This document shows, in pieces, positions 1 through 64,000 of a stretch of 64,000 nt of DNA. Every line of letters begins with the position of its first letter. Position 1 is the stretch's first letter. The DNA is from Gillisia lutea. GTDB taxonomy: Bacteria > Bacteroidota > Bacteroidia > Flavobacteriales > Flavobacteriaceae. The stretch lies in the NCBI RefSeq assembly GCF_021568705.1, contig NZ_JAKGTH010000010.1:256416-320415 (forward strand), given 5' to 3'. Below the pieces are notes generated by a model. That model searched no databases. It saw only the letters and a program-made list of their open reading frames with translations, and was not told the DNA's origin. The position numbers were made by a program, and so were the translations under genes.

Positions 1-633
1 GCAAATCAAACTTCGGGACGCGGTCAGAGGGGTGCGACGTGGGTTTCAAAAGCTGGTGAAAACCTCACTTTTAGCGTGGTATACCCAAATCCCGAATTGG
101 CTATTCAGGATCAATTTTTGTTAAGTGCAAGTGTGGGGTTGGCAATTTTAGATGCCATGAAAGAACTAAATATTTATAATTTAAATTTAAAATGGCCTAA
201 CGACATATTGGCAGCTAATTTTAAAATTGGAGGTATTTTAATAGAGAATATTCTAAACTCCGGAAAAATTGATAGTTGTATTATAGGAATTGGCCTGAAT
301 GTGAACCAGCTTTCATTTCCCGGTCTACCCAAAGCTTCCTCTTTGAAGAGCTTAAATGGAAGGCAATTTGAATTAGAAGAGGTGTTAAGCGTGCTCTTGC
401 AAAAACTAAATGATAGATTGGACTCCTTGCCGGTAACATTAGCAGAAGAAGTATTAAAGGAGTATGAAGATGTCTTATTTAGAAAAGGAAAGGTTTCTAC
501 GTTTCAATTAAAAGACTCTTCTATGTTAACAGGGATAATTGTAGGAATAACCTCCACCGGACTACTAAAAGTACAAGTGGAGGATAATAAGATCTTACAA
601 TTTGATTTAAAGGAGCTTAAGTTGCTCTTTTAA
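1..633 (+). CDS. birA: Biotin--[acetyl-CoA-carboxylase] ligase, 5' end outside the window
   Basis: Biotin protein ligase, which activates biotin as biotinyl-AMP and attaches it to a lysine of biotin carrier domains; the pyruvate carboxylase at 13.6 kb is a likely substrate. The frame is open from base 1, giving 210 visible residues. They begin just before the biotin-binding loop GRGQRGATW and contain KWPNDI and KIGGILIE, the nucleotide and catalytic-lysine region, followed by a small C-terminal beta domain. About 30-40 N-terminal residues are missing, so this looks like the short form without a DNA-binding helix-turn-helix. An internal GTG at 76 is not the start because the essential loop lies upstream of it. 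The stop overlaps the convergent next gene by four bases. Confidence 0.93.
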   Translation, partial: ANQTSGRGQRGATWVSKAGENLTFSVVYPNPELAIQDQFLLSASVGLAILDAMKELNIYNLNLKWPNDILAANFKIGGILIENILNSGKIDSCIIGIGLNVNQLSFPGLPKASSLKSLNGRQFELEEVLSVLLQKLNDRLDSLPVTLAEEVLKEYEDVLFRKGKVSTFQLKDSSMLTGIIVGITSTGLLKVQVEDNKILQFDLKELKLLF

Positions 634-1022
634 AGCTTTGATACGTTTTCGCTAAGCGTATTAATGAACTTTTGTAATGGGCCTTTTACCATCATAGCCA
701 TCATGGCATTAAATTTACCGTCGAAGGTGAGTTGTACTTCACTTTTATCTTCTGCAGCAGCATTAATAGCGATGCTTAATGAGAAATCGAATTTAGGAGA
801 GGTAGATCCTAATACTACCAATTCTGGTTCACGGGTCTCCTTAATTTGAAGCTCTATTTGTGGCATTCCTTTTAAAGCAAATAAAAAGGTATCGGGTGCA
901 GTAACTTCAAACTTCTCAATACTGCTAGGCATTAATTGCTTGTAGTTCTCTATGTTGGTTAGGAAATTATACATTTCCTGTTGGTTCTTTGGTGCGGTTA
1001 CGCGTGGACTTTCTAAATTCAT
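630..1022 (-). CDS. SRPBCC-fold protein, 130 aa
   Basis: Small soluble protein that looks like a member of the START/SRPBCC (polyketide cyclase, CoxG-like) superfamily: an N-terminal strand and helix with a LTNIENYKQLMP segment, an antiparallel sheet in the middle, and a long C-terminal helix (GPLQKFINTLSENVSKL) that would close the hydrophobic pocket. There is no signal peptide, so it is cytoplasmic. It starts one base after the pyrE stop and is probably co-transcribed with pyrE. The ligand is unknown and I would not assign a pathway; a link to pyrimidine metabolism rests on position only. Confidence 0.8.
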   Translation of the reverse strand: MNLESPRVTAPKNQQEMYNFLTNIENYKQLMPSSIEKFEVTAPDTFLFALKGMPQIELQIKETREPELVVLGSTSPKFDFSLSIAINAAAEDKSEVQLTFDGKFNAMMAMMVKGPLQKFINTLSENVSKL

Positions 1023-1023
1023 T

Positions 1024-1665
1024 TTATGGTTTCCAGTTACTTGGGTCTTTACGCCAGGATTTTAAGGTCTCGGCTTCAGATGTTTTAATATAATTTGTTT
1101 TTAACGCAGTATCTATAAGATGTTCATAATTGCTTAAGCTGTAAAAGTCTACTCCTGCCTTTTTGAAATTCTCTTCTGAAATTGAGAAGCCATAAGTGAA
1201 AATAGAGAGTAAGCCTTTAATATGTGCATTGGCTTCCTGCAGCGCTTTTACGGCATTTAAGCTACTGTTTCCAGTGCTAATAAGGTCTTCAATCACCACT
1301 ACGGTTTGTCCGCTTTCAAGATTTCCTTCAATTTGGTTTTTCCTGCCATGACCTTTTGCTTCAGGGCGAACATATATAAATGGGAGATTCATATATTCAG
1401 CAACCAGCATTCCAATACCAATGGCACCCGTGGCAACCCCGGCAATAACGTCGGGTTTCCCGTATAATTCTTCTATCTGGCGAGCAAAGTTCTCTCTTAC
1501 GAAGTTTCTTATTGGAGGATAAGACAAAATGATCCTGTTATCGCAGTAGATAGGTGATTTCCATCCGCTGGCCCATGTAAAGGGTTGTTGTGGTTCTAAT
1601 TTAATTGCTTTAATTTGCAAAAGCAATTCAGCAGTTTTTATCGCTGTTTCTTTATTTAAAATCAT
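1024..1665 (-). CDS. pyrE: Orotate phosphoribosyltransferase
   Basis: Catalyses orotate + PRPP to OMP + pyrophosphate, the fifth step of de novo pyrimidine synthesis, in the cytoplasm. At 213 aa it has the normal length. The PRPP loop VVVIEDLISTGNS is at residues 122-134 and the mobile catalytic loop KGHGRKNQIEG at 104-114. The ATG start is supported by the usual N-terminus that leads into FTWASGWKSPIYCDNR. It is divergent from the NUDIX gene, with only seven bases between the two start codons, and the SRPBCC gene follows one base after its stop. pyrD lies 30 kb away, so the pathway is not clustered. Confidence 0.96.
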   Translation of the reverse strand: MILNKETAIKTAELLLQIKAIKLEPQQPFTWASGWKSPIYCDNRIILSYPPIRNFVRENFARQIEELYGKPDVIAGVATGAIGIGMLVAEYMNLPFIYVRPEAKGHGRKNQIEGNLESGQTVVVIEDLISTGNSSLNAVKALQEANAHIKGLLSIFTYGFSISEENFKKAGVDFYSLSNYEHLIDTALKTNYIKTSEAETLKSWRKDPSNWKP

Positions 1666-1669
1666 ACTG

Positions 1670-1703
1670 CAAATGTATAAAGTTTTTGTAAATGATATTC
1701 CAA
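1670..1703 (-). promoter_or_regulatory. Predicted pyrE promoter, probably leaderless
   Basis: On the minus strand a perfect -7 element TACATTTG (1677-1670) ends four bases before the pyrE ATG. A TTG (1703-1701) stands 23 bases upstream of it, at the upper limit of normal spacing. Transcription would begin at or next to the start codon. The element covers the first codons of the NUDIX gene. Confidence 0.5.
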
Positions 1704-2296
1704 TAATTCTTTCAACAAATAAGGATATTGGCGAGAACTATTCCTCTTACCCTATTAAAACCGCAAAGTTAAAGCGGATTATTAATAAAATAAACGCCGG
1801 AGAACTTTTATATGTTAATCTTTATCATGAAGATGAAGAGAAACTTTTTAAGCATTTGCTTAAAAAATTACCGGTTGTAACAGCTGCCGGAGGAATGGTG
1901 TTTAACGATAATGAAGAAATACTATTTATTTACAGAAATAAACGTTGGGACCTTCCTAAAGGAAAGACTGAAAAAGGTGAGTCTTTAGAAGAAAGTGCTA
2001 TCAGGGAGGTAGAAGAGGAGACGGGAGTGAAGGATCTTGAGATTAGACGTTTCCTTAGAAAGACCTATCATATTTTTAAGCGTAAGGATAAATTTAAGCT
2101 GAAGGTCACTCACTGGTATGAAATGTATTCTCCCTATACAGGAGAGCTGATACCCGAACATTCGGAAGGGATTAAGAAAGTGAAGTGGAAGAACTTTGCA
2201 AAGTCTCAAAAAGCCCTCACAAAATCTTATGCTAACATAAAATTACTTTTTCCAAAAGAATATTTAACGACCCACCCGGAAGATAGGGTAGCGTAA
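1673..2296 (+). CDS. NUDIX hydrolase, 207 aa
   Basis: Hydrolyses a nucleoside diphosphate linked to another moiety; the substrate cannot be read from the sequence. The Nudix box is complete at residues 97-119: G97, E103, R111, then EVEEETGV with the metal-binding glutamates. An N-terminal extension of about 65 residues (MYKVFVNDIPII...) precedes the NUDIX fold, and a tail follows in which WKNFAKSQKAL could close the active site. There is no signal peptide. The start lies seven bases from the divergent pyrE start. Its 3' end overlaps the convergent M14 peptidase gene by 33 bases, with no terminator between them. Confidence 0.92.
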   Translation: MYKVFVNDIPIILSTNKDIGENYSSYPIKTAKLKRIINKINAGELLYVNLYHEDEEKLFKHLLKKLPVVTAAGGMVFNDNEEILFIYRNKRWDLPKGKTEKGESLEESAIREVEEETGVKDLEIRRFLRKTYHIFKRKDKFKLKVTHWYEMYSPYTGELIPEHSEGIKKVKWKNFAKSQKALTKSYANIKLLFPKEYLTTHPEDRVA

Positions 2297-4015
2297 GTGT
2301 GCTTTTTCGTAATATTTAGATTTTTTGTGAAGCCATTCTAATTGTGAATACCAATTTTTGGAAAATTCAGCGTCACTTTTTTTCTTATCCTGAAACTCTT
2401 CATTCAATGCTTGATCTTTATCGAGCATTTTTTTTGCAATATCTTCAAACACATAGGGGGAGAACCCTTCTTTCTGCTGAAGGATACTGTCGAAGAAATT
2501 CCAGTTGAAAAACGAATCGTGAGCAATAGGTTCCAGTGTTTCTAATAAATATCGTACCGCAGGCTGAAAGCTTTTTATGTACATATCGCCTTTTCTGAAC
2601 TTAACACTGTCTTTGGTGGTGAGCACCGAAGTATTGGAATGAGGATAATGACCTTCATAAGGCGTGTTGGAAGTATCGTATTTGTCGACATGATATACCT
2701 CAACCAGAAGCGTAGTATCTCTTTCAAAAGCGGTCATTTCCACCTTATTAGATTTTAGAATTTCTAATACATTCCACCAGCCTTGGGGAATTATATAAGC
2801 TCGCGGAATTTCTATCTGGTTTGTGGCCTTAAAATTATTATAGTAGTCGGTTTCCTTAGTAAAAGGCTTAGTTGTATCGTACTTTAACCTGTTTTCACCG
2901 GTTATCTCACTGGTAATGGTCTCTGCTTCAAAACCTTTAAAATTTAGTTTTGTCACTTTGCTGCTATCTACTTTAAAATTAGTTGGGTAGTAGCGTTCTG
3001 TGAGGTATTTTCGTTGCGCCCGTGCTCGAAGGTCTTTTATGGTTTCAACATCTCTTTCAGCGATATCTATAATAGAGGAAAGAGCTTTGTAGGTACCGCG
3101 TACTCGTTTGTTATATGGTTTCAGCATGTGCGTTTCAATCATCAACCCAAGCGTATTCCAAAGGCTGGTATAGCCGGTAGAATAACGAGGGTGATCCATA
3201 AATTGGGTGAAACCCTTTTCTGGCACCGCGTTAAAAACATTCACATAAGGGGTGATATCCCATTCATGTTCCCATAATATTTTTTCTAAAGAGGGCATCA
3301 TTTTTTTGTGAAGATAATTACCCAGTTCTCCTCCTAGTTTATTGTGTTGAGTGAATAAATGAGTTAGGGTATATTGATAATCGGCACCATTACTAACGTG
3401 AGTATCAATAAAAATATCAGGTTTCACCTTATGGAAAATTTCGGCAAAGCTTTTTGTGTTCTTGGTGTCACTTTTAATAAAATCTCGGTTTAGATCGTAA
3501 TTTCTGGCATTTCCGCGAAATCCGTATTCCTTTGGTCCGTTTTGATTGGTTCTTGACGTAGAATTTCTGTTTAATGCTCCTCCAATATTATAAACCGGGA
3601 TAGCAGCAAGAATAGTGTTTTTTGGCACATTGATAGAATCCTGAGCAAGGTCTCTAAAAAGAAGCATGGTTGCATCAATTCCATCACTTTCTCCGGGATG
3701 AATTCCATTGTTGATAAGGACAATATTGTGGTCTTCTCTTAAATTGTCAAAATCGAACTCCTCATCGGGGCTAAAAATTGCTAAATGTAGAGGCTCTCCA
3801 CTATCTGTAGTACCATACTCTTCAAAGCTTACAGTAGGATAGGTTTCGGCTAATTCCTGATAAAAATCGATAATCTGCTTATAAGTAGCTGTTTTTTTGC
3901 CTTCAGATTTCTCAAATACGGTTTCAAAATCGTATTTTTTTTCCAACTTATACTTAGATAGATCGCAAGATATCAGGCAAATAAGGGAAATTGCCGCTAT
4001 AGCTATTTTTTTCAT
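2264..4015 (-). CDS. M14-family zinc carboxypeptidase, lipoprotein
   Basis: Predicted zinc metallopeptidase of the carboxypeptidase A family, exported and lipid-anchored. The N-terminus is a lipoprotein signal with the lipobox LISC (Cys17). Zinc ligands fit H106 and E109 in HPGESD and H206 in DTHVSN, and YDLNRDF (173-179) supplies the substrate-carboxylate arginine. The C-terminal 300 residues resemble no domain I can name; they are probably the family's usual accessory region. At 583 aa it matches the long peptidases common in Bacteroidota. The -7-like TAGATTTG at 4048-4055 on the minus strand could be its promoter. Likely role: trimming peptides in the periplasm or at the surface. Confidence 0.88.
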   Translation of the reverse strand: MKKIAIAAISLICLISCDLSKYKLEKKYDFETVFEKSEGKKTATYKQIIDFYQELAETYPTVSFEEYGTTDSGEPLHLAIFSPDEEFDFDNLREDHNIVLINNGIHPGESDGIDATMLLFRDLAQDSINVPKNTILAAIPVYNIGGALNRNSTSRTNQNGPKEYGFRGNARNYDLNRDFIKSDTKNTKSFAEIFHKVKPDIFIDTHVSNGADYQYTLTHLFTQHNKLGGELGNYLHKKMMPSLEKILWEHEWDITPYVNVFNAVPEKGFTQFMDHPRYSTGYTSLWNTLGLMIETHMLKPYNKRVRGTYKALSSIIDIAERDVETIKDLRARAQRKYLTERYYPTNFKVDSSKVTKLNFKGFEAETITSEITGENRLKYDTTKPFTKETDYYNNFKATNQIEIPRAYIIPQGWWNVLEILKSNKVEMTAFERDTTLLVEVYHVDKYDTSNTPYEGHYPHSNTSVLTTKDSVKFRKGDMYIKSFQPAVRYLLETLEPIAHDSFFNWNFFDSILQQKEGFSPYVFEDIAKKMLDKDQALNEEFQDKKKSDAEFSKNWYSQLEWLHKKSKYYEKAHLRYPIFRVGR

Positions 4016-4183
4016 AGAGCTGAACCAATTAATAATATAAACTTACTCAAATCTACCAAGGCTGCCAAACCTAAATATATAAGTAGATATTCCTTATCTA
4101 TTGTTAAATTAAACCCAATGAGACTTCAAAATTTCACCTCATTTAATTTAAAGATTATTTTTAAGCTCAAATTAAAAAAAAAT

Positions 4184-5458
4184 ATGAAAAAGATTACCTT
4201 AGGCTTCTTATTGCTGACTGTTGGATTTAGTGCTAATGCACAGATGAAGGAGCTTGATGACAAACGAAAAGAGGAATTATCTCAAAGAGCCCCCGACACC
4301 GTTCAAACTACAATTGGGGAATTAATTTTGCCGGCACCCTTTCATTCGGCTTCTATTCAAAAAGTTAGTAAAGTAATAGGCTGGCCGGAAAATAAAACCC
4401 CTAAAGCTCCTCAGGGTTTTAAAGTTGAGAGATATGCCGATGGCTTTAAACATCCACGATGGACCTATATAGCTCCTAATAAAGATATTTTTGTCGTAGA
4501 GGCAAATACCCGAAATAGTGCCGATAGAATTACAATTTTAAGAGATACTGATACAGATGGTGTTTTTGAGCATCGAGGTGTTTTTATGGAGGGTTTAAAT
4601 CAGCCCTTCGGTATGCTGGTTTTAAACGGCTACTTCTATGTGGCCAATACTGATGGTTTATATAGGTATCCCTATTCTGAAGGTGATTTGAAAATTGAAT
4701 CTAAAGGTGAGAAAATAGTAGAGCTTCCGGCCGGTGGATATAATAATCATTGGACACGTAATCTACTGGCTAATGCCGATGGATCCAAGATCTATATTTC
4801 TGTAGGTTCTGCCAGTAATGTAGGAGAGTATGGAATGGACAAAGAAGTGAAACGTGCAGGGATTTTGGAGATTAATCCTGATGGAAGTGGTGAACGTATC
4901 TTTGCTTCCGGAATTAGAAACCCGGTAGGTATGGACTGGAATCCTGTTACGGGCGAACTCTGGACAGCAGTAAATGAGAGGGATAAGATTGGAAATAACT
5001 TAGTGCCAGATTATATAACAAGTGTAAAGGAAAACGGATGGTATGGCTGGCCTTATTCTTATTTCGGGCAAATTGAAGATCCGAGATGGGAAGACGACCC
5101 TCATACAGCTCTTGTAGAAAAAACTATCGTTCCAGATGTAGCAGTTGGCGCGCATACTGCTTCCTTAGGATTCTCTTTCTATACAGCAAATCAATTTCCG
5201 AATAAATATAAAAACGGAGCTTTTGTTGGACAGCACGGATCTTGGAACCGCGCAAATTTATCGGGTTATAAGGTAGTATTTGTGCCTTTTATTAACGGAG
5301 TTCCACAGCAGCCGGAGGATTTTTTAACCGGATTTTTAGCAAATGAAAAGGAAAGTGAAGTGTATGGAAGACCAGTTGGAGTAACCACTTTACCTGATGG
5401 GTCTTTGTTAGTTAACGATGACGATTCAAATATCCTTTGGAGAGTTATAGCCGAATAA
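4184..5458 (+). CDS. Sorbosone/aldose dehydrogenase-like secreted protein (PQQ-type beta-propeller)
   Basis: Secreted beta-propeller protein of the sorbosone/soluble glucose dehydrogenase family, whose characterised members oxidise aldehydes or sugars with pyrroloquinoline quinone (PQQ). I place the start at ATG 4184, because the residues from there, MKKITLGFLLLTVGFSANAQ, form a clean signal peptide; an in-frame ATG at 4118 would add 22 residues ahead of it. The mature 404 residues contain the family segments NHWTRNL, the propeller repeats, GQHGSWNRANLSGYKVVFV and RPVGVTTLPDGSLLVNDD. No PQQ synthesis gene is in the window. The TonB-dependent receptor starts ten bases downstream, so the two form a transcription unit. 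The exact substrate is unknown. Confidence 0.85.
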   Translation: MKKITLGFLLLTVGFSANAQMKELDDKRKEELSQRAPDTVQTTIGELILPAPFHSASIQKVSKVIGWPENKTPKAPQGFKVERYADGFKHPRWTYIAPNKDIFVVEANTRNSADRITILRDTDTDGVFEHRGVFMEGLNQPFGMLVLNGYFYVANTDGLYRYPYSEGDLKIESKGEKIVELPAGGYNNHWTRNLLANADGSKIYISVGSASNVGEYGMDKEVKRAGILEINPDGSGERIFASGIRNPVGMDWNPVTGELWTAVNERDKIGNNLVPDYITSVKENGWYGWPYSYFGQIEDPRWEDDPHTALVEKTIVPDVAVGAHTASLGFSFYTANQFPNKYKNGAFVGQHGSWNRANLSGYKVVFVPFINGVPQQPEDFLTGFLANEKESEVYGRPVGVTTLPDGSLLVNDDDSNILWRVIAE

Positions 5459-5468
5459 TATCAAAAAA

Positions 5469-7757
5469 TTGAAAAGATACTTTCTCTCACTCTTCTTATT
5501 TGCTGTGGCTTCCATTGTGAATGCTCAGCAAATTAAGGGTAGAATAATAAATTCTACTACTTCGGGAGTAGTCGAGAATGCTCGCATTCTTGATGTCACG
5601 ACCGGAGTTATTGTTTTTTCGGATGCTAGGGGAGAGTTTGAGATAACTTCCAACCAAAAGACCTTGCGATTGGAGATTACAGCGAAATCATATTATATTA
5701 AAAAAGTAGAGATACCTGTTGCTGATCTTTTAGAAATAGCCCTTCTTCCATTGCCGGAAATGCTTTCCGAAGTAATAGTCAAAGGAAGTGTTTTTTCAAA
5801 CGAACTACGTCAAGTTCCTGCCTCGGTAGGAATGCTTACTAAGAAAGATCTAGAAAGAATTGATGCCGGAAACATGGTTCAGGTTTTCAATAACATTCCT
5901 GGGATATATGTTAATCAGGGGGCTTTAAATACTACTAAGTTAAGCATTCGCGGAATTGGCGCAAGATCACAATATAACACCAATAGAATTCAGGCTTATT
6001 TAAATGAAATTCCGCTTACAACGGGTGAGGGGGAACTAACTTTAGATGATCTTGATGTAGAATCCCTTTCTTCGATAGAAATAATAAAAGGCCCTACTTC
6101 CAGTCTCTACGGTGCAGGCTTGGGCGGAGTAATAAACCTATATGCGAAAAGTGAGAATGCCGAGAAAACTCAAACTTCAGCTGCTACACAAGTTGGGAGT
6201 TATGGGTTTTTGAAAAATACTATTGTAGCCTCCCATGCAACTGCAGATATAAATGTGTATGCTAATTATAACGATTTGCAAAGTAATGGATATAGGGATA
6301 ACGGTTCTTACAAGCGCCAGTCGGGTTTAGTAAATATTGAATTTCCTTCCACTAACGGAAATAGCCTGAATGTAGTGGCAAATTATACTCATTTAAAAGC
6401 ATTTATTCCCAGCTCACTAAACGAAGACGATTTTATAAATTCCCCGGAGAAAGCTGCATTTACATGGGGGAAATCGAAGGGTTACGAATCTTATAATTGC
6501 GGATTGCTGGGAGTTGCGTATACTACTAACATAGCTCCTAAACTAAAAAATACTACTGCCACTTATATTAATTTTAAAAATGCCTTTGAGCCGCGACCTT
6601 TTGATATACTAAAGGAAGAGCGAATTTCTACAGGAATGCGTACAAAGTTTAGGTACCTCACTGAATTTTTTGAGTTGCCTTCAGATCTTGTTTTTGGTGG
6701 GGAATATTACAGGGAGTGGTATGAAATGGCGACTTTTCAAAATTTATACGAAGAAAATGAAGGTCAGGGAAGCCTGCGAGGAAGTCAGTTAAGCAATAAT
6801 GAACAGGATAGGAGTTACGTCAATTTCTTTGGACAATTTAAAGTTGAAGCTACAAAATCTCTTGATCTGGAAATGGGACTAAATTTTAACACAACGCAGT
6901 ATCAGCTTAATGATATCTTTGAGAATGATGATTTAGACCAAAGCGGAAATTATAAATTTAAAACAGTTCTTTCTCCCAGGTTAGCTGCAAGTTATGAAGT
7001 AGCTTCCCAAAAGAATATATACGCATCTATAAGCCACGGTTTTTCCACTCCTAGTGTTTCAGAAACACTCACTCCCGAAGGGGAAATAAATACTTCGCTT
7101 AAACCTGAAACGGGAATTAATTATGAAATTGGTTTTAAAGGGAATTGGTTTAATAATGCTCTTTATACAGAACTCGCATTATATTCTATTCAGGTTAAAA
7201 ATTTATTAGTCGCGCAACGAATAGCTGAAGACCGCTATGTGGGGGTAAATGCAGGAAAAACCAATCATAATGGAATAGAACTATTTACAACCTATAATTT
7301 ACTGGTTTCAGACAATATCGCAATAAACCCCTATTTTAATTCAGCTATAAACTTCTTTGAATTTGAAGATTTTACGAATAATGAAATAGATTATTCAGGG
7401 AAACAACTTCCGGGAGTTCCGGAATATACTTTTAATTTAGGTATGGATATTACCTTTTTTAATTCTCTTAGGGTATATAGCAGTTTAATGAACGTTGGGC
7501 AAATTGCTTTAAATGATGCAAATTCTCTTTTTAGTGACGCTTATCAATTGCTTAATGTGAAAGCCTCTTACCAGCTACCGCTTTTTAAGGTGATGAATTT
7601 AAATTTGTCGGCAGGAATAAATAATTTATTAAATGAAAAATATGCTTCTAGCATTTTACCAAATGCTGTAGGTTTTGGAGGTGCGTCTCCCAGATATTAT
7701 TATCCCGGAAATCCGCGAAATTACTTTGCAGGTATAGGATTGAATTATATCTTTTGA
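5469..7757 (+). CDS. TonB-dependent outer-membrane receptor
   Basis: Outer-membrane active transporter of 762 aa. Order: signal peptide (1-19, cleaved before QQIKGR), a carboxypeptidase-regulatory-like Ig domain (about 20-105), a plug domain (about 110-235, with LSIRGIGARSQYN and SIEIIKGPTSSLYGAGLGGVINL), and a 22-strand barrel ending in the typical terminal phenylalanine (GLNYIF). The start is TTG at 5469, which is required to give the signal peptide. There is no SusD partner, so it is not a polysaccharide-utilisation receptor. It is co-transcribed with the PQQ-type dehydrogenase, which suggests import of a small cofactor or substrate used by that enzyme. It runs convergently into the PfpI gene with a three-base gap. 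Confidence 0.93.
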   Translation: MKRYFLSLFLFAVASIVNAQQIKGRIINSTTSGVVENARILDVTTGVIVFSDARGEFEITSNQKTLRLEITAKSYYIKKVEIPVADLLEIALLPLPEMLSEVIVKGSVFSNELRQVPASVGMLTKKDLERIDAGNMVQVFNNIPGIYVNQGALNTTKLSIRGIGARSQYNTNRIQAYLNEIPLTTGEGELTLDDLDVESLSSIEIIKGPTSSLYGAGLGGVINLYAKSENAEKTQTSAATQVGSYGFLKNTIVASHATADINVYANYNDLQSNGYRDNGSYKRQSGLVNIEFPSTNGNSLNVVANYTHLKAFIPSSLNEDDFINSPEKAAFTWGKSKGYESYNCGLLGVAYTTNIAPKLKNTTATYINFKNAFEPRPFDILKEERISTGMRTKFRYLTEFFELPSDLVFGGEYYREWYEMATFQNLYEENEGQGSLRGSQLSNNEQDRSYVNFFGQFKVEATKSLDLEMGLNFNTTQYQLNDIFENDDLDQSGNYKFKTVLSPRLAASYEVASQKNIYASISHGFSTPSVSETLTPEGEINTSLKPETGINYEIGFKGNWFNNALYTELALYSIQVKNLLVAQRIAEDRYVGVNAGKTNHNGIELFTTYNLLVSDNIAINPYFNSAINFFEFEDFTNNEIDYSGKQLPGVPEYTFNLGMDITFFNSLRVYSSLMNVGQIALNDANSLFSDAYQLLNVKASYQLPLFKVMNLNLSAGINNLLNEKYASSILPNAVGFGGASPRYYYPGNPRNYFAGIGLNYIF

Positions 7758-7760
7758 TCT

Positions 7761-8336
7761 TTACAAGCTTATCTTGGTTCCTAATAACTTTAAGAATTCC
7801 CTAATTAAGGTGGCATGTCCCGGCCAGGCTGGAGAAGTGGCAAGATTACCATCTACTACGGTCTTTGTAACATCAACATCCTGAAAGTTTCCTCCTGCCA
7901 GGATAACTTCGGGTTTTACTGCCGGATAAGCAGTCAACTTTCTGCCTTTTACAACGTTCGCAGCGGTGAGAATTTGAATGCCATGGCACACGGCGGCCAC
8001 GGGTTTATTTTCTTTAAAGAAGTGTTGTGTGAGTTCTATAACCCGTTTATTAAGTCGTAAATATTCGGGAGCACGCCCTCCCACTAAAAAAAGTCCATCA
8101 TATTCCTTTTCATTCACCTCGTCAAACGTATAATTGAGCTGAAAGAGATGACCCGGTTTTTCGCTGTAAGTTTGATCTCCTTCAAAATCATGAATAGCGG
8201 TCTTTATCTTGTCACCTTTCTTTTTATCTGGGCAAACAGCGTGTACGCGATGTCCTATCATTTCCAGCATTTGAAAAGGGACCATGGTTTCATAATCTTC
8301 AGCAAAGTCACCGGTAATGAATAATATATTTTTCAT
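7761..8336 (-). CDS. DJ-1/PfpI-family protein
   Basis: Class-I glutamine-amidotransferase-like protein of the DJ-1/PfpI superfamily, 191 aa, cytoplasmic. The nucleophile elbow AVCHG carries Cys117 followed by His118, and the acidic residue that polarises the cysteine would be within EDYE (13-16). GGRAPEYLR (87-95) is the loop typical of the PfpI branch. Members act as proteases, deglycases or chaperones, and motifs alone do not separate these. A perfect AT-rich palindrome sits just upstream of the ATG. coaD lies upstream on the same strand, 68 bases away. Confidence 0.88.
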
Positions 8337-8340
8337 GATA

Positions 8341-8365
8341 TTAATTTTAAGTCACTTAAAATTAA
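8341..8365. repeat. Perfect 11-bp inverted repeat upstream of the PfpI gene
   Basis: Arms TTAATTTTAAG (8341-8351) and CTTAAAATTAA (8355-8365) are perfectly complementary around a 3-base centre, and the structure ends four bases before the ATG at 8336. It could be an operator for a dimeric regulator or an mRNA hairpin that masks the start codon. It is too AT-rich and has no suitable T-run to be a good terminator for coaD. Confidence 0.6.
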
Positions 8366-8404
8366 GTATTTATAAATCAATATCAAATAGAAAATGAAAA
8401 GCAT

Positions 8405-8863
8405 TTATGCTTTGGAAACAACGGCTTTGGGAACCAGAAAAGAAATGTCTCCACCATTCTTTTTAATATCTCGTACAACGGTTGAAGAAAGGTGGCCTTT
8501 CCCGGAAGAAGAGATCAAAAATATGGTTTCTATGTCTGCCATTTTTAGGTTGGTCTGGCCAATGGTTCTTTCAAATTCAAAATCAATTGTATTTCTAAGT
8601 CCGCGAAGGATAAACTTTGCTTCAGCTCTTTTACAAAAATCGACAGTAAGCCCTTTGTAGGTGTCAACCTTTACTTTGGGTTCGTCCTTGAAAGTTTCAT
8701 TCAAGAACCGAAGACGTTCCTCCAGGGAGAACATATATTTTTTATCAGAATTTACACCAATCGCAAGGATGATCTCATCGAACAGGGGTAATGCACGTTC
8801 AATAATATCGACGTGTCCAAGGGTAATAGGGTCAAAAGATCCTGGAAAAACAGCTCTTCTCAT
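8405..8863 (-). CDS. coaD: Pantetheine-phosphate adenylyltransferase
   Basis: Transfers AMP from ATP to 4'-phosphopantetheine, giving dephospho-CoA, the penultimate step of CoA synthesis; a cytoplasmic hexamer in known members. At 152 aa it has the normal length. The nucleotidyltransferase motif is PGSFDPITLGH (7-17, TLGH being the T/HxGH signature). The second conserved region is the SSSGKGHLSSTVVRDI segment, where LSSTVVR is the family's ISST-like motif. ddl lies upstream on the same strand after a 50-base gap, so ddl-coaD-pfpI may be transcribed together. Confidence 0.95.
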   Translation of the reverse strand: MRRAVFPGSFDPITLGHVDIIERALPLFDEIILAIGVNSDKKYMFSLEERLRFLNETFKDEPKVKVDTYKGLTVDFCKRAEAKFILRGLRNTIDFEFERTIGQTNLKMADIETIFLISSSGKGHLSSTVVRDIKKNGGDISFLVPKAVVSKA

Positions 8864-8913
8864 AATTTATAATTAAACCAATATCAATAGGTAAATATAA
8901 TTAAATATAGATG

Positions 8914-9891
8914 TTATCTTACTAATGCCGCTTCTATAGCACTTCCAAAAAGTTCTTTTAAACTGATCCCTGCTTTTTCCGCTTGTTGAGGTAGAATGCT
9001 GGCTTCACTTAATCCGGGGGTGGTATTCATTTCTATAAAATGAGGTTCCCCGTTATGAAAGATGAACTCAGATCGGGTTAAGCCTTTCATCTTTAACTTT
9101 GAATAGATCATCTTTGAAATGTTCTGAACCTTCAGGGTTTGCTCTTCGGTAAGTCTGGCAGGTGTTATTTCTTGCGACTTCCCCAAATACTTTGCTTCAT
9201 AGTCGAAGAATTCATTCTCTGAAACTATTTCGGTAACGGGTAATGCAAGTACCTCTCCTTTATAGGTAATAACACCTACAGAAACTTCAGTACCATCTAA
9301 AAAAGATTCAATAATAACCTCATCATCTTCTTTTAAGGCAACCAAAGTAGCGCGTTCTAAATTCTCAGCCTCCTTTACTTTTGTCACTCCAAAACTACTC
9401 CCCGCTTTATTGGCTTTAACAAAACAAGGTAGACCCACTCTCTCAATTATTTCATCTACCGGTACTTCATCGCCCTTATCTAAGAAGTAATTGGTCGCCG
9501 TTTTGATGCCATAAGGTCTTAGAACACTTATTAGGTCACGTTTATTAAAGGTGAGGGCAGCCTGATAGAATCCGCAGCTGGTTTGAGGGATTCCAATAAG
9601 TTCTAAGTATGCTTGCAATAATCCATTCTCGCCAGGGGTTCCATGAATAGTATTGAAAACGCAATCAAAAACAATGGTCTTGTCGTTTATCTTTACCGTA
9701 AAATTGCTTTTGTTAATAGGGTAGGGAGTGTCATTATCGGTTACCACAAACCATTCGTTTCGCATAATGTGAACTCTGTAAGGCTCGTAAAGTGAGCGGT
9801 CAAGATTTTTGTAAACCACATTCCCACTGTTAATAGAGATGCGGAATTCACTGGAATACCCGCCCATGGCGATGGCAATATTTTTCTTCAT
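8914..9891 (-). CDS. ddl: D-alanine--D-alanine ligase
   Basis: ATP-grasp ligase that makes D-Ala-D-Ala for peptidoglycan precursors in the cytoplasm. The start is ATG 9891 (MKKNIAIAMGGYSSE, the usual N-terminal strand and glycine loop), giving 325 aa. A frame continuing upstream to 9951 would cross the promoter and add 20 foreign residues. Visible motifs are NTIHGTPGENG, the ATP-grasp loop KANKAGSSFGV, and near the C-terminus FIEMNTTPGLSEASILPQQA with the metal- and substrate-binding Glu and Asn. The divergent neighbour encodes a PASTA protein, another cell-wall-related domain. Confidence 0.96.
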   Translation of the reverse strand: MKKNIAIAMGGYSSEFRISINSGNVVYKNLDRSLYEPYRVHIMRNEWFVVTDNDTPYPINKSNFTVKINDKTIVFDCVFNTIHGTPGENGLLQAYLELIGIPQTSCGFYQAALTFNKRDLISVLRPYGIKTATNYFLDKGDEVPVDEIIERVGLPCFVKANKAGSSFGVTKVKEAENLERATLVALKEDDEVIIESFLDGTEVSVGVITYKGEVLALPVTEIVSENEFFDYEAKYLGKSQEITPARLTEEQTLKVQNISKMIYSKLKMKGLTRSEFIFHNGEPHFIEMNTTPGLSEASILPQQAEKAGISLKELFGSAIEAALVR

Positions 9892-9920
9892 ATTAAATAA
9901 TAACACTTGATTTGCGTTAA

Positions 9921-9953
9921 CAAAAATATGACTATTCAAGGGTGCTACCAAAA
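9921..9953 (-). promoter_or_regulatory. Predicted ddl promoter
   Basis: Minus strand: TTTTG (9953-9949), a 20-base spacer, then TATTTTTG (9928-9921), a full match to the Bacteroidota housekeeping promoter. The expected start point near 9917 gives a leader of about 26 bases and supports ATG 9891 as the ddl start. Confidence 0.65.
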
Positions 9954-9967
9954 CCCGCCTGTTTTTA

Positions 9968-9975
9968 TATCTTTG
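9968..9975 (+). promoter_or_regulatory. -7 element for the PASTA-protein gene
   Basis: TATCTTTG matches TAnnTTTG and stands 17 bases before ATG 9993. I see no convincing TTG at the -33 position. It supports the start at 9993 rather than an in-frame start at 9942. Confidence 0.5.
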
Positions 9976-9992
9976 CTTTTTATTATTTAACT

Positions 9993-10622
9993 ATGAGCCT
10001 ACTTAAATTTATCTTTAGCAAGACCTTTGTAATTCAATTGGTTTTAGCTGCAATTGCCTTGGTGGTTATTGCCTTTTTGGCCATGCAGTGGCTGGAATTC
10101 ACTACGAATCAGGATGAACGCATTGAGGTTCCTAATCTGGCCAGCTTGTCTTTAGATGATGTGGAAGATAAATTGAGCGAAATGGATTTACGATATGAAA
10201 TTCTCGACTCAGCGAATTTCAATCCCGATTATCCAAGATATGCGGTTATAGACCAAGTGCCATTACCGGGAAAGTACGTAAAGGAGAATAGAAAAATCTA
10301 TCTTACTCTAAATCCTTCCGGATATAGAAAAGTGGTAGTGCCAGATCTTATTAGAAGAACACGAAGACAGGCAGAACCTACTTTGCGTTCTCTTGGGTTT
10401 GTAATTGGAACCATAAGCTACAAACCAGATATAGCAAAAGATGCTGTACTGGAATTAAGACATAAAGGGAAATTGATCGAACCGGGAGATGAACTGATGA
10501 AAACTTCAGTAATCGATCTTGTGTTAGGTGATGATTCCGGACAATCCTTCGGAAATGAAATGGATGAAGATACGTTGGAGATAAATGAACCCGAAACAGA
10601 AACAACTAATGACGAATTCTAA
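9993..10622 (+). CDS. PASTA-domain membrane protein
   Basis: Protein of 209 aa with one N-terminal membrane helix (about residues 9-30) followed by PASTA repeats outside the membrane: about 40-105 (VPNLASLSLDDVEDKLSEMDL... VIDQVPLPGKYVKENRKIYLTL) and about 108-170 (VPDLIRRTRRQAEPTLRSLGF...). PASTA domains bind muropeptides or beta-lactams in Ser/Thr kinases and penicillin-binding proteins. Here there is no kinase or transpeptidase domain. The acidic tail (EDTLEINEPETETT) is low-complexity. The stop overlaps the pseudouridine synthase start by 14 bases, so translation is probably coupled, and ddl is divergent. A cell-wall sensing role is inference. Confidence 0.85.
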   Translation: MSLLKFIFSKTFVIQLVLAAIALVVIAFLAMQWLEFTTNQDERIEVPNLASLSLDDVEDKLSEMDLRYEILDSANFNPDYPRYAVIDQVPLPGKYVKENRKIYLTLNPSGYRKVVVPDLIRRTRRQAEPTLRSLGFVIGTISYKPDIAKDAVLELRHKGKLIEPGDELMKTSVIDLVLGDDSGQSFGNEMDEDTLEINEPETETTNDEF

Positions 10623-11667
10623 TATTGATCCGGAGTTGGAAGCTCAGGATGACGAACTCTATGAACATCATAAATTTACTGCAGATAAAGGCCAACAACC
10701 TTTACGCGTAGATAAATACCTGATGAACTATATTGAGAATGCCACTCGAAATAAAATTCAAAAGGCAGCAAAAGATGGAAATATCCATGTTAATAATGTC
10801 GCTGTAAAATCGAACTATAAGGTTAAGCCCGGAGATGTAGTGCAGGTACTTTTTGAACATCCGCCTTACGAATTCTTACTTACCCCAGAAGATATTCCTC
10901 TGGATATCGTGTATGAAGATGATGCCTTGATGGTAGTAAATAAACCGGCAGGAATGGTAGTACATCCCGGTCATGGTAATTACAGTGGCACTTTAATCAA
11001 TGCCCTGGTTTATCATATCGATAATCTACCGAATAATAGCAGCGAGCGCCCCGGATTAGTTCACCGTATAGATAAGGATACCAGCGGACTACTAGTAATT
11101 GCCAAGACAGAACAGACCATGACGCACCTCTCTAAGCAGTTCTTTAAGAAGACCAGTTCCAGAGAATATGTTGCTTTAGTTTGGGGAAATGTGGTAGAAG
11201 AAGAAGGTATAATAGAAGGTAATATTGGAAGACACCCTAAGAACCGACTTCAAAACACCGTGTATATTGGAGATGACGAAGAAATGGGAAAACCAGCTGT
11301 AACCCACTATAAAGTGCTTGAGCGCTTTGGTTATGTAACGCTGGTTTCCTGTAAATTGGAAACCGGGAGAACTCACCAAATACGTGTTCATATGAAGCAT
11401 ATAGGGCATACGTTGTTCAACGATGAGCGTTATGGCGGAGAGCGTATTTTAAAGGGTACTACCTTTACTAAATATAAACAATTTGTAGATAACTGTTTCA
11501 AGATCCTTCCGCGTCAAGCGTTGCACGCAAAAACTCTTGGATTTGTACACCCTGTAACTAAAGAATGGATGAGTTTCGACTCAGAACTGCCACAGGATAT
11601 GCAGGATTGTATCGAAAAATGGCGTGCATATTCCAAAAATCAAAAGGAATTTATAGAAGAAGAATAA
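10609..11667 (+). CDS. rluD: RluD/RluA-family 23S rRNA pseudouridine synthase
   Basis: Isomerises uridine to pseudouridine in RNA; the RluD branch modifies helix 69 of 23S rRNA. The start is ATG 10609 (MTNSNIDPELEA), giving 352 aa. An N-terminal S4 RNA-binding domain (about 30-95, LRVDKYLMNYI... INVNNVAVKSNYKVKPGDVV-like order) precedes the catalytic domain. The active-site segment HRIDKDTSGLLVIAK has the presumed nucleophile Asp155. CKLETGRTHQIRVHMKHIGH is the second family motif. It overlaps the PASTA gene, and a structured repeat follows directly after its stop. Exact specificity (RluD versus RluA/RluC) is not certain. Confidence 0.9.
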   Translation: MTNSNIDPELEAQDDELYEHHKFTADKGQQPLRVDKYLMNYIENATRNKIQKAAKDGNIHVNNVAVKSNYKVKPGDVVQVLFEHPPYEFLLTPEDIPLDIVYEDDALMVVNKPAGMVVHPGHGNYSGTLINALVYHIDNLPNNSSERPGLVHRIDKDTSGLLVIAKTEQTMTHLSKQFFKKTSSREYVALVWGNVVEEEGIIEGNIGRHPKNRLQNTVYIGDDEEMGKPAVTHYKVLERFGYVTLVSCKLETGRTHQIRVHMKHIGHTLFNDERYGGERILKGTTFTKYKQFVDNCFKILPRQALHAKTLGFVHPVTKEWMSFDSELPQDMQDCIEKWRAYSKNQKEFIEEE

Positions 11668-11758
11668 GGGCGTGACCCCATAAAGGGGTCGGGCTTTCGG
11701 CAGTCGCTTCCCGGTTTAACACCGGGAGAGCTCCAACAATGCCTCTATCCCTCACGCA
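11668..11758. repeat. Structured intergenic repeat (REP-like, about 90 bp)
   Basis: GC-rich island directly after the rluD stop. Terminal GCGTGA (11670-11675) and TCACGC (11752-11757) are inverse complements. Inside are a hairpin GACCCC/GGGGTC (11674-11679 with 11685-11690) and a second one CCCGGT/ACCGGG (11710-11715 with 11721-11726). Its composition differs sharply from the surroundings. From memory, similar elements ending in CTATCCCTCACGC recur in other Bacteroidota genomes, which would fit a REP/BIME-type element spread by a RAYT transposase. That recollection needs a search. Confidence 0.6.
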
Positions 11759-11830
11759 CATTATAAACACATTCAATAGTTGCATTTAAAACATCTTAGG
11801 TAAGGAGTTTATATCTTACTTTAAGAATGT

Positions 11831-11838
11831 TATTTTTG
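11831..11838 (+). promoter_or_regulatory. -7 element upstream of yaaA
   Basis: TATTTTTG, with a TTT tract about 20 bases upstream (11808-11810). The predicted start point near 11842 lies inside an in-frame extension of yaaA from 11838, supporting ATG 11895 as the real start. Confidence 0.45.
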
Positions 11839-11894
11839 TGAAAGATTGGAAATTCCGCAAAGCATTTCCATCAGAAAAAAAAATATGCAATAAT

Positions 11895-12656
11895 ATGAAG
11901 ATAGTTATATCCCCCGCTAAAAGTTTAGATTTTGAAAGTAAGTTGCCTACCACTAGGGGTACGCAACCGTCATTTTTAGATACTACAGAAAAGATCAACA
12001 AGAAACTGTCCAGATTAAGCAAATCTGAAATTTCCGATTTAATGCATATCAGCGATAAATTGGCCGATCTTAATTACGGGAGATATAAGTCTTTTGAACC
12101 AGAACATACCAAAACCAATTCCCGCCCGGCAGTTTATGCTTTTAATGGCGATGTATACTCAGGATTGGATGCCTATACGATCCCTACAGAAAAACTTGAT
12201 AAATTGCAGGATAGCCTACGCATTCTATCTGGTCTATATGGAGTTTTAAGACCTCTGGATCTTATCCAGCCTTATCGATTGGAAATGGGAACTTCCATAG
12301 GTATAGGGAAAGCTGATACACTTTATGAGGTGTGGCGTAAAAAGATTACCGATCATCTTAACAAAGGAATGTCAGAAGATGAACTTTTCATTAATTTAGC
12401 CAGTAACGAATATTTCAAGGCTGTAGATACCAAAAAGCTGAAAACACCTGTAATAACTCCTGTATTTAAAGATTTTAAGAATGGTAAATTGAAGATCATC
12501 AGTTTCTTTGCGAAGAAAGCCAGAGGTTCTATGGTACGTTATATCTTAGATAAGAATGTTGAAACCCTAGAGCAATTAAAGGGTTTTGATTACGATGGTT
12601 ATAAATACAGTGAAGCTGAATCTACAAAAGCCAACGAGCTGGTGTTTACAAGATAG
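11895..12656 (+). CDS. yaaA: Peroxide-stress protein YaaA (DUF328)
   Basis: Cytoplasmic protein of 253 aa that in E. coli lowers free iron and DNA damage during hydrogen-peroxide stress. The family signature [15 protein letters not shown] is at the N-terminus, and [17 protein letters not shown] and [22 protein letters not shown] follow in the expected order, then [12 protein letters not shown] and [21 protein letters not shown] chose ATG 11895 because the family begins there; the in-frame start at 11838 would add 19 unrelated residues. It is followed by a DinB-fold gene on the same strand after 27 bases. Biochemical activity is not firmly established for the family. Confidence 0.93.
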
Positions 12657-12683
12657 CGGAGTGTAATCTCTAAAACGAAGCTT

Positions 12684-13199
12684 ATGCAACAAATAAGATG
12701 GTTTGAAAGAACGTTCGACTTTACATTCGAACAAAATATTTTTCCTTCAATTGTTGAAAGGCTTGACGGAACTTCCGTAAGATTAAAAGCAAAACTTGAG
12801 AATATACCAGAGAGTGTGTTGATATTAAAACCAAGAGGGGGGTGGTCTATTAAAGAAAATGTTGGTCATCTCATAGATTTGGAATCTTTATGGCAAAGAA
12901 GGTTACACGATATATTAGATAATAAAGAATATCTGTCTTCTACCGATTTAAATAATACACAAACTGATATAGCACAACATAATAATACTGATATAGCCCA
13001 ATTGCTGAAGCAGTTTCGAGAAATTCGGGAGATAACTTTAAAAAATCTAGCGAGCTTGGAAGAAGAAGATGTATATAAAACAGCGCTACATCCAAGACTT
13101 AAAACGCCAATGAGAACGATGGATCTATTTCTTTTTGTAGCTGAACATGATGATCATCATTTAGCCAAGATCACAGAAATTATAAGAATCAAAGAATAG
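12684..13199 (+). CDS. DinB-superfamily protein
   Basis: Four-helix DinB/YfiT-like fold, 171 aa, cytoplasmic. The metal-binding triad would be His in ENVGHLIDLESLW (about residue 60) and two histidines in AEHDDHHLAKI near the C-terminus. Such proteins are putative metal-dependent hydrolases or thiol transferases (bacillithiol transferase relatives), and the substrate here is unknown. The N-terminal WFERTFDFTFE segment is usual in the flavobacterial branch. It may be co-transcribed with yaaA, in keeping with a stress role, but that is inference. A 413-base non-coding stretch follows. Confidence 0.82.
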   Translation: MQQIRWFERTFDFTFEQNIFPSIVERLDGTSVRLKAKLENIPESVLILKPRGGWSIKENVGHLIDLESLWQRRLHDILDNKEYLSSTDLNNTQTDIAQHNNTDIAQLLKQFREIREITLKNLASLEEEDVYKTALHPRLKTPMRTMDLFLFVAEHDDHHLAKITEIIRIKE

Positions 13200-13612
13200 A
13201 GTGTAGTCCTAAAAATATAGCGTATTCAACTATCTAGAAATTAAATTTCACAGCATTATTTAAATTGCTCTCGGTTGTTGCTAATATCAACAGGCATTAT
13301 ATTCAAAAAATTATTTTCACGCTTAATAATTTGCGCAACACCTTTTTATCTCCAAAGCAGTCGTTAGGCTGTCAATTTTTTTACATTATTAAAGTGTATC
13401 GCCATATATCATTTGACTGATATACAGATCATTTTTATGATATTCTCATATTTCGAACAGATATTTTAAATTAAATGTTATTCAAAAGTCATAAAATTCA
13501 GCACTTTTTCGAAATTGATAAATAGATCAAAAGCCGGTCAAAGCTTCTTCTTTCAGTAAATTATTTAATAACTTTCAAATTCATATGTTTTAATTAAAAA
13601 AGCGTTGATATA
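13200..13612. other. Intergenic region upstream of pyruvate carboxylase
   Basis: AT-rich stretch of 413 bases without a plausible gene. I find no exact TAnnTTTG promoter. The only local structure is an inverted repeat ATATCA-N6-TGATAT at 13406-13423. Its length suggests a regulated promoter or long leader for pyc, but nothing more can be supported. Confidence 0.4.
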
Positions 13613-16600
13613 ATGAAAATTAAAAAGGTTTTAGTTGCTAATAGAGGAGAAATCGCAATCAGGATATTTCGTGCCTGTACCGAAATTGGTATAAAAACAG
13701 TTGGGATCTATACATTTGAAGATAGGTATTCCCTGCACAGATATAAAGCAGATGAATCTTATCAAATTGGAGAAGACACCGATCCGTTAAAGCCTTATTT
13801 GAATATCAACGCCATTATTCAGGTAGCAAAGAAAAATGATGTGGATGCCATCCATCCGGGCTATGGTTTTCTTTCTGAAAATGCAGAATTTGCGAAACAA
13901 TGTGAAGAGAATGGAATAATTTTTATTGGTCCAAAAGTCTCTGTTTTAAAATCTTTAGGCGATAAGGTGAAGGCTAAAGAGGTGGCGGTTGCCAATAATG
14001 TGCCTATTATTGAAAGCAATAATAAAGAGCTGGATTCCATAGAAACTGCTTTGGAAGAAGCCAAGAGAATAGGATACCCCCTCATGCTTAAAGCAGCGTC
14101 CGGAGGTGGTGGCCGAGGGATGCGGGTAATAAGAGATGAAAACCAGTTAAAATCGGCTTTTCCAGAGTCGAAACGTGAAGCAGGAAATGCTTTTGGAGAT
14201 GATACAGTTTTTCTCGAAAAATTCGTAGAAAATCCTAAACATATAGAAATTCAGATAGTTGCCGATGTTCATGGAAACATGGTTCATCTTTTTGAGCGAG
14301 ACTGTTCTGTGCAGCGTCGTTATCAAAAGGTGATAGAATTTGCACCATCGCTTGGCTTAGCCCAGGAAACAAAAGATAAATTATATAAGTACGCAATTGA
14401 TATTTGTAAGGCGGTAGATTATAACAACATTGGTACAGTAGAGTTCTTAGTAGAAGATAATGAGATCTACTTCATAGAAGTAAATCCGCGTATTCAGGTA
14501 GAACACACTGTTACTGAAGTTATTACCAATATCGATCTGGTTAAAACCCAACTTTTCATTGCAGGAGGTTATAAGCTAAGCGACCAGCAAATTAAAATTG
14601 ATGGGCAGGAAAGCATAGAGATTAACGGTTATGCGCTTCAATGCAGAATTACCACGGAAGATCCTCAAAACGATTTTAAACCGGATTACGGAACCATAAC
14701 AACATATAGAAGTGCTTCAGGATTTGGTATTCGTTTAGATGCGGGAAGTGTTTATCAGGGCGTTACAATTTCACCTTTCTTCGATTCTATGCTGGTAAAG
14801 GTTTCTGCCAGCAGTAGAACCTTAGATGGGGCATGCCGTAAGATGAGAAGAGCTCTTGCTGAATTTAGAGTGCGAGGTGTGAAGACCAATATGGCATTCT
14901 TAGATAATATTTTAGCCAACTCAACCTTTAGAGAAGGAAAAGTAACTGTAAATTTCATAAAGGATAATCCTGAGCTCTTTAAGATAAAAGAACCTCGAAA
15001 TCGAGCTACCAAAATGGTGCAGTTTTTAGGGGATATCACAGTGAATGGAAATGCCGATGTGAAATTCAAAGATCCTTCTAAGAAACTGATCCTTCCTAAG
15101 GTTCCAAAATTTGATGAGTATGCAGCTTATCCACAAGGAACTAAAGATCTTTTAACCGAATACGGTCCGGAGAAATTTTCCAGATGGTTAAGACATCAAA
15201 ATAAGGTCCATTTTACCGATACTACCATGAGGGATGCGCACCAGAGCTTACTGGCCACTCGAATGCGTACTTACGATATGATGAAGGTTGCAGAAGGATT
15301 CGCTAAAAATCATCCCAATATCTTTAGTTTAGAGGTTTGGGGAGGTGCGACTTTTGATGTATGTCTGCGCTTTTTAAAAGAAAATCCATGGGAGCGATTA
15401 CGGCTTTTACGAGCTGCTATGCCCAATGTGCTCTTACAAATGCTAATTCGAGGTTCCAATGGCGTTGGATATACCGCTTATCCCGACAATCTTATAGAGA
15501 AATTTGTGAGCGAGGCCTGGGAGAATGGGGTAGATGTATTCAGGATCTTCGATTCCCTTAACTGGATGCAATCTATAGAGCCTTGTATTAAATATGTAAG
15601 AAATAACACACAGGGACTGGCCGAAGCCTCCATTTGCTATACAGGAGATATTCTCGACCCTAAAAGGACCAAATATACTTTGGAGTATTATGTGCAATTG
15701 GCAAAACAAATGGAAGATGCCGGAGCACATATTCTTGGAATAAAAGATATGGCCGGACTTTTAAAACCATATGCGGCTGAAGAACTGGTTTCAGCATTAA
15801 AATCGTATATAAATATACCTATTCATTTACATACTCACGATACCTCTTCCATACAAGCCGCTACGTACTTAAAGGCTATAGAAGCTGGAGTAGACGTGGT
15901 AGATGTTGCTTTGGGAGGTCTTTCCGGTCTTACCTCTCAACCCAATTTCAACTCTATAGTGGAAATGCTGAAGTTTGAGAGTAGAGCGCATGATTTTAAT
16001 ATGGATAAATTAAATGAATATTCTCAATACTGGGAAAGTGTTAGAAATTATTATTATCCTTTTGAAAGCGGACTAAAGGCTGGGACAGCTGAAGTATATA
16101 AGCATGAAATTCCCGGAGGGCAATATTCTAATTTAAAACCACAGGCAGAGTCTTTAGGTTTAAGTAGCAGGTTTCATGAGATCACTAAAATGTATGATGA
16201 GGTAAACGACCTTTTTGGAGATGTGGTTAAGGTCACGCCAAGTTCTAAAGTAGTGGGCGATATGGCGCAATATCTGGTGAGTAATAATTTAACAATAGAA
16301 GATGTTCTGGAACGCGGAGAAACTCTTTCGTTCCCGGAATCGGTTAAGAGTTTCTTTAGGGGGGATCTTGGTCAGCCCGTGGGTGGTTTCCCGGAGAAAA
16401 TCCAGAAGATCATTCTTAGAGATGAAGAAGCTTACACCAATAGGCCAAATATGCATCTCGAGCCTATAGATTTTGAATCGGAATTTTCAGAATTTAAGGA
16501 AGCTTTTAAAGAGGGAATGGGAAGACCTTTGGATATTACCGATTTCTTATCGTATAAGTTATACCCTAAAGTCTTTACAGATGCCTATAATCATCATAAA

Positions 16601-17062
16601 AAATACGGAAATGTAATCACCATCCCTACCAAGAATTTCTTCTACGGAATGGAACAAGGGGAAGAGATTATTGTAGAAATGGATAGAGGAAAGACTTTAT
16701 TGATACAACTTATCTCTGTAGGGGAAGCGAACAGTGATGGTTTTGTGGATGTATTCTTTAAAGTGAACGGTCAAACTCGCGCAGTGCAAGTGCAGGATAC
16801 TTCCATAAAAGTAGAACGAGTGGTACACCAAAAAGCAGATAAAGATAACTCCAAGGAAATAGGAGCTCCGTTACAAGGCTCTCTGGCTTCAGTACTTGTG
16901 AAACAAGGACAAAAAGTGAAGAAAAATCAGCCCTTGTTTATTATAGAAGCCATGAAAATGGAAACTACCATTACTTCTAATGAAGAAGGGGTAATCGATA
17001 AAGTTATATTACCTCAAGGCAGAATGGTATTTGCAGATGATCTTGTAGTAATTATAAAGTAA
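13613..17062 (+). CDS. pyc: Pyruvate carboxylase
   Basis: Biotin enzyme that carboxylates pyruvate to oxaloacetate, feeding the citrate cycle; the aconitase at 42 kb is in the same cycle. It is a full-length single-chain form of 1149 aa. Order: biotin carboxylase with ATP-grasp (about 1-460; AASGGGGRGMRVI glycine-rich loop, EVNPRIQVEHTVTE), carboxyltransferase (about 530-800; FTDTTMRDAHQSLLATRMRT, where the metal-binding Asp lies), the PC tetramerisation region, and the C-terminal biotinyl domain with EAMKMET (biotin-accepting Lys1115). The BirA encoded at the window start would biotinylate it. All hallmark motifs are intact. Confidence 0.97.
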   Translation: MKIKKVLVANRGEIAIRIFRACTEIGIKTVGIYTFEDRYSLHRYKADESYQIGEDTDPLKPYLNINAIIQVAKKNDVDAIHPGYGFLSENAEFAKQCEENGIIFIGPKVSVLKSLGDKVKAKEVAVANNVPIIESNNKELDSIETALEEAKRIGYPLMLKAASGGGGRGMRVIRDENQLKSAFPESKREAGNAFGDDTVFLEKFVENPKHIEIQIVADVHGNMVHLFERDCSVQRRYQKVIEFAPSLGLAQETKDKLYKYAIDICKAVDYNNIGTVEFLVEDNEIYFIEVNPRIQVEHTVTEVITNIDLVKTQLFIAGGYKLSDQQIKIDGQESIEINGYALQCRITTEDPQNDFKPDYGTITTYRSASGFGIRLDAGSVYQGVTISPFFDSMLVKVSASSRTLDGACRKMRRALAEFRVRGVKTNMAFLDNILANSTFREGKVTVNFIKDNPELFKIKEPRNRATKMVQFLGDITVNGNADVKFKDPSKKLILPKVPKFDEYAAYPQGTKDLLTEYGPEKFSRWLRHQNKVHFTDTTMRDAHQSLLATRMRTYDMMKVAEGFAKNHPNIFSLEVWGGATFDVCLRFLKENPWERLRLLRAAMPNVLLQMLIRGSNGVGYTAYPDNLIEKFVSEAWENGVDVFRIFDSLNWMQSIEPCIKYVRNNTQGLAEASICYTGDILDPKRTKYTLEYYVQLAKQMEDAGAHILGIKDMAGLLKPYAAEELVSALKSYINIPIHLHTHDTSSIQAATYLKAIEAGVDVVDVALGGLSGLTSQPNFNSIVEMLKFESRAHDFNMDKLNEYSQYWESVRNYYYPFESGLKAGTAEVYKHEIPGGQYSNLKPQAESLGLSSRFHEITKMYDEVNDLFGDVVKVTPSSKVVGDMAQYLVSNNLTIEDVLERGETLSFPESVKSFFRGDLGQPVGGFPEKIQKIILRDEEAYTNRPNMHLEPIDFESEFSEFKEAFKEGMGRPLDITDFLSYKLYPKVFTDAYNHHKKYGNVITIPTKNFFYGMEQGEEIIVEMDRGKTLLIQLISVGEANSDGFVDVFFKVNGQTRAVQVQDTSIKVERVVHQKADKDNSKEIGAPLQGSLASVLVKQGQKVKKNQPLFIIEAMKMETTITSNEEGVIDKVILPQGRMVFADDLVVIIK

Positions 17063-17095
17063 ACTACTTTAATATTGGTTTTCAAAAAGACTGAA

Positions 17096-17788
17096 ATGAA
17101 TCGCGGGAAGTGGAGGGATGATAAAGGAATGTTCCATCATCAACATCCTTATCGCCCTTTTATACCCGAAAATGCTACTAAGCTCATTGTTGGTACCTTG
17201 CCACCTCCGCGATTTACTACAGGGCAATTAAAAGAGGGAGATGTCGATTTTTGCTATGGAAGCAGAGATGGTTTACTATGGGTAGTACTGGATAGGTTAT
17301 TCCATTTAAGTTTGAAATTTGAGAATACCTCAGAAGCTGTTATTCAACGTGCCGATTTTCTTAAGAGCAGAGGAATAGGGATTTGTGACATGGTGGAAAG
17401 CAGTCGTCGTGGAAAAGTGGATGCCTCAGATTTAGGAATGCAGGAGGTAGAACTTCGTGATATGATTACTATACTTAGAAATCATCCAAAAGTGGACACT
17501 CTTATTTTTACAGGTGGGAACAGCAAGAATGGTCCCGAATATTTTTTCCGAAGACATTTAAGAACGCTTGATGAAAAGATCAACTTAAAAGTAGTGTCTA
17601 ATGAAATTCCAAGAATACATCAATTTCTCTTAGATGGAAGATTGATAAATACAGTTTCTCTAACAGCTCCTTCAGGTTCTGCGAATAGAGCCATAGGTGG
17701 AATGGATTTGTATAAGTCTATAAAAATGAAAAACCCTGAATTCAATACAATTGATTTCAGAGTTCTTCAATATAGGGGGTATTTTTAG
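17096..17788 (+). CDS. Uracil-DNA glycosylase-superfamily protein
   Basis: Protein of 230 aa that reads as a distant member of the uracil/hypoxanthine-DNA glycosylase fold: an N-terminal active-site-like loop LIVGTLPPPRF followed by FCYGSRDGLLW, the central IGICDMVESSRRGKVDASD segment, LIFTGGNSKNG, and a C-terminal VSLTAPSGSANRA loop in place of the family's DNA-minor-groove loop. Family members excise deaminated bases. Substrate specificity is unknown. An in-frame TTG at 17075 would add seven residues; I prefer ATG 17096. It follows pyc by 33 bases and may be transcribed with it. Confidence 0.72.
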   Translation: MNRGKWRDDKGMFHHQHPYRPFIPENATKLIVGTLPPPRFTTGQLKEGDVDFCYGSRDGLLWVVLDRLFHLSLKFENTSEAVIQRADFLKSRGIGICDMVESSRRGKVDASDLGMQEVELRDMITILRNHPKVDTLIFTGGNSKNGPEYFFRRHLRTLDEKINLKVVSNEIPRIHQFLLDGRLINTVSLTAPSGSANRAIGGMDLYKSIKMKNPEFNTIDFRVLQYRGYF

Positions 17789-17801
17789 GGGTAGATGTAA
17801 C

Positions 17802-17936
17802 TTACTGTAATTCTTTTTTATCCTGATCGGCTAGGGTAGAAGGTTTGATCTTGAATTTTTTCCTCTTCGGCCTTAATTTACCGTGAGTTCCAATTGCAAT
17901 TTTTCCTCTTTTAGTCTTTTTATCTCCTCTTCCCAT
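17802..17936 (-). CDS. 30S ribosomal protein bTHX
   Basis: A 44-residue, very basic protein starting MGRGDKKTKRGKIAIGTHGK and continuing LRPKRKKFKIKP, closely matching the Thermus small-subunit protein Thx (MGKGDRRTRRGKI... pattern), which fills a cavity in the head of the 30S subunit. The tail TLADQDKKELQ is a short acidic-basic extension. Its ATG shares one base with the stop codon of the upstream small gene (TAATG), suggesting translational coupling. Genes this short are easily missed in annotation. Confidence 0.9.
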   Translation of the reverse strand: MGRGDKKTKRGKIAIGTHGKLRPKRKKFKIKPSTLADQDKKELQ

Positions 17937-18064
17937 TATTTTTTGTTTTGTTGATCTTTAATGGTTTTTTCATCTATATCAACCTTATTGGTCTTTTGGT
18001 TTCTATCTCCAGTAAGATTAGTAGGATTCTTTTGTTCCTCTTTTCTTTCAAATTTCTTTTCCAT
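17936..18064 (-). CDS. Small charged protein, 42 aa, coupled to bTHX
   Basis: Open frame MEKKFERKEEQKNPTNLTGD... ending DQQNKK, 42 residues, very rich in Lys, Glu, Gln and Asn, with no hydrophobic core or signal. It overlaps the bTHX start by one base in a TAATG junction, which is the main reason to call it a gene. I do not recognise the family. It may be a short disordered protein or an upstream reading frame that tunes bTHX translation. Confidence 0.55.
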   Translation of the reverse strand: MEKKFERKEEQKNPTNLTGDRNQKTNKVDIDEKTIKDQQNKK

Positions 18065-18146
18065 GATATAAAGATTTTTAATTTGTTTAAAGATAAAGGT
18101 TTGGAATCATAAAAAGTATTAACAGCCTGTTACAGGAAGGTTAAAG

Positions 18147-18908
18147 CTACCTAATGTTCTTTACAAACTCTGCAATTTTAGAAGTCCCTTTATTAGTTAG
18201 GTGTTTAATAAAGGCGCTTCCTATAATAGCACCTTTGGCAAATTTTGTGGCCTGTTGGAAACTCTCACTATCACTAATTCCAAAACCGATAACCTGGGGA
18301 TTCTTTAATTTCATTTCTGAAATTCTTTTGAAATACTCCCTAGTATCATTACTAAAGCCAGTACTGCTTCCTGTTACACTCGCACTGCTCACCATATAAA
18401 TAAAGCCGTTGGAAACAGAATCTATAAAGTTGATACGCTCCACTGATGTTTGGGGAGTGATTAGAAATACATTGTTGAGACCATGAGCTTCGAAAATAGT
18501 TTTGTATTTTTCGTTGTATACATCCACGGGAAGGTCGGGAATGATCAGGCCGTCAATTCCTATTTCCTGACACTTTTCACAAAATTCTTGCACACCATAT
18601 TGAAGAATTGGATTGAAATATCCCATAATAAGAAGTGGTATAGAAACTGTATCACGAATTCCCTGCAATTGCTCAAATAATTTATGAGTGGTCATTCCAT
18701 TTCTGATTGCCTTCGTGCTACTTTCCTGAATGGTGGGCCCATCGGCTAAAGGATCGCTAAATGGAAGGCCTATCTCTATCATATCCACACCGTTCTTTTC
18801 CAGATCTTGAATAATGGAAACGGTATCACCCAAATTAGGATAGCCAGCCGTGAAATAAATAGAGAGCAATTTTTTATCCTCTTGTAATTTTTGATTTATT
18901 CTGTTCAT
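18147..18908 (-). CDS. trpA: Tryptophan synthase alpha subunit
   Basis: TIM-barrel subunit (253 aa) that cleaves indole-3-glycerol phosphate to indole and glyceraldehyde-3-phosphate, passing indole through a tunnel to TrpB. The catalytic Glu is in MIEIGLPFSDPLADGP and the catalytic Asp region corresponds to LIIPDLPVD; GYFNPILQYG and GFGISDSES (phosphate site) are also present. It is the last gene of the trp operon, 71 bases after trpB. No obvious terminator hairpin stands between it and the two small genes downstream of it on the same strand (bTHX and its partner, from 18064). Confidence 0.97.
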   Translation of the reverse strand: MNRINQKLQEDKKLLSIYFTAGYPNLGDTVSIIQDLEKNGVDMIEIGLPFSDPLADGPTIQESSTKAIRNGMTTHKLFEQLQGIRDTVSIPLLIMGYFNPILQYGVQEFCEKCQEIGIDGLIIPDLPVDVYNEKYKTIFEAHGLNNVFLITPQTSVERINFIDSVSNGFIYMVSSASVTGSSTGFSNDTREYFKRISEMKLKNPQVIGFGISDSESFQQATKFAKGAIIGSAFIKHLTNKGTSKIAEFVKNIR

Positions 18909-18979
18909 GAAATATATTTTTGAAGGATGAATTCATTAGTATGAAACACTCCTTTATGTCTATTCTTTTTTAAATGAAA

Positions 18980-20161
18980 TTATAGATTGAAGTACTCTAT
19001 ATAAGTATTCAAATCTTTATCTCCTCTACCGGAAAGATTTATAACTACCACATCATCTTCATTGAATTTACGGGTTTCAAAGATCGCCAAGGCATGGGAG
19101 GTTTCAATAGCTGGAATAATTCCTTCGAGGTTCGACAGCTCTAAACCTGCTTTCATGGCATCATCATCGGTAATAGAAATGAATTCGGCACGTCCAGTTC
19201 TAAATAAATTGGCATGCATTGGGCCAATTCCTGGGTAATCTAATCCTGCAGAAATAGAGTAAGGCTCGGTTATCTGGCCATCTTCGGTTTGCATCAATAA
19301 AGTTTTGCTCCCATGGATAATACCTTCTTTTCCTAATGCTGAGGTGGCAGCGCTTTCACCGGTAAATACTCCTTTTCCGGCAGCTTCTACTGCGATAATA
19401 CCAACCTCGGGTTTGTCTAGATAGTGATAATAAATACCTGCAGCATTACTCCCGCCACCTACACATGCTACCACGTAATCTGGATTTTCACGTCCCTCTT
19501 TTTCCAAAAGCTGAGTTTTGATCTCTTCAGAAATCACACTCTGAAATTTGGCCACCATATCGGGGTAAGGGTGAGGTCCTACCACAGATCCTATAATATA
19601 ATGTGTGTCTACCGGGTTATTTATCCAATCTCTTATAGCTTCATTGGTAGCATCTTTCAACGTTCTACTTCCCGATAAAGCGGGAATTACAGTAGCTCCC
19701 AACATTTTCATTCTGGCAACATTCGGTGCTTGACGTTCTATATCTATTGCGCCCATATATACAATGCACTCCATTCCCATCAAGGCACATACGGTAGCTG
19801 TAGCCACTCCATGCTGACCTGCGCCGGTTTCAGCAATGATTCTGGTTTTCCCCAAACGCCTCGCCATCAGAATCTGGCCGATTGTGTTATTTACCTTATG
19901 AGCTCCGGTATGACAAAGATCTTCGCGCTTTAAATAAACCTTGGTATTATATTTCTTACTGAAACGTTCTGCAAAATAAAGTGGGGTGGGTCTACCTACA
20001 TAATCTTTTAGCAGTTGTTTGAATTCTTCTTGAAAGGATTCCTCTTTCATGATTTCGAGATACTGACTTCGTAGTTCTTCTACATTTGGATAAAGCATTT
20101 CAGGAATATATGCTCCTCCAAACTCTCCATAATATCCTTTTTCATTAACTTGATAGCTCAT
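18980..20161 (-). CDS. trpB: Tryptophan synthase beta subunit
   Basis: PLP enzyme (393 aa) that condenses indole with serine to tryptophan in the alpha2beta2 complex. The PLP lysine is Lys89 in HTGAHKVNN, the substrate loop is AETGAGQHG, and the phosphate of PLP is held by GGGSNAAG. The C-terminal LSGRGDKDL motif is intact. This is the standard TrpB1 length. It lies between trpF (38 bases) and trpA (71 bases) in the operon and is controlled by the attenuator 5 kb upstream. Confidence 0.98.
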
Positions 20162-20199
20162 TTTATTATTTTTTCTGCCTCAAGGGCGATTCGTATCTA

Positions 20200-20859
20200 T
20201 TATAGTTGAAAGTTTAATTTAGTCTGAAATTGTTTAAGTTCTTCAATATTCTTTAGTCCCGGCCTCAATTCAAATTTACTATTTACATCCAAAGCATGAA
20301 GCAATTCTAGTTTGCCATTATCGTTTAAATGCTTGCTAAATTCCTTCAGTTTATTGGTTTCCTCTAATCCAATTCCACCACTTAAAAAGAATGGAGTTTT
20401 TGAGGGATAATCTTTTAATACTTCCCAATTGAAAGTAAAACCGTTTCCGCCTTTGTTCTTTCCTTTGGTGTCAAATAAAAAGTAATCTACTTTACCTTCA
20501 AAGGCTTCCAGCTCTTCAAAATTGAAGTGATCCTTAATAGAAAACACTTTTATCAATTCTATAGGCTTATCAGGCCAAGCCGCTTTTAATTTTTCGCAAA
20601 ATGCTGCAGATTCCTCCCCGTGAAGCTGAATAGCATTCAATTGATATTGATCCACTTTTTTCAGGATGAATTCTAAAGAAGCATTTACGAAAACTCCTGT
20701 TTTCTTAATTGATGGATCTATCTTTGGGATTACTCCATCAAAATTGCGTGGAGATGCTTCAAAAAATATAAATCCTAAATAATCTGGTTGTAAAGCCGCC
20801 ACAGCAAGAATATTCTCTGCGGTGCCCATTCCACATATTTTGAGTTTTAATTGCTCCAT
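20200..20859 (-). CDS. trpF: Phosphoribosylanthranilate isomerase
   Basis: TIM-barrel isomerase (219 aa) converting phosphoribosylanthranilate to CdRP by an Amadori rearrangement. The N-terminal KICGMG carries the general-base cysteine, and the general-acid Asp is in YFLFDTKGKNKGGNG; FFLSGGIG and DVNSKFELRPGLKN form the phosphate-binding end. It is three bases from trpC, so translation is probably coupled. As a separate gene it differs from the trpC-trpF fusion of enteric bacteria. Confidence 0.96.
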   Translation of the reverse strand: MEQLKLKICGMGTAENILAVAALQPDYLGFIFFEASPRNFDGVIPKIDPSIKKTGVFVNASLEFILKKVDQYQLNAIQLHGEESAAFCEKLKAAWPDKPIELIKVFSIKDHFNFEELEAFEGKVDYFLFDTKGKNKGGNGFTFNWEVLKDYPSKTPFFLSGGIGLEETNKLKEFSKHLNDNGKLELLHALDVNSKFELRPGLKNIEELKQFQTKLNFQL

Positions 20860-20862
20860 GAT

Positions 20863-21645
20863 TTAAGATAATTGCTGGATGAATTCCTTAGCATATTTTC
20901 CGGGATCGTCTGTCTTCATAAAATTTTCTCCTATCAAAAAACCCTGATAGCCATACTGCTTGAGATCTTTGATGGCAGCAATACTGCTTATCCCACTTTC
21001 AGAAACCTTCACAAAATCCTGTGGAATTTTAGCAGAGAGCTCTTTGCTGATATTGGTGCTGACTTCAAAAGTTTTCAAATTCCTGTTATTCACTCCCAGC
21101 ATATCCAAACTGGGCATGATCGATTTTTCTAATTCTTCCAGATTATGCACTTCCAGCAGAACATCTAAACCAAGACTTTTGGCTAATTCAGAAAATGTTT
21201 TGATTTCATCTCGCGTTAGAATAGCAGCAATTAATAAGATGACATCTGTTCCATGGGCTTTTGCTTCCAAGATCTGGTATTCGCTGATTATAAATTCTTT
21301 TCTGAGCAATGGCATTTTTACACTTGCTCTTGCTAAAAGTAGATCCTCCAAAGAACCCCCAAAATATTTGGAATCGGTAAGCACAGACATTCCGCATACA
21401 CCTGCATCCTCATATCCGCTAGCAACATCCTGTACATTTAAACTTTGGTTGATCATAGATTTTGAAGGTGATCTCCGTTTATGCTCAGCTATAATTCCGC
21501 TCTTACTGTTTTTTAATGCTGAAGCTAATGAAGTAGTCTCTCTTTGAAAAATAGGAGATTTTTCCAGTTGAGCTGATGGGATCAAGGCTTGTTTTAATTG
21601 GATTTCCTTGAATTTATCGGCTACTATTTTATCTAAAATGTTCAT
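20863..21645 (-). CDS. trpC: Indole-3-glycerol phosphate synthase
   Basis: TIM-barrel enzyme (260 aa) that decarboxylates and closes CdRP to indole-3-glycerol phosphate. The catalytic segment GIIAEHKRRSPSK corresponds to the family IAEVKKxSPSKG, with lysines for catalysis. LLRKEFIISEYQI, LLEVHNLEEL, GVNNRNLKTFEV and KVSESGIS follow in the canonical order. It is the fourth gene of the operon, 12 bases after trpD. Confidence 0.97.
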   Translation of the reverse strand: MNILDKIVADKFKEIQLKQALIPSAQLEKSPIFQRETTSLASALKNSKSGIIAEHKRRSPSKSMINQSLNVQDVASGYEDAGVCGMSVLTDSKYFGGSLEDLLLARASVKMPLLRKEFIISEYQILEAKAHGTDVILLIAAILTRDEIKTFSELAKSLGLDVLLEVHNLEELEKSIMPSLDMLGVNNRNLKTFEVSTNISKELSAKIPQDFVKVSESGISSIAAIKDLKQYGYQGFLIGENFMKTDDPGKYAKEFIQQLS

Positions 21646-21657
21646 TTGATTTTTAGT

Positions 21658-22659
21658 TTATGCATTGGTTCTGCTCAACTCCTGTAATTTTTTTAATGCG
21701 GCCAAGGCCTTTCCTGATTGAAGAGATTCTTTTGCTGTTTCAAAACCTTCTTTCGGAGATATTCCTGAAGCGGTCGCAATGGCCATTCCTGCATTGGCAC
21801 ATACAACATTGTTTTGTGCAGTGCTTCCTTTTCCTTCCAGAACATCAGTAAATATCTTAGCTGAATTTTCTATAGAATTACCGCCTGAGATCTGTGAAGC
21901 TAGCAATGGTTCTACACCAAAATCTGATGCTTCCAGCATGCTTTCTGCCGTATTAGAAATGGTTTTAGTGGCACCCGTTAGTGAGATTTCATCATAACCA
22001 TCTAAAGCATGAAGTATGGTAAAGTTCTTATTGGTGTTCTGGTAAAGATATCCATACATTCTAGCGAGTTCTAAGCTGAAAACCCCTACCAGCTGATTCT
22101 TGGGAAATGCCGGATTCACCATAGGACCTAACATATTGAAAAAGGTTTTTACTGCTAAAGATTTTCTAATGGGTGCCACATTCTTCATAGCCGGGTGAAA
22201 AAGAGGTGCATGCAGCACACAAATTCCTGCTTCAGAAATACATTTTTCAAGAAAGGAAGCGTCATTACTGAATTTGATGCCTAAATATTCCATCACATTT
22301 GAGCTTCCGCTAATAGAAGATACTCCGTAATTTCCATGTTTGGAAACCTTAATTCCCGCACCGGCTGTAACAAAGGATGATAGGGTAGAAATATTGAACG
22401 TGTCTTTTCCATCACCACCTGTTCCGCAGAGATCTATAGGATTATAAGCACTTAGATCAACCGCGATACAAAGATCCAGTAATGCATCTCTAAATCCCTC
22501 CAGCTCTTCAATAGTAATGCTTCTCATCATATAAACTGTTAGAAAAGCTGCTATCTGACTTTCATTGTACTCACCTTGGGAGATTTTTACAAGTACTTCT
22601 CTTGCCTCTTCCTTAGAAATGGTCTCGTGATTTATAAGTCTGTTTAAAATTAATTTCAT
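21658..22659 (-). CDS. trpD: Anthranilate phosphoribosyltransferase
   Basis: Transfers phosphoribose from PRPP to anthranilate (333 aa, normal length). The PRPP/anthranilate site DLCGTGGDGKDTFNIST is complete, and KHGNYGVSSISGSSNVME and FFNMLGPMVNPA are further hallmarks. It is not fused to trpG, which precedes it as a separate gene 77 bases upstream. Confidence 0.97.
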   Translation of the reverse strand: MKLILNRLINHETISKEEAREVLVKISQGEYNESQIAAFLTVYMMRSITIEELEGFRDALLDLCIAVDLSAYNPIDLCGTGGDGKDTFNISTLSSFVTAGAGIKVSKHGNYGVSSISGSSNVMEYLGIKFSNDASFLEKCISEAGICVLHAPLFHPAMKNVAPIRKSLAVKTFFNMLGPMVNPAFPKNQLVGVFSLELARMYGYLYQNTNKNFTILHALDGYDEISLTGATKTISNTAESMLEASDFGVEPLLASQISGGNSIENSAKIFTDVLEGKGSTAQNNVVCANAGMAIATASGISPKEGFETAKESLQSGKALAALKKLQELSRTNA

Positions 22660-22736
22660 TTTATATTCATGTTCTCACACTATTAGAGAGCGAGCGTTTT
22701 ACATTCCTTTGACTAATCTAATATTTAAAATCAAAT

Positions 22737-23348
22737 TTATTTGGAGTTCGGTTGGTTGATCCAATTGGCTATCATTTGCTTTCCGTTTGGAGTAAGTACC
22801 GATTCCGGATGAAATTGAACACCTCTTACATCATATTCCCGATGTCTTAAAGACATGATCTGGCCATTCTCATCGTAAGAGGTTGCTTGCAAACAATCTG
22901 GTAAGTTCTTATCTACCACCCAAGAATGGTATCTACCTATTTCCTGCTCTTTATCCAAGCCATTAAATAAAGCTTCATCATCTACAAAAATCTTCATTTT
23001 AGTAGCTACCCCGTGATATACGGAATCAAGATTAATCAAGTTTCCTCCGAAGACCTGCCCAATAGATTGCACTCCTAAGCATACACCAAGAATGCTTTTG
23101 GTAGGGGCGTATTTTTCTACTATTGCGTTTAGCAGTCCTGCTTCTTCGGGAATACCAGGCCCTGGGGAGAGCAATATTTTGTCATATTTCTCGATCTCCT
23201 CTAAAGCAATTTCGTTATTACGCACCACGGTAACTTTACAGTCCATTTCTTCCAGATAATGAACTAGGTTGTAAACAAAAGAATCGTAGTTATCTATCAC
23301 TAGCACGGAGATCTCTTTCGAATTGCTATTTATATTATTGTCTGACAT
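22737..23348 (-). CDS. trpG: Anthranilate synthase glutaminase component
   Basis: Class-I glutamine amidotransferase (203 aa from ATG 23348) that supplies ammonia to TrpE. The nucleophile elbow is LGVCLGVQ with Cys90; the usual histidine two residues on (GVCLGHQ) is valine here, but that residue is not part of the Cys-His-Glu triad. The oxyanion motif SPGPGIPEEAG and the C-terminal triad FHPES are present. An in-frame TTG at 23357 would add three residues and is less likely. PabA activity (amidotransferase shared with folate synthesis) cannot be excluded from sequence. Confidence 0.95.
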   Translation of the reverse strand: MSDNNINSNSKEISVLVIDNYDSFVYNLVHYLEEMDCKVTVVRNNEIALEEIEKYDKILLSPGPGIPEEAGLLNAIVEKYAPTKSILGVCLGVQSIGQVFGGNLINLDSVYHGVATKMKIFVDDEALFNGLDKEQEIGRYHSWVVDKNLPDCLQATSYDENGQIMSLRHREYDVRGVQFHPESVLTPNGKQMIANWINQPNSK

Positions 23349-23392
23349 TTTGATCAATTTTCTTATTAATTGTGCTTTTGAGATTTCTTCTA

Positions 23393-24787
23393 CTACATTT
23401 CCTCTGCTAGCTCCAATGCTTTGGTTAAAGCACCTAATTTATTATATACTTCTTGTAATTCATTCTCTTCTTTAGATTCTGAAACGATACCGGCCCCCGC
23501 CTGATAATGCAACTTATGATTCTTACTCACAAAGGAGCGAATGATAATGGCGTGATTAAAATTTCCATGGAAATCCATAAAGCCAATGGCACCACCATAT
23601 GCGCTTCGATTCACATTTTCGTATTTCTCAATAAGCGTCATGGCACTGTGTTTGGGAGCCCCACTTAGGGTTCCTGCCGGAAAGGTGTCTGCCACAATTT
23701 GCATGGTAGGAGTATTAGGACTTTTATTTCCAACTACTTTACTTACCAAGTGTATAACATGGGAAAAGAATTGGGTTTCCCGGTAGGTTACTACCTTTAC
23801 ATCTTTACTGTGTCGGCTCAAATCATTTCTGGCAAGATCTACTAACATTACATGCTCTGCATTTTCTTTTTCATCGGCAGCTAATTTTTTAGCTAATTCG
23901 GCATCCTGTTCATCATTTCCTGTTCTTTTGAATGTTCCTGCTATAGGATGGATTTCCGCTTGTCCGTTCGATACCACTAGTTGAGCTTCGGGTGAACTTC
24001 CGAAGATCTTGAAATTTCCATAATCGAAATAGAATAGATACGGAGAAGGGTTTACACTTCTTAATGCACGATATACATTGAACTCATCTCCTTTAAAAGC
24101 TTGGGAAAATCGTCTGGAAAGAACTAACTGAAACACATCGCCACGCTGACAATGTTTTTTACCAAGTCTCACATTTTCTCTGAACTCCTCATCGGTTAAG
24201 TTTGAAATAGGAATTTGTTCACGAGTAAAATTATAGGTAGCGAAATTCTTTACCTGTAATAATTGTGCAATTTCGCCAATCTTACTCTCAGTATTAAAGG
24301 AATGATCAAAAATATAAGCTTCATTGTTGAAATGGTTTATGGCAATAATATTTTGATATACTGCGTAGTAAATGTCTGGAATTTCAAGATCTCCACTTTT
24401 TTTAGTGATGTTGATATTCTCGAAATATTTTACACCATCGTAAGCAATATATCCGAATAGACCATTATTAATGAATTTGAAATCGGAGTTTGCTGATTCA
24501 AATTGCTTTGAGAATTCCTGAATCTTTTCTGTGACATTTGTAGAGGCTGAAATCTCATCTTTTTTAGAGGTGTCATCAGGGAAATGTTGAGAGATCTCAT
24601 TATTAGCAACTTTGATGGACGCAATGGGATTACAACAGATATACGAAAAACTATTATTATTAGCGTGATAATCGCTACTCTCCAGTAAAAGACTATTAGG
24701 GTATTTGTCTCTTATTTTTAAATATACACTTACCGGGGTAATGGTATCTGCAAGTATTTTTTTATAAGTGGTTTCTAATTTAAACAT
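23393..24787 (-). CDS. trpE: Anthranilate synthase component I
   Basis: Converts chorismate to anthranilate with ammonia from TrpG, the first committed step (464 aa). The chorismate-binding C-terminal half shows FQLVLSRRFSQ, GSSPEAQLVV, IHPIAGTFKRTG, HVMLVDLARNDLSRHS, and TLSGAPKHSAM with the family's catalytic acidic and histidine residues. The N-terminal LLESSD motif, which in characterised enzymes contributes to tryptophan feedback inhibition, is present (residues 34-39). It is the first structural gene, about 60 bases after the attenuator terminator. Confidence 0.97.
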   Translation of the reverse strand: MFKLETTYKKILADTITPVSVYLKIRDKYPNSLLLESSDYHANNNSFSYICCNPIASIKVANNEISQHFPDDTSKKDEISASTNVTEKIQEFSKQFESANSDFKFINNGLFGYIAYDGVKYFENINITKKSGDLEIPDIYYAVYQNIIAINHFNNEAYIFDHSFNTESKIGEIAQLLQVKNFATYNFTREQIPISNLTDEEFRENVRLGKKHCQRGDVFQLVLSRRFSQAFKGDEFNVYRALRSVNPSPYLFYFDYGNFKIFGSSPEAQLVVSNGQAEIHPIAGTFKRTGNDEQDAELAKKLAADEKENAEHVMLVDLARNDLSRHSKDVKVVTYRETQFFSHVIHLVSKVVGNKSPNTPTMQIVADTFPAGTLSGAPKHSAMTLIEKYENVNRSAYGGAIGFMDFHGNFNHAIIIRSFVSKNHKLHYQAGAGIVSESKEENELQEVYNKLGALTKALELAEEM

Positions 24788-24847
24788 AATGCTTGTTTCA
24801 AAATTAACGGCTTTAAATCAATATCTATACTTGATATAATGATGAAC

Positions 24848-24879
24848 AAAAAAAGGCTTGTCGTGAGACAAGCCTTTTT
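24848..24879 (-). terminator. trp attenuator terminator
   Basis: Minus-strand hairpin with a 12-bp or longer stem (AAGGCTTGTC paired with GACAAGCCTT), TCAC loop and a run of seven T, 60 bases before trpE. The TCACGAC that forms its loop and descending arm (24866-24860) is complementary to GTCGTGA near the end of the leader peptide (24916-24910), giving a 7-bp antiterminator pairing exclusive of the terminator. Confidence 0.85.
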
Positions 24880-24904
24880 GTATATAAATAATACTATAGG
24901 AGTG

Positions 24905-24967
24905 TTAGTTCACGACGTTTTGACGTAAATTATTCCACCACCAAGTATGTACTGTATTCATTTTCAT
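24905..24967 (-). CDS. trpL: trp operon leader peptide with three tandem Trp codons
   Basis: Twenty-residue frame MKMNTVHTWWWNNLRQNVVN upstream of the attenuator. Three consecutive TGG codons (24943-24935) are extremely unlikely by chance and identify it as the sensor of charged tRNA-Trp. A ribosome stalled there would leave GTCGTGA free to pair with the terminator loop, allowing read-through. A ribosome that reaches the TAA just after GTCGTGAAC would cover that segment, so the terminator forms. The start may be ATG 24967 or ATG 24961; the promoter places the mRNA 5' end at about the first of these. Confidence 0.88.
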   Translation of the reverse strand: MKMNTVHTWWWNNLRQNVVN

Positions 24968-24972
24968 TGCTT

Positions 24973-25004
24973 CAAATATACTTATGTATTTTTAAATGAC
25001 AAAA
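24973..25004 (-). promoter_or_regulatory. trp operon promoter
   Basis: Minus strand: TTTTG (25004-25000), exactly 19 bases, then TATATTTG (24980-24973), a full match to the Bacteroidota sigma-A consensus. The -7 element ends five bases before the leader-peptide ATG at 24967, so the message is predicted to be leaderless or nearly so. Confidence 0.8.
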
Positions 25005-25041
25005 GCATTCTGGTTTTATTTAAACTACACCTAAAAATAAA

Positions 25042-25071
25042 AGAGCACTCTGGTTATAACCGGAATGCTCT
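25042..25071 (-). terminator. Terminator after the YceI gene
   Basis: Inverted repeat AGAGCA...TGCTCT with a GGTTATAACC centre, about 13 paired bases with one mismatch and one wobble, followed on the minus strand by TTTTATTTTT. It separates the marR-nitroreductase-yceI unit from the trp promoter. Confidence 0.75.
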
Positions 25072-25095
25072 CTAGTTTAGCGTTTTATTGAAATA

Positions 25096-25665
25096 TTAGA
25101 ATTTCAAGTTCACCTCCAGGTCAAAATTATCATAAATAGTATTGTCTCCAAGGTTATCGAAGAAACTACCGGAACCATATCTTACATTGTATTTCGAGCG
25201 GTCTATAGTTAATGAAGTGCTAGCCGAATTCTCATTCCATTTCAAATCGAAGGTAATTGGGTGTGTTTCTTCTTTTATAGTAAGATTAGCAACTACACCG
25301 TATGTACTATTTGATTTTTTTGAAACATTAGTGATTACTAATTTTGAAGTTGGATGATTCTCTATTCCGAAGAAGTCATCAGATTTTAAATGCCCTTCTA
25401 ATTTTAATTTATTGTCACCAGTAAGGTCGGTTACATTAATCGAGGTCATGTCCATAACAAATTCACCTCCTAAAAGTTTTCCATCTTCCACATTAAAGTG
25501 ACCAGATTTCAATTTGATGGTTCCAGTGTGCGAACCAGTTACTTTTTTTCCTGTCCAGGTTACAGAACTTTCTTTGATGTTGACTTCTTTTTTCATAGTT
25601 GTAAAAGCTAAAGTTGTTAAAATAATTGCAGAGGCAGCGACGCCTTTTAAAATATTCTTTTTCAT
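25096..25665 (-). CDS. YceI-family periplasmic lipid-binding-like protein
   Basis: Exported protein (189 aa) with a signal sequence (about residues 1-22, hydrophobic AASAIILTTLAF) and a lipocalin-like YceI beta-barrel: SSVTWTGKKVTGSHTGTIKLKSG at the start, FDLKWNENSAS and a final LDKFD-like strand NFDLEVNLKF. Characterised YceI proteins bind long isoprenoids such as octaprenyl pyrophosphate. It is the last gene of a probable marR-nitroreductase-yceI operon (18 bases after the oxidoreductase gene), so it may be part of a quinone or electrophile stress response. That functional link is inference. Confidence 0.9.
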   Translation of the reverse strand: MKKNILKGVAASAIILTTLAFTTMKKEVNIKESSVTWTGKKVTGSHTGTIKLKSGHFNVEDGKLLGGEFVMDMTSINVTDLTGDNKLKLEGHLKSDDFFGIENHPTSKLVITNVSKKSNSTYGVVANLTIKEETHPITFDLKWNENSASTSLTIDRSKYNVRYGSGSFFDNLGDNTIYDNFDLEVNLKF

Positions 25666-25683
25666 AATTCTTGTTTTGTTGGT

Positions 25684-26316
25684 TTATAATCTATTAATTA
25701 AATCTGTTGAACTTTTTCTTACTTTGGTAGCATGTTGCATTTTATCATCAGCACTTCTATATCCAATTGGTGCTATGACAGCTGTGGTTAATCCTTTTTC
25801 TTTTAAATTCAAGATATCATCAAATTTTTGAGGATCAAAACCTTCCATGGGACACACGTCTATTCGAAGATCGGCTGCTGCGGAAAGCATGTTTCCTAAT
25901 GCAAGGTAAGTTTGCTTTGCAGCCCAGTCGTTTTGTTCCTGTGCCGGGAACTTTAATACCGTATTATGCAACATATCTTCAAAACCTTGAAGATCTTCTC
26001 TTTTTAATTCTCTTATGTTAGCAATATTGTCTAAATATGAATCGATATAATTTGCATTGATATGTGTAAGATTTGCTAAAACTATTAGGTGAGAAGCTTC
26101 AGAAACCTGAGATTGATCCCAGGCAGCAGCTCTTAATTTTTCGCGTAGCTCAGGGTTTTCTACAACTATTATTTCGTAGGGCTGTAATCCGTAAGCAGAA
26201 GCAGAAAGTTGAACAGCTTTTAATAACTTTTCAAGATCCTCTTCAGCGATTTTCTTAGTACTGTCAAATTTTTTGGTGGCATAGCGCCAGTTTAAACTTT
26301 CTATATATGTATTCAT
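25684..26316 (-). CDS. Nitroreductase-family NAD(P)H oxidoreductase
   Basis: FMN-dependent oxidoreductase (210 aa) of the NfsB/YfkO type, which reduces nitroaromatics, quinones or related electrophiles with NAD(P)H. The N-terminal NWRYATKKFD is the FMN phosphate-binding segment. QLSASAYGLQPYEIIVVENPELR, a helix with AAKQTYLALGNMLSAAADLRIDVCPMEGF, and GYRSADDKMQHATKVRKS near the C-terminus complete the family pattern. It lies between marR (eight bases upstream) and yceI. Confidence 0.92.
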   Translation of the reverse strand: MNTYIESLNWRYATKKFDSTKKIAEEDLEKLLKAVQLSASAYGLQPYEIIVVENPELREKLRAAAWDQSQVSEASHLIVLANLTHINANYIDSYLDNIANIRELKREDLQGFEDMLHNTVLKFPAQEQNDWAAKQTYLALGNMLSAAADLRIDVCPMEGFDPQKFDDILNLKEKGLTTAVIAPIGYRSADDKMQHATKVRKSSTDLINRL

Positions 26317-26324
26317 AGCATTTA

Positions 26325-26777
26325 TTATTTTCTTAGGGTTTCTAATAATTGGGTTAACTGTTCAATTTCTTCCGACTTTAAATTCTTCAATAGCTCTATT
26401 TCTAAGGCTGCTATAACTGGATCTACTTTGTCTAAAAGAGCTAAGCCATTGGAGGTGATAGAGATTTCCACTTTTCTTCTGTTTTGCTCACAGGTTACGC
26501 GCTGTGCGAGCTCCTTTACAATTAGCTTGTCTACCAGGCGAGTCGTGTTGCTCATTTTGCTTAACATTCGGTCTTGAACGGTGCTAAGATTTGCCGGTTT
26601 TCCTTTTTGACCTCTTAAAATTCTAAGCACATTGAATTGCGGTATGCTGATGTCAAATGCTTTTAAACTGTCAGAGATGCGATCATTCATCCAGTTGGCT
26701 GTATATATCAAACTAAGTATCAACCTTCTTTCAGAAGGAAGTTGAGCATCGGTTTTAATTATCTTTTCAATATTCAT
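26325..26777 (-). CDS. MarR-family transcriptional regulator
   Basis: Winged-helix regulator, 150 aa from ATG 26777 (MNIEKIIKTD). SIPQFNVLRILRG leads to the recognition region LSTVQDRMLSKMSNTTRLVDKLIVKELAQRVTCEQNRRKVEISIT, where the wing carries the usual NRRKVEI Arg cluster. The C-terminal helix (LEIELLKNLKSEEIEQLTQLLETL) is the dimerisation arm. An in-frame TTG at 26804 would place nine residues on top of the palindrome upstream, which is more likely its own operator. It probably represses marR-nitroreductase-yceI and releases DNA on contact with an electrophile or quinone; no ligand can be read from the sequence. Confidence 0.9.
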   Translation of the reverse strand: MNIEKIIKTDAQLPSERRLILSLIYTANWMNDRISDSLKAFDISIPQFNVLRILRGQKGKPANLSTVQDRMLSKMSNTTRLVDKLIVKELAQRVTCEQNRRKVEISITSNGLALLDKVDPVIAALEIELLKNLKSEEIEQLTQLLETLRK

Positions 26778-26804
26778 TTGTATATACAATTGTTGTACAT
26801 ACAA
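26778..26804. promoter_or_regulatory. Candidate MarR operator
   Basis: A perfect 12-base palindrome TTGTATATACAA (26778-26789) directly abuts the marR start codon. A second, imperfect copy with the half-sites TTGT and TACAA follows at 26790-26804. Size and position fit an autoregulatory MarR site. Confidence 0.6.
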
Positions 26805-26981
26805 ATGTAATTAAATTTTAGAGCTGTAGTTTAAAAATTATGTTAAAATTTATATTCACTTATTTTAATCACAGGTATAAGCAGAAACCGACTTCATAAA
26901 TTACAATTACAGATTTTCTAAGTTGATTAGGTTTCACGTATATTTACCTTCAGAAAATTAAAATAATAGTAAAAAGATATT

Positions 26982-27293
26982 ATGAAAAATCTCACACAAG
27001 ATCAGTGGAAAGAAGCTGTAGAAAATACAGAAGATGCAGTAATTCTAGATGTTCGAACTGAAGAGGAATTTATAGAAGGTTATATTCCCGAGGCAAAAAA
27101 CATCGATATATATAAGGGGCAAGAGTTTTTAGACGAAGTGAACAAGCTGGATAAATCCAAGACTTATTACGTTTATTGCCGTTCTGGCGCAAGAAGTGCT
27201 CAGGCTTGTGCTTTAATGCACCAAGAAGGTTTTGAGAATGCCTATAATTTAATGGGAGGTATCACTGAATGGGATGGTGATATTGCTAAATAA
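26982..27293 (+). CDS. Rhodanese-like protein, cytoplasmic
   Basis: Single rhodanese domain (103 aa) without a signal peptide. DVRTEEEFIEGYIPEAKNI is the substrate-pocket segment, and the active loop is YCRSGARS with the persulfide-forming Cys66. It may transfer sulfur from thiosulfate or persulfides to a thiol acceptor. It stands at the head of a pair with a second, lipid-anchored rhodanese 11 bases downstream. The -7-like TATATTTA at 26939-26946 could be its promoter. Confidence 0.92.
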   Translation: MKNLTQDQWKEAVENTEDAVILDVRTEEEFIEGYIPEAKNIDIYKGQEFLDEVNKLDKSKTYYVYCRSGARSAQACALMHQEGFENAYNLMGGITEWDGDIAK

Positions 27294-27303
27294 AATCACT
27301 TCT

Positions 27304-27690
27304 ATGAAATGGAAGATTTGGTTAATAGCAACAGTTACTCTTATTATATATGGTTGTAAAGATGCGGAAGCTCATGAAATAGAAACCGTATCGGTAGAAG
27401 AGATGAAAAATCATCTAAAATATGGCGAGGTACAACTTGTAGATGTTCGCTCTAAAGAGGATTTTAGTAAATCTCACCTTTTTAATGCTACAAATATTAT
27501 TTATGATGAAGCATTCAGAAATAATCTTGAAAAATTAGATAAGTTGAAGCCGGTGGCTGTGTATTGTACTGCAGGAAATAGAAGTGAAAAAGCAGCAAAA
27601 ATTTTACAGGAAGCTGGTTTTATTCATATCTATATATTGGATGGAGGTATAAAAAAATGGGTGAATCATAAAGAGAAAGTCGAACAATAG
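27304..27690 (+). CDS. Rhodanese-like lipoprotein
   Basis: A second rhodanese (128 aa from ATG 27304), exported. The N-terminal signal ends in a lipobox-like IIYGCKD with Cys18, so it should be anchored in a membrane. The domain has LVDVRSKEDFSKSHLFNA and the active loop YCTAGNRSEK with Cys88. An in-frame start at 27274 would overlap the first rhodanese and spoil the signal. The pair could handle sulfane sulfur on both sides of the inner membrane; this is inference from the two signals. Confidence 0.88.
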   Translation: MKWKIWLIATVTLIIYGCKDAEAHEIETVSVEEMKNHLKYGEVQLVDVRSKEDFSKSHLFNATNIIYDEAFRNNLEKLDKLKPVAVYCTAGNRSEKAAKILQEAGFIHIYILDGGIKKWVNHKEKVEQ

Positions 27691-27812
27691 GAATTCTTTT
27701 CCCTTTTTTCGGTTATCTATGAAATTTAATAATATTTCAAACGTTAAAAGGAAAAGAAAAGTTAGTTGATTATATTTACCCCCGATTTAATAAATAAAAT
27801 AAGTCCCTATTT

Positions 27813-28505
27813 ATGAATAAAATACGTGTAGCCTTCTTTTTATGTCTTTGTTTCCTGCAATTTCAAGCCGTAAGTGCTCAGGAATTTAAAGTTGGGTTGA
27901 AAGGTGGTATAAATAAAACTTTTGGCGGATCTATAACAGGAATAAAATCGGCAGACATCTATACAGATGATACTTTTGATGCAGAAGGAGAAATTGGTTT
28001 TCATGGGGGAGCATGGGGGCAAGTAAATTTCGGGAAATTTTTTGTTCGTCCGGAAGTGGTATATTCTGCTTTAGAGTCACGATTCGATTTTCCTAACCGA
28101 CCATCTCTTTACCAAGTTAAGGAATTAAGTATTCCTGTGTTAGTTGGTTATAACATTTACGGTCCTTTGGATATTTATGGAGGTGTGGCTTATAAGAATA
28201 TTATAGATGCTACTCTGGAAGGTGACGAATTAAATGATCAAATCGTAGTGCAAAATACTCCTGCTTCAGTACAGTTTGGAGCTAAAGTAGAATTCGGTAG
28301 TTTTGGGCTGGATGTGAGGTACGATTATGCATTATCCTCTGCAGAAAACCAGGAAGTAGATATTATAAATAGTACGTACGGAATTAACCGTGGTAATTTC
28401 ACAGATGCTCGGCTAAATCAATTGATAGTGAGTCTTACTCTAAAATTATGGGATTCAAAAGAATCTGGTAATAAAAGAAGACGAGGCGGAAGTTGCTATT
28501 TTTAA
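27813..28505 (+). CDS. Outer-membrane beta-barrel protein (porin-family OmpA-like barrel)
   Basis: Small barrel, 230 aa, with signal peptide (about 1-22, cleaved at AQEF). Alternating strands with FKVGLKGGINKTFGG, GFHGGAWGQVNFGKFFVRPEVVYS and LDVRYDYALSS are typical of the outer-membrane beta-barrel family PF13568 seen throughout Bacteroidota. It closely resembles the barrel at 54.4 kb in order and length (both have LNVLGPLNI/YNIYGPLDI-type segments). The C-terminus ends GGSCYF after a basic stretch. The function is unknown. A terminator hairpin follows. Confidence 0.82.
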   Translation: MNKIRVAFFLCLCFLQFQAVSAQEFKVGLKGGINKTFGGSITGIKSADIYTDDTFDAEGEIGFHGGAWGQVNFGKFFVRPEVVYSALESRFDFPNRPSLYQVKELSIPVLVGYNIYGPLDIYGGVAYKNIIDATLEGDELNDQIVVQNTPASVQFGAKVEFGSFGLDVRYDYALSSAENQEVDIINSTYGINRGNFTDARLNQLIVSLTLKLWDSKESGNKRRRGGSCYF

Positions 28506-28522
28506 ATTGAAATAAGAAATAT

Positions 28523-28555
28523 AAAAAAGGGATGTTTTCTATCATCCCCTTTTTT
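28523..28555. terminator. Bidirectional terminator
   Basis: GGGATG/CATCCC stem (28529-28534 with 28543-28548) flanked by six A on one side and six T on the other, between convergent genes that end at 28505 and 28558. Confidence 0.75.
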
Positions 28556-28557
28556 AT

Positions 28558-29154
28558 TTAGCAATTTTTATACTTGTCATGAAGGCCTATGCTCAAACGT
28601 ATCATAGGGCTTATTTTTTCTAAGCGCCTTTGTTTTGTTTCTGGTCTTTTCGCTTCCATTATATAATCGGCATACTCGCGTTGCTTACCTGGAGTTAAAC
28701 TGAAAAAAGCGTCTTTCAGTTCAACTTCTTTGACAAAAAGATCTTTCATTTCTATTGGAAGATTCAATTTCTTCTTCAAATTGGGTTTTATAATTTTTCC
28801 TTGCTCCTGAAGTTGTATGGCTTCCTCGATGTATTTTATTACTTCTTCAGCCTCAATCTTATCATCCAGTTCAAACCTTATTTGCCTCAAGGCCTTCGTT
28901 TTCCCCTCCTGGGCATTTACCAGAAGTTTAGTATGTTTCTTTAAAAGAACTCCTTGAAAAAACCACAGCGCACAATGATTTTTGAAAGCTCCCATCCCGA
29001 TAACATTTTTTCCTTTCAAGGTGTAGACAGGCGCTCCCCATTTAATATTTTCAGTTAGTTTAGTAGTTTCTAACAGTTGTTTCAGGGATGTGAGGTGATT
29101 TTCCCATTTAGAATGCAATTCTATATACTCATCAACTGTAGATACCTTAGCCAT
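28558..29154 (-). CDS. YdeI-like protein with DUF1801 domain
   Basis: Two-part protein, 198 aa: an N-terminal DUF1801-like domain (about 1-115; WGAPVYTLKGKNVIGMGAFKNHCALWFFQG) and a C-terminal YdeI/OmpD-associated region (about 120-198; DAFFSLTPGKQREYADYIMEAKRPETKQRRLEKI). Related proteins are described as bacteriocin-protection or OmpD-associated, with no firm biochemical role. There is no signal peptide. It is probably transcribed with pepT, six bases upstream. Confidence 0.82.
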   Translation of the reverse strand: MAKVSTVDEYIELHSKWENHLTSLKQLLETTKLTENIKWGAPVYTLKGKNVIGMGAFKNHCALWFFQGVLLKKHTKLLVNAQEGKTKALRQIRFELDDKIEAEEVIKYIEEAIQLQEQGKIIKPNLKKKLNLPIEMKDLFVKEVELKDAFFSLTPGKQREYADYIMEAKRPETKQRRLEKISPMIRLSIGLHDKYKNC

Positions 29155-29160
29155 CTTTAT

Positions 29161-30405
29161 TTAATCTTTATATTTTTCAGATGTAATTTCCGCTATTTTC
29201 ACAATTACCTCTACTGCTTTAATCATGCTTTCTACCGGTACATATTCATATCTGCCGTGAAAGTTGTGACCGCCAGCAAAAATATTAGGGCAGGGTAACC
29301 CCATATAGCTTAGTTGTGAACCATCAGTTCCACCTCGAATAGGTTTTATAATAGGAGTAACTTTAACTGCTTTCATAGCTTCTTCTGCAATATCAACTAT
29401 ATGCATAACTGGTTCTACCTTCTCCTTCATGTTGAAATATTGATCTTTGATCTCAATTTTAACGGCTTCTCTCGCATGTTGCGAATTAATTTCTGCAGCC
29501 AGATCTTCTATCATTTCTTTCCTTGCAGCAAAGTGATTCTTATCATGGTCACGAATAATATATTGTAAGACTGTTTCATCAACTTTTCCGTTTATTTGGG
29601 TTAAATGAAAAAAACCTTGTCTATCTTCTGTATGCTCGGGCGTTTCCATACGTGGGAGTGAATTGATGAAATCCTGAGCAATGTACATGCTGTTAATCAT
29701 TTTATCTTTGGCATAGCCTGGGTGAACAATTTTTCCTGAAATGGTAATTTTAGCTGAGGCAGCATTAAAATTTTCATATTCCAGCTCACCTATCTGGCTA
29801 CCGTCCATAGTATATGCCCAGTCAGCTCCAAACTTTTCAACATCAAATTTATGTGCACCTCTTCCAATTTCTTCATCGGGGGTAAAGCACACTCTTATTT
29901 TTCCATGAGGAATCTCCGGGTTGTTTATAAGATATTCCATAGCAGTCATGATTTCTGTAATTCCCGCTTTATCATCGGCCCCAAGCAGGGTCGTTCCATC
30001 GGTAGTTATTAAAGTCTGACCTTTATACTGAAGAAGATCTTCGAAATAATCAGGTGATAGTACTATGTCTAAATCCTCATTAAGAATTATATCTTTCCCA
30101 TCGTAGTCTTCAACTATTTGTGGTTTTACGCCTTTTCCTGTAAAATCTGGTGAAGTATCGAAATGTGAAACAAAGCCAATTACCGGGACTTTATGCGCTA
30201 CATTCGTGGGAAGGCTTGCCATTACATATGCGTTTTCATCAATTTCAACTTCAGCCATTCCCATAACTTTAAGCTCATCAGCCAATTTAGTGGCAAGATC
30301 CCATTGTTTTTTGGTGCTGGGAGTTGTTTCGCTTTCCGGATTACTTTCGGTATCTATGGTTACGTAACTGGTAAATCTATCAATTATATTACTTTTTGAA
30401 ATCAT
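29161..30405 (-). CDS. pepT: Peptidase T (tripeptide aminopeptidase)
   Basis: Di-zinc M20 peptidase that removes the N-terminal residue from tripeptides in the cytoplasm; 414 aa, normal for PepT. Metal- and catalytic-site motifs are VSHFDTSPDF, LGADDKAGI, TPDEEIGRGAH (catalytic Glu), YTMDGSQIGELEYENFNAA and, near the end, KPIRGGTDGSQLSYMGLPCPNIFAGGHNFH. All are intact. It heads a short unit with the YdeI-like gene. Confidence 0.96.
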   Translation of the reverse strand: MISKSNIIDRFTSYVTIDTESNPESETTPSTKKQWDLATKLADELKVMGMAEVEIDENAYVMASLPTNVAHKVPVIGFVSHFDTSPDFTGKGVKPQIVEDYDGKDIILNEDLDIVLSPDYFEDLLQYKGQTLITTDGTTLLGADDKAGITEIMTAMEYLINNPEIPHGKIRVCFTPDEEIGRGAHKFDVEKFGADWAYTMDGSQIGELEYENFNAASAKITISGKIVHPGYAKDKMINSMYIAQDFINSLPRMETPEHTEDRQGFFHLTQINGKVDETVLQYIIRDHDKNHFAARKEMIEDLAAEINSQHAREAVKIEIKDQYFNMKEKVEPVMHIVDIAEEAMKAVKVTPIIKPIRGGTDGSQLSYMGLPCPNIFAGGHNFHGRYEYVPVESMIKAVEVIVKIAEITSEKYKD

Positions 30406-30555
30406 TTTTGAAGGTCGATAAATAGTTAATTTTTTTCTGCTTAAAAGCGCTTTAAATATTCTTTATAAAGGGTTGCCAAGGTACAAAGTTGTGGCGTGGG
30501 ACCTTGTTATAGAAATCAAAAATATAAAACAAACCAGAAATTCGTTATAGTCTTC

Positions 30556-30584
30556 TTGCTGTTTTTCAAATTAAACTATTTTTG
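30556..30584 (+). promoter_or_regulatory. pyrD promoter
   Basis: TTG (30556-30558), 18-base spacer, TATTTTTG (30577-30584), 16 bases before ATG 30601. It supports that start over an in-frame start at 30496. Confidence 0.6.
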
Positions 30585-30600
30585 TGCAAACCAGCCGAAT

Positions 30601-31620
30601 ATGTATAAAACACTTATTAGACCCATACTCTTTAAGTTTGACCCTGAAAAGGTTCATTATTTTACTTTTAAAATTTTAAAGAACGCATTTAAAATTCCAG
30701 GTTTAGCCGGAGTTTTAAAAGGCGCATACCAAGTAAATGATCGCCGTTTGCATACAAAGGTATTTGGTCTTAAATTTAAGAACCCCGTGGGATTGGCAGC
30801 TGGTTTCGATAAAAATGCAAAGTTGTATAAAGAACTGGATGGTCTTGGATTTGGTTTCATAGAAATAGGAACGGTTACTCCTAAATCTCAGCCAGGAAAT
30901 GAAAAAAAACGTTTATTTCGTTTGAAGGAAGATCAGGCTATTATCAACAGAATGGGATTCAATAATGAAGGTGTAGAAGCTTCTGTGAAACGCCTAAGAC
31001 GAAATAAAAATGTACTTATAGGGGGGAATATAGGTAAGAATAAAACCACTCCTAATGAAGATGCTGTTCAGGATTATATAATTTGTTTTGATGCCTTGTT
31101 TAATTATGTAGATTATTTCGTAGTGAATGTAAGCTCGCCTAATACACCTAATCTAAGAGCACTTCAGGATAAAGAGCCGCTAACAAAATTGCTAAATACT
31201 TTGCAGGAAAGAAATAATGGGATGCCTTCTGCAAAGCCAATTCTTCTTAAAATAGCTCCAGATCTTACCGACCAGCAGTTATTAGATATAATAGATATTG
31301 TTACTGAAACGAAAATTGCTGGAGTAATTGCTACGAATACAACTATTTCAAGAGAGGGATTGAAGTCTGAAAATAAAAATGAAATGGGGGGGCTGAGTGG
31401 AAAGCCACTAAAGGAAAGGTCTACAGAGGTTATTAGATTTTTATCTGAAAAAAGTGGAAAGGCTTTCCCTATTATAGGTGTTGGCGGAATTAGCACAGCA
31501 CAAGATGCATTAGACAAGTTAGAGGCAGGAGCAAGTTTGGTTCAAATATATACAGGTTTTATTTACGAAGGCCCAGGGTTAATTAAAAGAATTAATAAAG
31601 CAATTCTTGCAAAAAAATAA
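30601..31620 (+). CDS. pyrD: Dihydroorotate dehydrogenase, quinone-dependent (class 2)
   Basis: Oxidises dihydroorotate to orotate and passes electrons to quinone at the inner membrane; the product is the substrate of PyrE at 1.0-1.7 kb. From ATG 30601 it has 339 aa. The N-terminal helical segment [21 protein letters not shown], the quinone tunnel of class 2, is present. The catalytic serine is in [20 protein letters not shown] and [27 protein letters not shown] form the FMN site. It is followed by a LysE-type gene after 12 bases. Confidence 0.96.
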
Positions 31621-31632
31621 AGATCTTATCCT

Positions 31633-32244
31633 GTGATAGCTCAGCTCATTCCTTTTTTAGCAGCATCAATATTGCTAACCTTGTCTCCGGGGCCGGATAT
31701 AGTTTATGTTTTGTTGCAAAGTATTACCAATGGTAAGAAATCGGGGATAGTTACTGCTTTAGGGCTTGTCTCCGGTATTCTTGTTCATACAAGCCTGGTG
31801 GCTTTCGGAGTTTCAGCAATAATCAAGGAATCGGAAAATCTTTTTTTTCTGATCAAATTATTTGGAACTCTGTATTTATTTTATTTAGCATATAAAGTTT
31901 ATAAAAGTGATGCGAATATTAGTTTGACTCAAGAAAACGTTCCGGTAAAGTCCTCATTAAGATTATTTAAGCAGGGGTTTATAATGAATGTTTTAAACCC
32001 AAAGGTTACCATCTTTTTTTTAGCTTTCTTTCCAGGTTTTTTGTGGTCTGATAACAATACGGTTTTTCAATTTTACATGCTAGGTTTTTTATTTATGTTA
32101 CAGGCTCTTTTTATTTTTGGAACGATAGCTTTACTTGCAGGTAAGATCTCAAATTACCTTAAAGGTCATTCTCATTTCGGGTTAATATTGAAATGGGTAC
32201 AAATATTTGTTTTCATTGGAATTGCAATTTTTATTCTGATATAA
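31633..32244 (+). CDS. LysE-family amino-acid exporter
   Basis: Six-helix inner-membrane exporter, 203 aa, GTG start. The N-terminal LTLSPGPDIVYVLLQSITNGKKSG is the LysE/RhtB hallmark, and GFIMNVLNPKVTIFFLAFFPGF is the second conserved loop. Substrates of the family are amino acids or homoserine lactones; none can be assigned here. It lies close behind pyrD and is probably in its transcription unit. Confidence 0.9.
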   Translation: MIAQLIPFLAASILLTLSPGPDIVYVLLQSITNGKKSGIVTALGLVSGILVHTSLVAFGVSAIIKESENLFFLIKLFGTLYLFYLAYKVYKSDANISLTQENVPVKSSLRLFKQGFIMNVLNPKVTIFFLAFFPGFLWSDNNTVFQFYMLGFLFMLQALFIFGTIALLAGKISNYLKGHSHFGLILKWVQIFVFIGIAIFILI

Positions 32245-32350
32245 TTAAATATAATTATTTGCTTTTCGGTATGGTGAAGACTGCCTTCATAAATTACTTT
32301 TCTGGAATTTTTAATGAAAACACGAAATTTTTATATGATGTGTAAAATAG

Positions 32351-32358
32351 TATCTTTG
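32351..32358 (+). promoter_or_regulatory. -7 element of the HMG-CoA lyase gene, leaderless geometry
   Basis: TATCTTTG ends four bases before ATG 32363, with a T-run at 32328-32332 near the -33 position. Transcription would start at or next to the ATG. Confidence 0.5.
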
Positions 32359-32362
32359 ATTT

Positions 32363-33226
32363 ATGGATAAAATCAAACTTATTGAATGTCCCAGAGATGC
32401 TATGCAGGGCATAAAAACCTTTATCCCTACTCAAAAAAAGATCCAGTATATTCAATCCTTATTACGCTGCGGATTTGATACTATAGATTTTGGCAGTTTT
32501 GTATCGCCCAAAGCCATTCCTCAAATGGCAGATACTGCCGAAGTGCTGGCTGGTCTTGATCTTTCCAGCACTCAGAGTAAACTTTTAGCAATAATTGCAA
32601 ATACCAGAGGAGCAGAAGATGCTTCCAAACATTCCAATATTCAGTATCTGGGGTATCCATTTTCTATTTCTGAAAATTTTCAGATGCGAAACACCCATAA
32701 AACAATTGCTCAATCTGTAGAGACGTTAAGTGAAATATTAGCGATTGCTAAAATTTCCAATAAGGAAGTGGTGGCATATCTTTCTATGGGTTTTGGAAAC
32801 CCCTATGGAGATCCATGGAGTATTGATATTGTAGGGGAGTGGACAGAGAGACTTTCTAATATGGGAGTGAAGATATTGTCTCTTTCCGATACCGTAGGGA
32901 GTTCTACACCCGAGGTAATTGAATACTTATTTGCTAACCTTATTCCTAAATATCCCGATATAGAATTTGGGGCTCATCTCCATACCACACCATCAACCTG
33001 GTATGAAAAAATAAATGCAGCCTATAAAGGGGGGTGCTTAAGATTTGATGGAGCCATTCAGGGTTTTGGGGGTTGTCCTATGGCGAAGGATGAACTTACC
33101 GGGAATATGCCTACCGAAAAATTAGTGTCTTATTTTACTTCAAAAAAAGCAGAAACCAATATTAAAATGACCAGCTTCGAATCTGCATACAATGAGGCTA
33201 GCAAGATTTTCTCAGAGTTTCATTAG
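32363..33226 (+). CDS. Hydroxymethylglutaryl-CoA lyase
   Basis: TIM-barrel aldolase (287 aa) that cleaves HMG-CoA to acetyl-CoA and acetoacetate in leucine breakdown. The metal and catalytic residues are seen in IECPRDAMQGIKTFIPT (RDA in place of the usual RDGLQ), in GAHLHTTPS (metal histidines) and in the cysteine loop FGGCPMAKDELTGNMPTE. Length and order fit the HMGL-like family; the altered first motif is usual for the short flavobacterial enzymes as far as I recall. No other leucine-degradation gene is adjacent. Confidence 0.9.
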   Translation: MDKIKLIECPRDAMQGIKTFIPTQKKIQYIQSLLRCGFDTIDFGSFVSPKAIPQMADTAEVLAGLDLSSTQSKLLAIIANTRGAEDASKHSNIQYLGYPFSISENFQMRNTHKTIAQSVETLSEILAIAKISNKEVVAYLSMGFGNPYGDPWSIDIVGEWTERLSNMGVKILSLSDTVGSSTPEVIEYLFANLIPKYPDIEFGAHLHTTPSTWYEKINAAYKGGCLRFDGAIQGFGGCPMAKDELTGNMPTEKLVSYFTSKKAETNIKMTSFESAYNEASKIFSEFH

Positions 33227-33245
33227 GTTAGAATAAAGTTATTTA

Positions 33246-33338
33246 TTTAAACAGGATCTAAATAAAATTTGTGTAACCCATTTTCATAGCTATCTTTGCG
33301 CCCGAAATTATTATTTATTTTAAACAAGTCTAAATAAA
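33246..33338. promoter_or_regulatory. Twin direct repeats around the porin promoter
   Basis: Two nearly identical about 20-base elements: 33246-33266 (TTTAAACA, gga, TCTAAATAAA) and 33319-33338 (TTTAAACA, ag, TCTAAATAAA). The first lies just upstream of the -33 region, the second between the start point and the ATG. The second also reads as an inverted repeat TTTArAC-N2-GTyTAAA. The arrangement suggests a repressor that loops or blocks the promoter; resemblance to DtxR-type iron boxes is only superficial. Confidence 0.6.
33268..33298 (+). promoter_or_regulatory. Porin gene promoter
   Basis: TTTG (33268-33271), exactly 19 bases, TATCTTTG (33291-33298). This fully matches the Bacteroidota consensus, with a predicted leader of about 44 bases. 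Confidence 0.75.
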
Positions 33339-33345
33339 GAATTAA

Positions 33346-34512
33346 ATGAAAAAGGCGATACTTTCATTGGTATTAGTAGCAAGTTCGGTACTTGGTTTTT
33401 CTCAAACAGCACAAGATTCCATCACTTTTGATCCGCAGAAACAACAAAATGCAGCGCAAAGAATTTTATCTGCAAATAATGGGAATGCAGTTACAATTGG
33501 GGCTTATGGAGAAGTGGTATATAATCAGCCGGAAGGAGATAATGGAAAATTAGACGTGCATCGTCTTGTAATGTTATTGGGATATCAATTCAGTGATAAA
33601 GTTCAGTTTGTATCTGAAATTGAATTCGAGCATGTAAAAGAAGTATATGTAGAGCAAGCTTTTGTTAACTATAATGTGGCTAATAACTTGAACTTGAGAG
33701 CAGGTTTAATGTTAGTACCAATGGGGATTGTTAATGAATATCATGAACCTACAACTTTCAACGGTGTGGAGCGGCCAATGGTAGATAAATCTATAGTTCC
33801 AAGTACATGGAGGGAAATTGGAGTAGGGGTTTCTGGAAGAGTGAACAGCGCTTCTTTATCTTATCAGGCTTATCTATTTAACGGATTTAAATCTACAAAT
33901 GCTGATGGTACAGGTTTATTAGGGGGAAGCAATGGACTAAGAGGAGGACGTCAAAAAGGTATCGAATCTACAGTTAATAAACCAAATCTTTCAGCAAAGG
34001 TTGATTATTACGGGATTCCAGGTTTAAGAATGGGGCTTTCTGGATACTTCGGTAGAACGCAAGCAGATGACGAAATTGATCATATTGATGGGGCTGATGT
34101 TGGATTGGCTATGCTAGGGCTTGATGCTCGTTATGTATATAATAAATTCTCCGCTAGAGGTCAGTATATCTATGCTTCTATTGAAGATAGCGAAGCTTAC
34201 AACGCCTTAACAGGTAAAGATCTTGGAAGCGCATTATCTGGCTGGTATCTTGAAGCTGCATATAATTTATTGCCTCAAACCAATGCTCAAAGATTGTATG
34301 CGTTTACTCGTTATGAAATGTATGATACTCATGCCGATACTGATGGCGCTTTGGTTGAAAATGCTGCTTATAATAGAGATGATTTAACAATGGGACTTAG
34401 CTATCACGTAGCTCCGGGGGTTGTCTTTAAAGGAGATTATCAAATAAAGAATAATGAATTGAATAATAATTCTAAAAATCAATTCAATCTTGGAATTGGT
34501 GTTTGGTTCTAA
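33346..34512 (+). CDS. Porin-like outer-membrane barrel protein
   Basis: Outer-membrane barrel of 388 aa with a cleaved signal peptide (MKKAILSLVLVASSVLGFSQ). The strand pattern and the FVSEIEFEHVKEVYVEQAFVNYNV, LRAGLMLVPMGIVNEYHEPTTFNGVERP and final FNLGIGVWF resemble the porins related to phosphate-selective OprP/OprO. The C-terminal aromatic residue is as expected for BAM substrates. The substrate is unknown. A hairpin follows its stop, and the FMN-binding gene behind it has its own promoter, so co-function is based on neighbourhood only. Confidence 0.85.
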   Translation: MKKAILSLVLVASSVLGFSQTAQDSITFDPQKQQNAAQRILSANNGNAVTIGAYGEVVYNQPEGDNGKLDVHRLVMLLGYQFSDKVQFVSEIEFEHVKEVYVEQAFVNYNVANNLNLRAGLMLVPMGIVNEYHEPTTFNGVERPMVDKSIVPSTWREIGVGVSGRVNSASLSYQAYLFNGFKSTNADGTGLLGGSNGLRGGRQKGIESTVNKPNLSAKVDYYGIPGLRMGLSGYFGRTQADDEIDHIDGADVGLAMLGLDARYVYNKFSARGQYIYASIEDSEAYNALTGKDLGSALSGWYLEAAYNLLPQTNAQRLYAFTRYEMYDTHADTDGALVENAAYNRDDLTMGLSYHVAPGVVFKGDYQIKNNELNNNSKNQFNLGIGVWF

Positions 34513-34535
34513 TTTTCATTCAATTTAAAGATGTT

Positions 34536-34569
34536 AAAAGTTGAGACGGCTATGGTGGTTTCAACTTTT
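34536..34569 (+). terminator. Hairpin after the porin gene
   Basis: Stem AAAAGTTGAGAC (34536-34547) with GTTTCAACTTTT (34558-34569), 12 pairs with one wobble, followed by TTTT-rich sequence. It probably ends porin transcription just before the FMN gene promoter. Confidence 0.6.
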
Positions 34570-34579
34570 GGTATTTTAA

Positions 34580-34610
34580 TTGACCAATAGGTTACAAAGT
34601 AATATTTTTG
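34580..34610 (+). promoter_or_regulatory. FMN-binding gene promoter, leaderless geometry
   Basis: TTG (34580-34582), 20 bases, TATTTTTG (34603-34610), ending four bases before ATG 34615. Confidence 0.6.
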
Positions 34611-34614
34611 CATT

Positions 34615-35145
34615 ATGAAACTGAAAGGGATATTTATAATTGTACTAACCAGCTTCTTCTTGATGGCTTTCGCATTTCCGAAAAATTTGGAAAAGAGAAT
34701 TGATAAAGAGGTGAAAAGTACTTTTGAAGTTAGTGGCTATACATTTTCAGAAGTAAAAGTAGATAAAGCTACAATGTTAAAACTGCCTGCTAAAATAAGT
34801 AAAGATAATTTTTCAAAGATCTCGGCAAAGGGGAAGGTGTTAGGTTACGTATACGTAGATAAAGCTCCTAGTAAAACAGCACAGTTTGATTATTTGGTTA
34901 TTTTTGATAATAATTTGAAGATAGCAAAAACCAAAGTTCTTATTTATAGGGAAGAATATGGAGGGGAAATAGGTAGTAAAAGATGGCTAAAACAATTTAT
35001 AGGGAAGTCTTCAAAAGATAATCTAAATGATATAGCGGCTATTTCCGGTGCAACCATTTCGGTAAGGTCTATGATAACCGCAGTGAATGATATTCTCGAC
35101 ACTGTGGGCTTACTTCAGCAAAAGAATTACTTTAATGAGATATAA
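34615..35145 (+). CDS. Exported FMN-binding domain protein (ApbE flavinylation target)
   Basis: Small exported protein (176 aa): N-terminal signal or anchor helix (about 5-21), then one FMN_bind domain as in NqrC and RnfG. The motif SGATIS (144-149) fits the site where ApbE attaches FMN to a threonine (Thr147) by a phosphoester bond. Such domains carry electrons on the periplasmic side. No NQR/RNF genes are near. The next gene, a four-helix membrane protein, overlaps it by 11 bases, and the pair may form a small transmembrane electron-transfer unit. Confidence 0.85.
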   Translation: MKLKGIFIIVLTSFFLMAFAFPKNLEKRIDKEVKSTFEVSGYTFSEVKVDKATMLKLPAKISKDNFSKISAKGKVLGYVYVDKAPSKTAQFDYLVIFDNNLKIAKTKVLIYREEYGGEIGSKRWLKQFIGKSSKDNLNDIAAISGATISVRSMITAVNDILDTVGLLQQKNYFNEI

Positions 35146-35635
35146 CGGACTACTTCTTAATCTTCCAAAGGAGATCAAAACATTTTTGGCTGTATTTGTT
35201 ATGGTTTTAAGTGTGGGGTATTTTACCGGTCTGTTATTTGTGAATCAAACCGATACCACTACACCGGATGGAATAGAGGAAAACTATATGGGTAATGAAG
35301 ATGTGGAGGATGTGGCTGTGATGAAATTTGAGAAAGGCGAACGAGAGATGCTTACCATCGTGCACACTCATATTCTTTCCATGTCTTTTATCTTCTTTCT
35401 TTTAGGTGGAATAATGGTTTTTACACAACTTCCTAAAAAGCTTAAATTCTTTCTAATTATAGAACCTTTCTTTTCAATATTAATAACCTTTGGAGGGATA
35501 TATTTGATGTGGAAAGGGGTAAGCTGGATGAAATATTTGGTAATGATCTCCGGGGTTTTGATGACTCTAATCTTCTGTATTTCGGTGCTAATTATCTTAT
35601 ATCAGCTATTATTTAAAAAATATAAATTAAGCTAA
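35135..35635 (+). CDS. Four-helix membrane protein, partner of the FMN protein
   Basis: Inner-membrane protein of 166 aa (ATG 35135, MRYNGLLLNLPKEIK), predicted helices at about 15-36, 79-98, 104-125 and 132-158, with a periplasmic acidic loop (TPDGIEENYMGNEDVEDV) between the first two. His77 and His79 (HTHIL) sit at the start of helix two and could bind haem or a quinone; that is inference. I do not recognise the family. The start overlaps the FMN gene by 11 bases, implying coupled synthesis. An in-frame start at 35087 would only add residues inside that gene. Confidence 0.75.
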   Translation: MRYNGLLLNLPKEIKTFLAVFVMVLSVGYFTGLLFVNQTDTTTPDGIEENYMGNEDVEDVAVMKFEKGEREMLTIVHTHILSMSFIFFLLGGIMVFTQLPKKLKFFLIIEPFFSILITFGGIYLMWKGVSWMKYLVMISGVLMTLIFCISVLIILYQLLFKKYKLS

Positions 35636-35659
35636 GTATCACAAGGTTACATTCCTTAA

Positions 35660-37171
<1,512 letters not shown>

Positions 37172-37189
37172 TAAACATCGATTATCAAT

Positions 37190-37228
37190 AAAAAGGGCTC
37201 TGAAAATTGAATTTTCAGAGCCCTTTTT
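37190..37228. terminator. Strong bidirectional terminator after guaB
   Basis: Eighteen-pair perfect stem, AAAAAGGGCTCTGAAAAT (37190-37207) with its complement at 37211-37228 around a TGA loop, ending in a T-run. It separates guaB from the convergent Skp-like gene. Confidence 0.9.
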
Positions 37229-37246
37229 TCGTTTTGATTATAGCTA

Positions 37247-37753
37247 TTATTTAGCGCTTAATCCTAATTTTTGCAGAACCGTATCGGTAATATCAAATTT
37301 TGGATCGGCATAAGCTAATCCGTTAGTGGTAACGTTCAATATCTGCGTGTACCCTTCAGATGAGATAACTGCCTTCATGGCCTCATCAATTTTTTTATAA
37401 AGAGGCGATGTGAGTTCGTTTCTTTTCATTTGAAGTAGCAAAGAAGCTTTTTGTCTAAAGTTTTTGATCTCATTCTCCATTCCTATAATCTCACCTTCTT
37501 TAGTCTTTTTTATCTCTTCGGTGTAGGTGGTGTTATTGGCCTGGTAATCGGCTACCGCGGTTTCATATTTTTTTATGGTAGCTTGTAAATCTTCCTGCAG
37601 AGTAAGGTTGTATGCTTTTAGGCTATCTTCTACTTTGGAATTTTCAGGCATTTGAGCCAAGATATATTCCGCATCTATTGTCCCTAATTTGGTTTGGGCC
37701 TGGGTACCTAATGCCGATAAAATTAATACTAAGGTTAAAATTAAATTCTTCAT
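37247..37753 (-). CDS. OmpH/Skp-family periplasmic chaperone
   Basis: Exported protein, 168 aa, with a signal peptide (MKNLILTLVLILSALGTQAQ) and a long central coiled coil (about 45-125: SLKAYNLTLQEDLQATIKKY...EIKKTKEGEIIGMENEIKNF), the tentacle region of Skp. The N-terminal KLGTIDAEYILAQMP and the C-terminal NGLAYADPKFDIT are typical of the family in Bacteroidota. It is likely to hold unfolded outer-membrane proteins in the periplasm and would work with the SurA-like foldases at 39-41 kb. The -7 TATATTTG at 37772-37779 (minus strand) is a candidate promoter. Confidence 0.9.
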   Translation of the reverse strand: MKNLILTLVLILSALGTQAQTKLGTIDAEYILAQMPENSKVEDSLKAYNLTLQEDLQATIKKYETAVADYQANNTTYTEEIKKTKEGEIIGMENEIKNFRQKASLLLQMKRNELTSPLYKKIDEAMKAVISSEGYTQILNVTTNGLAYADPKFDITDTVLQKLGLSAK

Positions 37754-37813
37754 GTTTTATTTGATTTTCAACAAATATAAATGAGTCAATTTAATAATGT
37801 AGAATAAAAATGG

Positions 37814-38065
37814 CTAAATTTCTGGGGAAGTATATACTACAGCCCGATTTGGCTTAAGGATATCTCGATATTTTAATATTTGAGATTCTGGTACTACCCA
37901 AAACGCGATGGAATGCATTTCTGTGATTTGCTCGAACCCGGTAATATCCCAATCGGTTAAGTTCTCTGCCAAAATAAAATCTTTCAAATGTATTTCATGA
38001 TGCTTTGCTGTGGGTAAAGATTGCGGACCACGAAAGTCCCATATCAGTTTAATTTGTCTTTCCAT
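37814..38065 (-). CDS. Small conserved-looking protein, 83 aa, function unknown
   Basis: Soluble 83-residue protein (MERQIKLIWDFRGPQSLPTA...) with His-rich KHHEIHLKDF and an aromatic core (WDITGFEQITEMHSIAFWVVPE). No signal peptide or known domain that I recognise. It is nine bases downstream of the SRPBCC gene on the same strand and is probably co-transcribed with it. I call it a gene because the frame fills the gap neatly and has normal codon use; its function is not assigned. Confidence 0.6.
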   Translation of the reverse strand: MERQIKLIWDFRGPQSLPTAKHHEIHLKDFILAENLTDWDITGFEQITEMHSIAFWVVPESQILKYRDILKPNRAVVYTSPEI

Positions 38066-38074
38066 TTATTATAA

Positions 38075-38527
38075 TTACTTGTTCAATATGCTCGTTCCGT
38101 TTTCAACAAAGGCTTTAAAATCCTGCATATATTTCAAGGATTGTTTTTTAAAAATACCGGGCATTAGTGTTCCCAAGATTTTCATGAAGCCGGAGAATTC
38201 AAAATCGTTGTAAGATATCCAAAGTGTAGCATTTTCCGATTCTACTTCAAAATAATTTTTTTGAATGTTAAAAACCCCCTGGGCATCATAGGAAAGATGT
38301 AATTCGTTAGGTGAGTTTTCCTTAATTATAGTTTCTATCATTTCAATTTTACGATTCCCCATCTTATACTTCAGTCTGGAGCGGGCGTCCGGCTTTCCCT
38401 GTATCCCGGTAATATGTTTGTATGAAATAAACCCCTTCTGCCAGTGCTTAAAATTTTTAGGATTTTTCAATTTAGCAACAACTTCTTCGCGGGGGGCATG
38501 AATAATGATCTCCTTTGAGTAGTTCAT
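38075..38527 (-). CDS. SRPBCC-fold protein
   Basis: Polyketide-cyclase-like SRPBCC protein, 150 aa, cytoplasmic. The opening EIIIHAPREEVVAKLKNPKNFKHWQKGF is the classical first strand and two-helix start; LKYKMGNRKIEMIETII and LHLSYDAQGVF form the sheet; and KKQSLKYMQDFKAFVE is the closing helix. The ligand is unknown. Together with the 83-residue gene it forms a small two-gene unit between Skp and the PpiC operon. Confidence 0.85.
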   Translation of the reverse strand: MNYSKEIIIHAPREEVVAKLKNPKNFKHWQKGFISYKHITGIQGKPDARSRLKYKMGNRKIEMIETIIKENSPNELHLSYDAQGVFNIQKNYFEVESENATLWISYNDFEFSGFMKILGTLMPGIFKKQSLKYMQDFKAFVENGTSILNK

Positions 38528-38616
38528 AATACAGCCTTTTTAGGATTCTCTAAGTTAAATAGAATTTTGATTTTTATTGTATAATTTCCTGATTATGGAA
38601 ACGTTTAGGTATTAGC

Positions 38617-38646
38617 TTGTACATGCAAGAGGATTTCTTATTTTTG
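38617..38646 (+). promoter_or_regulatory. Promoter of the folding-factor operon
   Basis: TTG (38617-38619), exactly 19 bases, TATTTTTG (38639-38646). Predicted start near 38650, leaving a leader of about 69 bases before ATG 38719. Confidence 0.65.
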
Positions 38647-38718
38647 TCGGGATATTTTTTATTTATTTGATTGTCTTTCAACCTAATTCTTATTTGTAGG
38701 AGAATCAATATTAATTTT

Positions 38719-39591
38719 ATGAAATTGATGCGGAAACACATCTTGAAATTTACTGTGATATTAGTTCTGATGTTTCTTCAGGCATGCAATTATTTTGAAA
38801 AGGCCGAGGAGCGAGAACCTATTGCCAGGGTGAATGACAGCTATCTTTATAAGGAAGATGTTGAAGCCTTGGTAGGAGAAGGTATTTCTTCAGAAGACAG
38901 TACGTTAATAGTGTCTAATTTTATAAATAGATGGGCCACCCAACAGCTGCTAATTGACGGAGCTAAATTCAATTTAAGTAGCGAGCAGCAAAACGAATTT
39001 GATGAATTGGTGCGAAACTATAAGAATGAACTGTATACTAAGGCTTATGCCGATGCTTTGGTTGCTAAGCGATTAGATACCTCTTTTAATGGAAATGAGA
39101 TCAAAAAATACTATCAGGAACATCTGGATAATTTTAGATTGAATGAAGATCTTGTAAAATTGAGATATATCAACCTTGATAAGAATAGCATTGATTTTTC
39201 TGATATAAAGAAGAAATTCATACGTTTCAACGATCAGGATAAAAGCGAACTGGATAAGATCTCCCTTCAGTTTAAAGCCTATTCGTTTAATGATTCTGTT
39301 TGGGTAAGCACCAAATCTGTATACGACAGAATTAGGCCGCTTAACGACGGGAATAAATCACAATTATTAAAAAAAGCGAATTTTCTTCAGCTTGAAGATT
39401 CATTAGAAGTATATTTGGTGTATGTAAATGATTTACTGTTAAGAAATGACCAGGCACCGCTGGAATATGCAACTTCCACAATAAAACAGATTATTTTAAA
39501 TAAGCGAAAAGCAAATCTGGTTAAAGAATTAGAAAAAGACATAACAAAAGATGCAATTGAAAACGAACAATTTGAAATTTATAATCAATAA
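38719..39591 (+). CDS. Lipoprotein with PpiC/SurA-like folding-factor architecture
   Basis: Exported lipoprotein (290 aa from ATG 38719; ATG 38728 is also possible) with lipobox LQAC before NYFEK. REPIARVNDSYLYKEDVEAL is the characteristic start of SurA/PrsA-type chaperones, followed by helices with SSEQQNEFDELVRNYKNELYTKAYADALVAKRL. The C-terminal half is not a clear parvulin domain; the motif residues are weak. It probably acts as a chaperone for periplasmic or outer-membrane proteins. The stop overlaps the following peptidyl-prolyl isomerase gene by 41 bases. Confidence 0.78.
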   Translation: MKLMRKHILKFTVILVLMFLQACNYFEKAEEREPIARVNDSYLYKEDVEALVGEGISSEDSTLIVSNFINRWATQQLLIDGAKFNLSSEQQNEFDELVRNYKNELYTKAYADALVAKRLDTSFNGNEIKKYYQEHLDNFRLNEDLVKLRYINLDKNSIDFSDIKKKFIRFNDQDKSELDKISLQFKAYSFNDSVWVSTKSVYDRIRPLNDGNKSQLLKKANFLQLEDSLEVYLVYVNDLLLRNDQAPLEYATSTIKQIILNKRKANLVKELEKDITKDAIENEQFEIYNQ

Positions 39592-41008
39592 CTGCGCAGC
39601 TTTACTTTTAATAGTAGGGATTGGCAAACAAGCCAAAGCACAAGAAGTAATAGTAACCGATAGTACTTCAATACAACCTAAGGAAGAACTGGTTAAAGAA
39701 GAGACTAAAACACAAGAATTTAAGCGAACCAAAGTAGACGGAATAGCAGCTGTGGTTGGTGGATATGTGGTATTAGACAGCGATGTTGATATGATGTATG
39801 CCGATCTTAAAAGTCAGGGAGTTTCTACTGCCGATGTTACCGATTGCCAGTTAGCAGGAAGCATCTTAGAGAATAAACTATATGCTCATCATGCCATCCA
39901 GGATAGTATCTTGGTGTCCGATGCAGAGATAAGAAGTTTTGTAGATCAGCAAATAACCGGGATGGTGGGGCAATTAGGTTCTATAGATAAGGTCTTGAAA
40001 TTCTATAAAAGAGATTCTGAACAGGAGTTTAGAAATGAAATGTTCGAATTGAATAAGCAACGTGAACTTGCAAGTAAAATGCAACGAAATATTGTAGAGA
40101 ATGTAGAAATAACTCCTGACGAGGTAAGAGCTTATTTTGAGGGGATAAAAGAGGAAGAACGTCCTATTTTTGGCGATGAGGTTGAAATATCGCAAATTAT
40201 AATAAAACCAGAAATCCCTGAAAGTGAAAAACACAAGGTAATTGAAAGACTTAATCAATTTAGAGAAGATATCATAGATAACGATGCCAGCTTTGCAACC
40301 AAAGCAGTATTATACTCTCAGGATCCGGGATCAAGTAGTGATGGTGGTAGAATGATAATTACCAGAAAAGATGGTCTGGATAAGGATTTTAAAGATACTG
40401 CCTTCAGTTTACAAGAGGGAGAAGTAAGTGAGCCATTTGAATCTCAGTTTGGATACCATATCATTAAAGTAGAAAAGGTAATAGGGCAAAACCTAGAGAT
40501 AAGACATATTTTACTAATCCCAGATGTTACCAACGCTACTGTTGAAAAAGCGAAGAAGCAAATAGATAGTATTAGAACTGCCGTAGTTTCAAAAGATTTA
40601 AGTTTTGGAGAGGCTGCGAAAAAGTTTTCAGACGAAGAAGAAACGGCAGCGAACAAAGGAAAACTTATTAATCCTACTAATGGTGATACGAGGTTTCAAT
40701 TAACTAAAATAGATCCAGATCTGTATGGTCAGGTTGTAAATTTGGAAGAAGGAGAAGTGTCTCTTGTGTTAACCGATCAGGATCGTACAGGAAGAGTTTT
40801 TTATAAGATTATTACTTTAGATAAAAGATACCCTGAGCATAAAGCAAATTTTGCTCAGGATTATTTGAAGATAAAAGAACTGGCTTTACGTGACAAGCAA
40901 TTAAAAGCTATTGATAAATGGCAACAGGAAAAAATTGCGGAAACCTATATTAAACTAAACGGGAAATATCGTAACTGCGATTATAACAGTAATTGGTTAA
41001 AAAATTAA
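39551..41008 (+). CDS. Periplasmic peptidyl-prolyl isomerase, SurA-like
   Basis: Exported protein of 485 aa with a signal peptide (about 1-30, ending QAKAQ). The N-terminal chaperone region starts VDGIAAVVGGYVVLDSDVDMMYADL. Two PpiC parvulin domains follow: about 215-315 (FGDEVEISQIIIKPE...SEPFESQFGYHIIKVEK) and about 320-430 (LEIRHILLIPDV...). It assists folding and delivery of outer-membrane barrels. It overlaps the preceding lipoprotein gene, and a MoxR ATPase gene follows after ten bases. Confidence 0.9.
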   Translation: MQLKTNNLKFIINNCAALLLIVGIGKQAKAQEVIVTDSTSIQPKEELVKEETKTQEFKRTKVDGIAAVVGGYVVLDSDVDMMYADLKSQGVSTADVTDCQLAGSILENKLYAHHAIQDSILVSDAEIRSFVDQQITGMVGQLGSIDKVLKFYKRDSEQEFRNEMFELNKQRELASKMQRNIVENVEITPDEVRAYFEGIKEEERPIFGDEVEISQIIIKPEIPESEKHKVIERLNQFREDIIDNDASFATKAVLYSQDPGSSSDGGRMIITRKDGLDKDFKDTAFSLQEGEVSEPFESQFGYHIIKVEKVIGQNLEIRHILLIPDVTNATVEKAKKQIDSIRTAVVSKDLSFGEAAKKFSDEEETAANKGKLINPTNGDTRFQLTKIDPDLYGQVVNLEEGEVSLVLTDQDRTGRVFYKIITLDKRYPEHKANFAQDYLKIKELALRDKQLKAIDKWQQEKIAETYIKLNGKYRNCDYNSNWLKN

Positions 41009-41018
41009 ATAATTACGA

Positions 41019-41972
41019 ATGTCTGATGTTGCTGCCGTTAAAGATTTAGTTGAAAAACATAAACGCCTGAAGCAGGAAATTGCTAAGGTAATTATCGGTC
41101 AGGAGCAGGTGGTAGATCAAATTCTACTTGCTATATTTTCTGGAGGACATGCTTTATTGATAGGCGTGCCCGGCTTAGCTAAAACTTTAATGGTTAATAC
41201 AATTGCTGAAGCCTTAGGTTTGAATTTTAAAAGAATTCAATTTACACCAGACTTAATGCCCAGCGACATTTTAGGTTCAGAAATTTTAGATGAAAACCGG
41301 CACTTTAAATTTATTAAAGGGCCGGTTTTTTCAAATATCATCTTGGCTGATGAGATTAATAGAACCCCGCCAAAAACTCAGGCTGCTCTTTTAGAGGCGA
41401 TGCAAGAACGTGCGGTAACAGTAGCAGGTAATCATTATAAATTGAGTTTGCCTTATTTTGTTCTGGCGACTCAAAATCCTATCGAGCAGGAAGGGACATA
41501 TCCTTTACCAGAAGCTCAGTTAGATAGGTTCATGTTTGCCATTCATCTGAACTACCCCACTTTTCAGGAAGAAGTCGACGTGGTTAAATCTACCACCGGC
41601 TTTAATACAGCTAATATCAATCCGTTGTTTACTCTAGAGGAGATCATTAATATTCAAGAACTTGTGAGACGAGTTCCTGTGGCTGATAATGTGGTAGAAT
41701 ATGCGGTGAGACTGGTTGGGAAAACCCGACCTCAAAGTGAACTAGCACCAGAGATAGTTAATAACTTCTTAGATTGGGGAGCAGGACCAAGAGCTTCACA
41801 AAATTTAGTATTGGCTGCAAAAACTCATGCGTTGTTAAATGGTAAATTCTCTCCGGATATTGAAAATATTCAAGCTGTGGCAATTGGCATTCTTCGCCAT
41901 AGAATTATTAGAAATTATAAAGCGGAGGCAGAGGGGTTAACCGAAGAAGATATTATAAGGCAGTTATTCTAA
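41019..41972 (+). CDS. MoxR-family AAA+ ATPase
   Basis: AAA+ chaperone of 317 aa. Walker A is GVPGLAKT (about 45-52), Walker B is IILADEINRTPPKTQ, and sensor 1 ATQNPIEQEGTYPLPEAQLDRFMF is typical of the MoxR branch. MoxR proteins usually cooperate with VWA or DUF58 proteins in complex maturation. No such partner is adjacent; the next gene is aconitase after a 305-base gap. Its close placement behind two periplasmic foldases suggests a conserved three-gene unit. Confidence 0.94.
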   Translation: MSDVAAVKDLVEKHKRLKQEIAKVIIGQEQVVDQILLAIFSGGHALLIGVPGLAKTLMVNTIAEALGLNFKRIQFTPDLMPSDILGSEILDENRHFKFIKGPVFSNIILADEINRTPPKTQAALLEAMQERAVTVAGNHYKLSLPYFVLATQNPIEQEGTYPLPEAQLDRFMFAIHLNYPTFQEEVDVVKSTTGFNTANINPLFTLEEIINIQELVRRVPVADNVVEYAVRLVGKTRPQSELAPEIVNNFLDWGAGPRASQNLVLAAKTHALLNGKFSPDIENIQAVAIGILRHRIIRNYKAEAEGLTEEDIIRQLF

Positions 41973-42277
41973 ATTCCTAAGTCGCTTTATATTCAACTTT
42001 CCGGTTAATGGCCTAATAGTAAGGTGTTGCTGCTTTTACATTTTTTAATACAGCAATTAAGTGCTACAAGAGAATACTATGAGTAATAGAAAGTCGTCTT
42101 AATTTGTCAAATTCCTAATTTTTATCTCTTTAAATTCGATTTGCTTAAATTTGATATTCATATTTTAAGAATTATTAAATTATTGTTAGCGAATTGCTAA
42201 ATAAGCCTATGATTTTTAAAATCCAGCGATAATTCGTAATTTCGCAAGACTTTTTAGAACATTAAATCAAACAAGAA
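41973..42277. other. Intergenic region upstream of aconitase
   Basis: AT-rich, 305 bases. A TAATTTCG at 42236-42243, one base off the -7 consensus, is the only promoter candidate, giving a leader of about 30 bases. No gene, hairpin or repeat stands out. Confidence 0.35.
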
Positions 42278-44545
42278 ATGGCGTACGATATTGATATGAT
42301 CAAGAAGGTTTATAGCCAAATGACCGAGCGTGTAGAAAAAGCACGTGAAGTGGTTGGTAAGCCTTTAACACTTTCAGAAAAAATACTTTATTCTCATTTA
42401 TGGGATGGTAATGCAACACGAGGTTTTACCAGAGGGAAGGACTATGTAGATTTTGCTCCAGACCGTATTGCTTGTCAAGATGCAACTGCGCAAATGGCGT
42501 TGTTACAATTTATGCAGGCAGGGAAGAAGAATGTTGCAGTACCAACTACGGTACACTGCGATCACTTGATCCAGGCAAAAATGGGAGCTGCTATCGATCT
42601 TCAAACCGCCAATAAAAGCAGTCACGAAGTATTTGAATTTTTGGAATCTGTTTCTAATAAATATGGAATTGGATTCTGGAAACCGGGTGCAGGTATTATT
42701 CACCAGGTTGTATTGGAGAACTACGCATTCCCAGGTGGAATGATGATTGGAACCGATTCTCACACGGTAAATGCCGGTGGACTTGGAATGATTGCCATTG
42801 GTGTTGGTGGAGCCGATGCTGTAGACGTTATGGCTGGAATGGCTTGGGAACTTAAATTCCCTAAACTTATTGGAGTAAAATTAACCGGAAAATTATCTGG
42901 TTGGACAGCTCCAAAAGATGTTATACTTAAAGTTGCAGGGATATTAACCGTAAAAGGTGGTACCGGAGCAATTATTGAATATTTTGGAGAAGGAGCTCGC
43001 TCTATGTCTTGTACCGGTAAAGGTACTATTTGTAATATGGGAGCTGAAGTTGGAGCAACGACTTCTACTTTCGGATACGATGATTCTATGGAGCGTTATT
43101 TAAGAGCTACCAATAGAGCTGATGTAGCCGATGCTGCAAATGAAGTGAGAGAACACCTTACTGGAGATGCAGAAGTATATGCTAACCCTGAGCAATATTT
43201 TGATGAAGTAATTGAGATCAACCTTTCTGAACTTCGTCCCCATTTAAACGGACCATTTACGCCAGATTTAGCTACTCCTATTTCTGAAATGGCTGAGAAA
43301 GCTAAAAAACACGACTGGCCTATTAAAGTGGACTGGGGACTAATTGGTTCTTGTACCAACTCATCTTATGAAGATTTAACCCGTGCCGCTTCAATTGCTA
43401 AGCAGGCGGTAGATAAAAAGGTTAAGGCGAAATCTGATTTTGGTATTAACCCGGGGTCTGAGACTATCCGTTTTACAGCAGAGCGCGACGGATTACTTCA
43501 GATTTTTGAAGATCTTGATGCTACTATTTTTACCAATGCATGTGGACCATGTATCGGGCAATGGGATAGAAGTGATAGAAAAGGGGAAGAGAAGAACACT
43601 ATTGTGCACTCTTTTAACCGTAACTTCTCTAAAAGAGCTGATGGAAACCCAAACACCCATGCTTTTGTAGGTTCTCCTGAAATGGTAGCGGCAATTGCAA
43701 TTTCCGGAAGATTGGATTTTGATCCTACCAGAGATAAATTATTAAATGAAGATGGAGAAGAAGTGATGTTGGATGAACCAACAGGAATTGAACTTCCTCC
43801 AAAGGGATTTGATGTTGAAGATCCCGGATATGTAGCTCCATCACCAGATGGTAGTGAAATTGAAGTTAAGGTTGCTTCAGATAGCGAGCGTTTACAATTA
43901 TTAGAGCCGTTTAAGCCTTGGGATGGTAAAAACCTTACAGGAGCTAAATTGCTTATTAAGGCCTTTGGAAAATGTACTACCGACCATATTTCTATGGCCG
44001 GGCCATGGTTGCGTTACAGAGGTCATTTAGATAACATTTCTAATAACATGCTTATTGGTGCTATCAATGCCTTTAATAAGAAGACCAACTTTGTGAAAAA
44101 TCAGATCACAGGAGAGTATGACGGAGTGCCAGCAGTGGCTCGTGCCTATAAAGCAGCCGGAATTCCAACTGTAGTTGTGGGAGATCATAACTATGGAGAA
44201 GGTTCTTCACGTGAGCATGCAGCTATGGAACCTCGCCATTTAGGGGTGAAGGTTGTATTGGTAAAATCGTTTGCGCGTATACATGAGACCAACCTGAAAA
44301 AGCAGGGAATGTTAGGTCTTACATTTGCTAATGAAAGTGATTACGATCTTATTCAGGAAGATGATACGTTTAACATTATCGACCTTGAAAACTTTGCGCC
44401 AGACAAGCAACTTACTATAGAAGTTGTACATGCCGATGGAAGTAAAGATATAGTTATGGTTAACCATACTTACAACGATTCTCAAATCGAGTGGTTCAGA
44501 AAAGGATCTGCTTTAAATTTGATTAAATTGCAAAATGCTGGTTAA
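42278..44545 (+). CDS. acnA: Aconitate hydratase
   Basis: Iron-sulfur enzyme (755 aa) interconverting citrate and isocitrate. The [4Fe-4S] ligands are in [11 protein letters not shown] and in [10 protein letters not shown] (two cysteines). [20 protein letters not shown] is the substrate region and [16 protein letters not shown] is the C-terminal swivel-domain motif. The size and form resemble mitochondrial-type aconitase more than bacterial AcnB. It is probably monocistronic, with a terminator behind it. The gene symbol is by function. Confidence 0.95.
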
Positions 44546-44565
44546 ACATTTGTATAATTTGAACG

Positions 44566-44596
44566 AAAAACTCCCGCTTTTGTGGGAGTTTTTTTT
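44566..44596 (+). terminator. Terminator after aconitase
   Basis: CTCCCGC (44571-44577) pairs with GTGGGAG (44582-44588, one wobble) around TTTT, flanked by AAAAA and a long T-run. Confidence 0.85.
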
Positions 44597-44687
44597 TGTT
44601 CACTTCTATGAAATTTAGAATTTCAGGATTATTTTTATTCCCTGAAAGAGATCAGCAATATTTCGACTAAACCTGAAATTTTAAAGC

Positions 44688-45248
44688 ATGAAATTATTCA
44701 AAAATCAATGGTCTAATATTATTACCGCTCTAATAGTATTGGTTCTTATTATTCCCGGAACACGTAAGCCTATCCAAATATTTGTAAATAAGTTGCTTTC
44801 TTTCAGTCCGTCTGTTACTTCTGAAGAGGATAGAGAACGTCTGGTAGATTATAACTGGGTCTTGGAGAAAAATAACAAGGATAGAGTGGAGTTCTCTCAG
44901 TATGAGGATAAAGTGGTGCTAATAAATTTCTGGGCTACCTGGTGTCCTCCCTGTATTGCTGAAATGCCAAGTTATGAGTTGTTATATCAGGATTATAAAG
45001 ATAAAGTGGTTTTTCTTTTTGTTTCTTCAGAAGACAGAGATGCTGTTAAAGGATTTTTGGACAGAAAGAACTATAGCCTTCCAGCATACAGGCCCTTAAG
45101 TGAAGCCCCAAAACCTTTAAATGGTTCTACCTTGCCTACCAGTTATTTAATAGATAAGACCGGTAAAATAGTAATTGAAAAAGTGGGTTCAGCAAATTGG
45201 AATAGCGCAAGTGTAAGGGAGACTATAGATAAATTATTGGAGGAGTAA
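44688..45248 (+). CDS. TlpA-like membrane-anchored thioredoxin
   Basis: Protein of 186 aa with one N-terminal membrane helix (about 11-24) and a periplasmic thioredoxin domain. The active site is ATWCPPC (Cys86, Cys89), and the cis-proline loop is STLPTSYLID. Such proteins reduce disulfides in the periplasm, often in cytochrome c maturation. No partner is adjacent; the crtY gene is convergent with an eight-base gap. Confidence 0.9.
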   Translation: MKLFKNQWSNIITALIVLVLIIPGTRKPIQIFVNKLLSFSPSVTSEEDRERLVDYNWVLEKNNKDRVEFSQYEDKVVLINFWATWCPPCIAEMPSYELLYQDYKDKVVFLFVSSEDRDAVKGFLDRKNYSLPAYRPLSEAPKPLNGSTLPTSYLIDKTGKIVIEKVGSANWNSASVRETIDKLLEE

Positions 45249-45256
45249 TATCTCAA

Positions 45257-46393
45257 TTAGAATGTTTTTCTGAAGAAAGATCTAATAAATTCAGGGTGGT
45301 ATAAGGACCACATTATTTTTAATTCTTCTCTTAATGAAGTTTCTTCATCTAAGTATTCAAAGATGTGTTCGATAGAGTTTTTTCTATAGAATTTGGCGAA
45401 TAATTCTTCTCCCATTTCATTATTGTTAAAAAGAACATCAAGGAAAATAGCATCATACCATCTTGATCTTTTTTTAAGCAATTTATAAGAAGGGCGTTTC
45501 CCCAGTTTAATATTCTGTAGCATCAAACTTATCTTTTTTTCTGTATGCTTAAAGGAATATCCCGTTGAAGCCTTTACCCAAGACCCCGCAGTTCCTATTT
45601 TAGTAACTTTGGAATTACTGTGCTTATGGAAAGGAAAATCAGTCATTGGGATAATTCCCTTTTCAGTTTCCAATATTTTGTATTCTGAAAGCTGTAAATT
45701 TTTCTCCAAATATTTTTTCAGCATTTCATCATATATTTTATCCTCCGTCAGGAAAGGGGTGAAAAAAGTAGATTCTACCAGCGCTTTTGTTTCAGAAATA
45801 GGAAGTACATATATAAAACTTGTTGTGTCTTTATACTTCCCTCTGTAATCCATCATTGTGAATTCTGAAGGATTGAATTGCGATGAAGGGGTTTCAATCA
45901 TCCATCCCTTGAAATGTTGAAAGATCTTAGTAGAAGCATTGTCTTCGAGGTACTCGTTGGAAACACGGCTGTCGAAAAAGTGGGTTACAAAATAGGTGTC
46001 CTTTTCTCCTATTGCAATAGAATTTTTTTCGTCAATATCTATAATGAGATCTTCTATGAATTCAAACTGTGTTGTTTTTCGCAATTCAGCCTGAGCAAAA
46101 TCATAGAAATCAATAGATCTCAACATTTTGTAGGTGTAGGGTAGGAGTGCTAATTCAAGTTTTCCTTCAGAAGAAAAAAAGTTTGCTTTTGTCCATCGTT
46201 TGGTAATAAGTGAATCCCATTTTCCCGGACCCTTTTCCCAAAAACACCAGGTTTTATCATTGCTCTTTTTTGAAGAGGGTTCAATGATGGCTATACGCTT
46301 ATTACTGAAAAAATCATCTTTATGAAATGCTAACGCAAGCTGCAGTCCTGCCAGTCCTCCGCCAATTATGATGTAATCAAACTCTTTAGACAT
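45257..46393 (-). CDS. crtY: Lycopene beta-cyclase
   Basis: Flavoprotein (378 aa) that cyclises both ends of lycopene to give beta-carotene. The dinucleotide-binding motif IIIGGGLAGLQLALAF is at about 8-23. WCFWEKGPGKWDSL and, near the C-terminus, TAGSWVKASTGYSFKHTEKKI match the family, as does RSRWYDAIFLDVLFNN. It is the last gene of the carH-crtI-crtB-crtZ-crtY operon, 19 bases after crtZ. It is a CrtY-type (single polypeptide) rather than the CrtYcd heterodimer. Confidence 0.92.
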   Translation of the reverse strand: MSKEFDYIIIGGGLAGLQLALAFHKDDFFSNKRIAIIEPSSKKSNDKTWCFWEKGPGKWDSLITKRWTKANFFSSEGKLELALLPYTYKMLRSIDFYDFAQAELRKTTQFEFIEDLIIDIDEKNSIAIGEKDTYFVTHFFDSRVSNEYLEDNASTKIFQHFKGWMIETPSSQFNPSEFTMMDYRGKYKDTTSFIYVLPISETKALVESTFFTPFLTEDKIYDEMLKKYLEKNLQLSEYKILETEKGIIPMTDFPFHKHSNSKVTKIGTAGSWVKASTGYSFKHTEKKISLMLQNIKLGKRPSYKLLKKRSRWYDAIFLDVLFNNNEMGEELFAKFYRKNSIEHIFEYLDEETSLREELKIMWSLYHPEFIRSFFRKTF

Positions 46394-46412
46394 AGAAGAT
46401 TATTTTAAGAAT

Positions 46413-46862
46413 CTATTTCTTAAAATATTTAATTGGTACCCAAAGCATTCCGAAACACTCCCCGTGATCTTTCCCTAAATGTTTATGGTGCATTTTATGG
46501 GCACGACGCACACCTTTAGCATACCGGTTATTGGCATTTCTGAATATCTTAAAGCGTTGATGAATAAAAATATCATGCACGGTAAAATAGGCAATTCCGT
46601 AAGCTAGAATTCCAGCGCCAATAGGTAAGCCAATCCACAGGTCGTTGTATTTCCATGACAGGAAGAAACTGATACTTACAATTGCATAAAAAACAAAGAA
46701 CAAATCGTTGCGTTCCCACCAACTGCTATGGTCCTTCCTGTGATGATCTGCATGGAGTTTCCATAAAAACCCGTGCATTACATATTTGTGAGTAAACCAA
46801 GCCATTCCCTCCATTATTAAGAAGGTTCCTAAAAATACCAAGATCCAAAGTAAAATATCCAT
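46413..46862 (-). CDS. crtZ: Beta-carotene hydroxylase
   Basis: Di-iron membrane hydroxylase (149 aa) that adds 3- and 3'-hydroxyls to beta-carotene, giving zeaxanthin. Histidine boxes are H25...H30 (HKYVMH), H37-HADHH-41, H96...H101 (HDIFIH) and H122-HKMHHKH-128, matching the fatty-acid-hydroxylase fold. It overlaps crtB by one base (TAATG). No ketolase is present, so zeaxanthin is the predicted end product of this cluster. Confidence 0.92.
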   Translation of the reverse strand: MDILLWILVFLGTFLIMEGMAWFTHKYVMHGFLWKLHADHHRKDHSSWWERNDLFFVFYAIVSISFFLSWKYNDLWIGLPIGAGILAYGIAYFTVHDIFIHQRFKIFRNANNRYAKGVRRAHKMHHKHLGKDHGECFGMLWVPIKYFKK

Positions 46863-47701
46863 TATATTAAATTTAATCTATATGATATGTATGATTTTGC
46901 TAATAGTCCCGCTTTTTGATAGTTGGGCACACTTATTCTTTTATTCTTAATTTCTAAAGATGGAGTTTTTTTCAATTTATGCAGTAATTTATAATAATAG
47001 ATATAAGCTGTGTAAACTCCGAATTTGGCTTCTACAGGTAGTTTGGAAATTCCTTTTAGTCCCTCATGGAAATCGGCCTCGATTTCTTTAATAATTCGCT
47101 GTTTGCTTGTTTCATCTAAAGCATTCAAATTAGTATTAGGAAAATAACTCCTACTAAGATCTTCAAAATCGGCTTTTAGATCTCTTAAGAAATTGACTTT
47201 TTGAAATGCCGAACCTAAGTGCATTGCCGATTCTTTTAGATCATCATACCTGTTCTGATCGCCATTTACAAATACCTTTAAACACATCAAGCCAACCACA
47301 TCGGCACTGCCATAAATATACTCTTTATATTCCTGTTGTGTAAGATAAACTGATTTATGCAGATCTAACTTCATGCTTTTTAAAAAGGCATCATATAATG
47401 ATTTTTCAATCCCGTAATTATGAACGGTCTCCTGAAAGGAATTGAGAATTGGATTTAAACTAATTTTATTATCAATAGCTTTGTATAGGTCATTACTGAA
47501 GTCCTCTAAAAGTTCCTCTTTATTGTATCCATGAAAGGAATCCACGATTTCATCGGCAAATCGAACAAAACCATAAATATTGTATATATCCTGGCGAATG
47601 CTCGGGGCCAGCATTTTGGTTGCCAGGGAGAAGGACGTGCTATAAGCCTGGGTTACAGTTTTACTGCAGGCTTTTGAAACTGTATCAAAAATTGATTTCA
47701 T
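46862..47701 (-). CDS. crtB: Phytoene synthase
   Basis: Condenses two geranylgeranyl diphosphates to phytoene, the first committed step (279 aa). The two Asp-rich motifs for Mg-diphosphate are DEIVD (50-54) and DLKAD (174-178), each DxxxD. SFSLATKMLAPSIRQDIYNIYGFVRFAD is the family start. It overlaps crtI by four bases and crtZ by one. The GGPP synthase needed for its substrate is not in this window. Confidence 0.95.
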   Translation of the reverse strand: MKSIFDTVSKACSKTVTQAYSTSFSLATKMLAPSIRQDIYNIYGFVRFADEIVDSFHGYNKEELLEDFSNDLYKAIDNKISLNPILNSFQETVHNYGIEKSLYDAFLKSMKLDLHKSVYLTQQEYKEYIYGSADVVGLMCLKVFVNGDQNRYDDLKESAMHLGSAFQKVNFLRDLKADFEDLSRSYFPNTNLNALDETSKQRIIKEIEADFHEGLKGISKLPVEAKFGVYTAYIYYYKLLHKLKKTPSLEIKNKRISVPNYQKAGLLAKSYISYRLNLI

Positions 47702-49164
47702 AATTTATGTTCTTTTTGAATGAGTCCGGAAACTAATTTTCCTGAAATAAGGGAAGGAGGTACTCCCGGCCCCGGCACTGTTAATTGTCCGGTAAAAAAT
47801 AAACCTTCTACTTTGCTGCTTTTTAGCTTAGGGCGCAAAAAAGCGGTTTGTAAAAGGGTATTTGCCATGCCATATGCATTTCCTTTGTAACTATTATAGT
47901 CTTTAATAAAATCGTTTACACAAAAGGATTCTTTAAAAAGTACGTTATTTCTAATACTTTGGTTTGTTATTTCTTCAAACCGACTTAGTATTTTATTGAA
48001 ATATTCTTCTCTAAGGGCTGGAGTATCTTTTAGTCCCGGAGCTAACGGGATTAAGAAAAAGCCATTTTCACAACCTTCTGGTGCTGTTTCAGGATCTGTT
48101 ATCGAAGTGAAATTTGCGTAAAATAGTGGTTCTGATGGCCATTTTGGTTCATCATAAATATCTTTGGCGTGGGCATCAAAATCTACATCAAAGAACAGAT
48201 TATGATGATGCACATTCTTTAATTTTTTATCAAATCCTACAAAGAAGAGCAGGGAGGAAGGCGCAAAGGTCTTTTTCTCCCAGTAATTTTCTGAATACTG
48301 TCGGTGTTCTGGCTCTAGCAAGGTTTCACTATGATGGTAATCGGCACCGCTTACAACGATATCAGTATCTATAACTTCTCCATTAATTTTGATGGACGTT
48401 ACCTTTTTATTTAAAATATGTATTTTTTCTATGTTTGCATTCGTCTGTATTTTCACACCAAGGGAAAGCGCCAGTTGTTCCATCCCTTTTATAACTTGAA
48501 ACATACCGCCCCTTGGTTGCCATGTTCCTAATCCGAAATCGGCGTAATTCATGAAGCTATAGAAAGATGGTGTATCACTAGGTTTAGCACCTAGAAATAG
48601 CACTGGAAACTCTAATATCTGGATAAGCTTTTCATTCTTAAATTCCTTGCGCACATCTCTGGAGATCGTACTAAAGAATTGCCCTATCTTTTTAATAGTC
48701 TTTGCTGTTACCAGCTCTAAAGGAGAAACTCCAGGGCGGTAAACCAAGTCTTTAATAGCAATGTTGTAATTGTCTTGTGCGTGATCAATAAACTTTTTTA
48801 GTTTTACCGAGCTTCCTGATTCTTCTATTTCAAAAGCAGCATATATTTTTTCTAAAGTATCTTCTATTGTTATGCTTTCATCTTTGTTGAAGAAAACTTT
48901 GTAGGCGGGATTGAGTTTGTTCAGCTGGTAGTAATCTGAAGTTTTTTTATTAAAATCTGTGAAAAAGCTATCGAATACATCTGGCATCCAATACCATGAA
49001 GGTCCCATATCGAAAGTGAAACCATCTTTTTTGAATTGTCTCGCACGTCCACCTATACCATCGTTTTTTTCAAAAATAGTTACCTGGTATCCGTTTTTAG
49101 CCAGATAGCAAGAAGCTGCCAAGGAGGCAAATCCCGAACCAATTATGCTTACTTTTTTAGTCAT
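47698..49164 (-). CDS. crtI: Phytoene desaturase
   Basis: FAD-dependent desaturase (488 aa) converting phytoene to lycopene through four steps. The N-terminal IIGSGFASLAASCYLAKNGY with FEKNDGIGGRARQF forms the FAD site. FTFDMGPSWYWMPD and the C-terminal LFFTGQLTVPGPGVPPSLISGKLV are characteristic of bacterial CrtI. It overlaps the regulator gene by eight bases and crtB by four. Confidence 0.95.
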   Translation of the reverse strand: MTKKVSIIGSGFASLAASCYLAKNGYQVTIFEKNDGIGGRARQFKKDGFTFDMGPSWYWMPDVFDSFFTDFNKKTSDYYQLNKLNPAYKVFFNKDESITIEDTLEKIYAAFEIEESGSSVKLKKFIDHAQDNYNIAIKDLVYRPGVSPLELVTAKTIKKIGQFFSTISRDVRKEFKNEKLIQILEFPVLFLGAKPSDTPSFYSFMNYADFGLGTWQPRGGMFQVIKGMEQLALSLGVKIQTNANIEKIHILNKKVTSIKINGEVIDTDIVVSGADYHHSETLLEPEHRQYSENYWEKKTFAPSSLLFFVGFDKKLKNVHHHNLFFDVDFDAHAKDIYDEPKWPSEPLFYANFTSITDPETAPEGCENGFFLIPLAPGLKDTPALREEYFNKILSRFEEITNQSIRNNVLFKESFCVNDFIKDYNSYKGNAYGMANTLLQTAFLRPKLKSSKVEGLFFTGQLTVPGPGVPPSLISGKLVSGLIQKEHKL

Positions 49165-50062
49165 TATAAATTAGTTCGTTTGAAAATTCTGGAATAGACT
49201 TATAAATCTTGATATTTTGTTGAAAATCTTCTGGTTCTAAATTTTGTATTCTTCCTCCTAATAAATAGAGATCTCGAGCCTTGTCAGTACATAATTCCTT
49301 GGTAAATTCATCAATAAAGTCAGGTAACTCAGTTGGAACTATAGTTAGATAGCTAATAAATTTTATATTAGGATGTATTTCCAGTAGGTATTTCATATCT
49401 CGTAAAGGCATGCTGGGTCCTAGGTAGATGGTTTTTTTATTATGTAGGTTGAGCTCGTAATTAAGATAGAGAATGCCTAGATCATGTATCTCATTCTCCG
49501 GTAGAAAGAGTACATATAGTTCGTCTTTATCGAAATTTTCAATTTCTTCGAGTTGTGCAATATTCAAATAAAGTTTTTGTTTAATCATTCCTGTTAAAAA
49601 ATGTTCATGTACCGGATTTATAGTATCCGTTTGCCAAAGCAGTCCAATCTCATTTAACAAGGGAATAAAAACTTCTTGAAATATTTCTCTGAAGGATTTA
49701 GTTTGAAGCAGAAGATTGTAGGTTCCATTGAATAAGGCCTGATCGAAATTAATCATGGCGATTTTAAAGGAATTTACCGCACGATTTTCCTCACTGGCAC
49801 TGGCAGCAACCTCTTTTACCATTTTATTGATCTCTGGATCACTTAGTTTGGCTATTCGGGATATTTTATAGCCATGTTCATTTAGAAAGGTTACATTCAA
49901 GATCTTTTGAAGATTACTGAGATCGTAGGTTCTAATATTGGTTTCTGTGCGATCCGGGTTTAAAATATTGTATCGCTTCTCCCAAATACGTATGGTATGA
50001 GCTTTTATACCGCTAAGGTGCTCTAGATCTTTGATGCTAAAATTTTGTTTCAGATGCTCCAT
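49157..50062 (-). CDS. carH: MerR-type regulator with B12-binding domain (CarH-like photoreceptor)
   Basis: Transcription factor of 301 aa heading the carotenoid operon. N-terminal MerR winged helix (about 7-75: FSIKDLEHLSGIKAHTIRIWEKRY), then a four-helix bundle and a B12-binding Rossmann domain (about 180-300). The residues that define AdoCbl photoreceptors of the CarH/LitR type are all present: Wx9EH as Trp143, Glu153, His154, and ExHxxG as Glu191, His193, Gly196; the bundle histidine would be the upper-face ligand and His193 the lower axial ligand. Known CarH represses carotenoid genes in the dark and releases DNA in light. Function here is by analogy. Confidence 0.88.
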   Translation of the reverse strand: MEHLKQNFSIKDLEHLSGIKAHTIRIWEKRYNILNPDRTETNIRTYDLSNLQKILNVTFLNEHGYKISRIAKLSDPEINKMVKEVAASASEENRAVNSFKIAMINFDQALFNGTYNLLLQTKSFREIFQEVFIPLLNEIGLLWQTDTINPVHEHFLTGMIKQKLYLNIAQLEEIENFDKDELYVLFLPENEIHDLGILYLNYELNLHNKKTIYLGPSMPLRDMKYLLEIHPNIKFISYLTIVPTELPDFIDEFTKELCTDKARDLYLLGGRIQNLEPEDFQQNIKIYKSIPEFSNELIYND

Positions 50063-50085
50063 TTCTAAATCTAATGAAAATAATA

Positions 50086-50138
50086 TGTTTTAGACTGATG
50101 AAACAAAATGTTTAATCATTTATTTAAAACATTAAACA
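50086..50138. promoter_or_regulatory. Candidate CarH operator array
   Basis: Four copies of the heptamer TGTTTWA lie upstream of carH: on the plus strand at 50086-50092 (TGTTTTA) and 50109-50115 (TGTTTAA), and on the minus strand at 50131-50125 and 50138-50132. TGTTTAAT (50109-50116) and ATTAAACA (50131-50138) form an 8-bp inverted repeat with a 14-base centre. Their density fits binding by several dimers or a tetramer. Confidence 0.5.
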
Positions 50139-50285
50139 AAATTACTTAAAATATTCGATTATCAAATTTTTTAAATATATTTTATGAATATAATATTATT
50201 TATTAGTCTTTAGTAGCTTACTATTTTTAAACCTGAATCATCAAATTGTTGAATCTAAGAGCAGACTCTCTATAATATTGTCAAT

Positions 50286-50764
50286 ATGAAAAAGATTATT
50301 ATACTTCTAATGCTGTGCAGTATTTTTATGCTTGTGAAAGCGAAGGACGCTCTTTGTGTTGCGTTAATATTGATACAGCAGTTTCTATCAAATTTGTAAA
50401 TGCAGAAGGTCGCAATTTATTTGATCCTGAGGAGGGAATTTATACGGCAGCTGATGTGAATATCTTTTATAAGAAAGCAGGAGAATGGAAAGCATATTAT
50501 AATGGCAACATGGATGCATCAAAGGGATTTTCTATTATTGAAATTGAAGATGAGAGTTATTTACAAATATTTCCCAGCGACAATATTATAGATAATAGTT
50601 ATTCAGAAACGAAACTAGAGTTTTCTAATGGCGATCAAGACATCTTAAAAGTAGCGTTTAACTTAAGTGATAATAATACTCTGGCTAAAAAAGTTTGGTA
50701 CAATGAAATATTGAAATATGAGGTTCCTGATGGAACACGCTATTTTACAATATTGAAAGAATAG
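50286..50764 (+). pseudogene. Secreted lipoprotein gene with a frameshift in the signal peptide
   Basis: ATG 50286 opens a frame MKKIIILLMLCSIF that stops after 37 codons, while the rest of the protein (ACESEGRSLCCVNIDTAVSI..., ending YFTILKE) is read in another frame. One extra T in the five-T run at 50323-50327 would restore a single protein with a proper lipobox (CSIFYAC). The C-terminal part, including the CCVNID start, resembles small flavobacterial lipoproteins of unknown function. It could be a real mutation, phase variation or a sequencing error; without the repair the downstream part could start at 50315 but would lack export. Confidence 0.75.
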
Positions 50765-50825
50765 AAGGGGAAGTGAAGTGTTACGACAATTAAAAAGAAA
50801 GTGGTTAACATCTAATGAGATTGAG

Positions 50826-50909
50826 TGCCCGGAGCGGGACTTGAACCCGCACGCCCTAATGGACACATGGCCCTCAACCATGCCTGTCTACCAATTCCAG
50901 CACCCGGGC
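50826..50909 (-). tRNA. tRNA-Leu (anticodon GAG)
   Basis: Folds into a class-II cloverleaf of 84 nt with a long variable arm. The acceptor GCCCGGG pairs with TCCGGGC; the anticodon arm CATGG-TTGAGGG-CCATG gives GAG; the T arm has GGTTCAAGTCC. The 3' CCA is not encoded. It is the distal gene of a Lys-Lys-Leu cluster. Confidence 0.95.
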
Positions 50910-50983
50910 TAATGAGCGATTAGAAAAGATCTTTCTAAGGGCTGCTATTATAACTTCAAAGAAAAGTTATAGAATTTAAAAAG

Positions 50984-51056
50984 TGATCTGGCTGGGGCTC
51001 GAACCCAGGACCCTCTCCTTAAAAGGGAGATGCTCTACCAACTGAGCTACCAGATC
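50984..51056 (-). tRNA. tRNA-Lys (anticodon TTT), copy 2
   Basis: A 73-nt cloverleaf with acceptor GATCTGG/CCAGATC, anticodon loop CTTTTAA (TTT) and T arm GGTTCGAGCCC. It is identical to the copy 38 bases upstream. CCA is not encoded. Confidence 0.97.
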
Positions 51057-51093
51057 TAAATTTTCAATATAAATAAGAACTAACTTAAAAAAG

Positions 51094-51166
51094 TGATCTG
51101 GCTGGGGCTCGAACCCAGGACCCTCTCCTTAAAAGGGAGATGCTCTACCAACTGAGCTACCAGATC
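51094..51166 (-). tRNA. tRNA-Lys (anticodon TTT), copy 1
   Basis: Identical to the following tRNA-Lys copy, including a few flanking bases, so a recent tandem duplication with a 110-base period is likely. First gene of the cluster, 32 bases after the -7 element. Confidence 0.97.
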
Positions 51167-51197
51167 ATGATGTGCATTGTTTTCTGTAATGCGGGTG

Positions 51198-51227
51198 CAA
51201 ATATACTATCATTAATTTATTTTTCAA
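51198..51227 (-). promoter_or_regulatory. tRNA cluster promoter
   Basis: Minus strand: TTG (51227-51225), exactly 19 bases, TATATTTG (51205-51198). A full consensus promoter serving tRNA-Lys, tRNA-Lys and tRNA-Leu. A divergent TAAATTTG at 51241-51248 may serve aroK. Confidence 0.75.
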
Positions 51228-51288
51228 GAAGAAATTGATATAAATTTGCAAATGTTTTAAATTAATTTGTAAACCTCTCTTTTTCAGT

Positions 51289-51807
51289 ATGAAAATATTT
51301 CTCTCCGGCTACATGGGTGTCGGTAAATCGGTAGTTTCAAGACAGCTTGCAGCAAAATTAGATTATCCTCTTATAGATTTGGATGATCAAATTAGTTTAA
51401 TAGAGCAAAAATCCATTTCTCAAATTTTCAAGGAGAAAGGAGAACTCTATTTTAGAAAGTTGGAATCTCGTGTCCTCACTGATATTTTAGAAGATCCATC
51501 AAATATGATTGTAGCACTAGGGGGAGGAACTCCTTGTTATGGAATGAATATGGACCTTATTAAAAATAATACTTCCTCTAAAACTATCTACCTGAAAGCC
51601 TCTGTAGAGTTTTTAACTGAGCGCTTAAGTAAAGAGCAAGACTCTAGGCCCATGATAAGCCATCTTGTTAATAAGGCAGATCTTGAAAACTTTGTTAGAA
51701 AACATATGTTTGAACGGGCCTTCTACTACCATCAGGCAGATGTGTTGATTGATGTTGAAGGAAAAACTCCCCAAGAAATTGTAACAGAGATAGAAGCAAA
51801 GCTATAG
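51289..51807 (+). CDS. aroK: Shikimate kinase
   Basis: Phosphorylates shikimate with ATP in the pathway that supplies chorismate to TrpE (172 aa). Walker A is GYMGVGKS (7-14); the shikimate site includes DLDDQIS, FRKLESRVL and ALGGGTPCYG; the lid region is EQDSRPMI. The stop overlaps the convergent phosphoribosyltransferase gene by six bases. TAAATTTG at 51241-51248 is the likely -7 element. Confidence 0.95.
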   Translation: MKIFLSGYMGVGKSVVSRQLAAKLDYPLIDLDDQISLIEQKSISQIFKEKGELYFRKLESRVLTDILEDPSNMIVALGGGTPCYGMNMDLIKNNTSSKTIYLKASVEFLTERLSKEQDSRPMISHLVNKADLENFVRKHMFERAFYYHQADVLIDVEGKTPQEIVTEIEAKL

Positions 51808-52302
51808 TAATTCTACTTTATCTTTTCCTTTTGCAAAGCTTACCTGCACCGTTTCATTTAAAGAAGTAGAAAGAGATATCCCTTTAAAGTCTGCTTTAAC
51901 GGGATATTTTTTATGACTTCTATCTACTAGCACTGCAGTTCTAAATTGCTTTAAAGGAACTTCCAGAAAATGTTTTACACCATAGATAAGGGTTGCTCCC
52001 GAGTTCAAAACATCGTCTGTTAGAACGATGGACTTATTTTGATAGGCAGAGGCAGGGATAGAGGTCTTAACCTCATCTAAAGGGTTTTTCTTGTTTACCT
52101 TTACCTCACAAAGCTCTATTTTTAGATCGGAGATTTCTTCCAATTCAGCTTTTAAGCGTTTAGCAAAAGTAAACCCGCTCTTTGAGATACCAGCGAGTAT
52201 AATATAGGTTTCATTAACATTGCTTTCATAAATTTGATACGCTATACGCTTGATCTTATGTTTAATTTGCTCGTTATTTAAAATAATATTTGATGTAGGC
52301 AT
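51802..52302 (-). CDS. PyrR-like phosphoribosyltransferase-fold protein
   Basis: Type-I phosphoribosyltransferase fold (166 aa from ATG 52302). The PRPP loop is VLTDDVLNSGAT (93-104), and the C-terminal half (AVLVDRSHKKYPVKADFKGISLSTS) resembles PyrR, the uracil phosphoribosyltransferase and pyrimidine regulator of other bacteria. No RNA-binding target is seen near pyrE or pyrD here, so a regulatory role is not supported. An in-frame start at 52380 would run into the methyltransferase gene. It lies seven bases behind that gene. Confidence 0.8.
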   Translation of the reverse strand: MPTSNIILNNEQIKHKIKRIAYQIYESNVNETYIILAGISKSGFTFAKRLKAELEEISDLKIELCEVKVNKKNPLDEVKTSIPASAYQNKSIVLTDDVLNSGATLIYGVKHFLEVPLKQFRTAVLVDRSHKKYPVKADFKGISLSTSLNETVQVSFAKGKDKVELL

Positions 52303-52309
52303 GGCGCAG

Positions 52310-52891
52310 TTATTTTTTCTTAAATATAAAAAACAATTCATTTCCGCTTCGGGGAGCAATAGAATTGTAGCAGGGTTCAAAGACTAAAGTTTCAAAATAC
52401 GGACTAAAATAGTTTAAATATTCTTCTTTGCTACCACCAAACGGAGGACCATTTTCTGTAAGCTCAAAGTTGAATAATAAACCTGCAAACTTTCCTTCAT
52501 CTTTTAACAATGAATGCATTTTCTGGGCATATGATTTTCGTTTGTTAACCGGGAGAGCACAAAAAAAGGTTTGTTCGAGAATGATATCGAACTTATCATT
52601 TAATGTGAAGAAATCGGCATTCAATAAATGTTCATCTGGAAATTCTGGAATTCGCTGTTTTAAGTTTAACAAAGGTTCTTTTGCGAAATCGAGTACATAC
52701 ACATTTGTAAACCCATTTTCAACTAAGTATTCAGCCTCGTGGGAGTTGCCAGCACCCGGAATTAAAATTTTTATGGATTTATCTTCTATTTGATCGATAT
52801 ATTCCTTTAGGGGTGTAGAAATAGCTCCTACATCCCATCCTGTATTATTTTCCTGGTATCTATTAGACCAGTATTCTGAATTTAACTCCAT
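52310..52891 (-). CDS. SAM-dependent methyltransferase, thiopurine-methyltransferase-like
   Basis: Class-I methyltransferase (193 aa). YWSNRYQENNTGWDVGAIS is the TPMT-family opening, and ILIPGAGNSHEAEYLVENGFTNVYVLDFA is the SAM-binding glycine-rich motif with the acidic residue. FDIILEQTFFCALPV follows. The family methylates thiols, selenium or tellurium compounds; the substrate is open. It sits between the S4 protein (two bases upstream) and the phosphoribosyltransferase. Confidence 0.88.
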   Translation of the reverse strand: MELNSEYWSNRYQENNTGWDVGAISTPLKEYIDQIEDKSIKILIPGAGNSHEAEYLVENGFTNVYVLDFAKEPLLNLKQRIPEFPDEHLLNADFFTLNDKFDIILEQTFFCALPVNKRKSYAQKMHSLLKDEGKFAGLLFNFELTENGPPFGGSKEEYLNYFSPYFETLVFEPCYNSIAPRSGNELFFIFKKK

Positions 52892-52893
52892 TT

Positions 52894-53286
52894 CTAATCC
52901 TTTTCTTTTTCAGGTTTTTCCGGTTCATCAAACCAGTCGTCTATATCCCTTCTGTCTTTCTTTGTAGGCCTTCCACTTCCTTTTTTTCTGTAATAATCTT
53001 TCGAGTATTTCAAAAGTTCCATTTTTTCAAAAGCTTCTTTCGGGGTAATGTCATTAATATATAACCCCACTAATTTAGCGCCTACTCTACTGGGAGGGAA
53101 ATCTAAAACCTCAATCTGGTAATCTATTGGATTCTTTCTAACGGTGATCACATCTGTAGGGTAGATCTCCTTAGAGGGCTTTACATTCTCGCCTTTAATT
53201 TTCACCTTTCCCTGTTTACACGCTGTTGTGGCCAAACTTCTGGTTTTATAATAACGAACAGACCATAAAAACTTATCAACTCTCAT
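52894..53286 (-). CDS. S4-domain RNA-binding protein, Hsp15-like
   Basis: Small RNA-binding protein (130 aa from ATG 53286; an upstream in-frame start at 53322 lacks family support). The S4 domain spans about 1-65 (MRVDKFLWSVRYYKTRSLATTACKQGKVKIKG... PSKEIYPTDVITVR). The tail is highly charged (KKGSGRPTKKDRRDIDDWFDEPEKPEKEKD). E. coli Hsp15 binds 50S subunits with nascent chains; a similar ribosome-rescue role is likely. First gene of a three-gene unit. Confidence 0.9.
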   Translation of the reverse strand: MRVDKFLWSVRYYKTRSLATTACKQGKVKIKGENVKPSKEIYPTDVITVRKNPIDYQIEVLDFPPSRVGAKLVGLYINDITPKEAFEKMELLKYSKDYYRKKGSGRPTKKDRRDIDDWFDEPEKPEKEKD

Positions 53287-53363
53287 AATTAGGTTCTTAA
53301 ATCTATGTGATTTCTTAAGCAAAAATACAAGAATATTGTATCTTGCCGCCTTAAATTTACCTA

Positions 53364-54326
53364 ATGATGAAATTGAATAAGTTGTTTATTATTGGAGTGT
53401 TGACAAGCACTTTTTTTATTTCCTGTAAAAATGATGATGATACTACTGAAGAAGTGGAAGTTCGCGATCCTGCAGAACAAGCAATTGAGGATGACGAGGC
53501 ACTAATAGCTTATATGCAGACTCATTTTTATAACTATGAAGAATTTGAGAATCCACCTGCAAATTTTGACTATACCATAAAGTTTGATACGATCGCCGGG
53601 GCAAATTCTGGGAAAACACCTATTATTGATTCAGATCTATTGATGACAAAAACTGTAAATGTAGAGGACATAGATTACAATGTTTATATTTTAAAGATTA
53701 GAGAAGGAGCAGGAGATCATCCCACCTTTGCAGATTCTACCTTCCAAAATTATAAAGGTGAACTTTTAAATGGAACTACTTTCGACAATACGACAAACCC
53801 AGTTTGGTTTGATCTTCAAGGTTATGTTGGTACTGTTTATAATAACAACGGACAAGCAAGTCTAGCTAAAAAAGGCGGAGTGATTAGCGGATTTTCACAA
53901 GCTATGACTGAATTTGGTGAAGCTTCAGGCTTTACAGTGAATCCTGATAATACTGTGGAATGGAAAAATGATTATGGGGTAGGTGCTACTTTCTTTCCTT
54001 CCGGTTTAGGTTATTATGCTAATGGTACGGGGAGCATTCCTTCTTATAGCCCTTTAGTTTTTACATTTAAACTGTATGGTGTAAAGCAGGCAGATCATGA
54101 CCAGGATGGTATCCCATCTTATATGGAGGATCTCGATGGTGATGAAAATGTGTTTAATGATGATACTGATGAAGATGGTTTGCCGAATAATTCTGATGCA
54201 GATGACGATAATGATGGAACGCCGACTAGAGATGAAATAACTATCAATGAAGATGGAAGTATTGAATTCCAAGATAAAAACAATAATGGAGTACCCGATC
54301 ACTTAGATCCTGATGTGTTTGAGTAA
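53364..54326 (+). CDS. FKBP-like lipoprotein with thrombospondin-type Ca-binding tail
   Basis: Exported lipoprotein, 320 aa; lipobox FISC with Cys21. The central region (about 115-240) reads as an FKBP-type peptidyl-prolyl isomerase: YKGELLNGTTFDNTTNPVWFDLQG, VISGFSQAMTEF and ATFFPSGLGYYANGTGSIPSYSPLVFTFKL. The C-terminal 80 residues have Asp-rich thrombospondin type-3 repeats (DHDQDGIPSYMEDLDGD, DTDEDGLPNNSDADDDNDG), which bind calcium. The protein is probably at the outer membrane or surface. A terminator follows. Two adjacent Met codons are possible starts. Confidence 0.88.
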   Translation: MMKLNKLFIIGVLTSTFFISCKNDDDTTEEVEVRDPAEQAIEDDEALIAYMQTHFYNYEEFENPPANFDYTIKFDTIAGANSGKTPIIDSDLLMTKTVNVEDIDYNVYILKIREGAGDHPTFADSTFQNYKGELLNGTTFDNTTNPVWFDLQGYVGTVYNNNGQASLAKKGGVISGFSQAMTEFGEASGFTVNPDNTVEWKNDYGVGATFFPSGLGYYANGTGSIPSYSPLVFTFKLYGVKQADHDQDGIPSYMEDLDGDENVFNDDTDEDGLPNNSDADDDNDGTPTRDEITINEDGSIEFQDKNNNGVPDHLDPDVFE

Positions 54327-54346
54327 TTTCCAAAAAGTTTTTAAAT

Positions 54347-54378
54347 AAAAAAAGCCACGAGTTATCGTGGCTTTTTTT
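54347..54378 (+). terminator. Terminator after the FKBP gene
   Basis: AAAGCCACGA (54351-54360) pairs with TCGTGGCTTT (54365-54374) around GTTA and continues into seven T. It also serves the convergent barrel gene. Confidence 0.88.
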
Positions 54379-54394
54379 ATTTATGAGAAGAACT

Positions 54395-54991
54395 TTATTT
54401 CAAGTTATAGGATAAACTAAGTATCCATTGTGAGGGTCTAGAATCAATTTTAAAATTATTGTCCGAAGCCATTTCACCAAAAGCATTATTCTCTTTAAAG
54501 GCTCCTTCATATCTCAAATCCAATCCCAGACGTCCAAGATTTAAACCGGCTCCTAATTGGTAACCAAGAGTAATTTCATTGTCTACTTTGGAAACTTTTA
54601 AAGCAGAGTTTTCAAAATCGTTATTTAAAATATATTGAAAGGATGGTCCTGCTTTGATGTTAAGAGGACCAAGAACGTTAAGTCCTACTAATAAGGGAGC
54701 ATCAATTTTGTCTATTTTGTAATCGAAGGTGTTATATTCGGTATTTAGGCGAGTATAAACTAATTCCGGTTGAATAAAAATTCCTACTACTTCAAATTTC
54801 CCAAAAACACCTAGGTGATATCCTGTTTTTTCTTTTCCATTTTCAATGGTGGTAACATCATCTGCTACTTGAGAGTAATTTTCGTAATCTCCGGTGGCTC
54901 CGTAGTTCAAACCTCCTTTTATTCCAAATGAAGATTGAGCCATGGCAGTTCCGCTAATAAAAACAATGGCTATAACAAGTAATTTTTTCAT
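54395..54991 (-). CDS. Outer-membrane beta-barrel protein
   Basis: Small barrel of 198 aa with a signal peptide (MKKLLVIAIVFISGTAMAQ). SSFGIKGGLNYGAT, FGVFGKFEVVGIFIQPELVYTRL-type strands, LLVGLNVLGPLNIKAGPSFQYI and LGLDLRYEGAF follow the same order as the barrel at 27.8 kb, suggesting paralogues. The last residue of the barrel is Leu-Lys after SYN. Function unknown. Confidence 0.82.
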   Translation of the reverse strand: MKKLLVIAIVFISGTAMAQSSFGIKGGLNYGATGDYENYSQVADDVTTIENGKEKTGYHLGVFGKFEVVGIFIQPELVYTRLNTEYNTFDYKIDKIDAPLLVGLNVLGPLNIKAGPSFQYILNNDFENSALKVSKVDNEITLGYQLGAGLNLGRLGLDLRYEGAFKENNAFGEMASDNNFKIDSRPSQWILSLSYNLK

Positions 54992-55061
54992 AAGTTCTGT
55001 TTTAATGTTAGGTGAGTATAACGCAGTAAATGTGCCAATTATTTCTAACTAAAAATATAAA

Positions 55062-55090
55062 AACCCTTCAAATATATAATTTGAAGGGTT
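55062..55090 (-). terminator. Terminator after transketolase
   Basis: AACCCTTCAAAT (55062-55073) and its complement (55079-55090) form a perfect 12-bp stem, followed on the minus strand by T-rich sequence. It ends the two-gene transketolase unit. Confidence 0.8.
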
Positions 55091-55111
55091 AATTTATTGA
55101 GTGAATGAAGC

Positions 55112-56065
55112 TTATTTTCTTTTTATAACTTTTTCAGAAGCAGCAAAAATAGCTTCTGCATTTAAACCATATTTTTCCATCAACTGCTCGGGAGTACCAC
55201 TTTCTCCAAAGGTGTCATTGGTACCAATAAATTCTTGAGGTGCTGGATTGTTCAAGCTAAGGGTGCGGGCAACACTTTCACCTAAACCGCCAATTATATT
55301 ATGTTCTTCAGCAGTTACTACACATCCGGTTTTTTTAACCGATGCTAAAATAGCAGCCTCATCTAAAGGTTTTATACTGTGTATGTTAATTACTTCAGCG
55401 CTAATTCCTTTTTCTTCTAATTTTTCAGCAGCTATTAAAGCTTCCCAAACTAAATGCCCGGTAGCAATAATTGTTACATCGTTTCCTTCATTTAAAAGAA
55501 CTGCTTTTCCTATTTCAAATTTTTGATCTTCAGGAGTAAAGTTTGCTACTTTTGGTCTCCCAAATCGTAGGTAAATAGGACCTTCATACTCGGCAATTGC
55601 AATAGTGGCTGCTTTGGTCTGATTATAGTCACAAGTATTAATCACCGTCATTCCTGGTAACATTTTCATCAATCCGAGGTCTTCCAGTATTTGGTGCGTG
55701 GCCCCATCTTCTCCCAAAGTCAGACCTGCGTGAGAAGCACATATTTTAACATTTTTCCCTGCATAGGCAACACTTTGGCGAATTTGATCGTAAACCCTTC
55801 CGGTAGAGAAGTTGGCAAAAGTTCCTGTAAAAGGAATTTTTCCTCCAATGGTCATCCCAGAAGCAATTCCTATCATATTAGCTTCGGCAATTCCTATCTG
55901 GAAAAATCTTTCAGGGTGATTGTTCTTGAAATCATCCATTTTTAACGAACCTGTAAGGTCGGCACAAAGCGCCACAACATTTTCGTTAGCTTTCCCTAAC
56001 TCTGCCAATCCTGCTCCAAAGCCCGATCTTGTATCTTTATTTCCTGTATTTGTATATTTTTTCAT
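55112..56065 (-). CDS. Transketolase, C-terminal subunit
   Basis: Second half of a split transketolase (317 aa): pyrimidine-binding and C-terminal domains. FFQIGIAEANMIGIASGM contains the catalytic Glu that activates thiamine diphosphate; HAGLTLGEDGATHQ and IYLRFGRP follow, and the C-terminal domain has INIHSIKPLDEAAI. It pairs with the N-terminal subunit encoded upstream. Such split enzymes are usual in Bacteroidota. The two genes are separated by 77 bases with a long hairpin. Confidence 0.93.
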   Translation of the reverse strand: MKKYTNTGNKDTRSGFGAGLAELGKANENVVALCADLTGSLKMDDFKNNHPERFFQIGIAEANMIGIASGMTIGGKIPFTGTFANFSTGRVYDQIRQSVAYAGKNVKICASHAGLTLGEDGATHQILEDLGLMKMLPGMTVINTCDYNQTKAATIAIAEYEGPIYLRFGRPKVANFTPEDQKFEIGKAVLLNEGNDVTIIATGHLVWEALIAAEKLEEKGISAEVINIHSIKPLDEAAILASVKKTGCVVTAEEHNIIGGLGESVARTLSLNNPAPQEFIGTNDTFGESGTPEQLMEKYGLNAEAIFAASEKVIKRK

Positions 56066-56084
56066 CTTAAACTTTCTGGTTTTA

Positions 56085-56140
56085 AAATTTCAAAATCAAA
56101 GCATAGCTATAAAATTATCCATGCTTTGATTTTGAAATTT
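56085..56140 (-). other. Perfect 20-bp hairpin between the transketolase genes
   Basis: Left arm 56085-56104 and right arm 56121-56140 are exact inverse complements over 20 bases, with a 16-base loop. On the minus-strand transcript it begins two bases after the tkt N-subunit stop and is followed by TTTT. It may be an intra-operon attenuator or an mRNA-stability element that sets subunit ratio. Confidence 0.7.
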
Positions 56141-56142
56141 AT

Positions 56143-56988
56143 TTAATAGTCTCCTAAGGTTTCTGGGTTTTGCCCAAGTGCATTTTCTAACTGCTCATCA
56201 TTAGGAGCAACACCGTGCCACTTGTGTGAATGCATCATGAAATCTACCCCATTCCCCATCATAGTTGTCATTAAGATACATACAGGTTTTCCTTTTCCTG
56301 TTAGACTCTTCGCTTTATTTAAACCTTCTATGACCTTGGTAATATTGTTACCTTCTTTAACTTCTAATACAGTCCATCCAAAAGCTTCAAACTTTGCTTT
56401 AATGCTACCCATAGGTAAAACATCATCTGTAGAACCATCAATTTGCTGTCCGTTAAGGTCTACTGTAGAAATTAGATTGTCAACTTTTTTAGCTGAAGCA
56501 TACATAATAGCTTCCCAGTTCTGACCTTCCTGTAGTTCTCCATCTCCATGAAGTGTGTATACTAAATGAGAATCGTTATTCAATTTTTTAGCTTGGGCTG
56601 CACCAATAGCAACCGACATTCCTTGACCTAAAGATCCTGAAGCAGTTCTCACTCCTGGTAAACCTTCATGAGTAGTTGGGTGTCCTTGCAGGCGAGAATC
56701 TATTAGTCGGAAGGTATTTAATTCCTCTACCGGAAAATATCCACTTCTGGCCAGTACGCTGTAAAAAACAGGTGAAATATGACCGTTAGATAAGAAGAAG
56801 AGATCTTCTCCTATTCCATCCATGTTGAAATCGCTATTATGCTCCATCACTTCCTGATACAGCGCTGTAAAAAATTCGGCGCAACCAAGGGAACCTCCAG
56901 GATGACCTGAATTTACCTTATGTACCTGCCTTAAAATGTCCCTGCGTACTTGGGATACAAAATCTTCTAGTTGTTGTGTGTTTGGCAT
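56143..56988 (-). CDS. Transketolase, N-terminal subunit
   Basis: First half of a split transketolase (281 aa), carrying the diphosphate-binding part for thiamine diphosphate: HKVNSGHPGGSLGCAEFF at the N-terminus, LPGVRTASGSLGQGMS, and the metal motif HGDGELQEGQNWEA...DLNGQQIDG. It transfers two-carbon units in the pentose-phosphate pathway together with the subunit encoded next. A consensus promoter lies upstream at 57014-57044. Confidence 0.94.
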   Translation of the reverse strand: MPNTQQLEDFVSQVRRDILRQVHKVNSGHPGGSLGCAEFFTALYQEVMEHNSDFNMDGIGEDLFFLSNGHISPVFYSVLARSGYFPVEELNTFRLIDSRLQGHPTTHEGLPGVRTASGSLGQGMSVAIGAAQAKKLNNDSHLVYTLHGDGELQEGQNWEAIMYASAKKVDNLISTVDLNGQQIDGSTDDVLPMGSIKAKFEAFGWTVLEVKEGNNITKVIEGLNKAKSLTGKGKPVCILMTTMMGNGVDFMMHSHKWHGVAPNDEQLENALGQNPETLGDY

Positions 56989-57013
56989 TGTTGTGTTGTT
57001 AATTTAATTATGG

Positions 57014-57044
57014 CAAAAATAACCTTTAATATATTGAACTCAAA
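57014..57044 (-). promoter_or_regulatory. Transketolase promoter
   Basis: Minus strand: TTTG (57044-57041), exactly 19 bases, TATTTTTG (57021-57014). Full consensus. Confidence 0.75.
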
Positions 57045-57130
57045 GCCCGAATTTACCAGTTATCAACGATTTGAACTAATTAACTAACAATTTTTAAATT
57101 TTGCTTCCTGTGAATTGAAATTTACTTGAG

Positions 57131-57138
57131 TATCTTTG
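57131..57138 (+). promoter_or_regulatory. -7 element upstream of tgt
   Basis: TATCTTTG, 19 bases before the tgt ATG at 57158. No good TTG is present at the proper -33 distance. Confidence 0.45.
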
Positions 57139-57157
57139 CACTGATTTAAACGAAACT

Positions 57158-58288
57158 ATGAAATTTGATCTTTTAACTACAGACCCCGGTAGTCAGGCAA
57201 GAGCAGGGAAAATTACCACAGATCACGGTGTTATTGAAACTCCTATCTTCATGCCGGTGGGTACAGTAGGCTCGGTAAAAGGGGTGCACCAGCGTGAATT
57301 GAAAGAAGAAATTAATCCAGATATTATATTAGGGAATACCTATCACCTTTATTTAAGACCACAAACGGAGATCTTAAGGAAAGCTGGAGGACTGCATAAG
57401 TTTATTAACTGGGATAGAAATATCCTTACCGATAGTGGTGGGTATCAGGTGTATTCGCTTTCAAGCAGAAGAAAGATCAAGGAAGAAGGGGTGAAATTTA
57501 AGTCTCATATAGATGGTTCTTATCACACTTTTACTCCCGAGAGAGTGATGGAAATACAGAGAACCATTGGAGCCGATATTATTATGGCTTTCGATGAGTG
57601 TACTCCTTATCCATGCGACTATAAATATGCAAAACGTTCTATGCATATGACGCATAGATGGTTGGATAGATGTATAAACCATTTAGAAAAGACTCCTTAT
57701 TTATACGATTATACTCAGGCTTTTTTTCCTATAGTGCAAGGGAGCACTTATAAAGATTTACGTCAGCAATCTGCTGAATATATCGCATCGGTTGGGGCTG
57801 AAGGAAATGCTATTGGAGGTCTTTCGGTTGGAGAACCTGCCGAAGAAATGTATGCGATGACTGAAGTGGTTACAGCAATTCTTCCAAAGGAAAAACCTCG
57901 TTATCTAATGGGTGTAGGAACACCTATTAATATTTTAGAGAATATAGCGCTGGGTATAGATATGTTCGACTGTGTAATGCCAACGCGAAATGCCAGAAAT
58001 GGAATGTTGTTTACAGCCCATGGTACTATCAATATAAAGAATAAGAAGTGGCAGGAAGATTTTTCTCCTATAGACGATATGGCCATTACATGGGTGGATA
58101 CCGAATATAGTAAGGCTTATTTAAGACACTTATTCACAGTAAATGAAATGCTAGGAAAACAAATTGCGACCATACATAACCTCGGATTTTACCTATGGTT
58201 GGTTCGTGAAGCCAGAAAACATATCTTAGCCGGTGATTTTGCCACATGGAAAAATATGATGGTGAAGCAAATGGATAAGCGCTTGTAA
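57158..58288 (+). CDS. tgt: tRNA-guanine transglycosylase
   Basis: Exchanges the wobble guanine of GUN tRNAs for a queuosine precursor (376 aa, full length). DSGGYQVYSL and FDECTPYPC carry the two catalytic aspartates, IGGLSVGEPAEEM is the base-binding loop, and CVMPTRNARNGMLFT is the tRNA-binding region. Unlike E. coli and Zymomonas enzymes, the zinc site is altered: where CxCxxC is expected the sequence reads DDMAITWVD (306-314), while the fourth ligand, His340 in TIHNLGFY, is kept. The LptF/G permease gene begins two bases after its stop. Confidence 0.95.
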   Translation: MKFDLLTTDPGSQARAGKITTDHGVIETPIFMPVGTVGSVKGVHQRELKEEINPDIILGNTYHLYLRPQTEILRKAGGLHKFINWDRNILTDSGGYQVYSLSSRRKIKEEGVKFKSHIDGSYHTFTPERVMEIQRTIGADIIMAFDECTPYPCDYKYAKRSMHMTHRWLDRCINHLEKTPYLYDYTQAFFPIVQGSTYKDLRQQSAEYIASVGAEGNAIGGLSVGEPAEEMYAMTEVVTAILPKEKPRYLMGVGTPINILENIALGIDMFDCVMPTRNARNGMLFTAHGTINIKNKKWQEDFSPIDDMAITWVDTEYSKAYLRHLFTVNEMLGKQIATIHNLGFYLWLVREARKHILAGDFATWKNMMVKQMDKRL

Positions 58289-58289
58289 A

Positions 58290-59366
58290 TTGAAGATTCT
58301 CGACTGGTACATATTAAAACGGTATTTAGGAACTTTCATCCTGATGCTTTTGCTATTTATTCCTATTGGAATCACTGTAAATCTTGCTGAAAAAATTGGT
58401 AAGATTTTAGAGAATGAGGTTCCTTTTGTTGAGGTAGCTGCGTATTATTTAGATTTTACCATCTATTTTGCGAATCTTTTATTCCCGTTATTTTTATTTC
58501 TTTCGGTGATCTGGTTCACCTCAAAACTTGCTAATAATACGGAGATCATCGCTTTTTTAAGTAGTGGGGTTTCTTATTGGCGATTTTTAAGACCTTATTT
58601 AATAGGGGCTACCATTGTTTGTATTGGAGCCTTAGTTCTAAGCATGTATTTGGCACCCAAAGCCAGCAAAGGTTTTAATGAATTTAAATATGAATATCTA
58701 AAGAAGGGTAAAGAGGTTCAGGAAACAAATGATGTGTACCGTCAAATAAATGAGTCGGAATATATTTATGCCAGTAACTTTCAACCTTTAACAAAGGCAG
58801 CAAGAAATTTCACATTAGAGCACTTTGAAGGAAATAAGCTAAAATTTAAAATAAGCGCTTCCCGCTTGCAATATGATGATAGTTTGGGTACATATAAACT
58901 TACCAATTATGATAAAAGGATCGTAGGGGAAGAAGGAGATGTTATCCTGCATGAAAGTACTTTAGATACAGTTTTGCCATTTGAATTCGATCAACTTACT
59001 CCTGTGAATTATATCGCAGAGACTTTGAATTATAATGAGTTGAATGATTTTATAGCACAGGAGAAAAAAAGAGGTTCAGCTAATATGAACAGATACATGG
59101 TGGTAGCTTATAAAAGGTGGAGCTTACCGGTTTCAGCCTTTATATTAACCATTATTGCTGTGGCAGTTTCGTCGGTTAAGCGACGTGGAGGAATGGGGGT
59201 AAATCTCGCTTTAGGCATTTCGCTAGCGTTTATATTTATTTTCTTTGATAAAGTTTTTGGTACCATTGCCGAGCAATCTACATTTTCACCTTTGCTTGCA
59301 GTATGGTTTCCTAACATCACATTTGGAGTTCTGGCCATTTATCTTCTCATAAATGCAAAACGATAA
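58290..59366 (+). CDS. LptF/LptG-family permease
   Basis: Inner-membrane permease (358 aa, TTG start) of the YjgP/YjgQ family that extracts lipopolysaccharide with the ATPase LptB. Three helices near the N-terminus (ILDWYILKRYLGTFILMLLLFIPIG...), a periplasmic jellyroll (about 130-255), and three helices near the C-terminus (KRWSLPVSAFILTIIAVAVS...). Bacteroidota have two such genes, and sequence alone does not tell LptF from LptG. It overlaps the following EamA gene by 14 bases and begins two bases after tgt, so tgt-lptF/G-eamA is one unit. Confidence 0.9.
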   Translation: MKILDWYILKRYLGTFILMLLLFIPIGITVNLAEKIGKILENEVPFVEVAAYYLDFTIYFANLLFPLFLFLSVIWFTSKLANNTEIIAFLSSGVSYWRFLRPYLIGATIVCIGALVLSMYLAPKASKGFNEFKYEYLKKGKEVQETNDVYRQINESEYIYASNFQPLTKAARNFTLEHFEGNKLKFKISASRLQYDDSLGTYKLTNYDKRIVGEEGDVILHESTLDTVLPFEFDQLTPVNYIAETLNYNELNDFIAQEKKRGSANMNRYMVVAYKRWSLPVSAFILTIIAVAVSSVKRRGGMGVNLALGISLAFIFIFFDKVFGTIAEQSTFSPLLAVWFPNITFGVLAIYLLINAKR

Positions 59367-60264
59367 ACTTAAGAGCTATCTCCATTTTCATGTTATAGTT
59401 TTTATTTGGGGTTTTACCGCGGTGTTGGGGGCTCTTATTTCCCTAAATGCCGTGCCACTTGTTTGGTACAGAATGCTTCTTGCAAGTGTCTTTATTCTAC
59501 TATGGATAAGATTCAAAAAGAAAAGTTTAAAAGTAGCTCCTAAAAAACTGCTTATTTTAATTGTCGCAGGTCTTGTAATAGCGGCTCATTGGTTAACATT
59601 TTTTGGAGCGATCAAAGTTTCTAATGTGTCTATCACTTTGGCTATGTTATCTACGGGAGCATTTTTCACATCAATTCTTGAACCTATTTTTTATAAACGG
59701 AAATTCGTTGGCTACGAGGTGCTTTTTGGTCTGGTAGTCATCGCAGGTCTCTACATTATCTTTAACGTTGAAACCGATTATTTCTGGGGAATCTTATTAG
59801 GCTTACTTTCAGCATTTTTGTCGGCGGTATTTACTATGATTAATGGGAAATTGGTACATCATGCCGCTCCTTCGGTGATTTCTTTTTATGAATTGTTAAC
59901 CGGAGCTTTAGGAATAAGTGTCTATTTACTAATTGTTACTTTTTTGGGAGATGGTAGCAAAGGTTTTAATGCTGCATTCTTTTCAATCTCATTATCAGAC
60001 TGGGGGTACCTATTTATTCTTGCTTCGGTATGTACTGCTTACGCTTTTATAGCCTCGGTAGCAGTGATGAAGCATTTAAGCCCTTATACCGTAATGCTAA
60101 CTATTAATTTGGAACCTGTTTATGGAATTCTTCTGGCGTTTCTTGTTTTTGGAAGCGATGAAAAAATGTCTCCACAATTCTACTACGGGGCAGCCATAAT
60201 CCTTGCTACTGTTATCCTTAACGGCTACTTGAAAACAAAACGTAAAATTAATAAGATATCTTAG
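59353..60264 (+). CDS. EamA-family (DMT) transporter
   Basis: Ten-helix transporter (303 aa) of the drug/metabolite superfamily with two EamA repeats (about 8-140 and 150-290). GFTAVLGALISLNAVPLVWYRMLLAS is the typical first-repeat segment and HLSPYTVMLTINLEPVYGILLAFLVFGSDEKMSP the second. The substrate is unknown. It overlaps the permease gene and probably shares its transcript. Confidence 0.9.
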   Translation: MQNDKLKSYLHFHVIVFIWGFTAVLGALISLNAVPLVWYRMLLASVFILLWIRFKKKSLKVAPKKLLILIVAGLVIAAHWLTFFGAIKVSNVSITLAMLSTGAFFTSILEPIFYKRKFVGYEVLFGLVVIAGLYIIFNVETDYFWGILLGLLSAFLSAVFTMINGKLVHHAAPSVISFYELLTGALGISVYLLIVTFLGDGSKGFNAAFFSISLSDWGYLFILASVCTAYAFIASVAVMKHLSPYTVMLTINLEPVYGILLAFLVFGSDEKMSPQFYYGAAIILATVILNGYLKTKRKINKIS

Positions 60265-60287
60265 GAAATCTTCCTTTCAAAGTTTGT

Positions 60288-60295
60288 TATATTTG
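60288..60295 (+). promoter_or_regulatory. -7 element upstream of accA
   Basis: TATATTTG, exact match, 30 bases before ATG 60326. No clear TTG is seen at -33. Confidence 0.5.
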
Positions 60296-60325
60296 TAGGC
60301 TAATAAAAAAACACCATAACTTCAT

Positions 60326-61279
60326 ATGGAATATTTGGATTTTGAATTACCCATTAAAGAGTTAGAAGAGCAGTACCAAAAAGCTTGTAACATAGGGTCG
60401 GAAAGCAATGTTGATGTTACAGCAACCTGCAAGCAGATCGAGAAAAAGTTGATAGAAACCAAAAAGGATATCTACAAAAATCTTACAGCTTGGCAACGTG
60501 TTCAACTTTCAAGGCACCCTAATAGACCTTATACATTAGATTATTTTAATGCATTATGTGGTGATACATTTTTGGAACTTCATGGAGACCGAAATGTAAA
60601 GGATGATAAAGCAATGATTGGTGGGTTGGGAAAAATTGGAGATCAAAGCTTTATGCTTATTGGTCAACAAAAAGGATACAACACTAAAACAAGACAATAC
60701 AGAAATTTTGGGATGGCAAATCCTGAAGGATACAGAAAAGCTCTTCGCCTTATGAAATCGGCAGAGAAGTTTGGAGTGCCTGTGGTTTGTTTTGTGGATA
60801 CACCGGGTGCATACCCAGGACTGGAAGCTGAAGAGCGAGGTCAGGGAGAGGCAATTGCTCGTAATATTATGGAAATGACACGCCTTAAAGTGCCAATTAT
60901 AGTTGTAATAATTGGAGAAGGAGCGAGTGGTGGAGCCTTAGGAATTGGAGTAGGAGATAAAGTAATGATGTTAGAGAATACCTGGTATTCTGTGATCTCT
61001 CCGGAATCCTGTTCTTCAATTTTATGGAGAAGCTGGGAATACAAGGAAATTGCTGCCGATGCTTTAAAGCTAACAGCTAAGGATATGAAGAAGCAGAAAT
61101 TAATAGATGAGATAATAAAAGAGCCGTTAGGCGGAGCACACAGTAATAGGAAGGAAACTTTTAGTACTGTAAAAGATGCCATATTATCGTCATACGATGA
61201 GTTTAAAAACTTATCACCATCTGATTTGGTGAATAAACGTATGGATAAATATTCCGCAATGGGAGTATTTAAAGCTTAA
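60326..61279 (+). CDS. accA: Acetyl-CoA carboxylase carboxyltransferase, alpha subunit
   Basis: Alpha subunit (317 aa) of the carboxyltransferase that makes malonyl-CoA in fatty-acid synthesis. The N-terminal [11 protein letters not shown] helix is typical; [62 protein letters not shown] and [19 protein letters not shown] make up the CoA-carboxylate site. Length and motifs are normal. A terminator follows, so it is likely monocistronic. Confidence 0.97.
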
Positions 61280-61299
61280 ACGTACTATTTACACTTCTC

Positions 61300-61333
61300 A
61301 AAAAAATCCGAGGCTATAACTTCGGATTTTTTT
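61300..61333 (+). terminator. Terminator after accA
   Basis: AAAAAATCCGA pairs with TCGGATTTTTT around a GGCTATAACT loop and continues in a T-run. Confidence 0.82.
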
Positions 61334-61446
61334 GGCGCTATTAACAATTATTTTTAGTTATCAACAGGCAAATTGTTGATTACCGGTTAATTAACTTAAC
61401 TGTATTTTATTAAGATTGTCTTAACAATTTTTTTACTTTCGTATTT

Positions 61447-62997
61447 ATGGAAAAAGCCGCATCCCCCAAAAGCCAAAGATATAATTCTGGTAATGTAATT
61501 AGTTTGGAGAAAGGAAAGATACCGCCGCAAGCGGTTGATTTAGAGGAAGTTGTTCTTGGAGCGATGATGATTGACAAGAAGGGAGTTGATGAGATTATTG
61601 ATATCCTTCATGCTGATGTATTCTATAAAACGGCTCACCAATATATTTTTGAAGCCATATACAAGCTATTTGAAAATACAGAGGCAATCGACTTATTAAC
61701 AGTTTCTAACCAGCTTCGTAAAGACGGTAAATTGGAACAGGTAGGAGGAGAGTATTATTTAGTCCAACTTACTCAAAAAGTATCTTCTTCGGCTCATATT
61801 GAGTTTCATGCCAGGATTATTTTACAGAAATATATTCAACGAAGTCTTATTAAGATCTCAAACGAGATCATTGAAGAATCTTACGATGAAGCCACGGATG
61901 TATTTGATCTTTTAGATACAGCCGAATCTAAACTCTATGAAGTTACTCAGGGGAATATTAAAAGATCTTCTGAAACTGCACATAGTTTGGTAATTCAGGC
62001 AAAAAACAGAATTCAGGAAATATCTAATAAAGAAGGTTTGAGTGGAGTGCCTTCTGGATTTGACAAGTTAGATAAATTAACCTCCGGATGGCAGCCCAGT
62101 GATTTGGTAATAATTGCAGCTCGTCCCGGTATGGGTAAAACAGCATTGACTTTATCAATGGCTCGTAATATGGCTGTTGGGCATAATATTCCCGTGGCAT
62201 TCTTTTCTTTGGAGATGTCGGCCGTACAGCTTATAACTCGTTTAATTTCTTCTGAAACTGGTTTGTCTTCAGAGAAATTGAGAACCGGTAATTTGGAAAC
62301 TCATGAGTGGGAGCAACTTAATGTTAAAGTAAAGGACCTTGAAAAAGCACCTTTATTCATAGATGATACTCCCTCCCTTTCTATTTTTGACTTAAGAGCC
62401 AAGGCAAGAAGGCTTTCTTCGCAGCATGGCATCAAAATGGTTGTGATAGATTATTTGCAATTAATGACGGCAGGTAGTGCTGTAAAAGGAGGGAACAGGG
62501 AACAAGAAATATCTACTATTTCCCGAAATTTAAAAGCCTTGGCAAAAGAACTTTCTATTCCGGTAATTGCGCTTTCTCAGCTTTCACGAGCAGTGGAAAC
62601 TCGTGGTGGTAGTAAAAGACCTTTATTAAGTGATTTGAGGGAATCTGGAGCAATCGAGCAGGATGCCGATATTGTATCTTTCATTTACAGACCGGAATAT
62701 TATAAGATAGATGAATGGGATGATGAAGAAAGATCTCCTACGGCAGGGCAAGGAGAGTTTATTGTGGCTAAACACCGTAATGGTGGTTTGGAAAATATTA
62801 GACTTAAATTTGTTGGACATTTAGGTAAATTCGATAACTTAGATGACTTTGATTCTCCGTTTGAATTTCATTCAAAGATGAATGACGGTGATGGAGAAGA
62901 TAATTTTAAAACTCCTAATCTTCCGCATCCAAGCGCTAATGAAGCATTTGGAAGCTCGATGAATGAGGATTTCAATGATGATGACGTACCCTTCTAA
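61447..62997 (+). CDS. dnaB: Replicative DNA helicase
   Basis: Hexameric helicase that unwinds the replication fork (516 aa). N-terminal DnaB domain about 25-130 (PPQAVDLEEVVLGAMMIDKKGVD); linker; RecA-like domain from about 195, Walker A ARPGMGKTA (Lys231), MVVIDYLQLMT, SQLSRAVETRGGSKRPLLSDLRESGAIEQDADIV (arginine finger and sensor region). The tail is acidic (NDGDGEDNF...NEDFNDDDVPF). No intein is visible. It overlaps the next gene if that begins at 62975. Confidence 0.96.
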   Translation: MEKAASPKSQRYNSGNVISLEKGKIPPQAVDLEEVVLGAMMIDKKGVDEIIDILHADVFYKTAHQYIFEAIYKLFENTEAIDLLTVSNQLRKDGKLEQVGGEYYLVQLTQKVSSSAHIEFHARIILQKYIQRSLIKISNEIIEESYDEATDVFDLLDTAESKLYEVTQGNIKRSSETAHSLVIQAKNRIQEISNKEGLSGVPSGFDKLDKLTSGWQPSDLVIIAARPGMGKTALTLSMARNMAVGHNIPVAFFSLEMSAVQLITRLISSETGLSSEKLRTGNLETHEWEQLNVKVKDLEKAPLFIDDTPSLSIFDLRAKARRLSSQHGIKMVVIDYLQLMTAGSAVKGGNREQEISTISRNLKALAKELSIPVIALSQLSRAVETRGGSKRPLLSDLRESGAIEQDADIVSFIYRPEYYKIDEWDDEERSPTAGQGEFIVAKHRNGGLENIRLKFVGHLGKFDNLDDFDSPFEFHSKMNDGDGEDNFKTPNLPHPSANEAFGSSMNEDFNDDDVPF

Positions 62998-64000
62998 AAA
63001 AAAGCTATTTGAGATAGGAATAATTTTCTTATCGCTTACAGTATTTTTAAAGAAGATTATTTCAAATAATAGAACAATCAAAAGGAATAGTATAGGCGCT
63101 GCAGCTACCATACTATTCCTTTTTTTGTTATCACCTACTTTGCAGGCATCAAAGATCCTTATTCCTATGGATGCTAAAGCCCAGTCTAATCATTTAAAAG
63201 CATACGGAATTACCTATTATTCTCTTCAAAATGAACAAAAGGTTGAATGGCTACTTAACTATCGTGGTGGATCTTTTCTTATATATGATTCTGATGACCT
63301 TAGAAAGGAATGCAAAATTCGCGGGGTATCGTTTGAAGTAATTAGCGATTCAAAGGTTAGTCTAATTTTGGAAGAAATAGAGAGTCCATCCAAAAATATG
63401 GAAGTAGTGCTTTTGGAAAAAGCCCCTAAAATTGCCGTCTATGCTCCTCAGGGAAATAAACCATGGGATGACGCTGTTACTATGGTGCTTAGCTATGCGG
63501 AAATTCCTTATGTGACTATTTATGATGAGGATGTACTTAATGATACTTTGCTGTTATATGACTGGTTGCATTTACATCATGAAGATTTCACCGGACAGTA
63601 TGGTAAATTCTATGTGAATTATCGTACCACACCATGGTACATTGAAGAAAAAGCAGCTGCAGAGGCATTGGCGGTCAAACTGGGCTATTCAAAAGTTGCA
63701 GAAGAAAAACTCGCTGTTGCATTAAAAATACGAGATTATGTAATTGGTGGCGGATTTATGTTCGCTATGTGTAGTGCTACAGATAGTTTCGACATTGCTT
63801 TAGCCGCCCAGGGGGTTGATATAGTAGAAGCTATGTTTGACGGAGATCCATCAGAGGCTGCTTATCAAAGTAAGATCGAATTTGAGAACACTTTTGCTTT
63901 TCAGGATTTTATTTTAGAGCGTAGCCCACTTGTATATGAGTTTTCCTCTATAGACATGACAAACAAGAGAAGAATTTCTGTAGAGGTAGATTATTTTACG
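62975..64000 (+). CDS. Conserved exported protein, often labelled asparagine synthetase B; 3' end outside the window
   Basis: The frame is open to base 64000. A hydrophobic stretch (ATILFLFLLSPTLQA) precedes ASKILIPMDAKAQSNHLKAYGITYYSL, which I recognise as the N-terminus of a flavobacterial family annotated as asparagine synthetase B. It lacks the N-terminal cysteine of glutamine-dependent AsnB and has an export signal, so that name is doubtful. Visible motifs include LLNYRGGSFLIYD, YGKFYVNYRTTPWYIEE and GGGFMFAMCSATDSFD. The start is uncertain: MMM at 62975-62983 overlaps dnaB and leaves an unusually long N-region before the signal. Confidence 0.7.
   Translation, partial: MMMTYPSKKKLFEIGIIFLSLTVFLKKIISNNRTIKRNSIGAAATILFLFLLSPTLQASKILIPMDAKAQSNHLKAYGITYYSLQNEQKVEWLLNYRGGSFLIYDSDDLRKECKIRGVSFEVISDSKVSLILEEIESPSKNMEVVLLEKAPKIAVYAPQGNKPWDDAVTMVLSYAEIPYVTIYDEDVLNDTLLLYDWLHLHHEDFTGQYGKFYVNYRTTPWYIEEKAAAEALAVKLGYSKVAEEKLAVALKIRDYVIGGGFMFAMCSATDSFDIALAAQGVDIVEAMFDGDPSEAAYQSKIEFENTFAFQDFILERSPLVYEFSSIDMTNKRRISVEVDYFT

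Follow-up and report, generated by a model that had tools for sequence, protein, structure and literature searches.

A CarH-like gene heads a carotenoid operon

The analyzed window is a stretch of 64,000 nucleotides from the genome of Gillisia lutea (3.18 Mb in 14 contigs). An open reading frame on its minus strand occupies exactly positions 49157-50062 and encodes a product of 301 aa; plus-strand frame 1 over the same positions is broken by many stops. These are the coordinates that an earlier note on this DNA had assigned, naming no strand, to a light-sensing regulator. Pfam searches placed a MerR domain at residues 8-73 (PF13411, 50.5 bits, 2.3e-13) and a four-helix B12-binding_2 domain at residues 98-165 (PF02607, 8.4e-10), both above the cut-off, and a Rossmann-like part with His193 follows. 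Genome-wide, B12-binding_2 matched two proteins, the CarH-like protein and a MetH-type protein.

The gene, referred to here as carH, is followed by genes in the order crtI-crtB-crtZ-crtY, all on the minus strand: the phytoene desaturase gene crtI (47698-49164; NCBIfam NF058655, 734 bits, cut-off 640), the phytoene synthase gene crtB (46862-47701; PF00494), a crtZ-like beta-carotene hydroxylase gene (46413-46862), and the lycopene cyclase gene crtY (45257-46393; PF05834). The crtZ-like frame yielded no Pfam or NCBIfam match at E ≤ 0.001, and its identity is presumed from its place and its His motifs.

By the CarH-like protein, the nearest named relative is Gillisia limnaea (78% identity), and matches at E ≤ 1e-15 were found in 203 of 249 genomes of the family (Flavobacteriaceae, judging by the Gillisia match). 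The alignment joined the window protein to 125 proteins taken from fetched loci, one of which is its own sequence again (L012). After removal of this duplicate, the alignment contains 106 sequences of clade A, the window protein included, and 19 of a more distant clade B, the clades being defined by similarity and not by a tree. Since some species occur twice, by name and by handle, clade A holds 101 distinct proteins besides that of the window. A crtI gene lies within 300 nt downstream of carH in 100 of the 106 clade-A loci and in 3 of the 19 clade-B loci. Where more than 5 kb of downstream sequence is available for clade A (n = 67), crtI was detected in 65 loci, crtB in 66, crtZ in 66, and crtY in 20. 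In clade B (L111-L125, L128, L129), where W-G (15 sequences), W-S, or W-T replaces W-Q at Trp143 and the residue after it, most loci have no crtI within about 1.4 kb.

The carH and crtI frames overlap by 8 nt (ATGACTAA, 49157-49164). The suggestion that sensor and pigment genes would be induced together through translational coupling fits this genome but does not extend to the family as a rule: among 95 distinct clade-A relatives with an adjoining crtI, 4 show an overlap and the median gap is 43 nt.

Signature motifs are conserved, while residues of the Thermus light state differ

Both motifs named in the earlier note, Wx9EH (Trp143, Glu153, His154) and ExHxxG (Glu191, His193, Gly196), lie at the positions given there. 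W143, E153, E191, and H193 are each present in 125 of 125 sequences (the window protein and 124 others), H154 in 120, and G196 in 122; with four invariant residues, the two motifs are not a chance occurrence. The MerR-domain helix, tested against RxWERRY, reads RIWEKRY, so that R25, W27, E28, R30, and Y31 are kept and position 29 is Lys. The top PDB sequence matches were structures of Thermus CarH (3whp/5c8d, E = 1e-12), and the match rose to 7e-23 when a family profile served as query.

The protein departs from the classic B12 motif (D/ExHx2G-x41-SxT/V-x22-27-GG) beyond ExHxxG, with x40 before the Ser, SxL in place of SxT/V, and x29 before GG; the GG is present, and its second Gly is not conserved among relatives. 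Its score against the NCBIfam CarH equivalog NF052513 is 62.1 bits, below the cut-off of 400, and a Pfam scan gave no match to the Rossmann B12 domain PF02310. An AlphaFold2 model built from 64 window and locus sequences (mean pLDDT 90.8) nevertheless retrieved Thermus CarH 5c8e as the first Foldseek match (E = 4.1e-14). Over the whole chain, the TM score by query was 0.55, with a large rmsd; for the isolated B12 domain, normalized to target length, it was about 0.8. The Chloracidobacterium MerR B12 domain 8jbs was also among the fold matches. From the match to Thermus CarH we predict that the protein has a Rossmann part of divergent sequence.

Compared with Thermus thermophilus CarH (5C8D/5C8E/5C8F), the Gillisia protein shares the MerR domain, the RxWE(R/K)RY helix, both signature motifs, and the fold at about 21% identity, and the Thermus carH gene likewise adjoins crtB and a photolyase gene. 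His132, which takes the cobalt after illumination (PMC10442372), corresponds to Gln144, and the Arg176/Asp201 head-to-tail interface pair corresponds to Ile192/Ser217. Position 144 is Gln in 103, His in 2, and Leu in 1 of the 106 clade-A sequences, and Gly (15), Ser (2), or Thr (2) in clade B. The Arg176 position is Ile in 96 of 106 clade-A sequences, and the Asp201 position Ser in 64 and Thr in 31, so that the interface pair is kept neither in the Gillisia protein nor in most of clade A.

Across the phylum, a profile search at E ≤ 1e-20 gave hits in 64 of 296 genomes. Among 40 loci outside the family, fetched from 43 listed places, none has His at position 144. The Trp is kept in 38, and W, EH, and the lower-ligand His occur together in 35, which suggests that the other 5 are probably not B12 sensors. 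Among eight CarH-like genes on plasmids, His at this position occurs in two Thermus genes and in that of Persicobacter, whose protein lacks both EH and the lower His; the proteins of Comamonas, Caballeronia, Azoarcus, Eleftheria, and Rhizobium have no His there.

These data bear on two alternatives. The protein could be an ordinary CarH that forms the head-to-tail tetramer of Thermus, binds direct repeats, and follows the same light chemistry, altered by neutral drift only. The common domains, motifs, fold, and gene context would suit this explanation, the Thermus-like neighborhood included, whereas the loss of the bis-His residue in nearly all Bacteroidota homologues examined and the prevalence of Ile and Ser/Thr at the interface positions argue against it; its operator is considered below. 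Secondly, the fold could be retained in a regulator without a direct light response, one that senses the AdoCbl supply or relies on another light input. Myxococcus xanthus CarA, which has the same domain order as the Gillisia protein, keeps the B12 motif and works without B12 (PMC9304148), and class II LitR acts together with a LOV partner (PMC9758184); the degenerate tail motif and the missing His132 point in the same direction. Yet CarA lacks the Trp of Wx9EH, according to the available text of PMC9304148, while this Trp, like Glu153, is invariant in our 125 sequences, and the candidate regulon described below includes a photolyase. We consider a CarA-like or B12-level regulator quite improbable.

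A palindrome precedes carH and two further operons

At 50109-50138, 46 bp from the carH ATG, lies the predicted operator TGTTTAATGTTTTAAATAAATGATTAAACA (minus-strand reading), a palindrome of the form TGTTTAA-N16-TTAAACA. It occurs three times in the genome: before carH, 35 bp from an operon of SRPBCC, SDR, and photolyase genes, and 31 bp from a TetR-AarF operon. The two copies outside the window lie at 19119-19148 of contig C8 and 110998-111027 of contig C7. The name SRPBCC for the first gene of the photolyase operon is our reading of its sequence, which gave no Pfam or NCBIfam match. The TetR-AarF pair (positions 1964-6123 of locus L133) is divergent from an htpG-like gene. The shorter form TGTTTA-N18-TAAACA is present three times, versus once for a reversed control. 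Allowing up to two mismatches added 14 places, giving 17 versus 11 in the control; as this is close to background, we kept the regulon at three operons. Since carH and the photolyase operon have the palindrome in common, we predict a regulon that extends beyond pigment genes.

TnnACA, the core motif of the direct repeats bound by CarH (PMC9304148), recurs in the palindrome arms. Upstream of carH, an inverted TnnACA pair at offset 24 was found 15 times, versus 0.7 in shuffled sequences. Enrichment was also seen for an inverted pair that overlaps at offset 3 (18 versus 0.7) and for a same-strand spacing of 8 (16 versus 1.0); offset 24 was pursued because it alone is common to the other operons. 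The inverted repeat TGTYTA-N18-TARACA is present in 13 of 105 carH upstream regions, that of the window included.

Thermus CarH, in contrast to the palindrome found here, uses tandem 11-bp direct repeats (PMC9304148). Same-strand TGTnnA spacing of 11 (the 11-bp repeat nnnnTnnACAn) showed no excess upstream of carH, and spacings of 10 and 12 bp showed small ones (6 versus 1.4 and 5 versus 1.1). These small excesses are what an ordinary CarH could claim; the inverted pair is stronger, and we favor the palindrome over direct repeats as the candidate operator. What the three operons have in common is an inverted repeat, which counts against an ordinary, merely drifted CarH; together with the residue differences above, we regard that alternative as improbable.

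The position of the palindrome relative to promoter elements was compared among relatives. In 69 of 104 clade-A loci, the start of TTTGTTTA lies exactly 25 nt ahead of the carH ATG; the sequence is fused as TAnnTTTGTTTAA with a TAnnTTTG element, which we take to be the Bacteroidetes -7 box. Of TAnnTTTG elements within 60 nt of carH, 70 of 94 are followed by TTTAA, versus 13 of 1170 in the remainder of these loci (a count obtained by subtraction). The palindrome lies between carH and crtI in 39 of 95 distinct clade-A relatives, and either there or at carH itself in 49 of 101. Among 41 such carH-crtI regions, duplicates kept, TAnnTTTG is found inside the palindrome at offset 15 in 33. In 13 of 20 SRPBCC promoters it lies at offset 39-40, about 10 bp past the palindrome, and 3 of the 20 have none; of 12 TetR promoters with the palindrome, 5 have none. 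Between palindrome and carH ATG in this genome (50063-50108) there is no clear TAnnTTTG, unlike in close relatives. Where the element can be placed, the palindrome would hinder RNA polymerase, which makes repression the natural reading. We regard the palindrome as a likely operator.

The palindrome co-occurs with CarH across the family

Of the 249 genomes of the family, 186 fall in clade A, and 183 of these carry the exact palindrome (698 sites, mean 3.75, versus 24 sites, mean 0.13, for the control); clade A here means all CarH-positive genomes except 17 with a best match of only 1e-39 to 1e-52, most being assigned by match score without fetched loci. Outside clade A it occurs in 6 of the 17 clade-B-only genomes and in 8 of the 46 that gave no CarH match. 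These 8 are all 73-94% complete, so the carH gene may simply be missing from their assemblies. Among CarH-free genomes at least 95% complete the count is 0 of 15, versus 183 of 186 in clade A (P = 5e-20; this and the following Fisher tests treat genomes as independent and ignore kinship). The three clade-B-only genomes with crtI beside CarH (G007, G241, G025) hold 9 of 12 palindromes. Among the 19 clade-B loci, 8 have half-sites upstream and 6 have a looser palindrome, and outside the family a palindrome lies near the start in 3 of 40 loci.

The SRPBCC promoters show the same contrast. A palindrome is present in 20 of 28 from CarH-positive versus 1 of 7 from CarH-negative genomes (P = 0.0099), and a half-site in 25 of 28 versus 1 of 7 (P = 0.0003), with an average of 0 palindromes and 1.8 half-sites in shuffled promoters; the search for SRPBCC and TetR genes covered 20 of the 46 CarH-negative genomes, and among the seven CarH-negative matches two are weak and perhaps not orthologous (G022, G030), and the palindrome-bearing one is from an 81% complete genome (G079). 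TetR promoters gave no significant contrast (12 of 27 CarH-positive versus 1 of 2 CarH-negative, P = 1.0). A photolyase gene accompanies 27 and an SDR gene 23 of 30 SRPBCC loci (4 from CarH-negative genomes), and AarF is found in all 28 TetR loci (2 from CarH-negative genomes).

Could another regulator, such as the TetR protein P0003, bind the palindrome and track CarH through ancestry or lifestyle? This would concern the operator and not the photoreceptor. P0003 was found in 26 of 28 CarH-positive versus 2 of 20 CarH-negative genomes, CarH-free genomes may cluster in the tree, and CarH and P0003 are the regulators surveyed for co-occurrence. Two genomes (G018, G077), however, have palindromes without a P0003 match at E ≤ 1e-10, and a 99% complete one (G059) has P0003 and SRPBCC matches and neither a CarH match nor a palindrome. 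Within one genus, a clade-A genome (G006) has five palindromes and a clade-B-only genome (G240) none, in agreement with the co-occurrence. Together with the recurrence of the palindrome at carH or in the carH-crtI gap among clade-A relatives, this makes a different binder unlikely.

Beyond the three operons, we inspected another 20 loci with a palindrome, each from a different genome; a candidate frame is in reach in 19, and in 7 of these there is one on either side. Of 26 candidate frames, 13 were identified or scanned: BLAST recognized two SRPBCC and three TetR proteins, and Pfam/NCBIfam fasciclin (4), TspO, MsrA, DUF2867, OsmC, mevalonate-kinase-like, and Porph_ging proteins, some of which look unrelated to light. 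The fasciclin genes follow the palindrome in four flavobacteria (L302, L305, L306, L308), and two further loci look similar by eye (L307, L311). TspO, MsrA, and mevalonate-kinase-like genes adjoin palindromes in other genomes (L313, L314, L317). A fasciclin gene also adjoins the CarH-like gene on the Eleftheria plasmid (positions 915-1373 of L295).

Genes for cobalamin uptake and adenosylation are present

The search for B12 uptake and AdoCbl genes suggested in the earlier note yielded both uptake-type genes and a PduO-type adenosyltransferase. A cobalamin riboswitch precedes a TonB receptor gene, with genes for a periplasmic binding protein and a FecCD permease adjoining, and the genome also encodes MetH and methylmalonyl-CoA mutase. 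Given the uptake-type genes, the adenosyltransferase, and the mutase, it is plausible that AdoCbl is available to this organism. MetH is apparently split into two frames, of 338 and 895 aa, and the next gene looks metF-like by eye (positions 2008-5716 of L137).

A proposed variant of the B12 photoreceptor in flavobacteria

The Gillisia protein likely works like CarH, and it is very probably a B12-based light sensor that turns on genes for yellow pigment and DNA repair. The earlier identification as a CarH-type AdoCbl photoreceptor heading the crt operon thus stands on the domains, the PDB and fold matches, the motifs, the proximity of crtI, and the AdoCbl genes, and needs amending where Gln144, the tail motif, and the Arg-Asp pair depart from Thermus-type CarH. 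We therefore classify the protein as a CarH/LitR variant: it has the signature motifs but differs in the tail motif, interface pair, His132, and curated score, and perhaps in the type of operator. Our preferred reading, to which we give a probability of about three in four, is an AdoCbl-dependent dark repressor of a light-defense regulon whose light state is not the bis-His form of Thermus. The gene, its motifs and predicted fold, the gene order, the missing residues, and the palindrome with its co-occurrence are computational results; AdoCbl binding, light response, repression, and the binding of CarH to the palindrome are inferred.

In the dark, the repressor would bind adenosylcobalamin with His193 as lower cobalt ligand, and Trp143, Glu153, and His154 would cap the adenosyl group. 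It would then sit on TGTTTAA-N16-TTAAACA, overlapping or abutting the promoter. Light would break the Co-C bond, the adenosyl group would leave, and the repressor would release the DNA, so that the carH-crtIBZY, SRPBCC-SDR-photolyase, and TetR-AarF operons would be induced together. Because residue 144 is Gln, the light state cannot take the Thermus His177-Co-His132 form. We would expect aquo- or hydroxocobalamin with one protein ligand, or else ligation by another residue, possibly His152 (present in 100 of 106 clade-A sequences) or His154, and a quaternary change unlike that of the Thermus head-to-tail tetramer. The H132A variant of Thermus CarH is described as mostly tetrameric after light, with an earlier report of disassembly cited (PMC10442372); by this precedent, the loss of His132 could also mean a weakened light response.

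Class I LitR/CarH proteins of Bacillus megaterium and myxobacteria are likewise AdoCbl-dependent dark repressors of crt genes, a role that is only predicted here; their operators are described as tandem direct repeats, and the tail motif and interface residues of the Gillisia protein differ from theirs (PMC9304148, PMC8156234). Plasticity is already known in this group, given that myxobacterial operators vary and Cystobacter CarH is a dimer (PMC9304148, PMC8156234). The His132-type residue is reported from many, not all, myxobacterial CarH proteins, and the M. xanthus operator contains inverted repeats (PMC9304148). The flavobacterium Chryseobacterium lacus has light-induced carotenoids, with zeaxanthin assumed; the available text of that study speculates on a CarA/LitR-like gene and names no B12 sensor (PMC7064467). 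MliR of Bizionia was rejected as a characterized homologue, being described in the accessible part of PMC9478572 as a coiled-coil type without a B12 domain. Among the literature matches listed, in which subscription journals are thinly covered, we found no description of a flavobacterial CarH operator or regulon.

Bacteroidota CarH might even represent a separate design, with no bis-His link, symmetric binding to a 30-bp palindrome, and a family-wide light-defense regulon of carotenoid and photolyase genes, joined in some genomes by fasciclin, TspO, MsrA, and mevalonate-kinase-like genes; we see even odds for this broader proposal. The structural model of B12 photoreceptors rests on Thermus CarH, where His132 takes the cobalt after light, and homologues that lack this His and retain the adenosyl pocket are a natural means of testing which of its features hold generally. 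For the flavobacterial light response, the palindrome provides a concrete candidate operator and a short list of regulon members.
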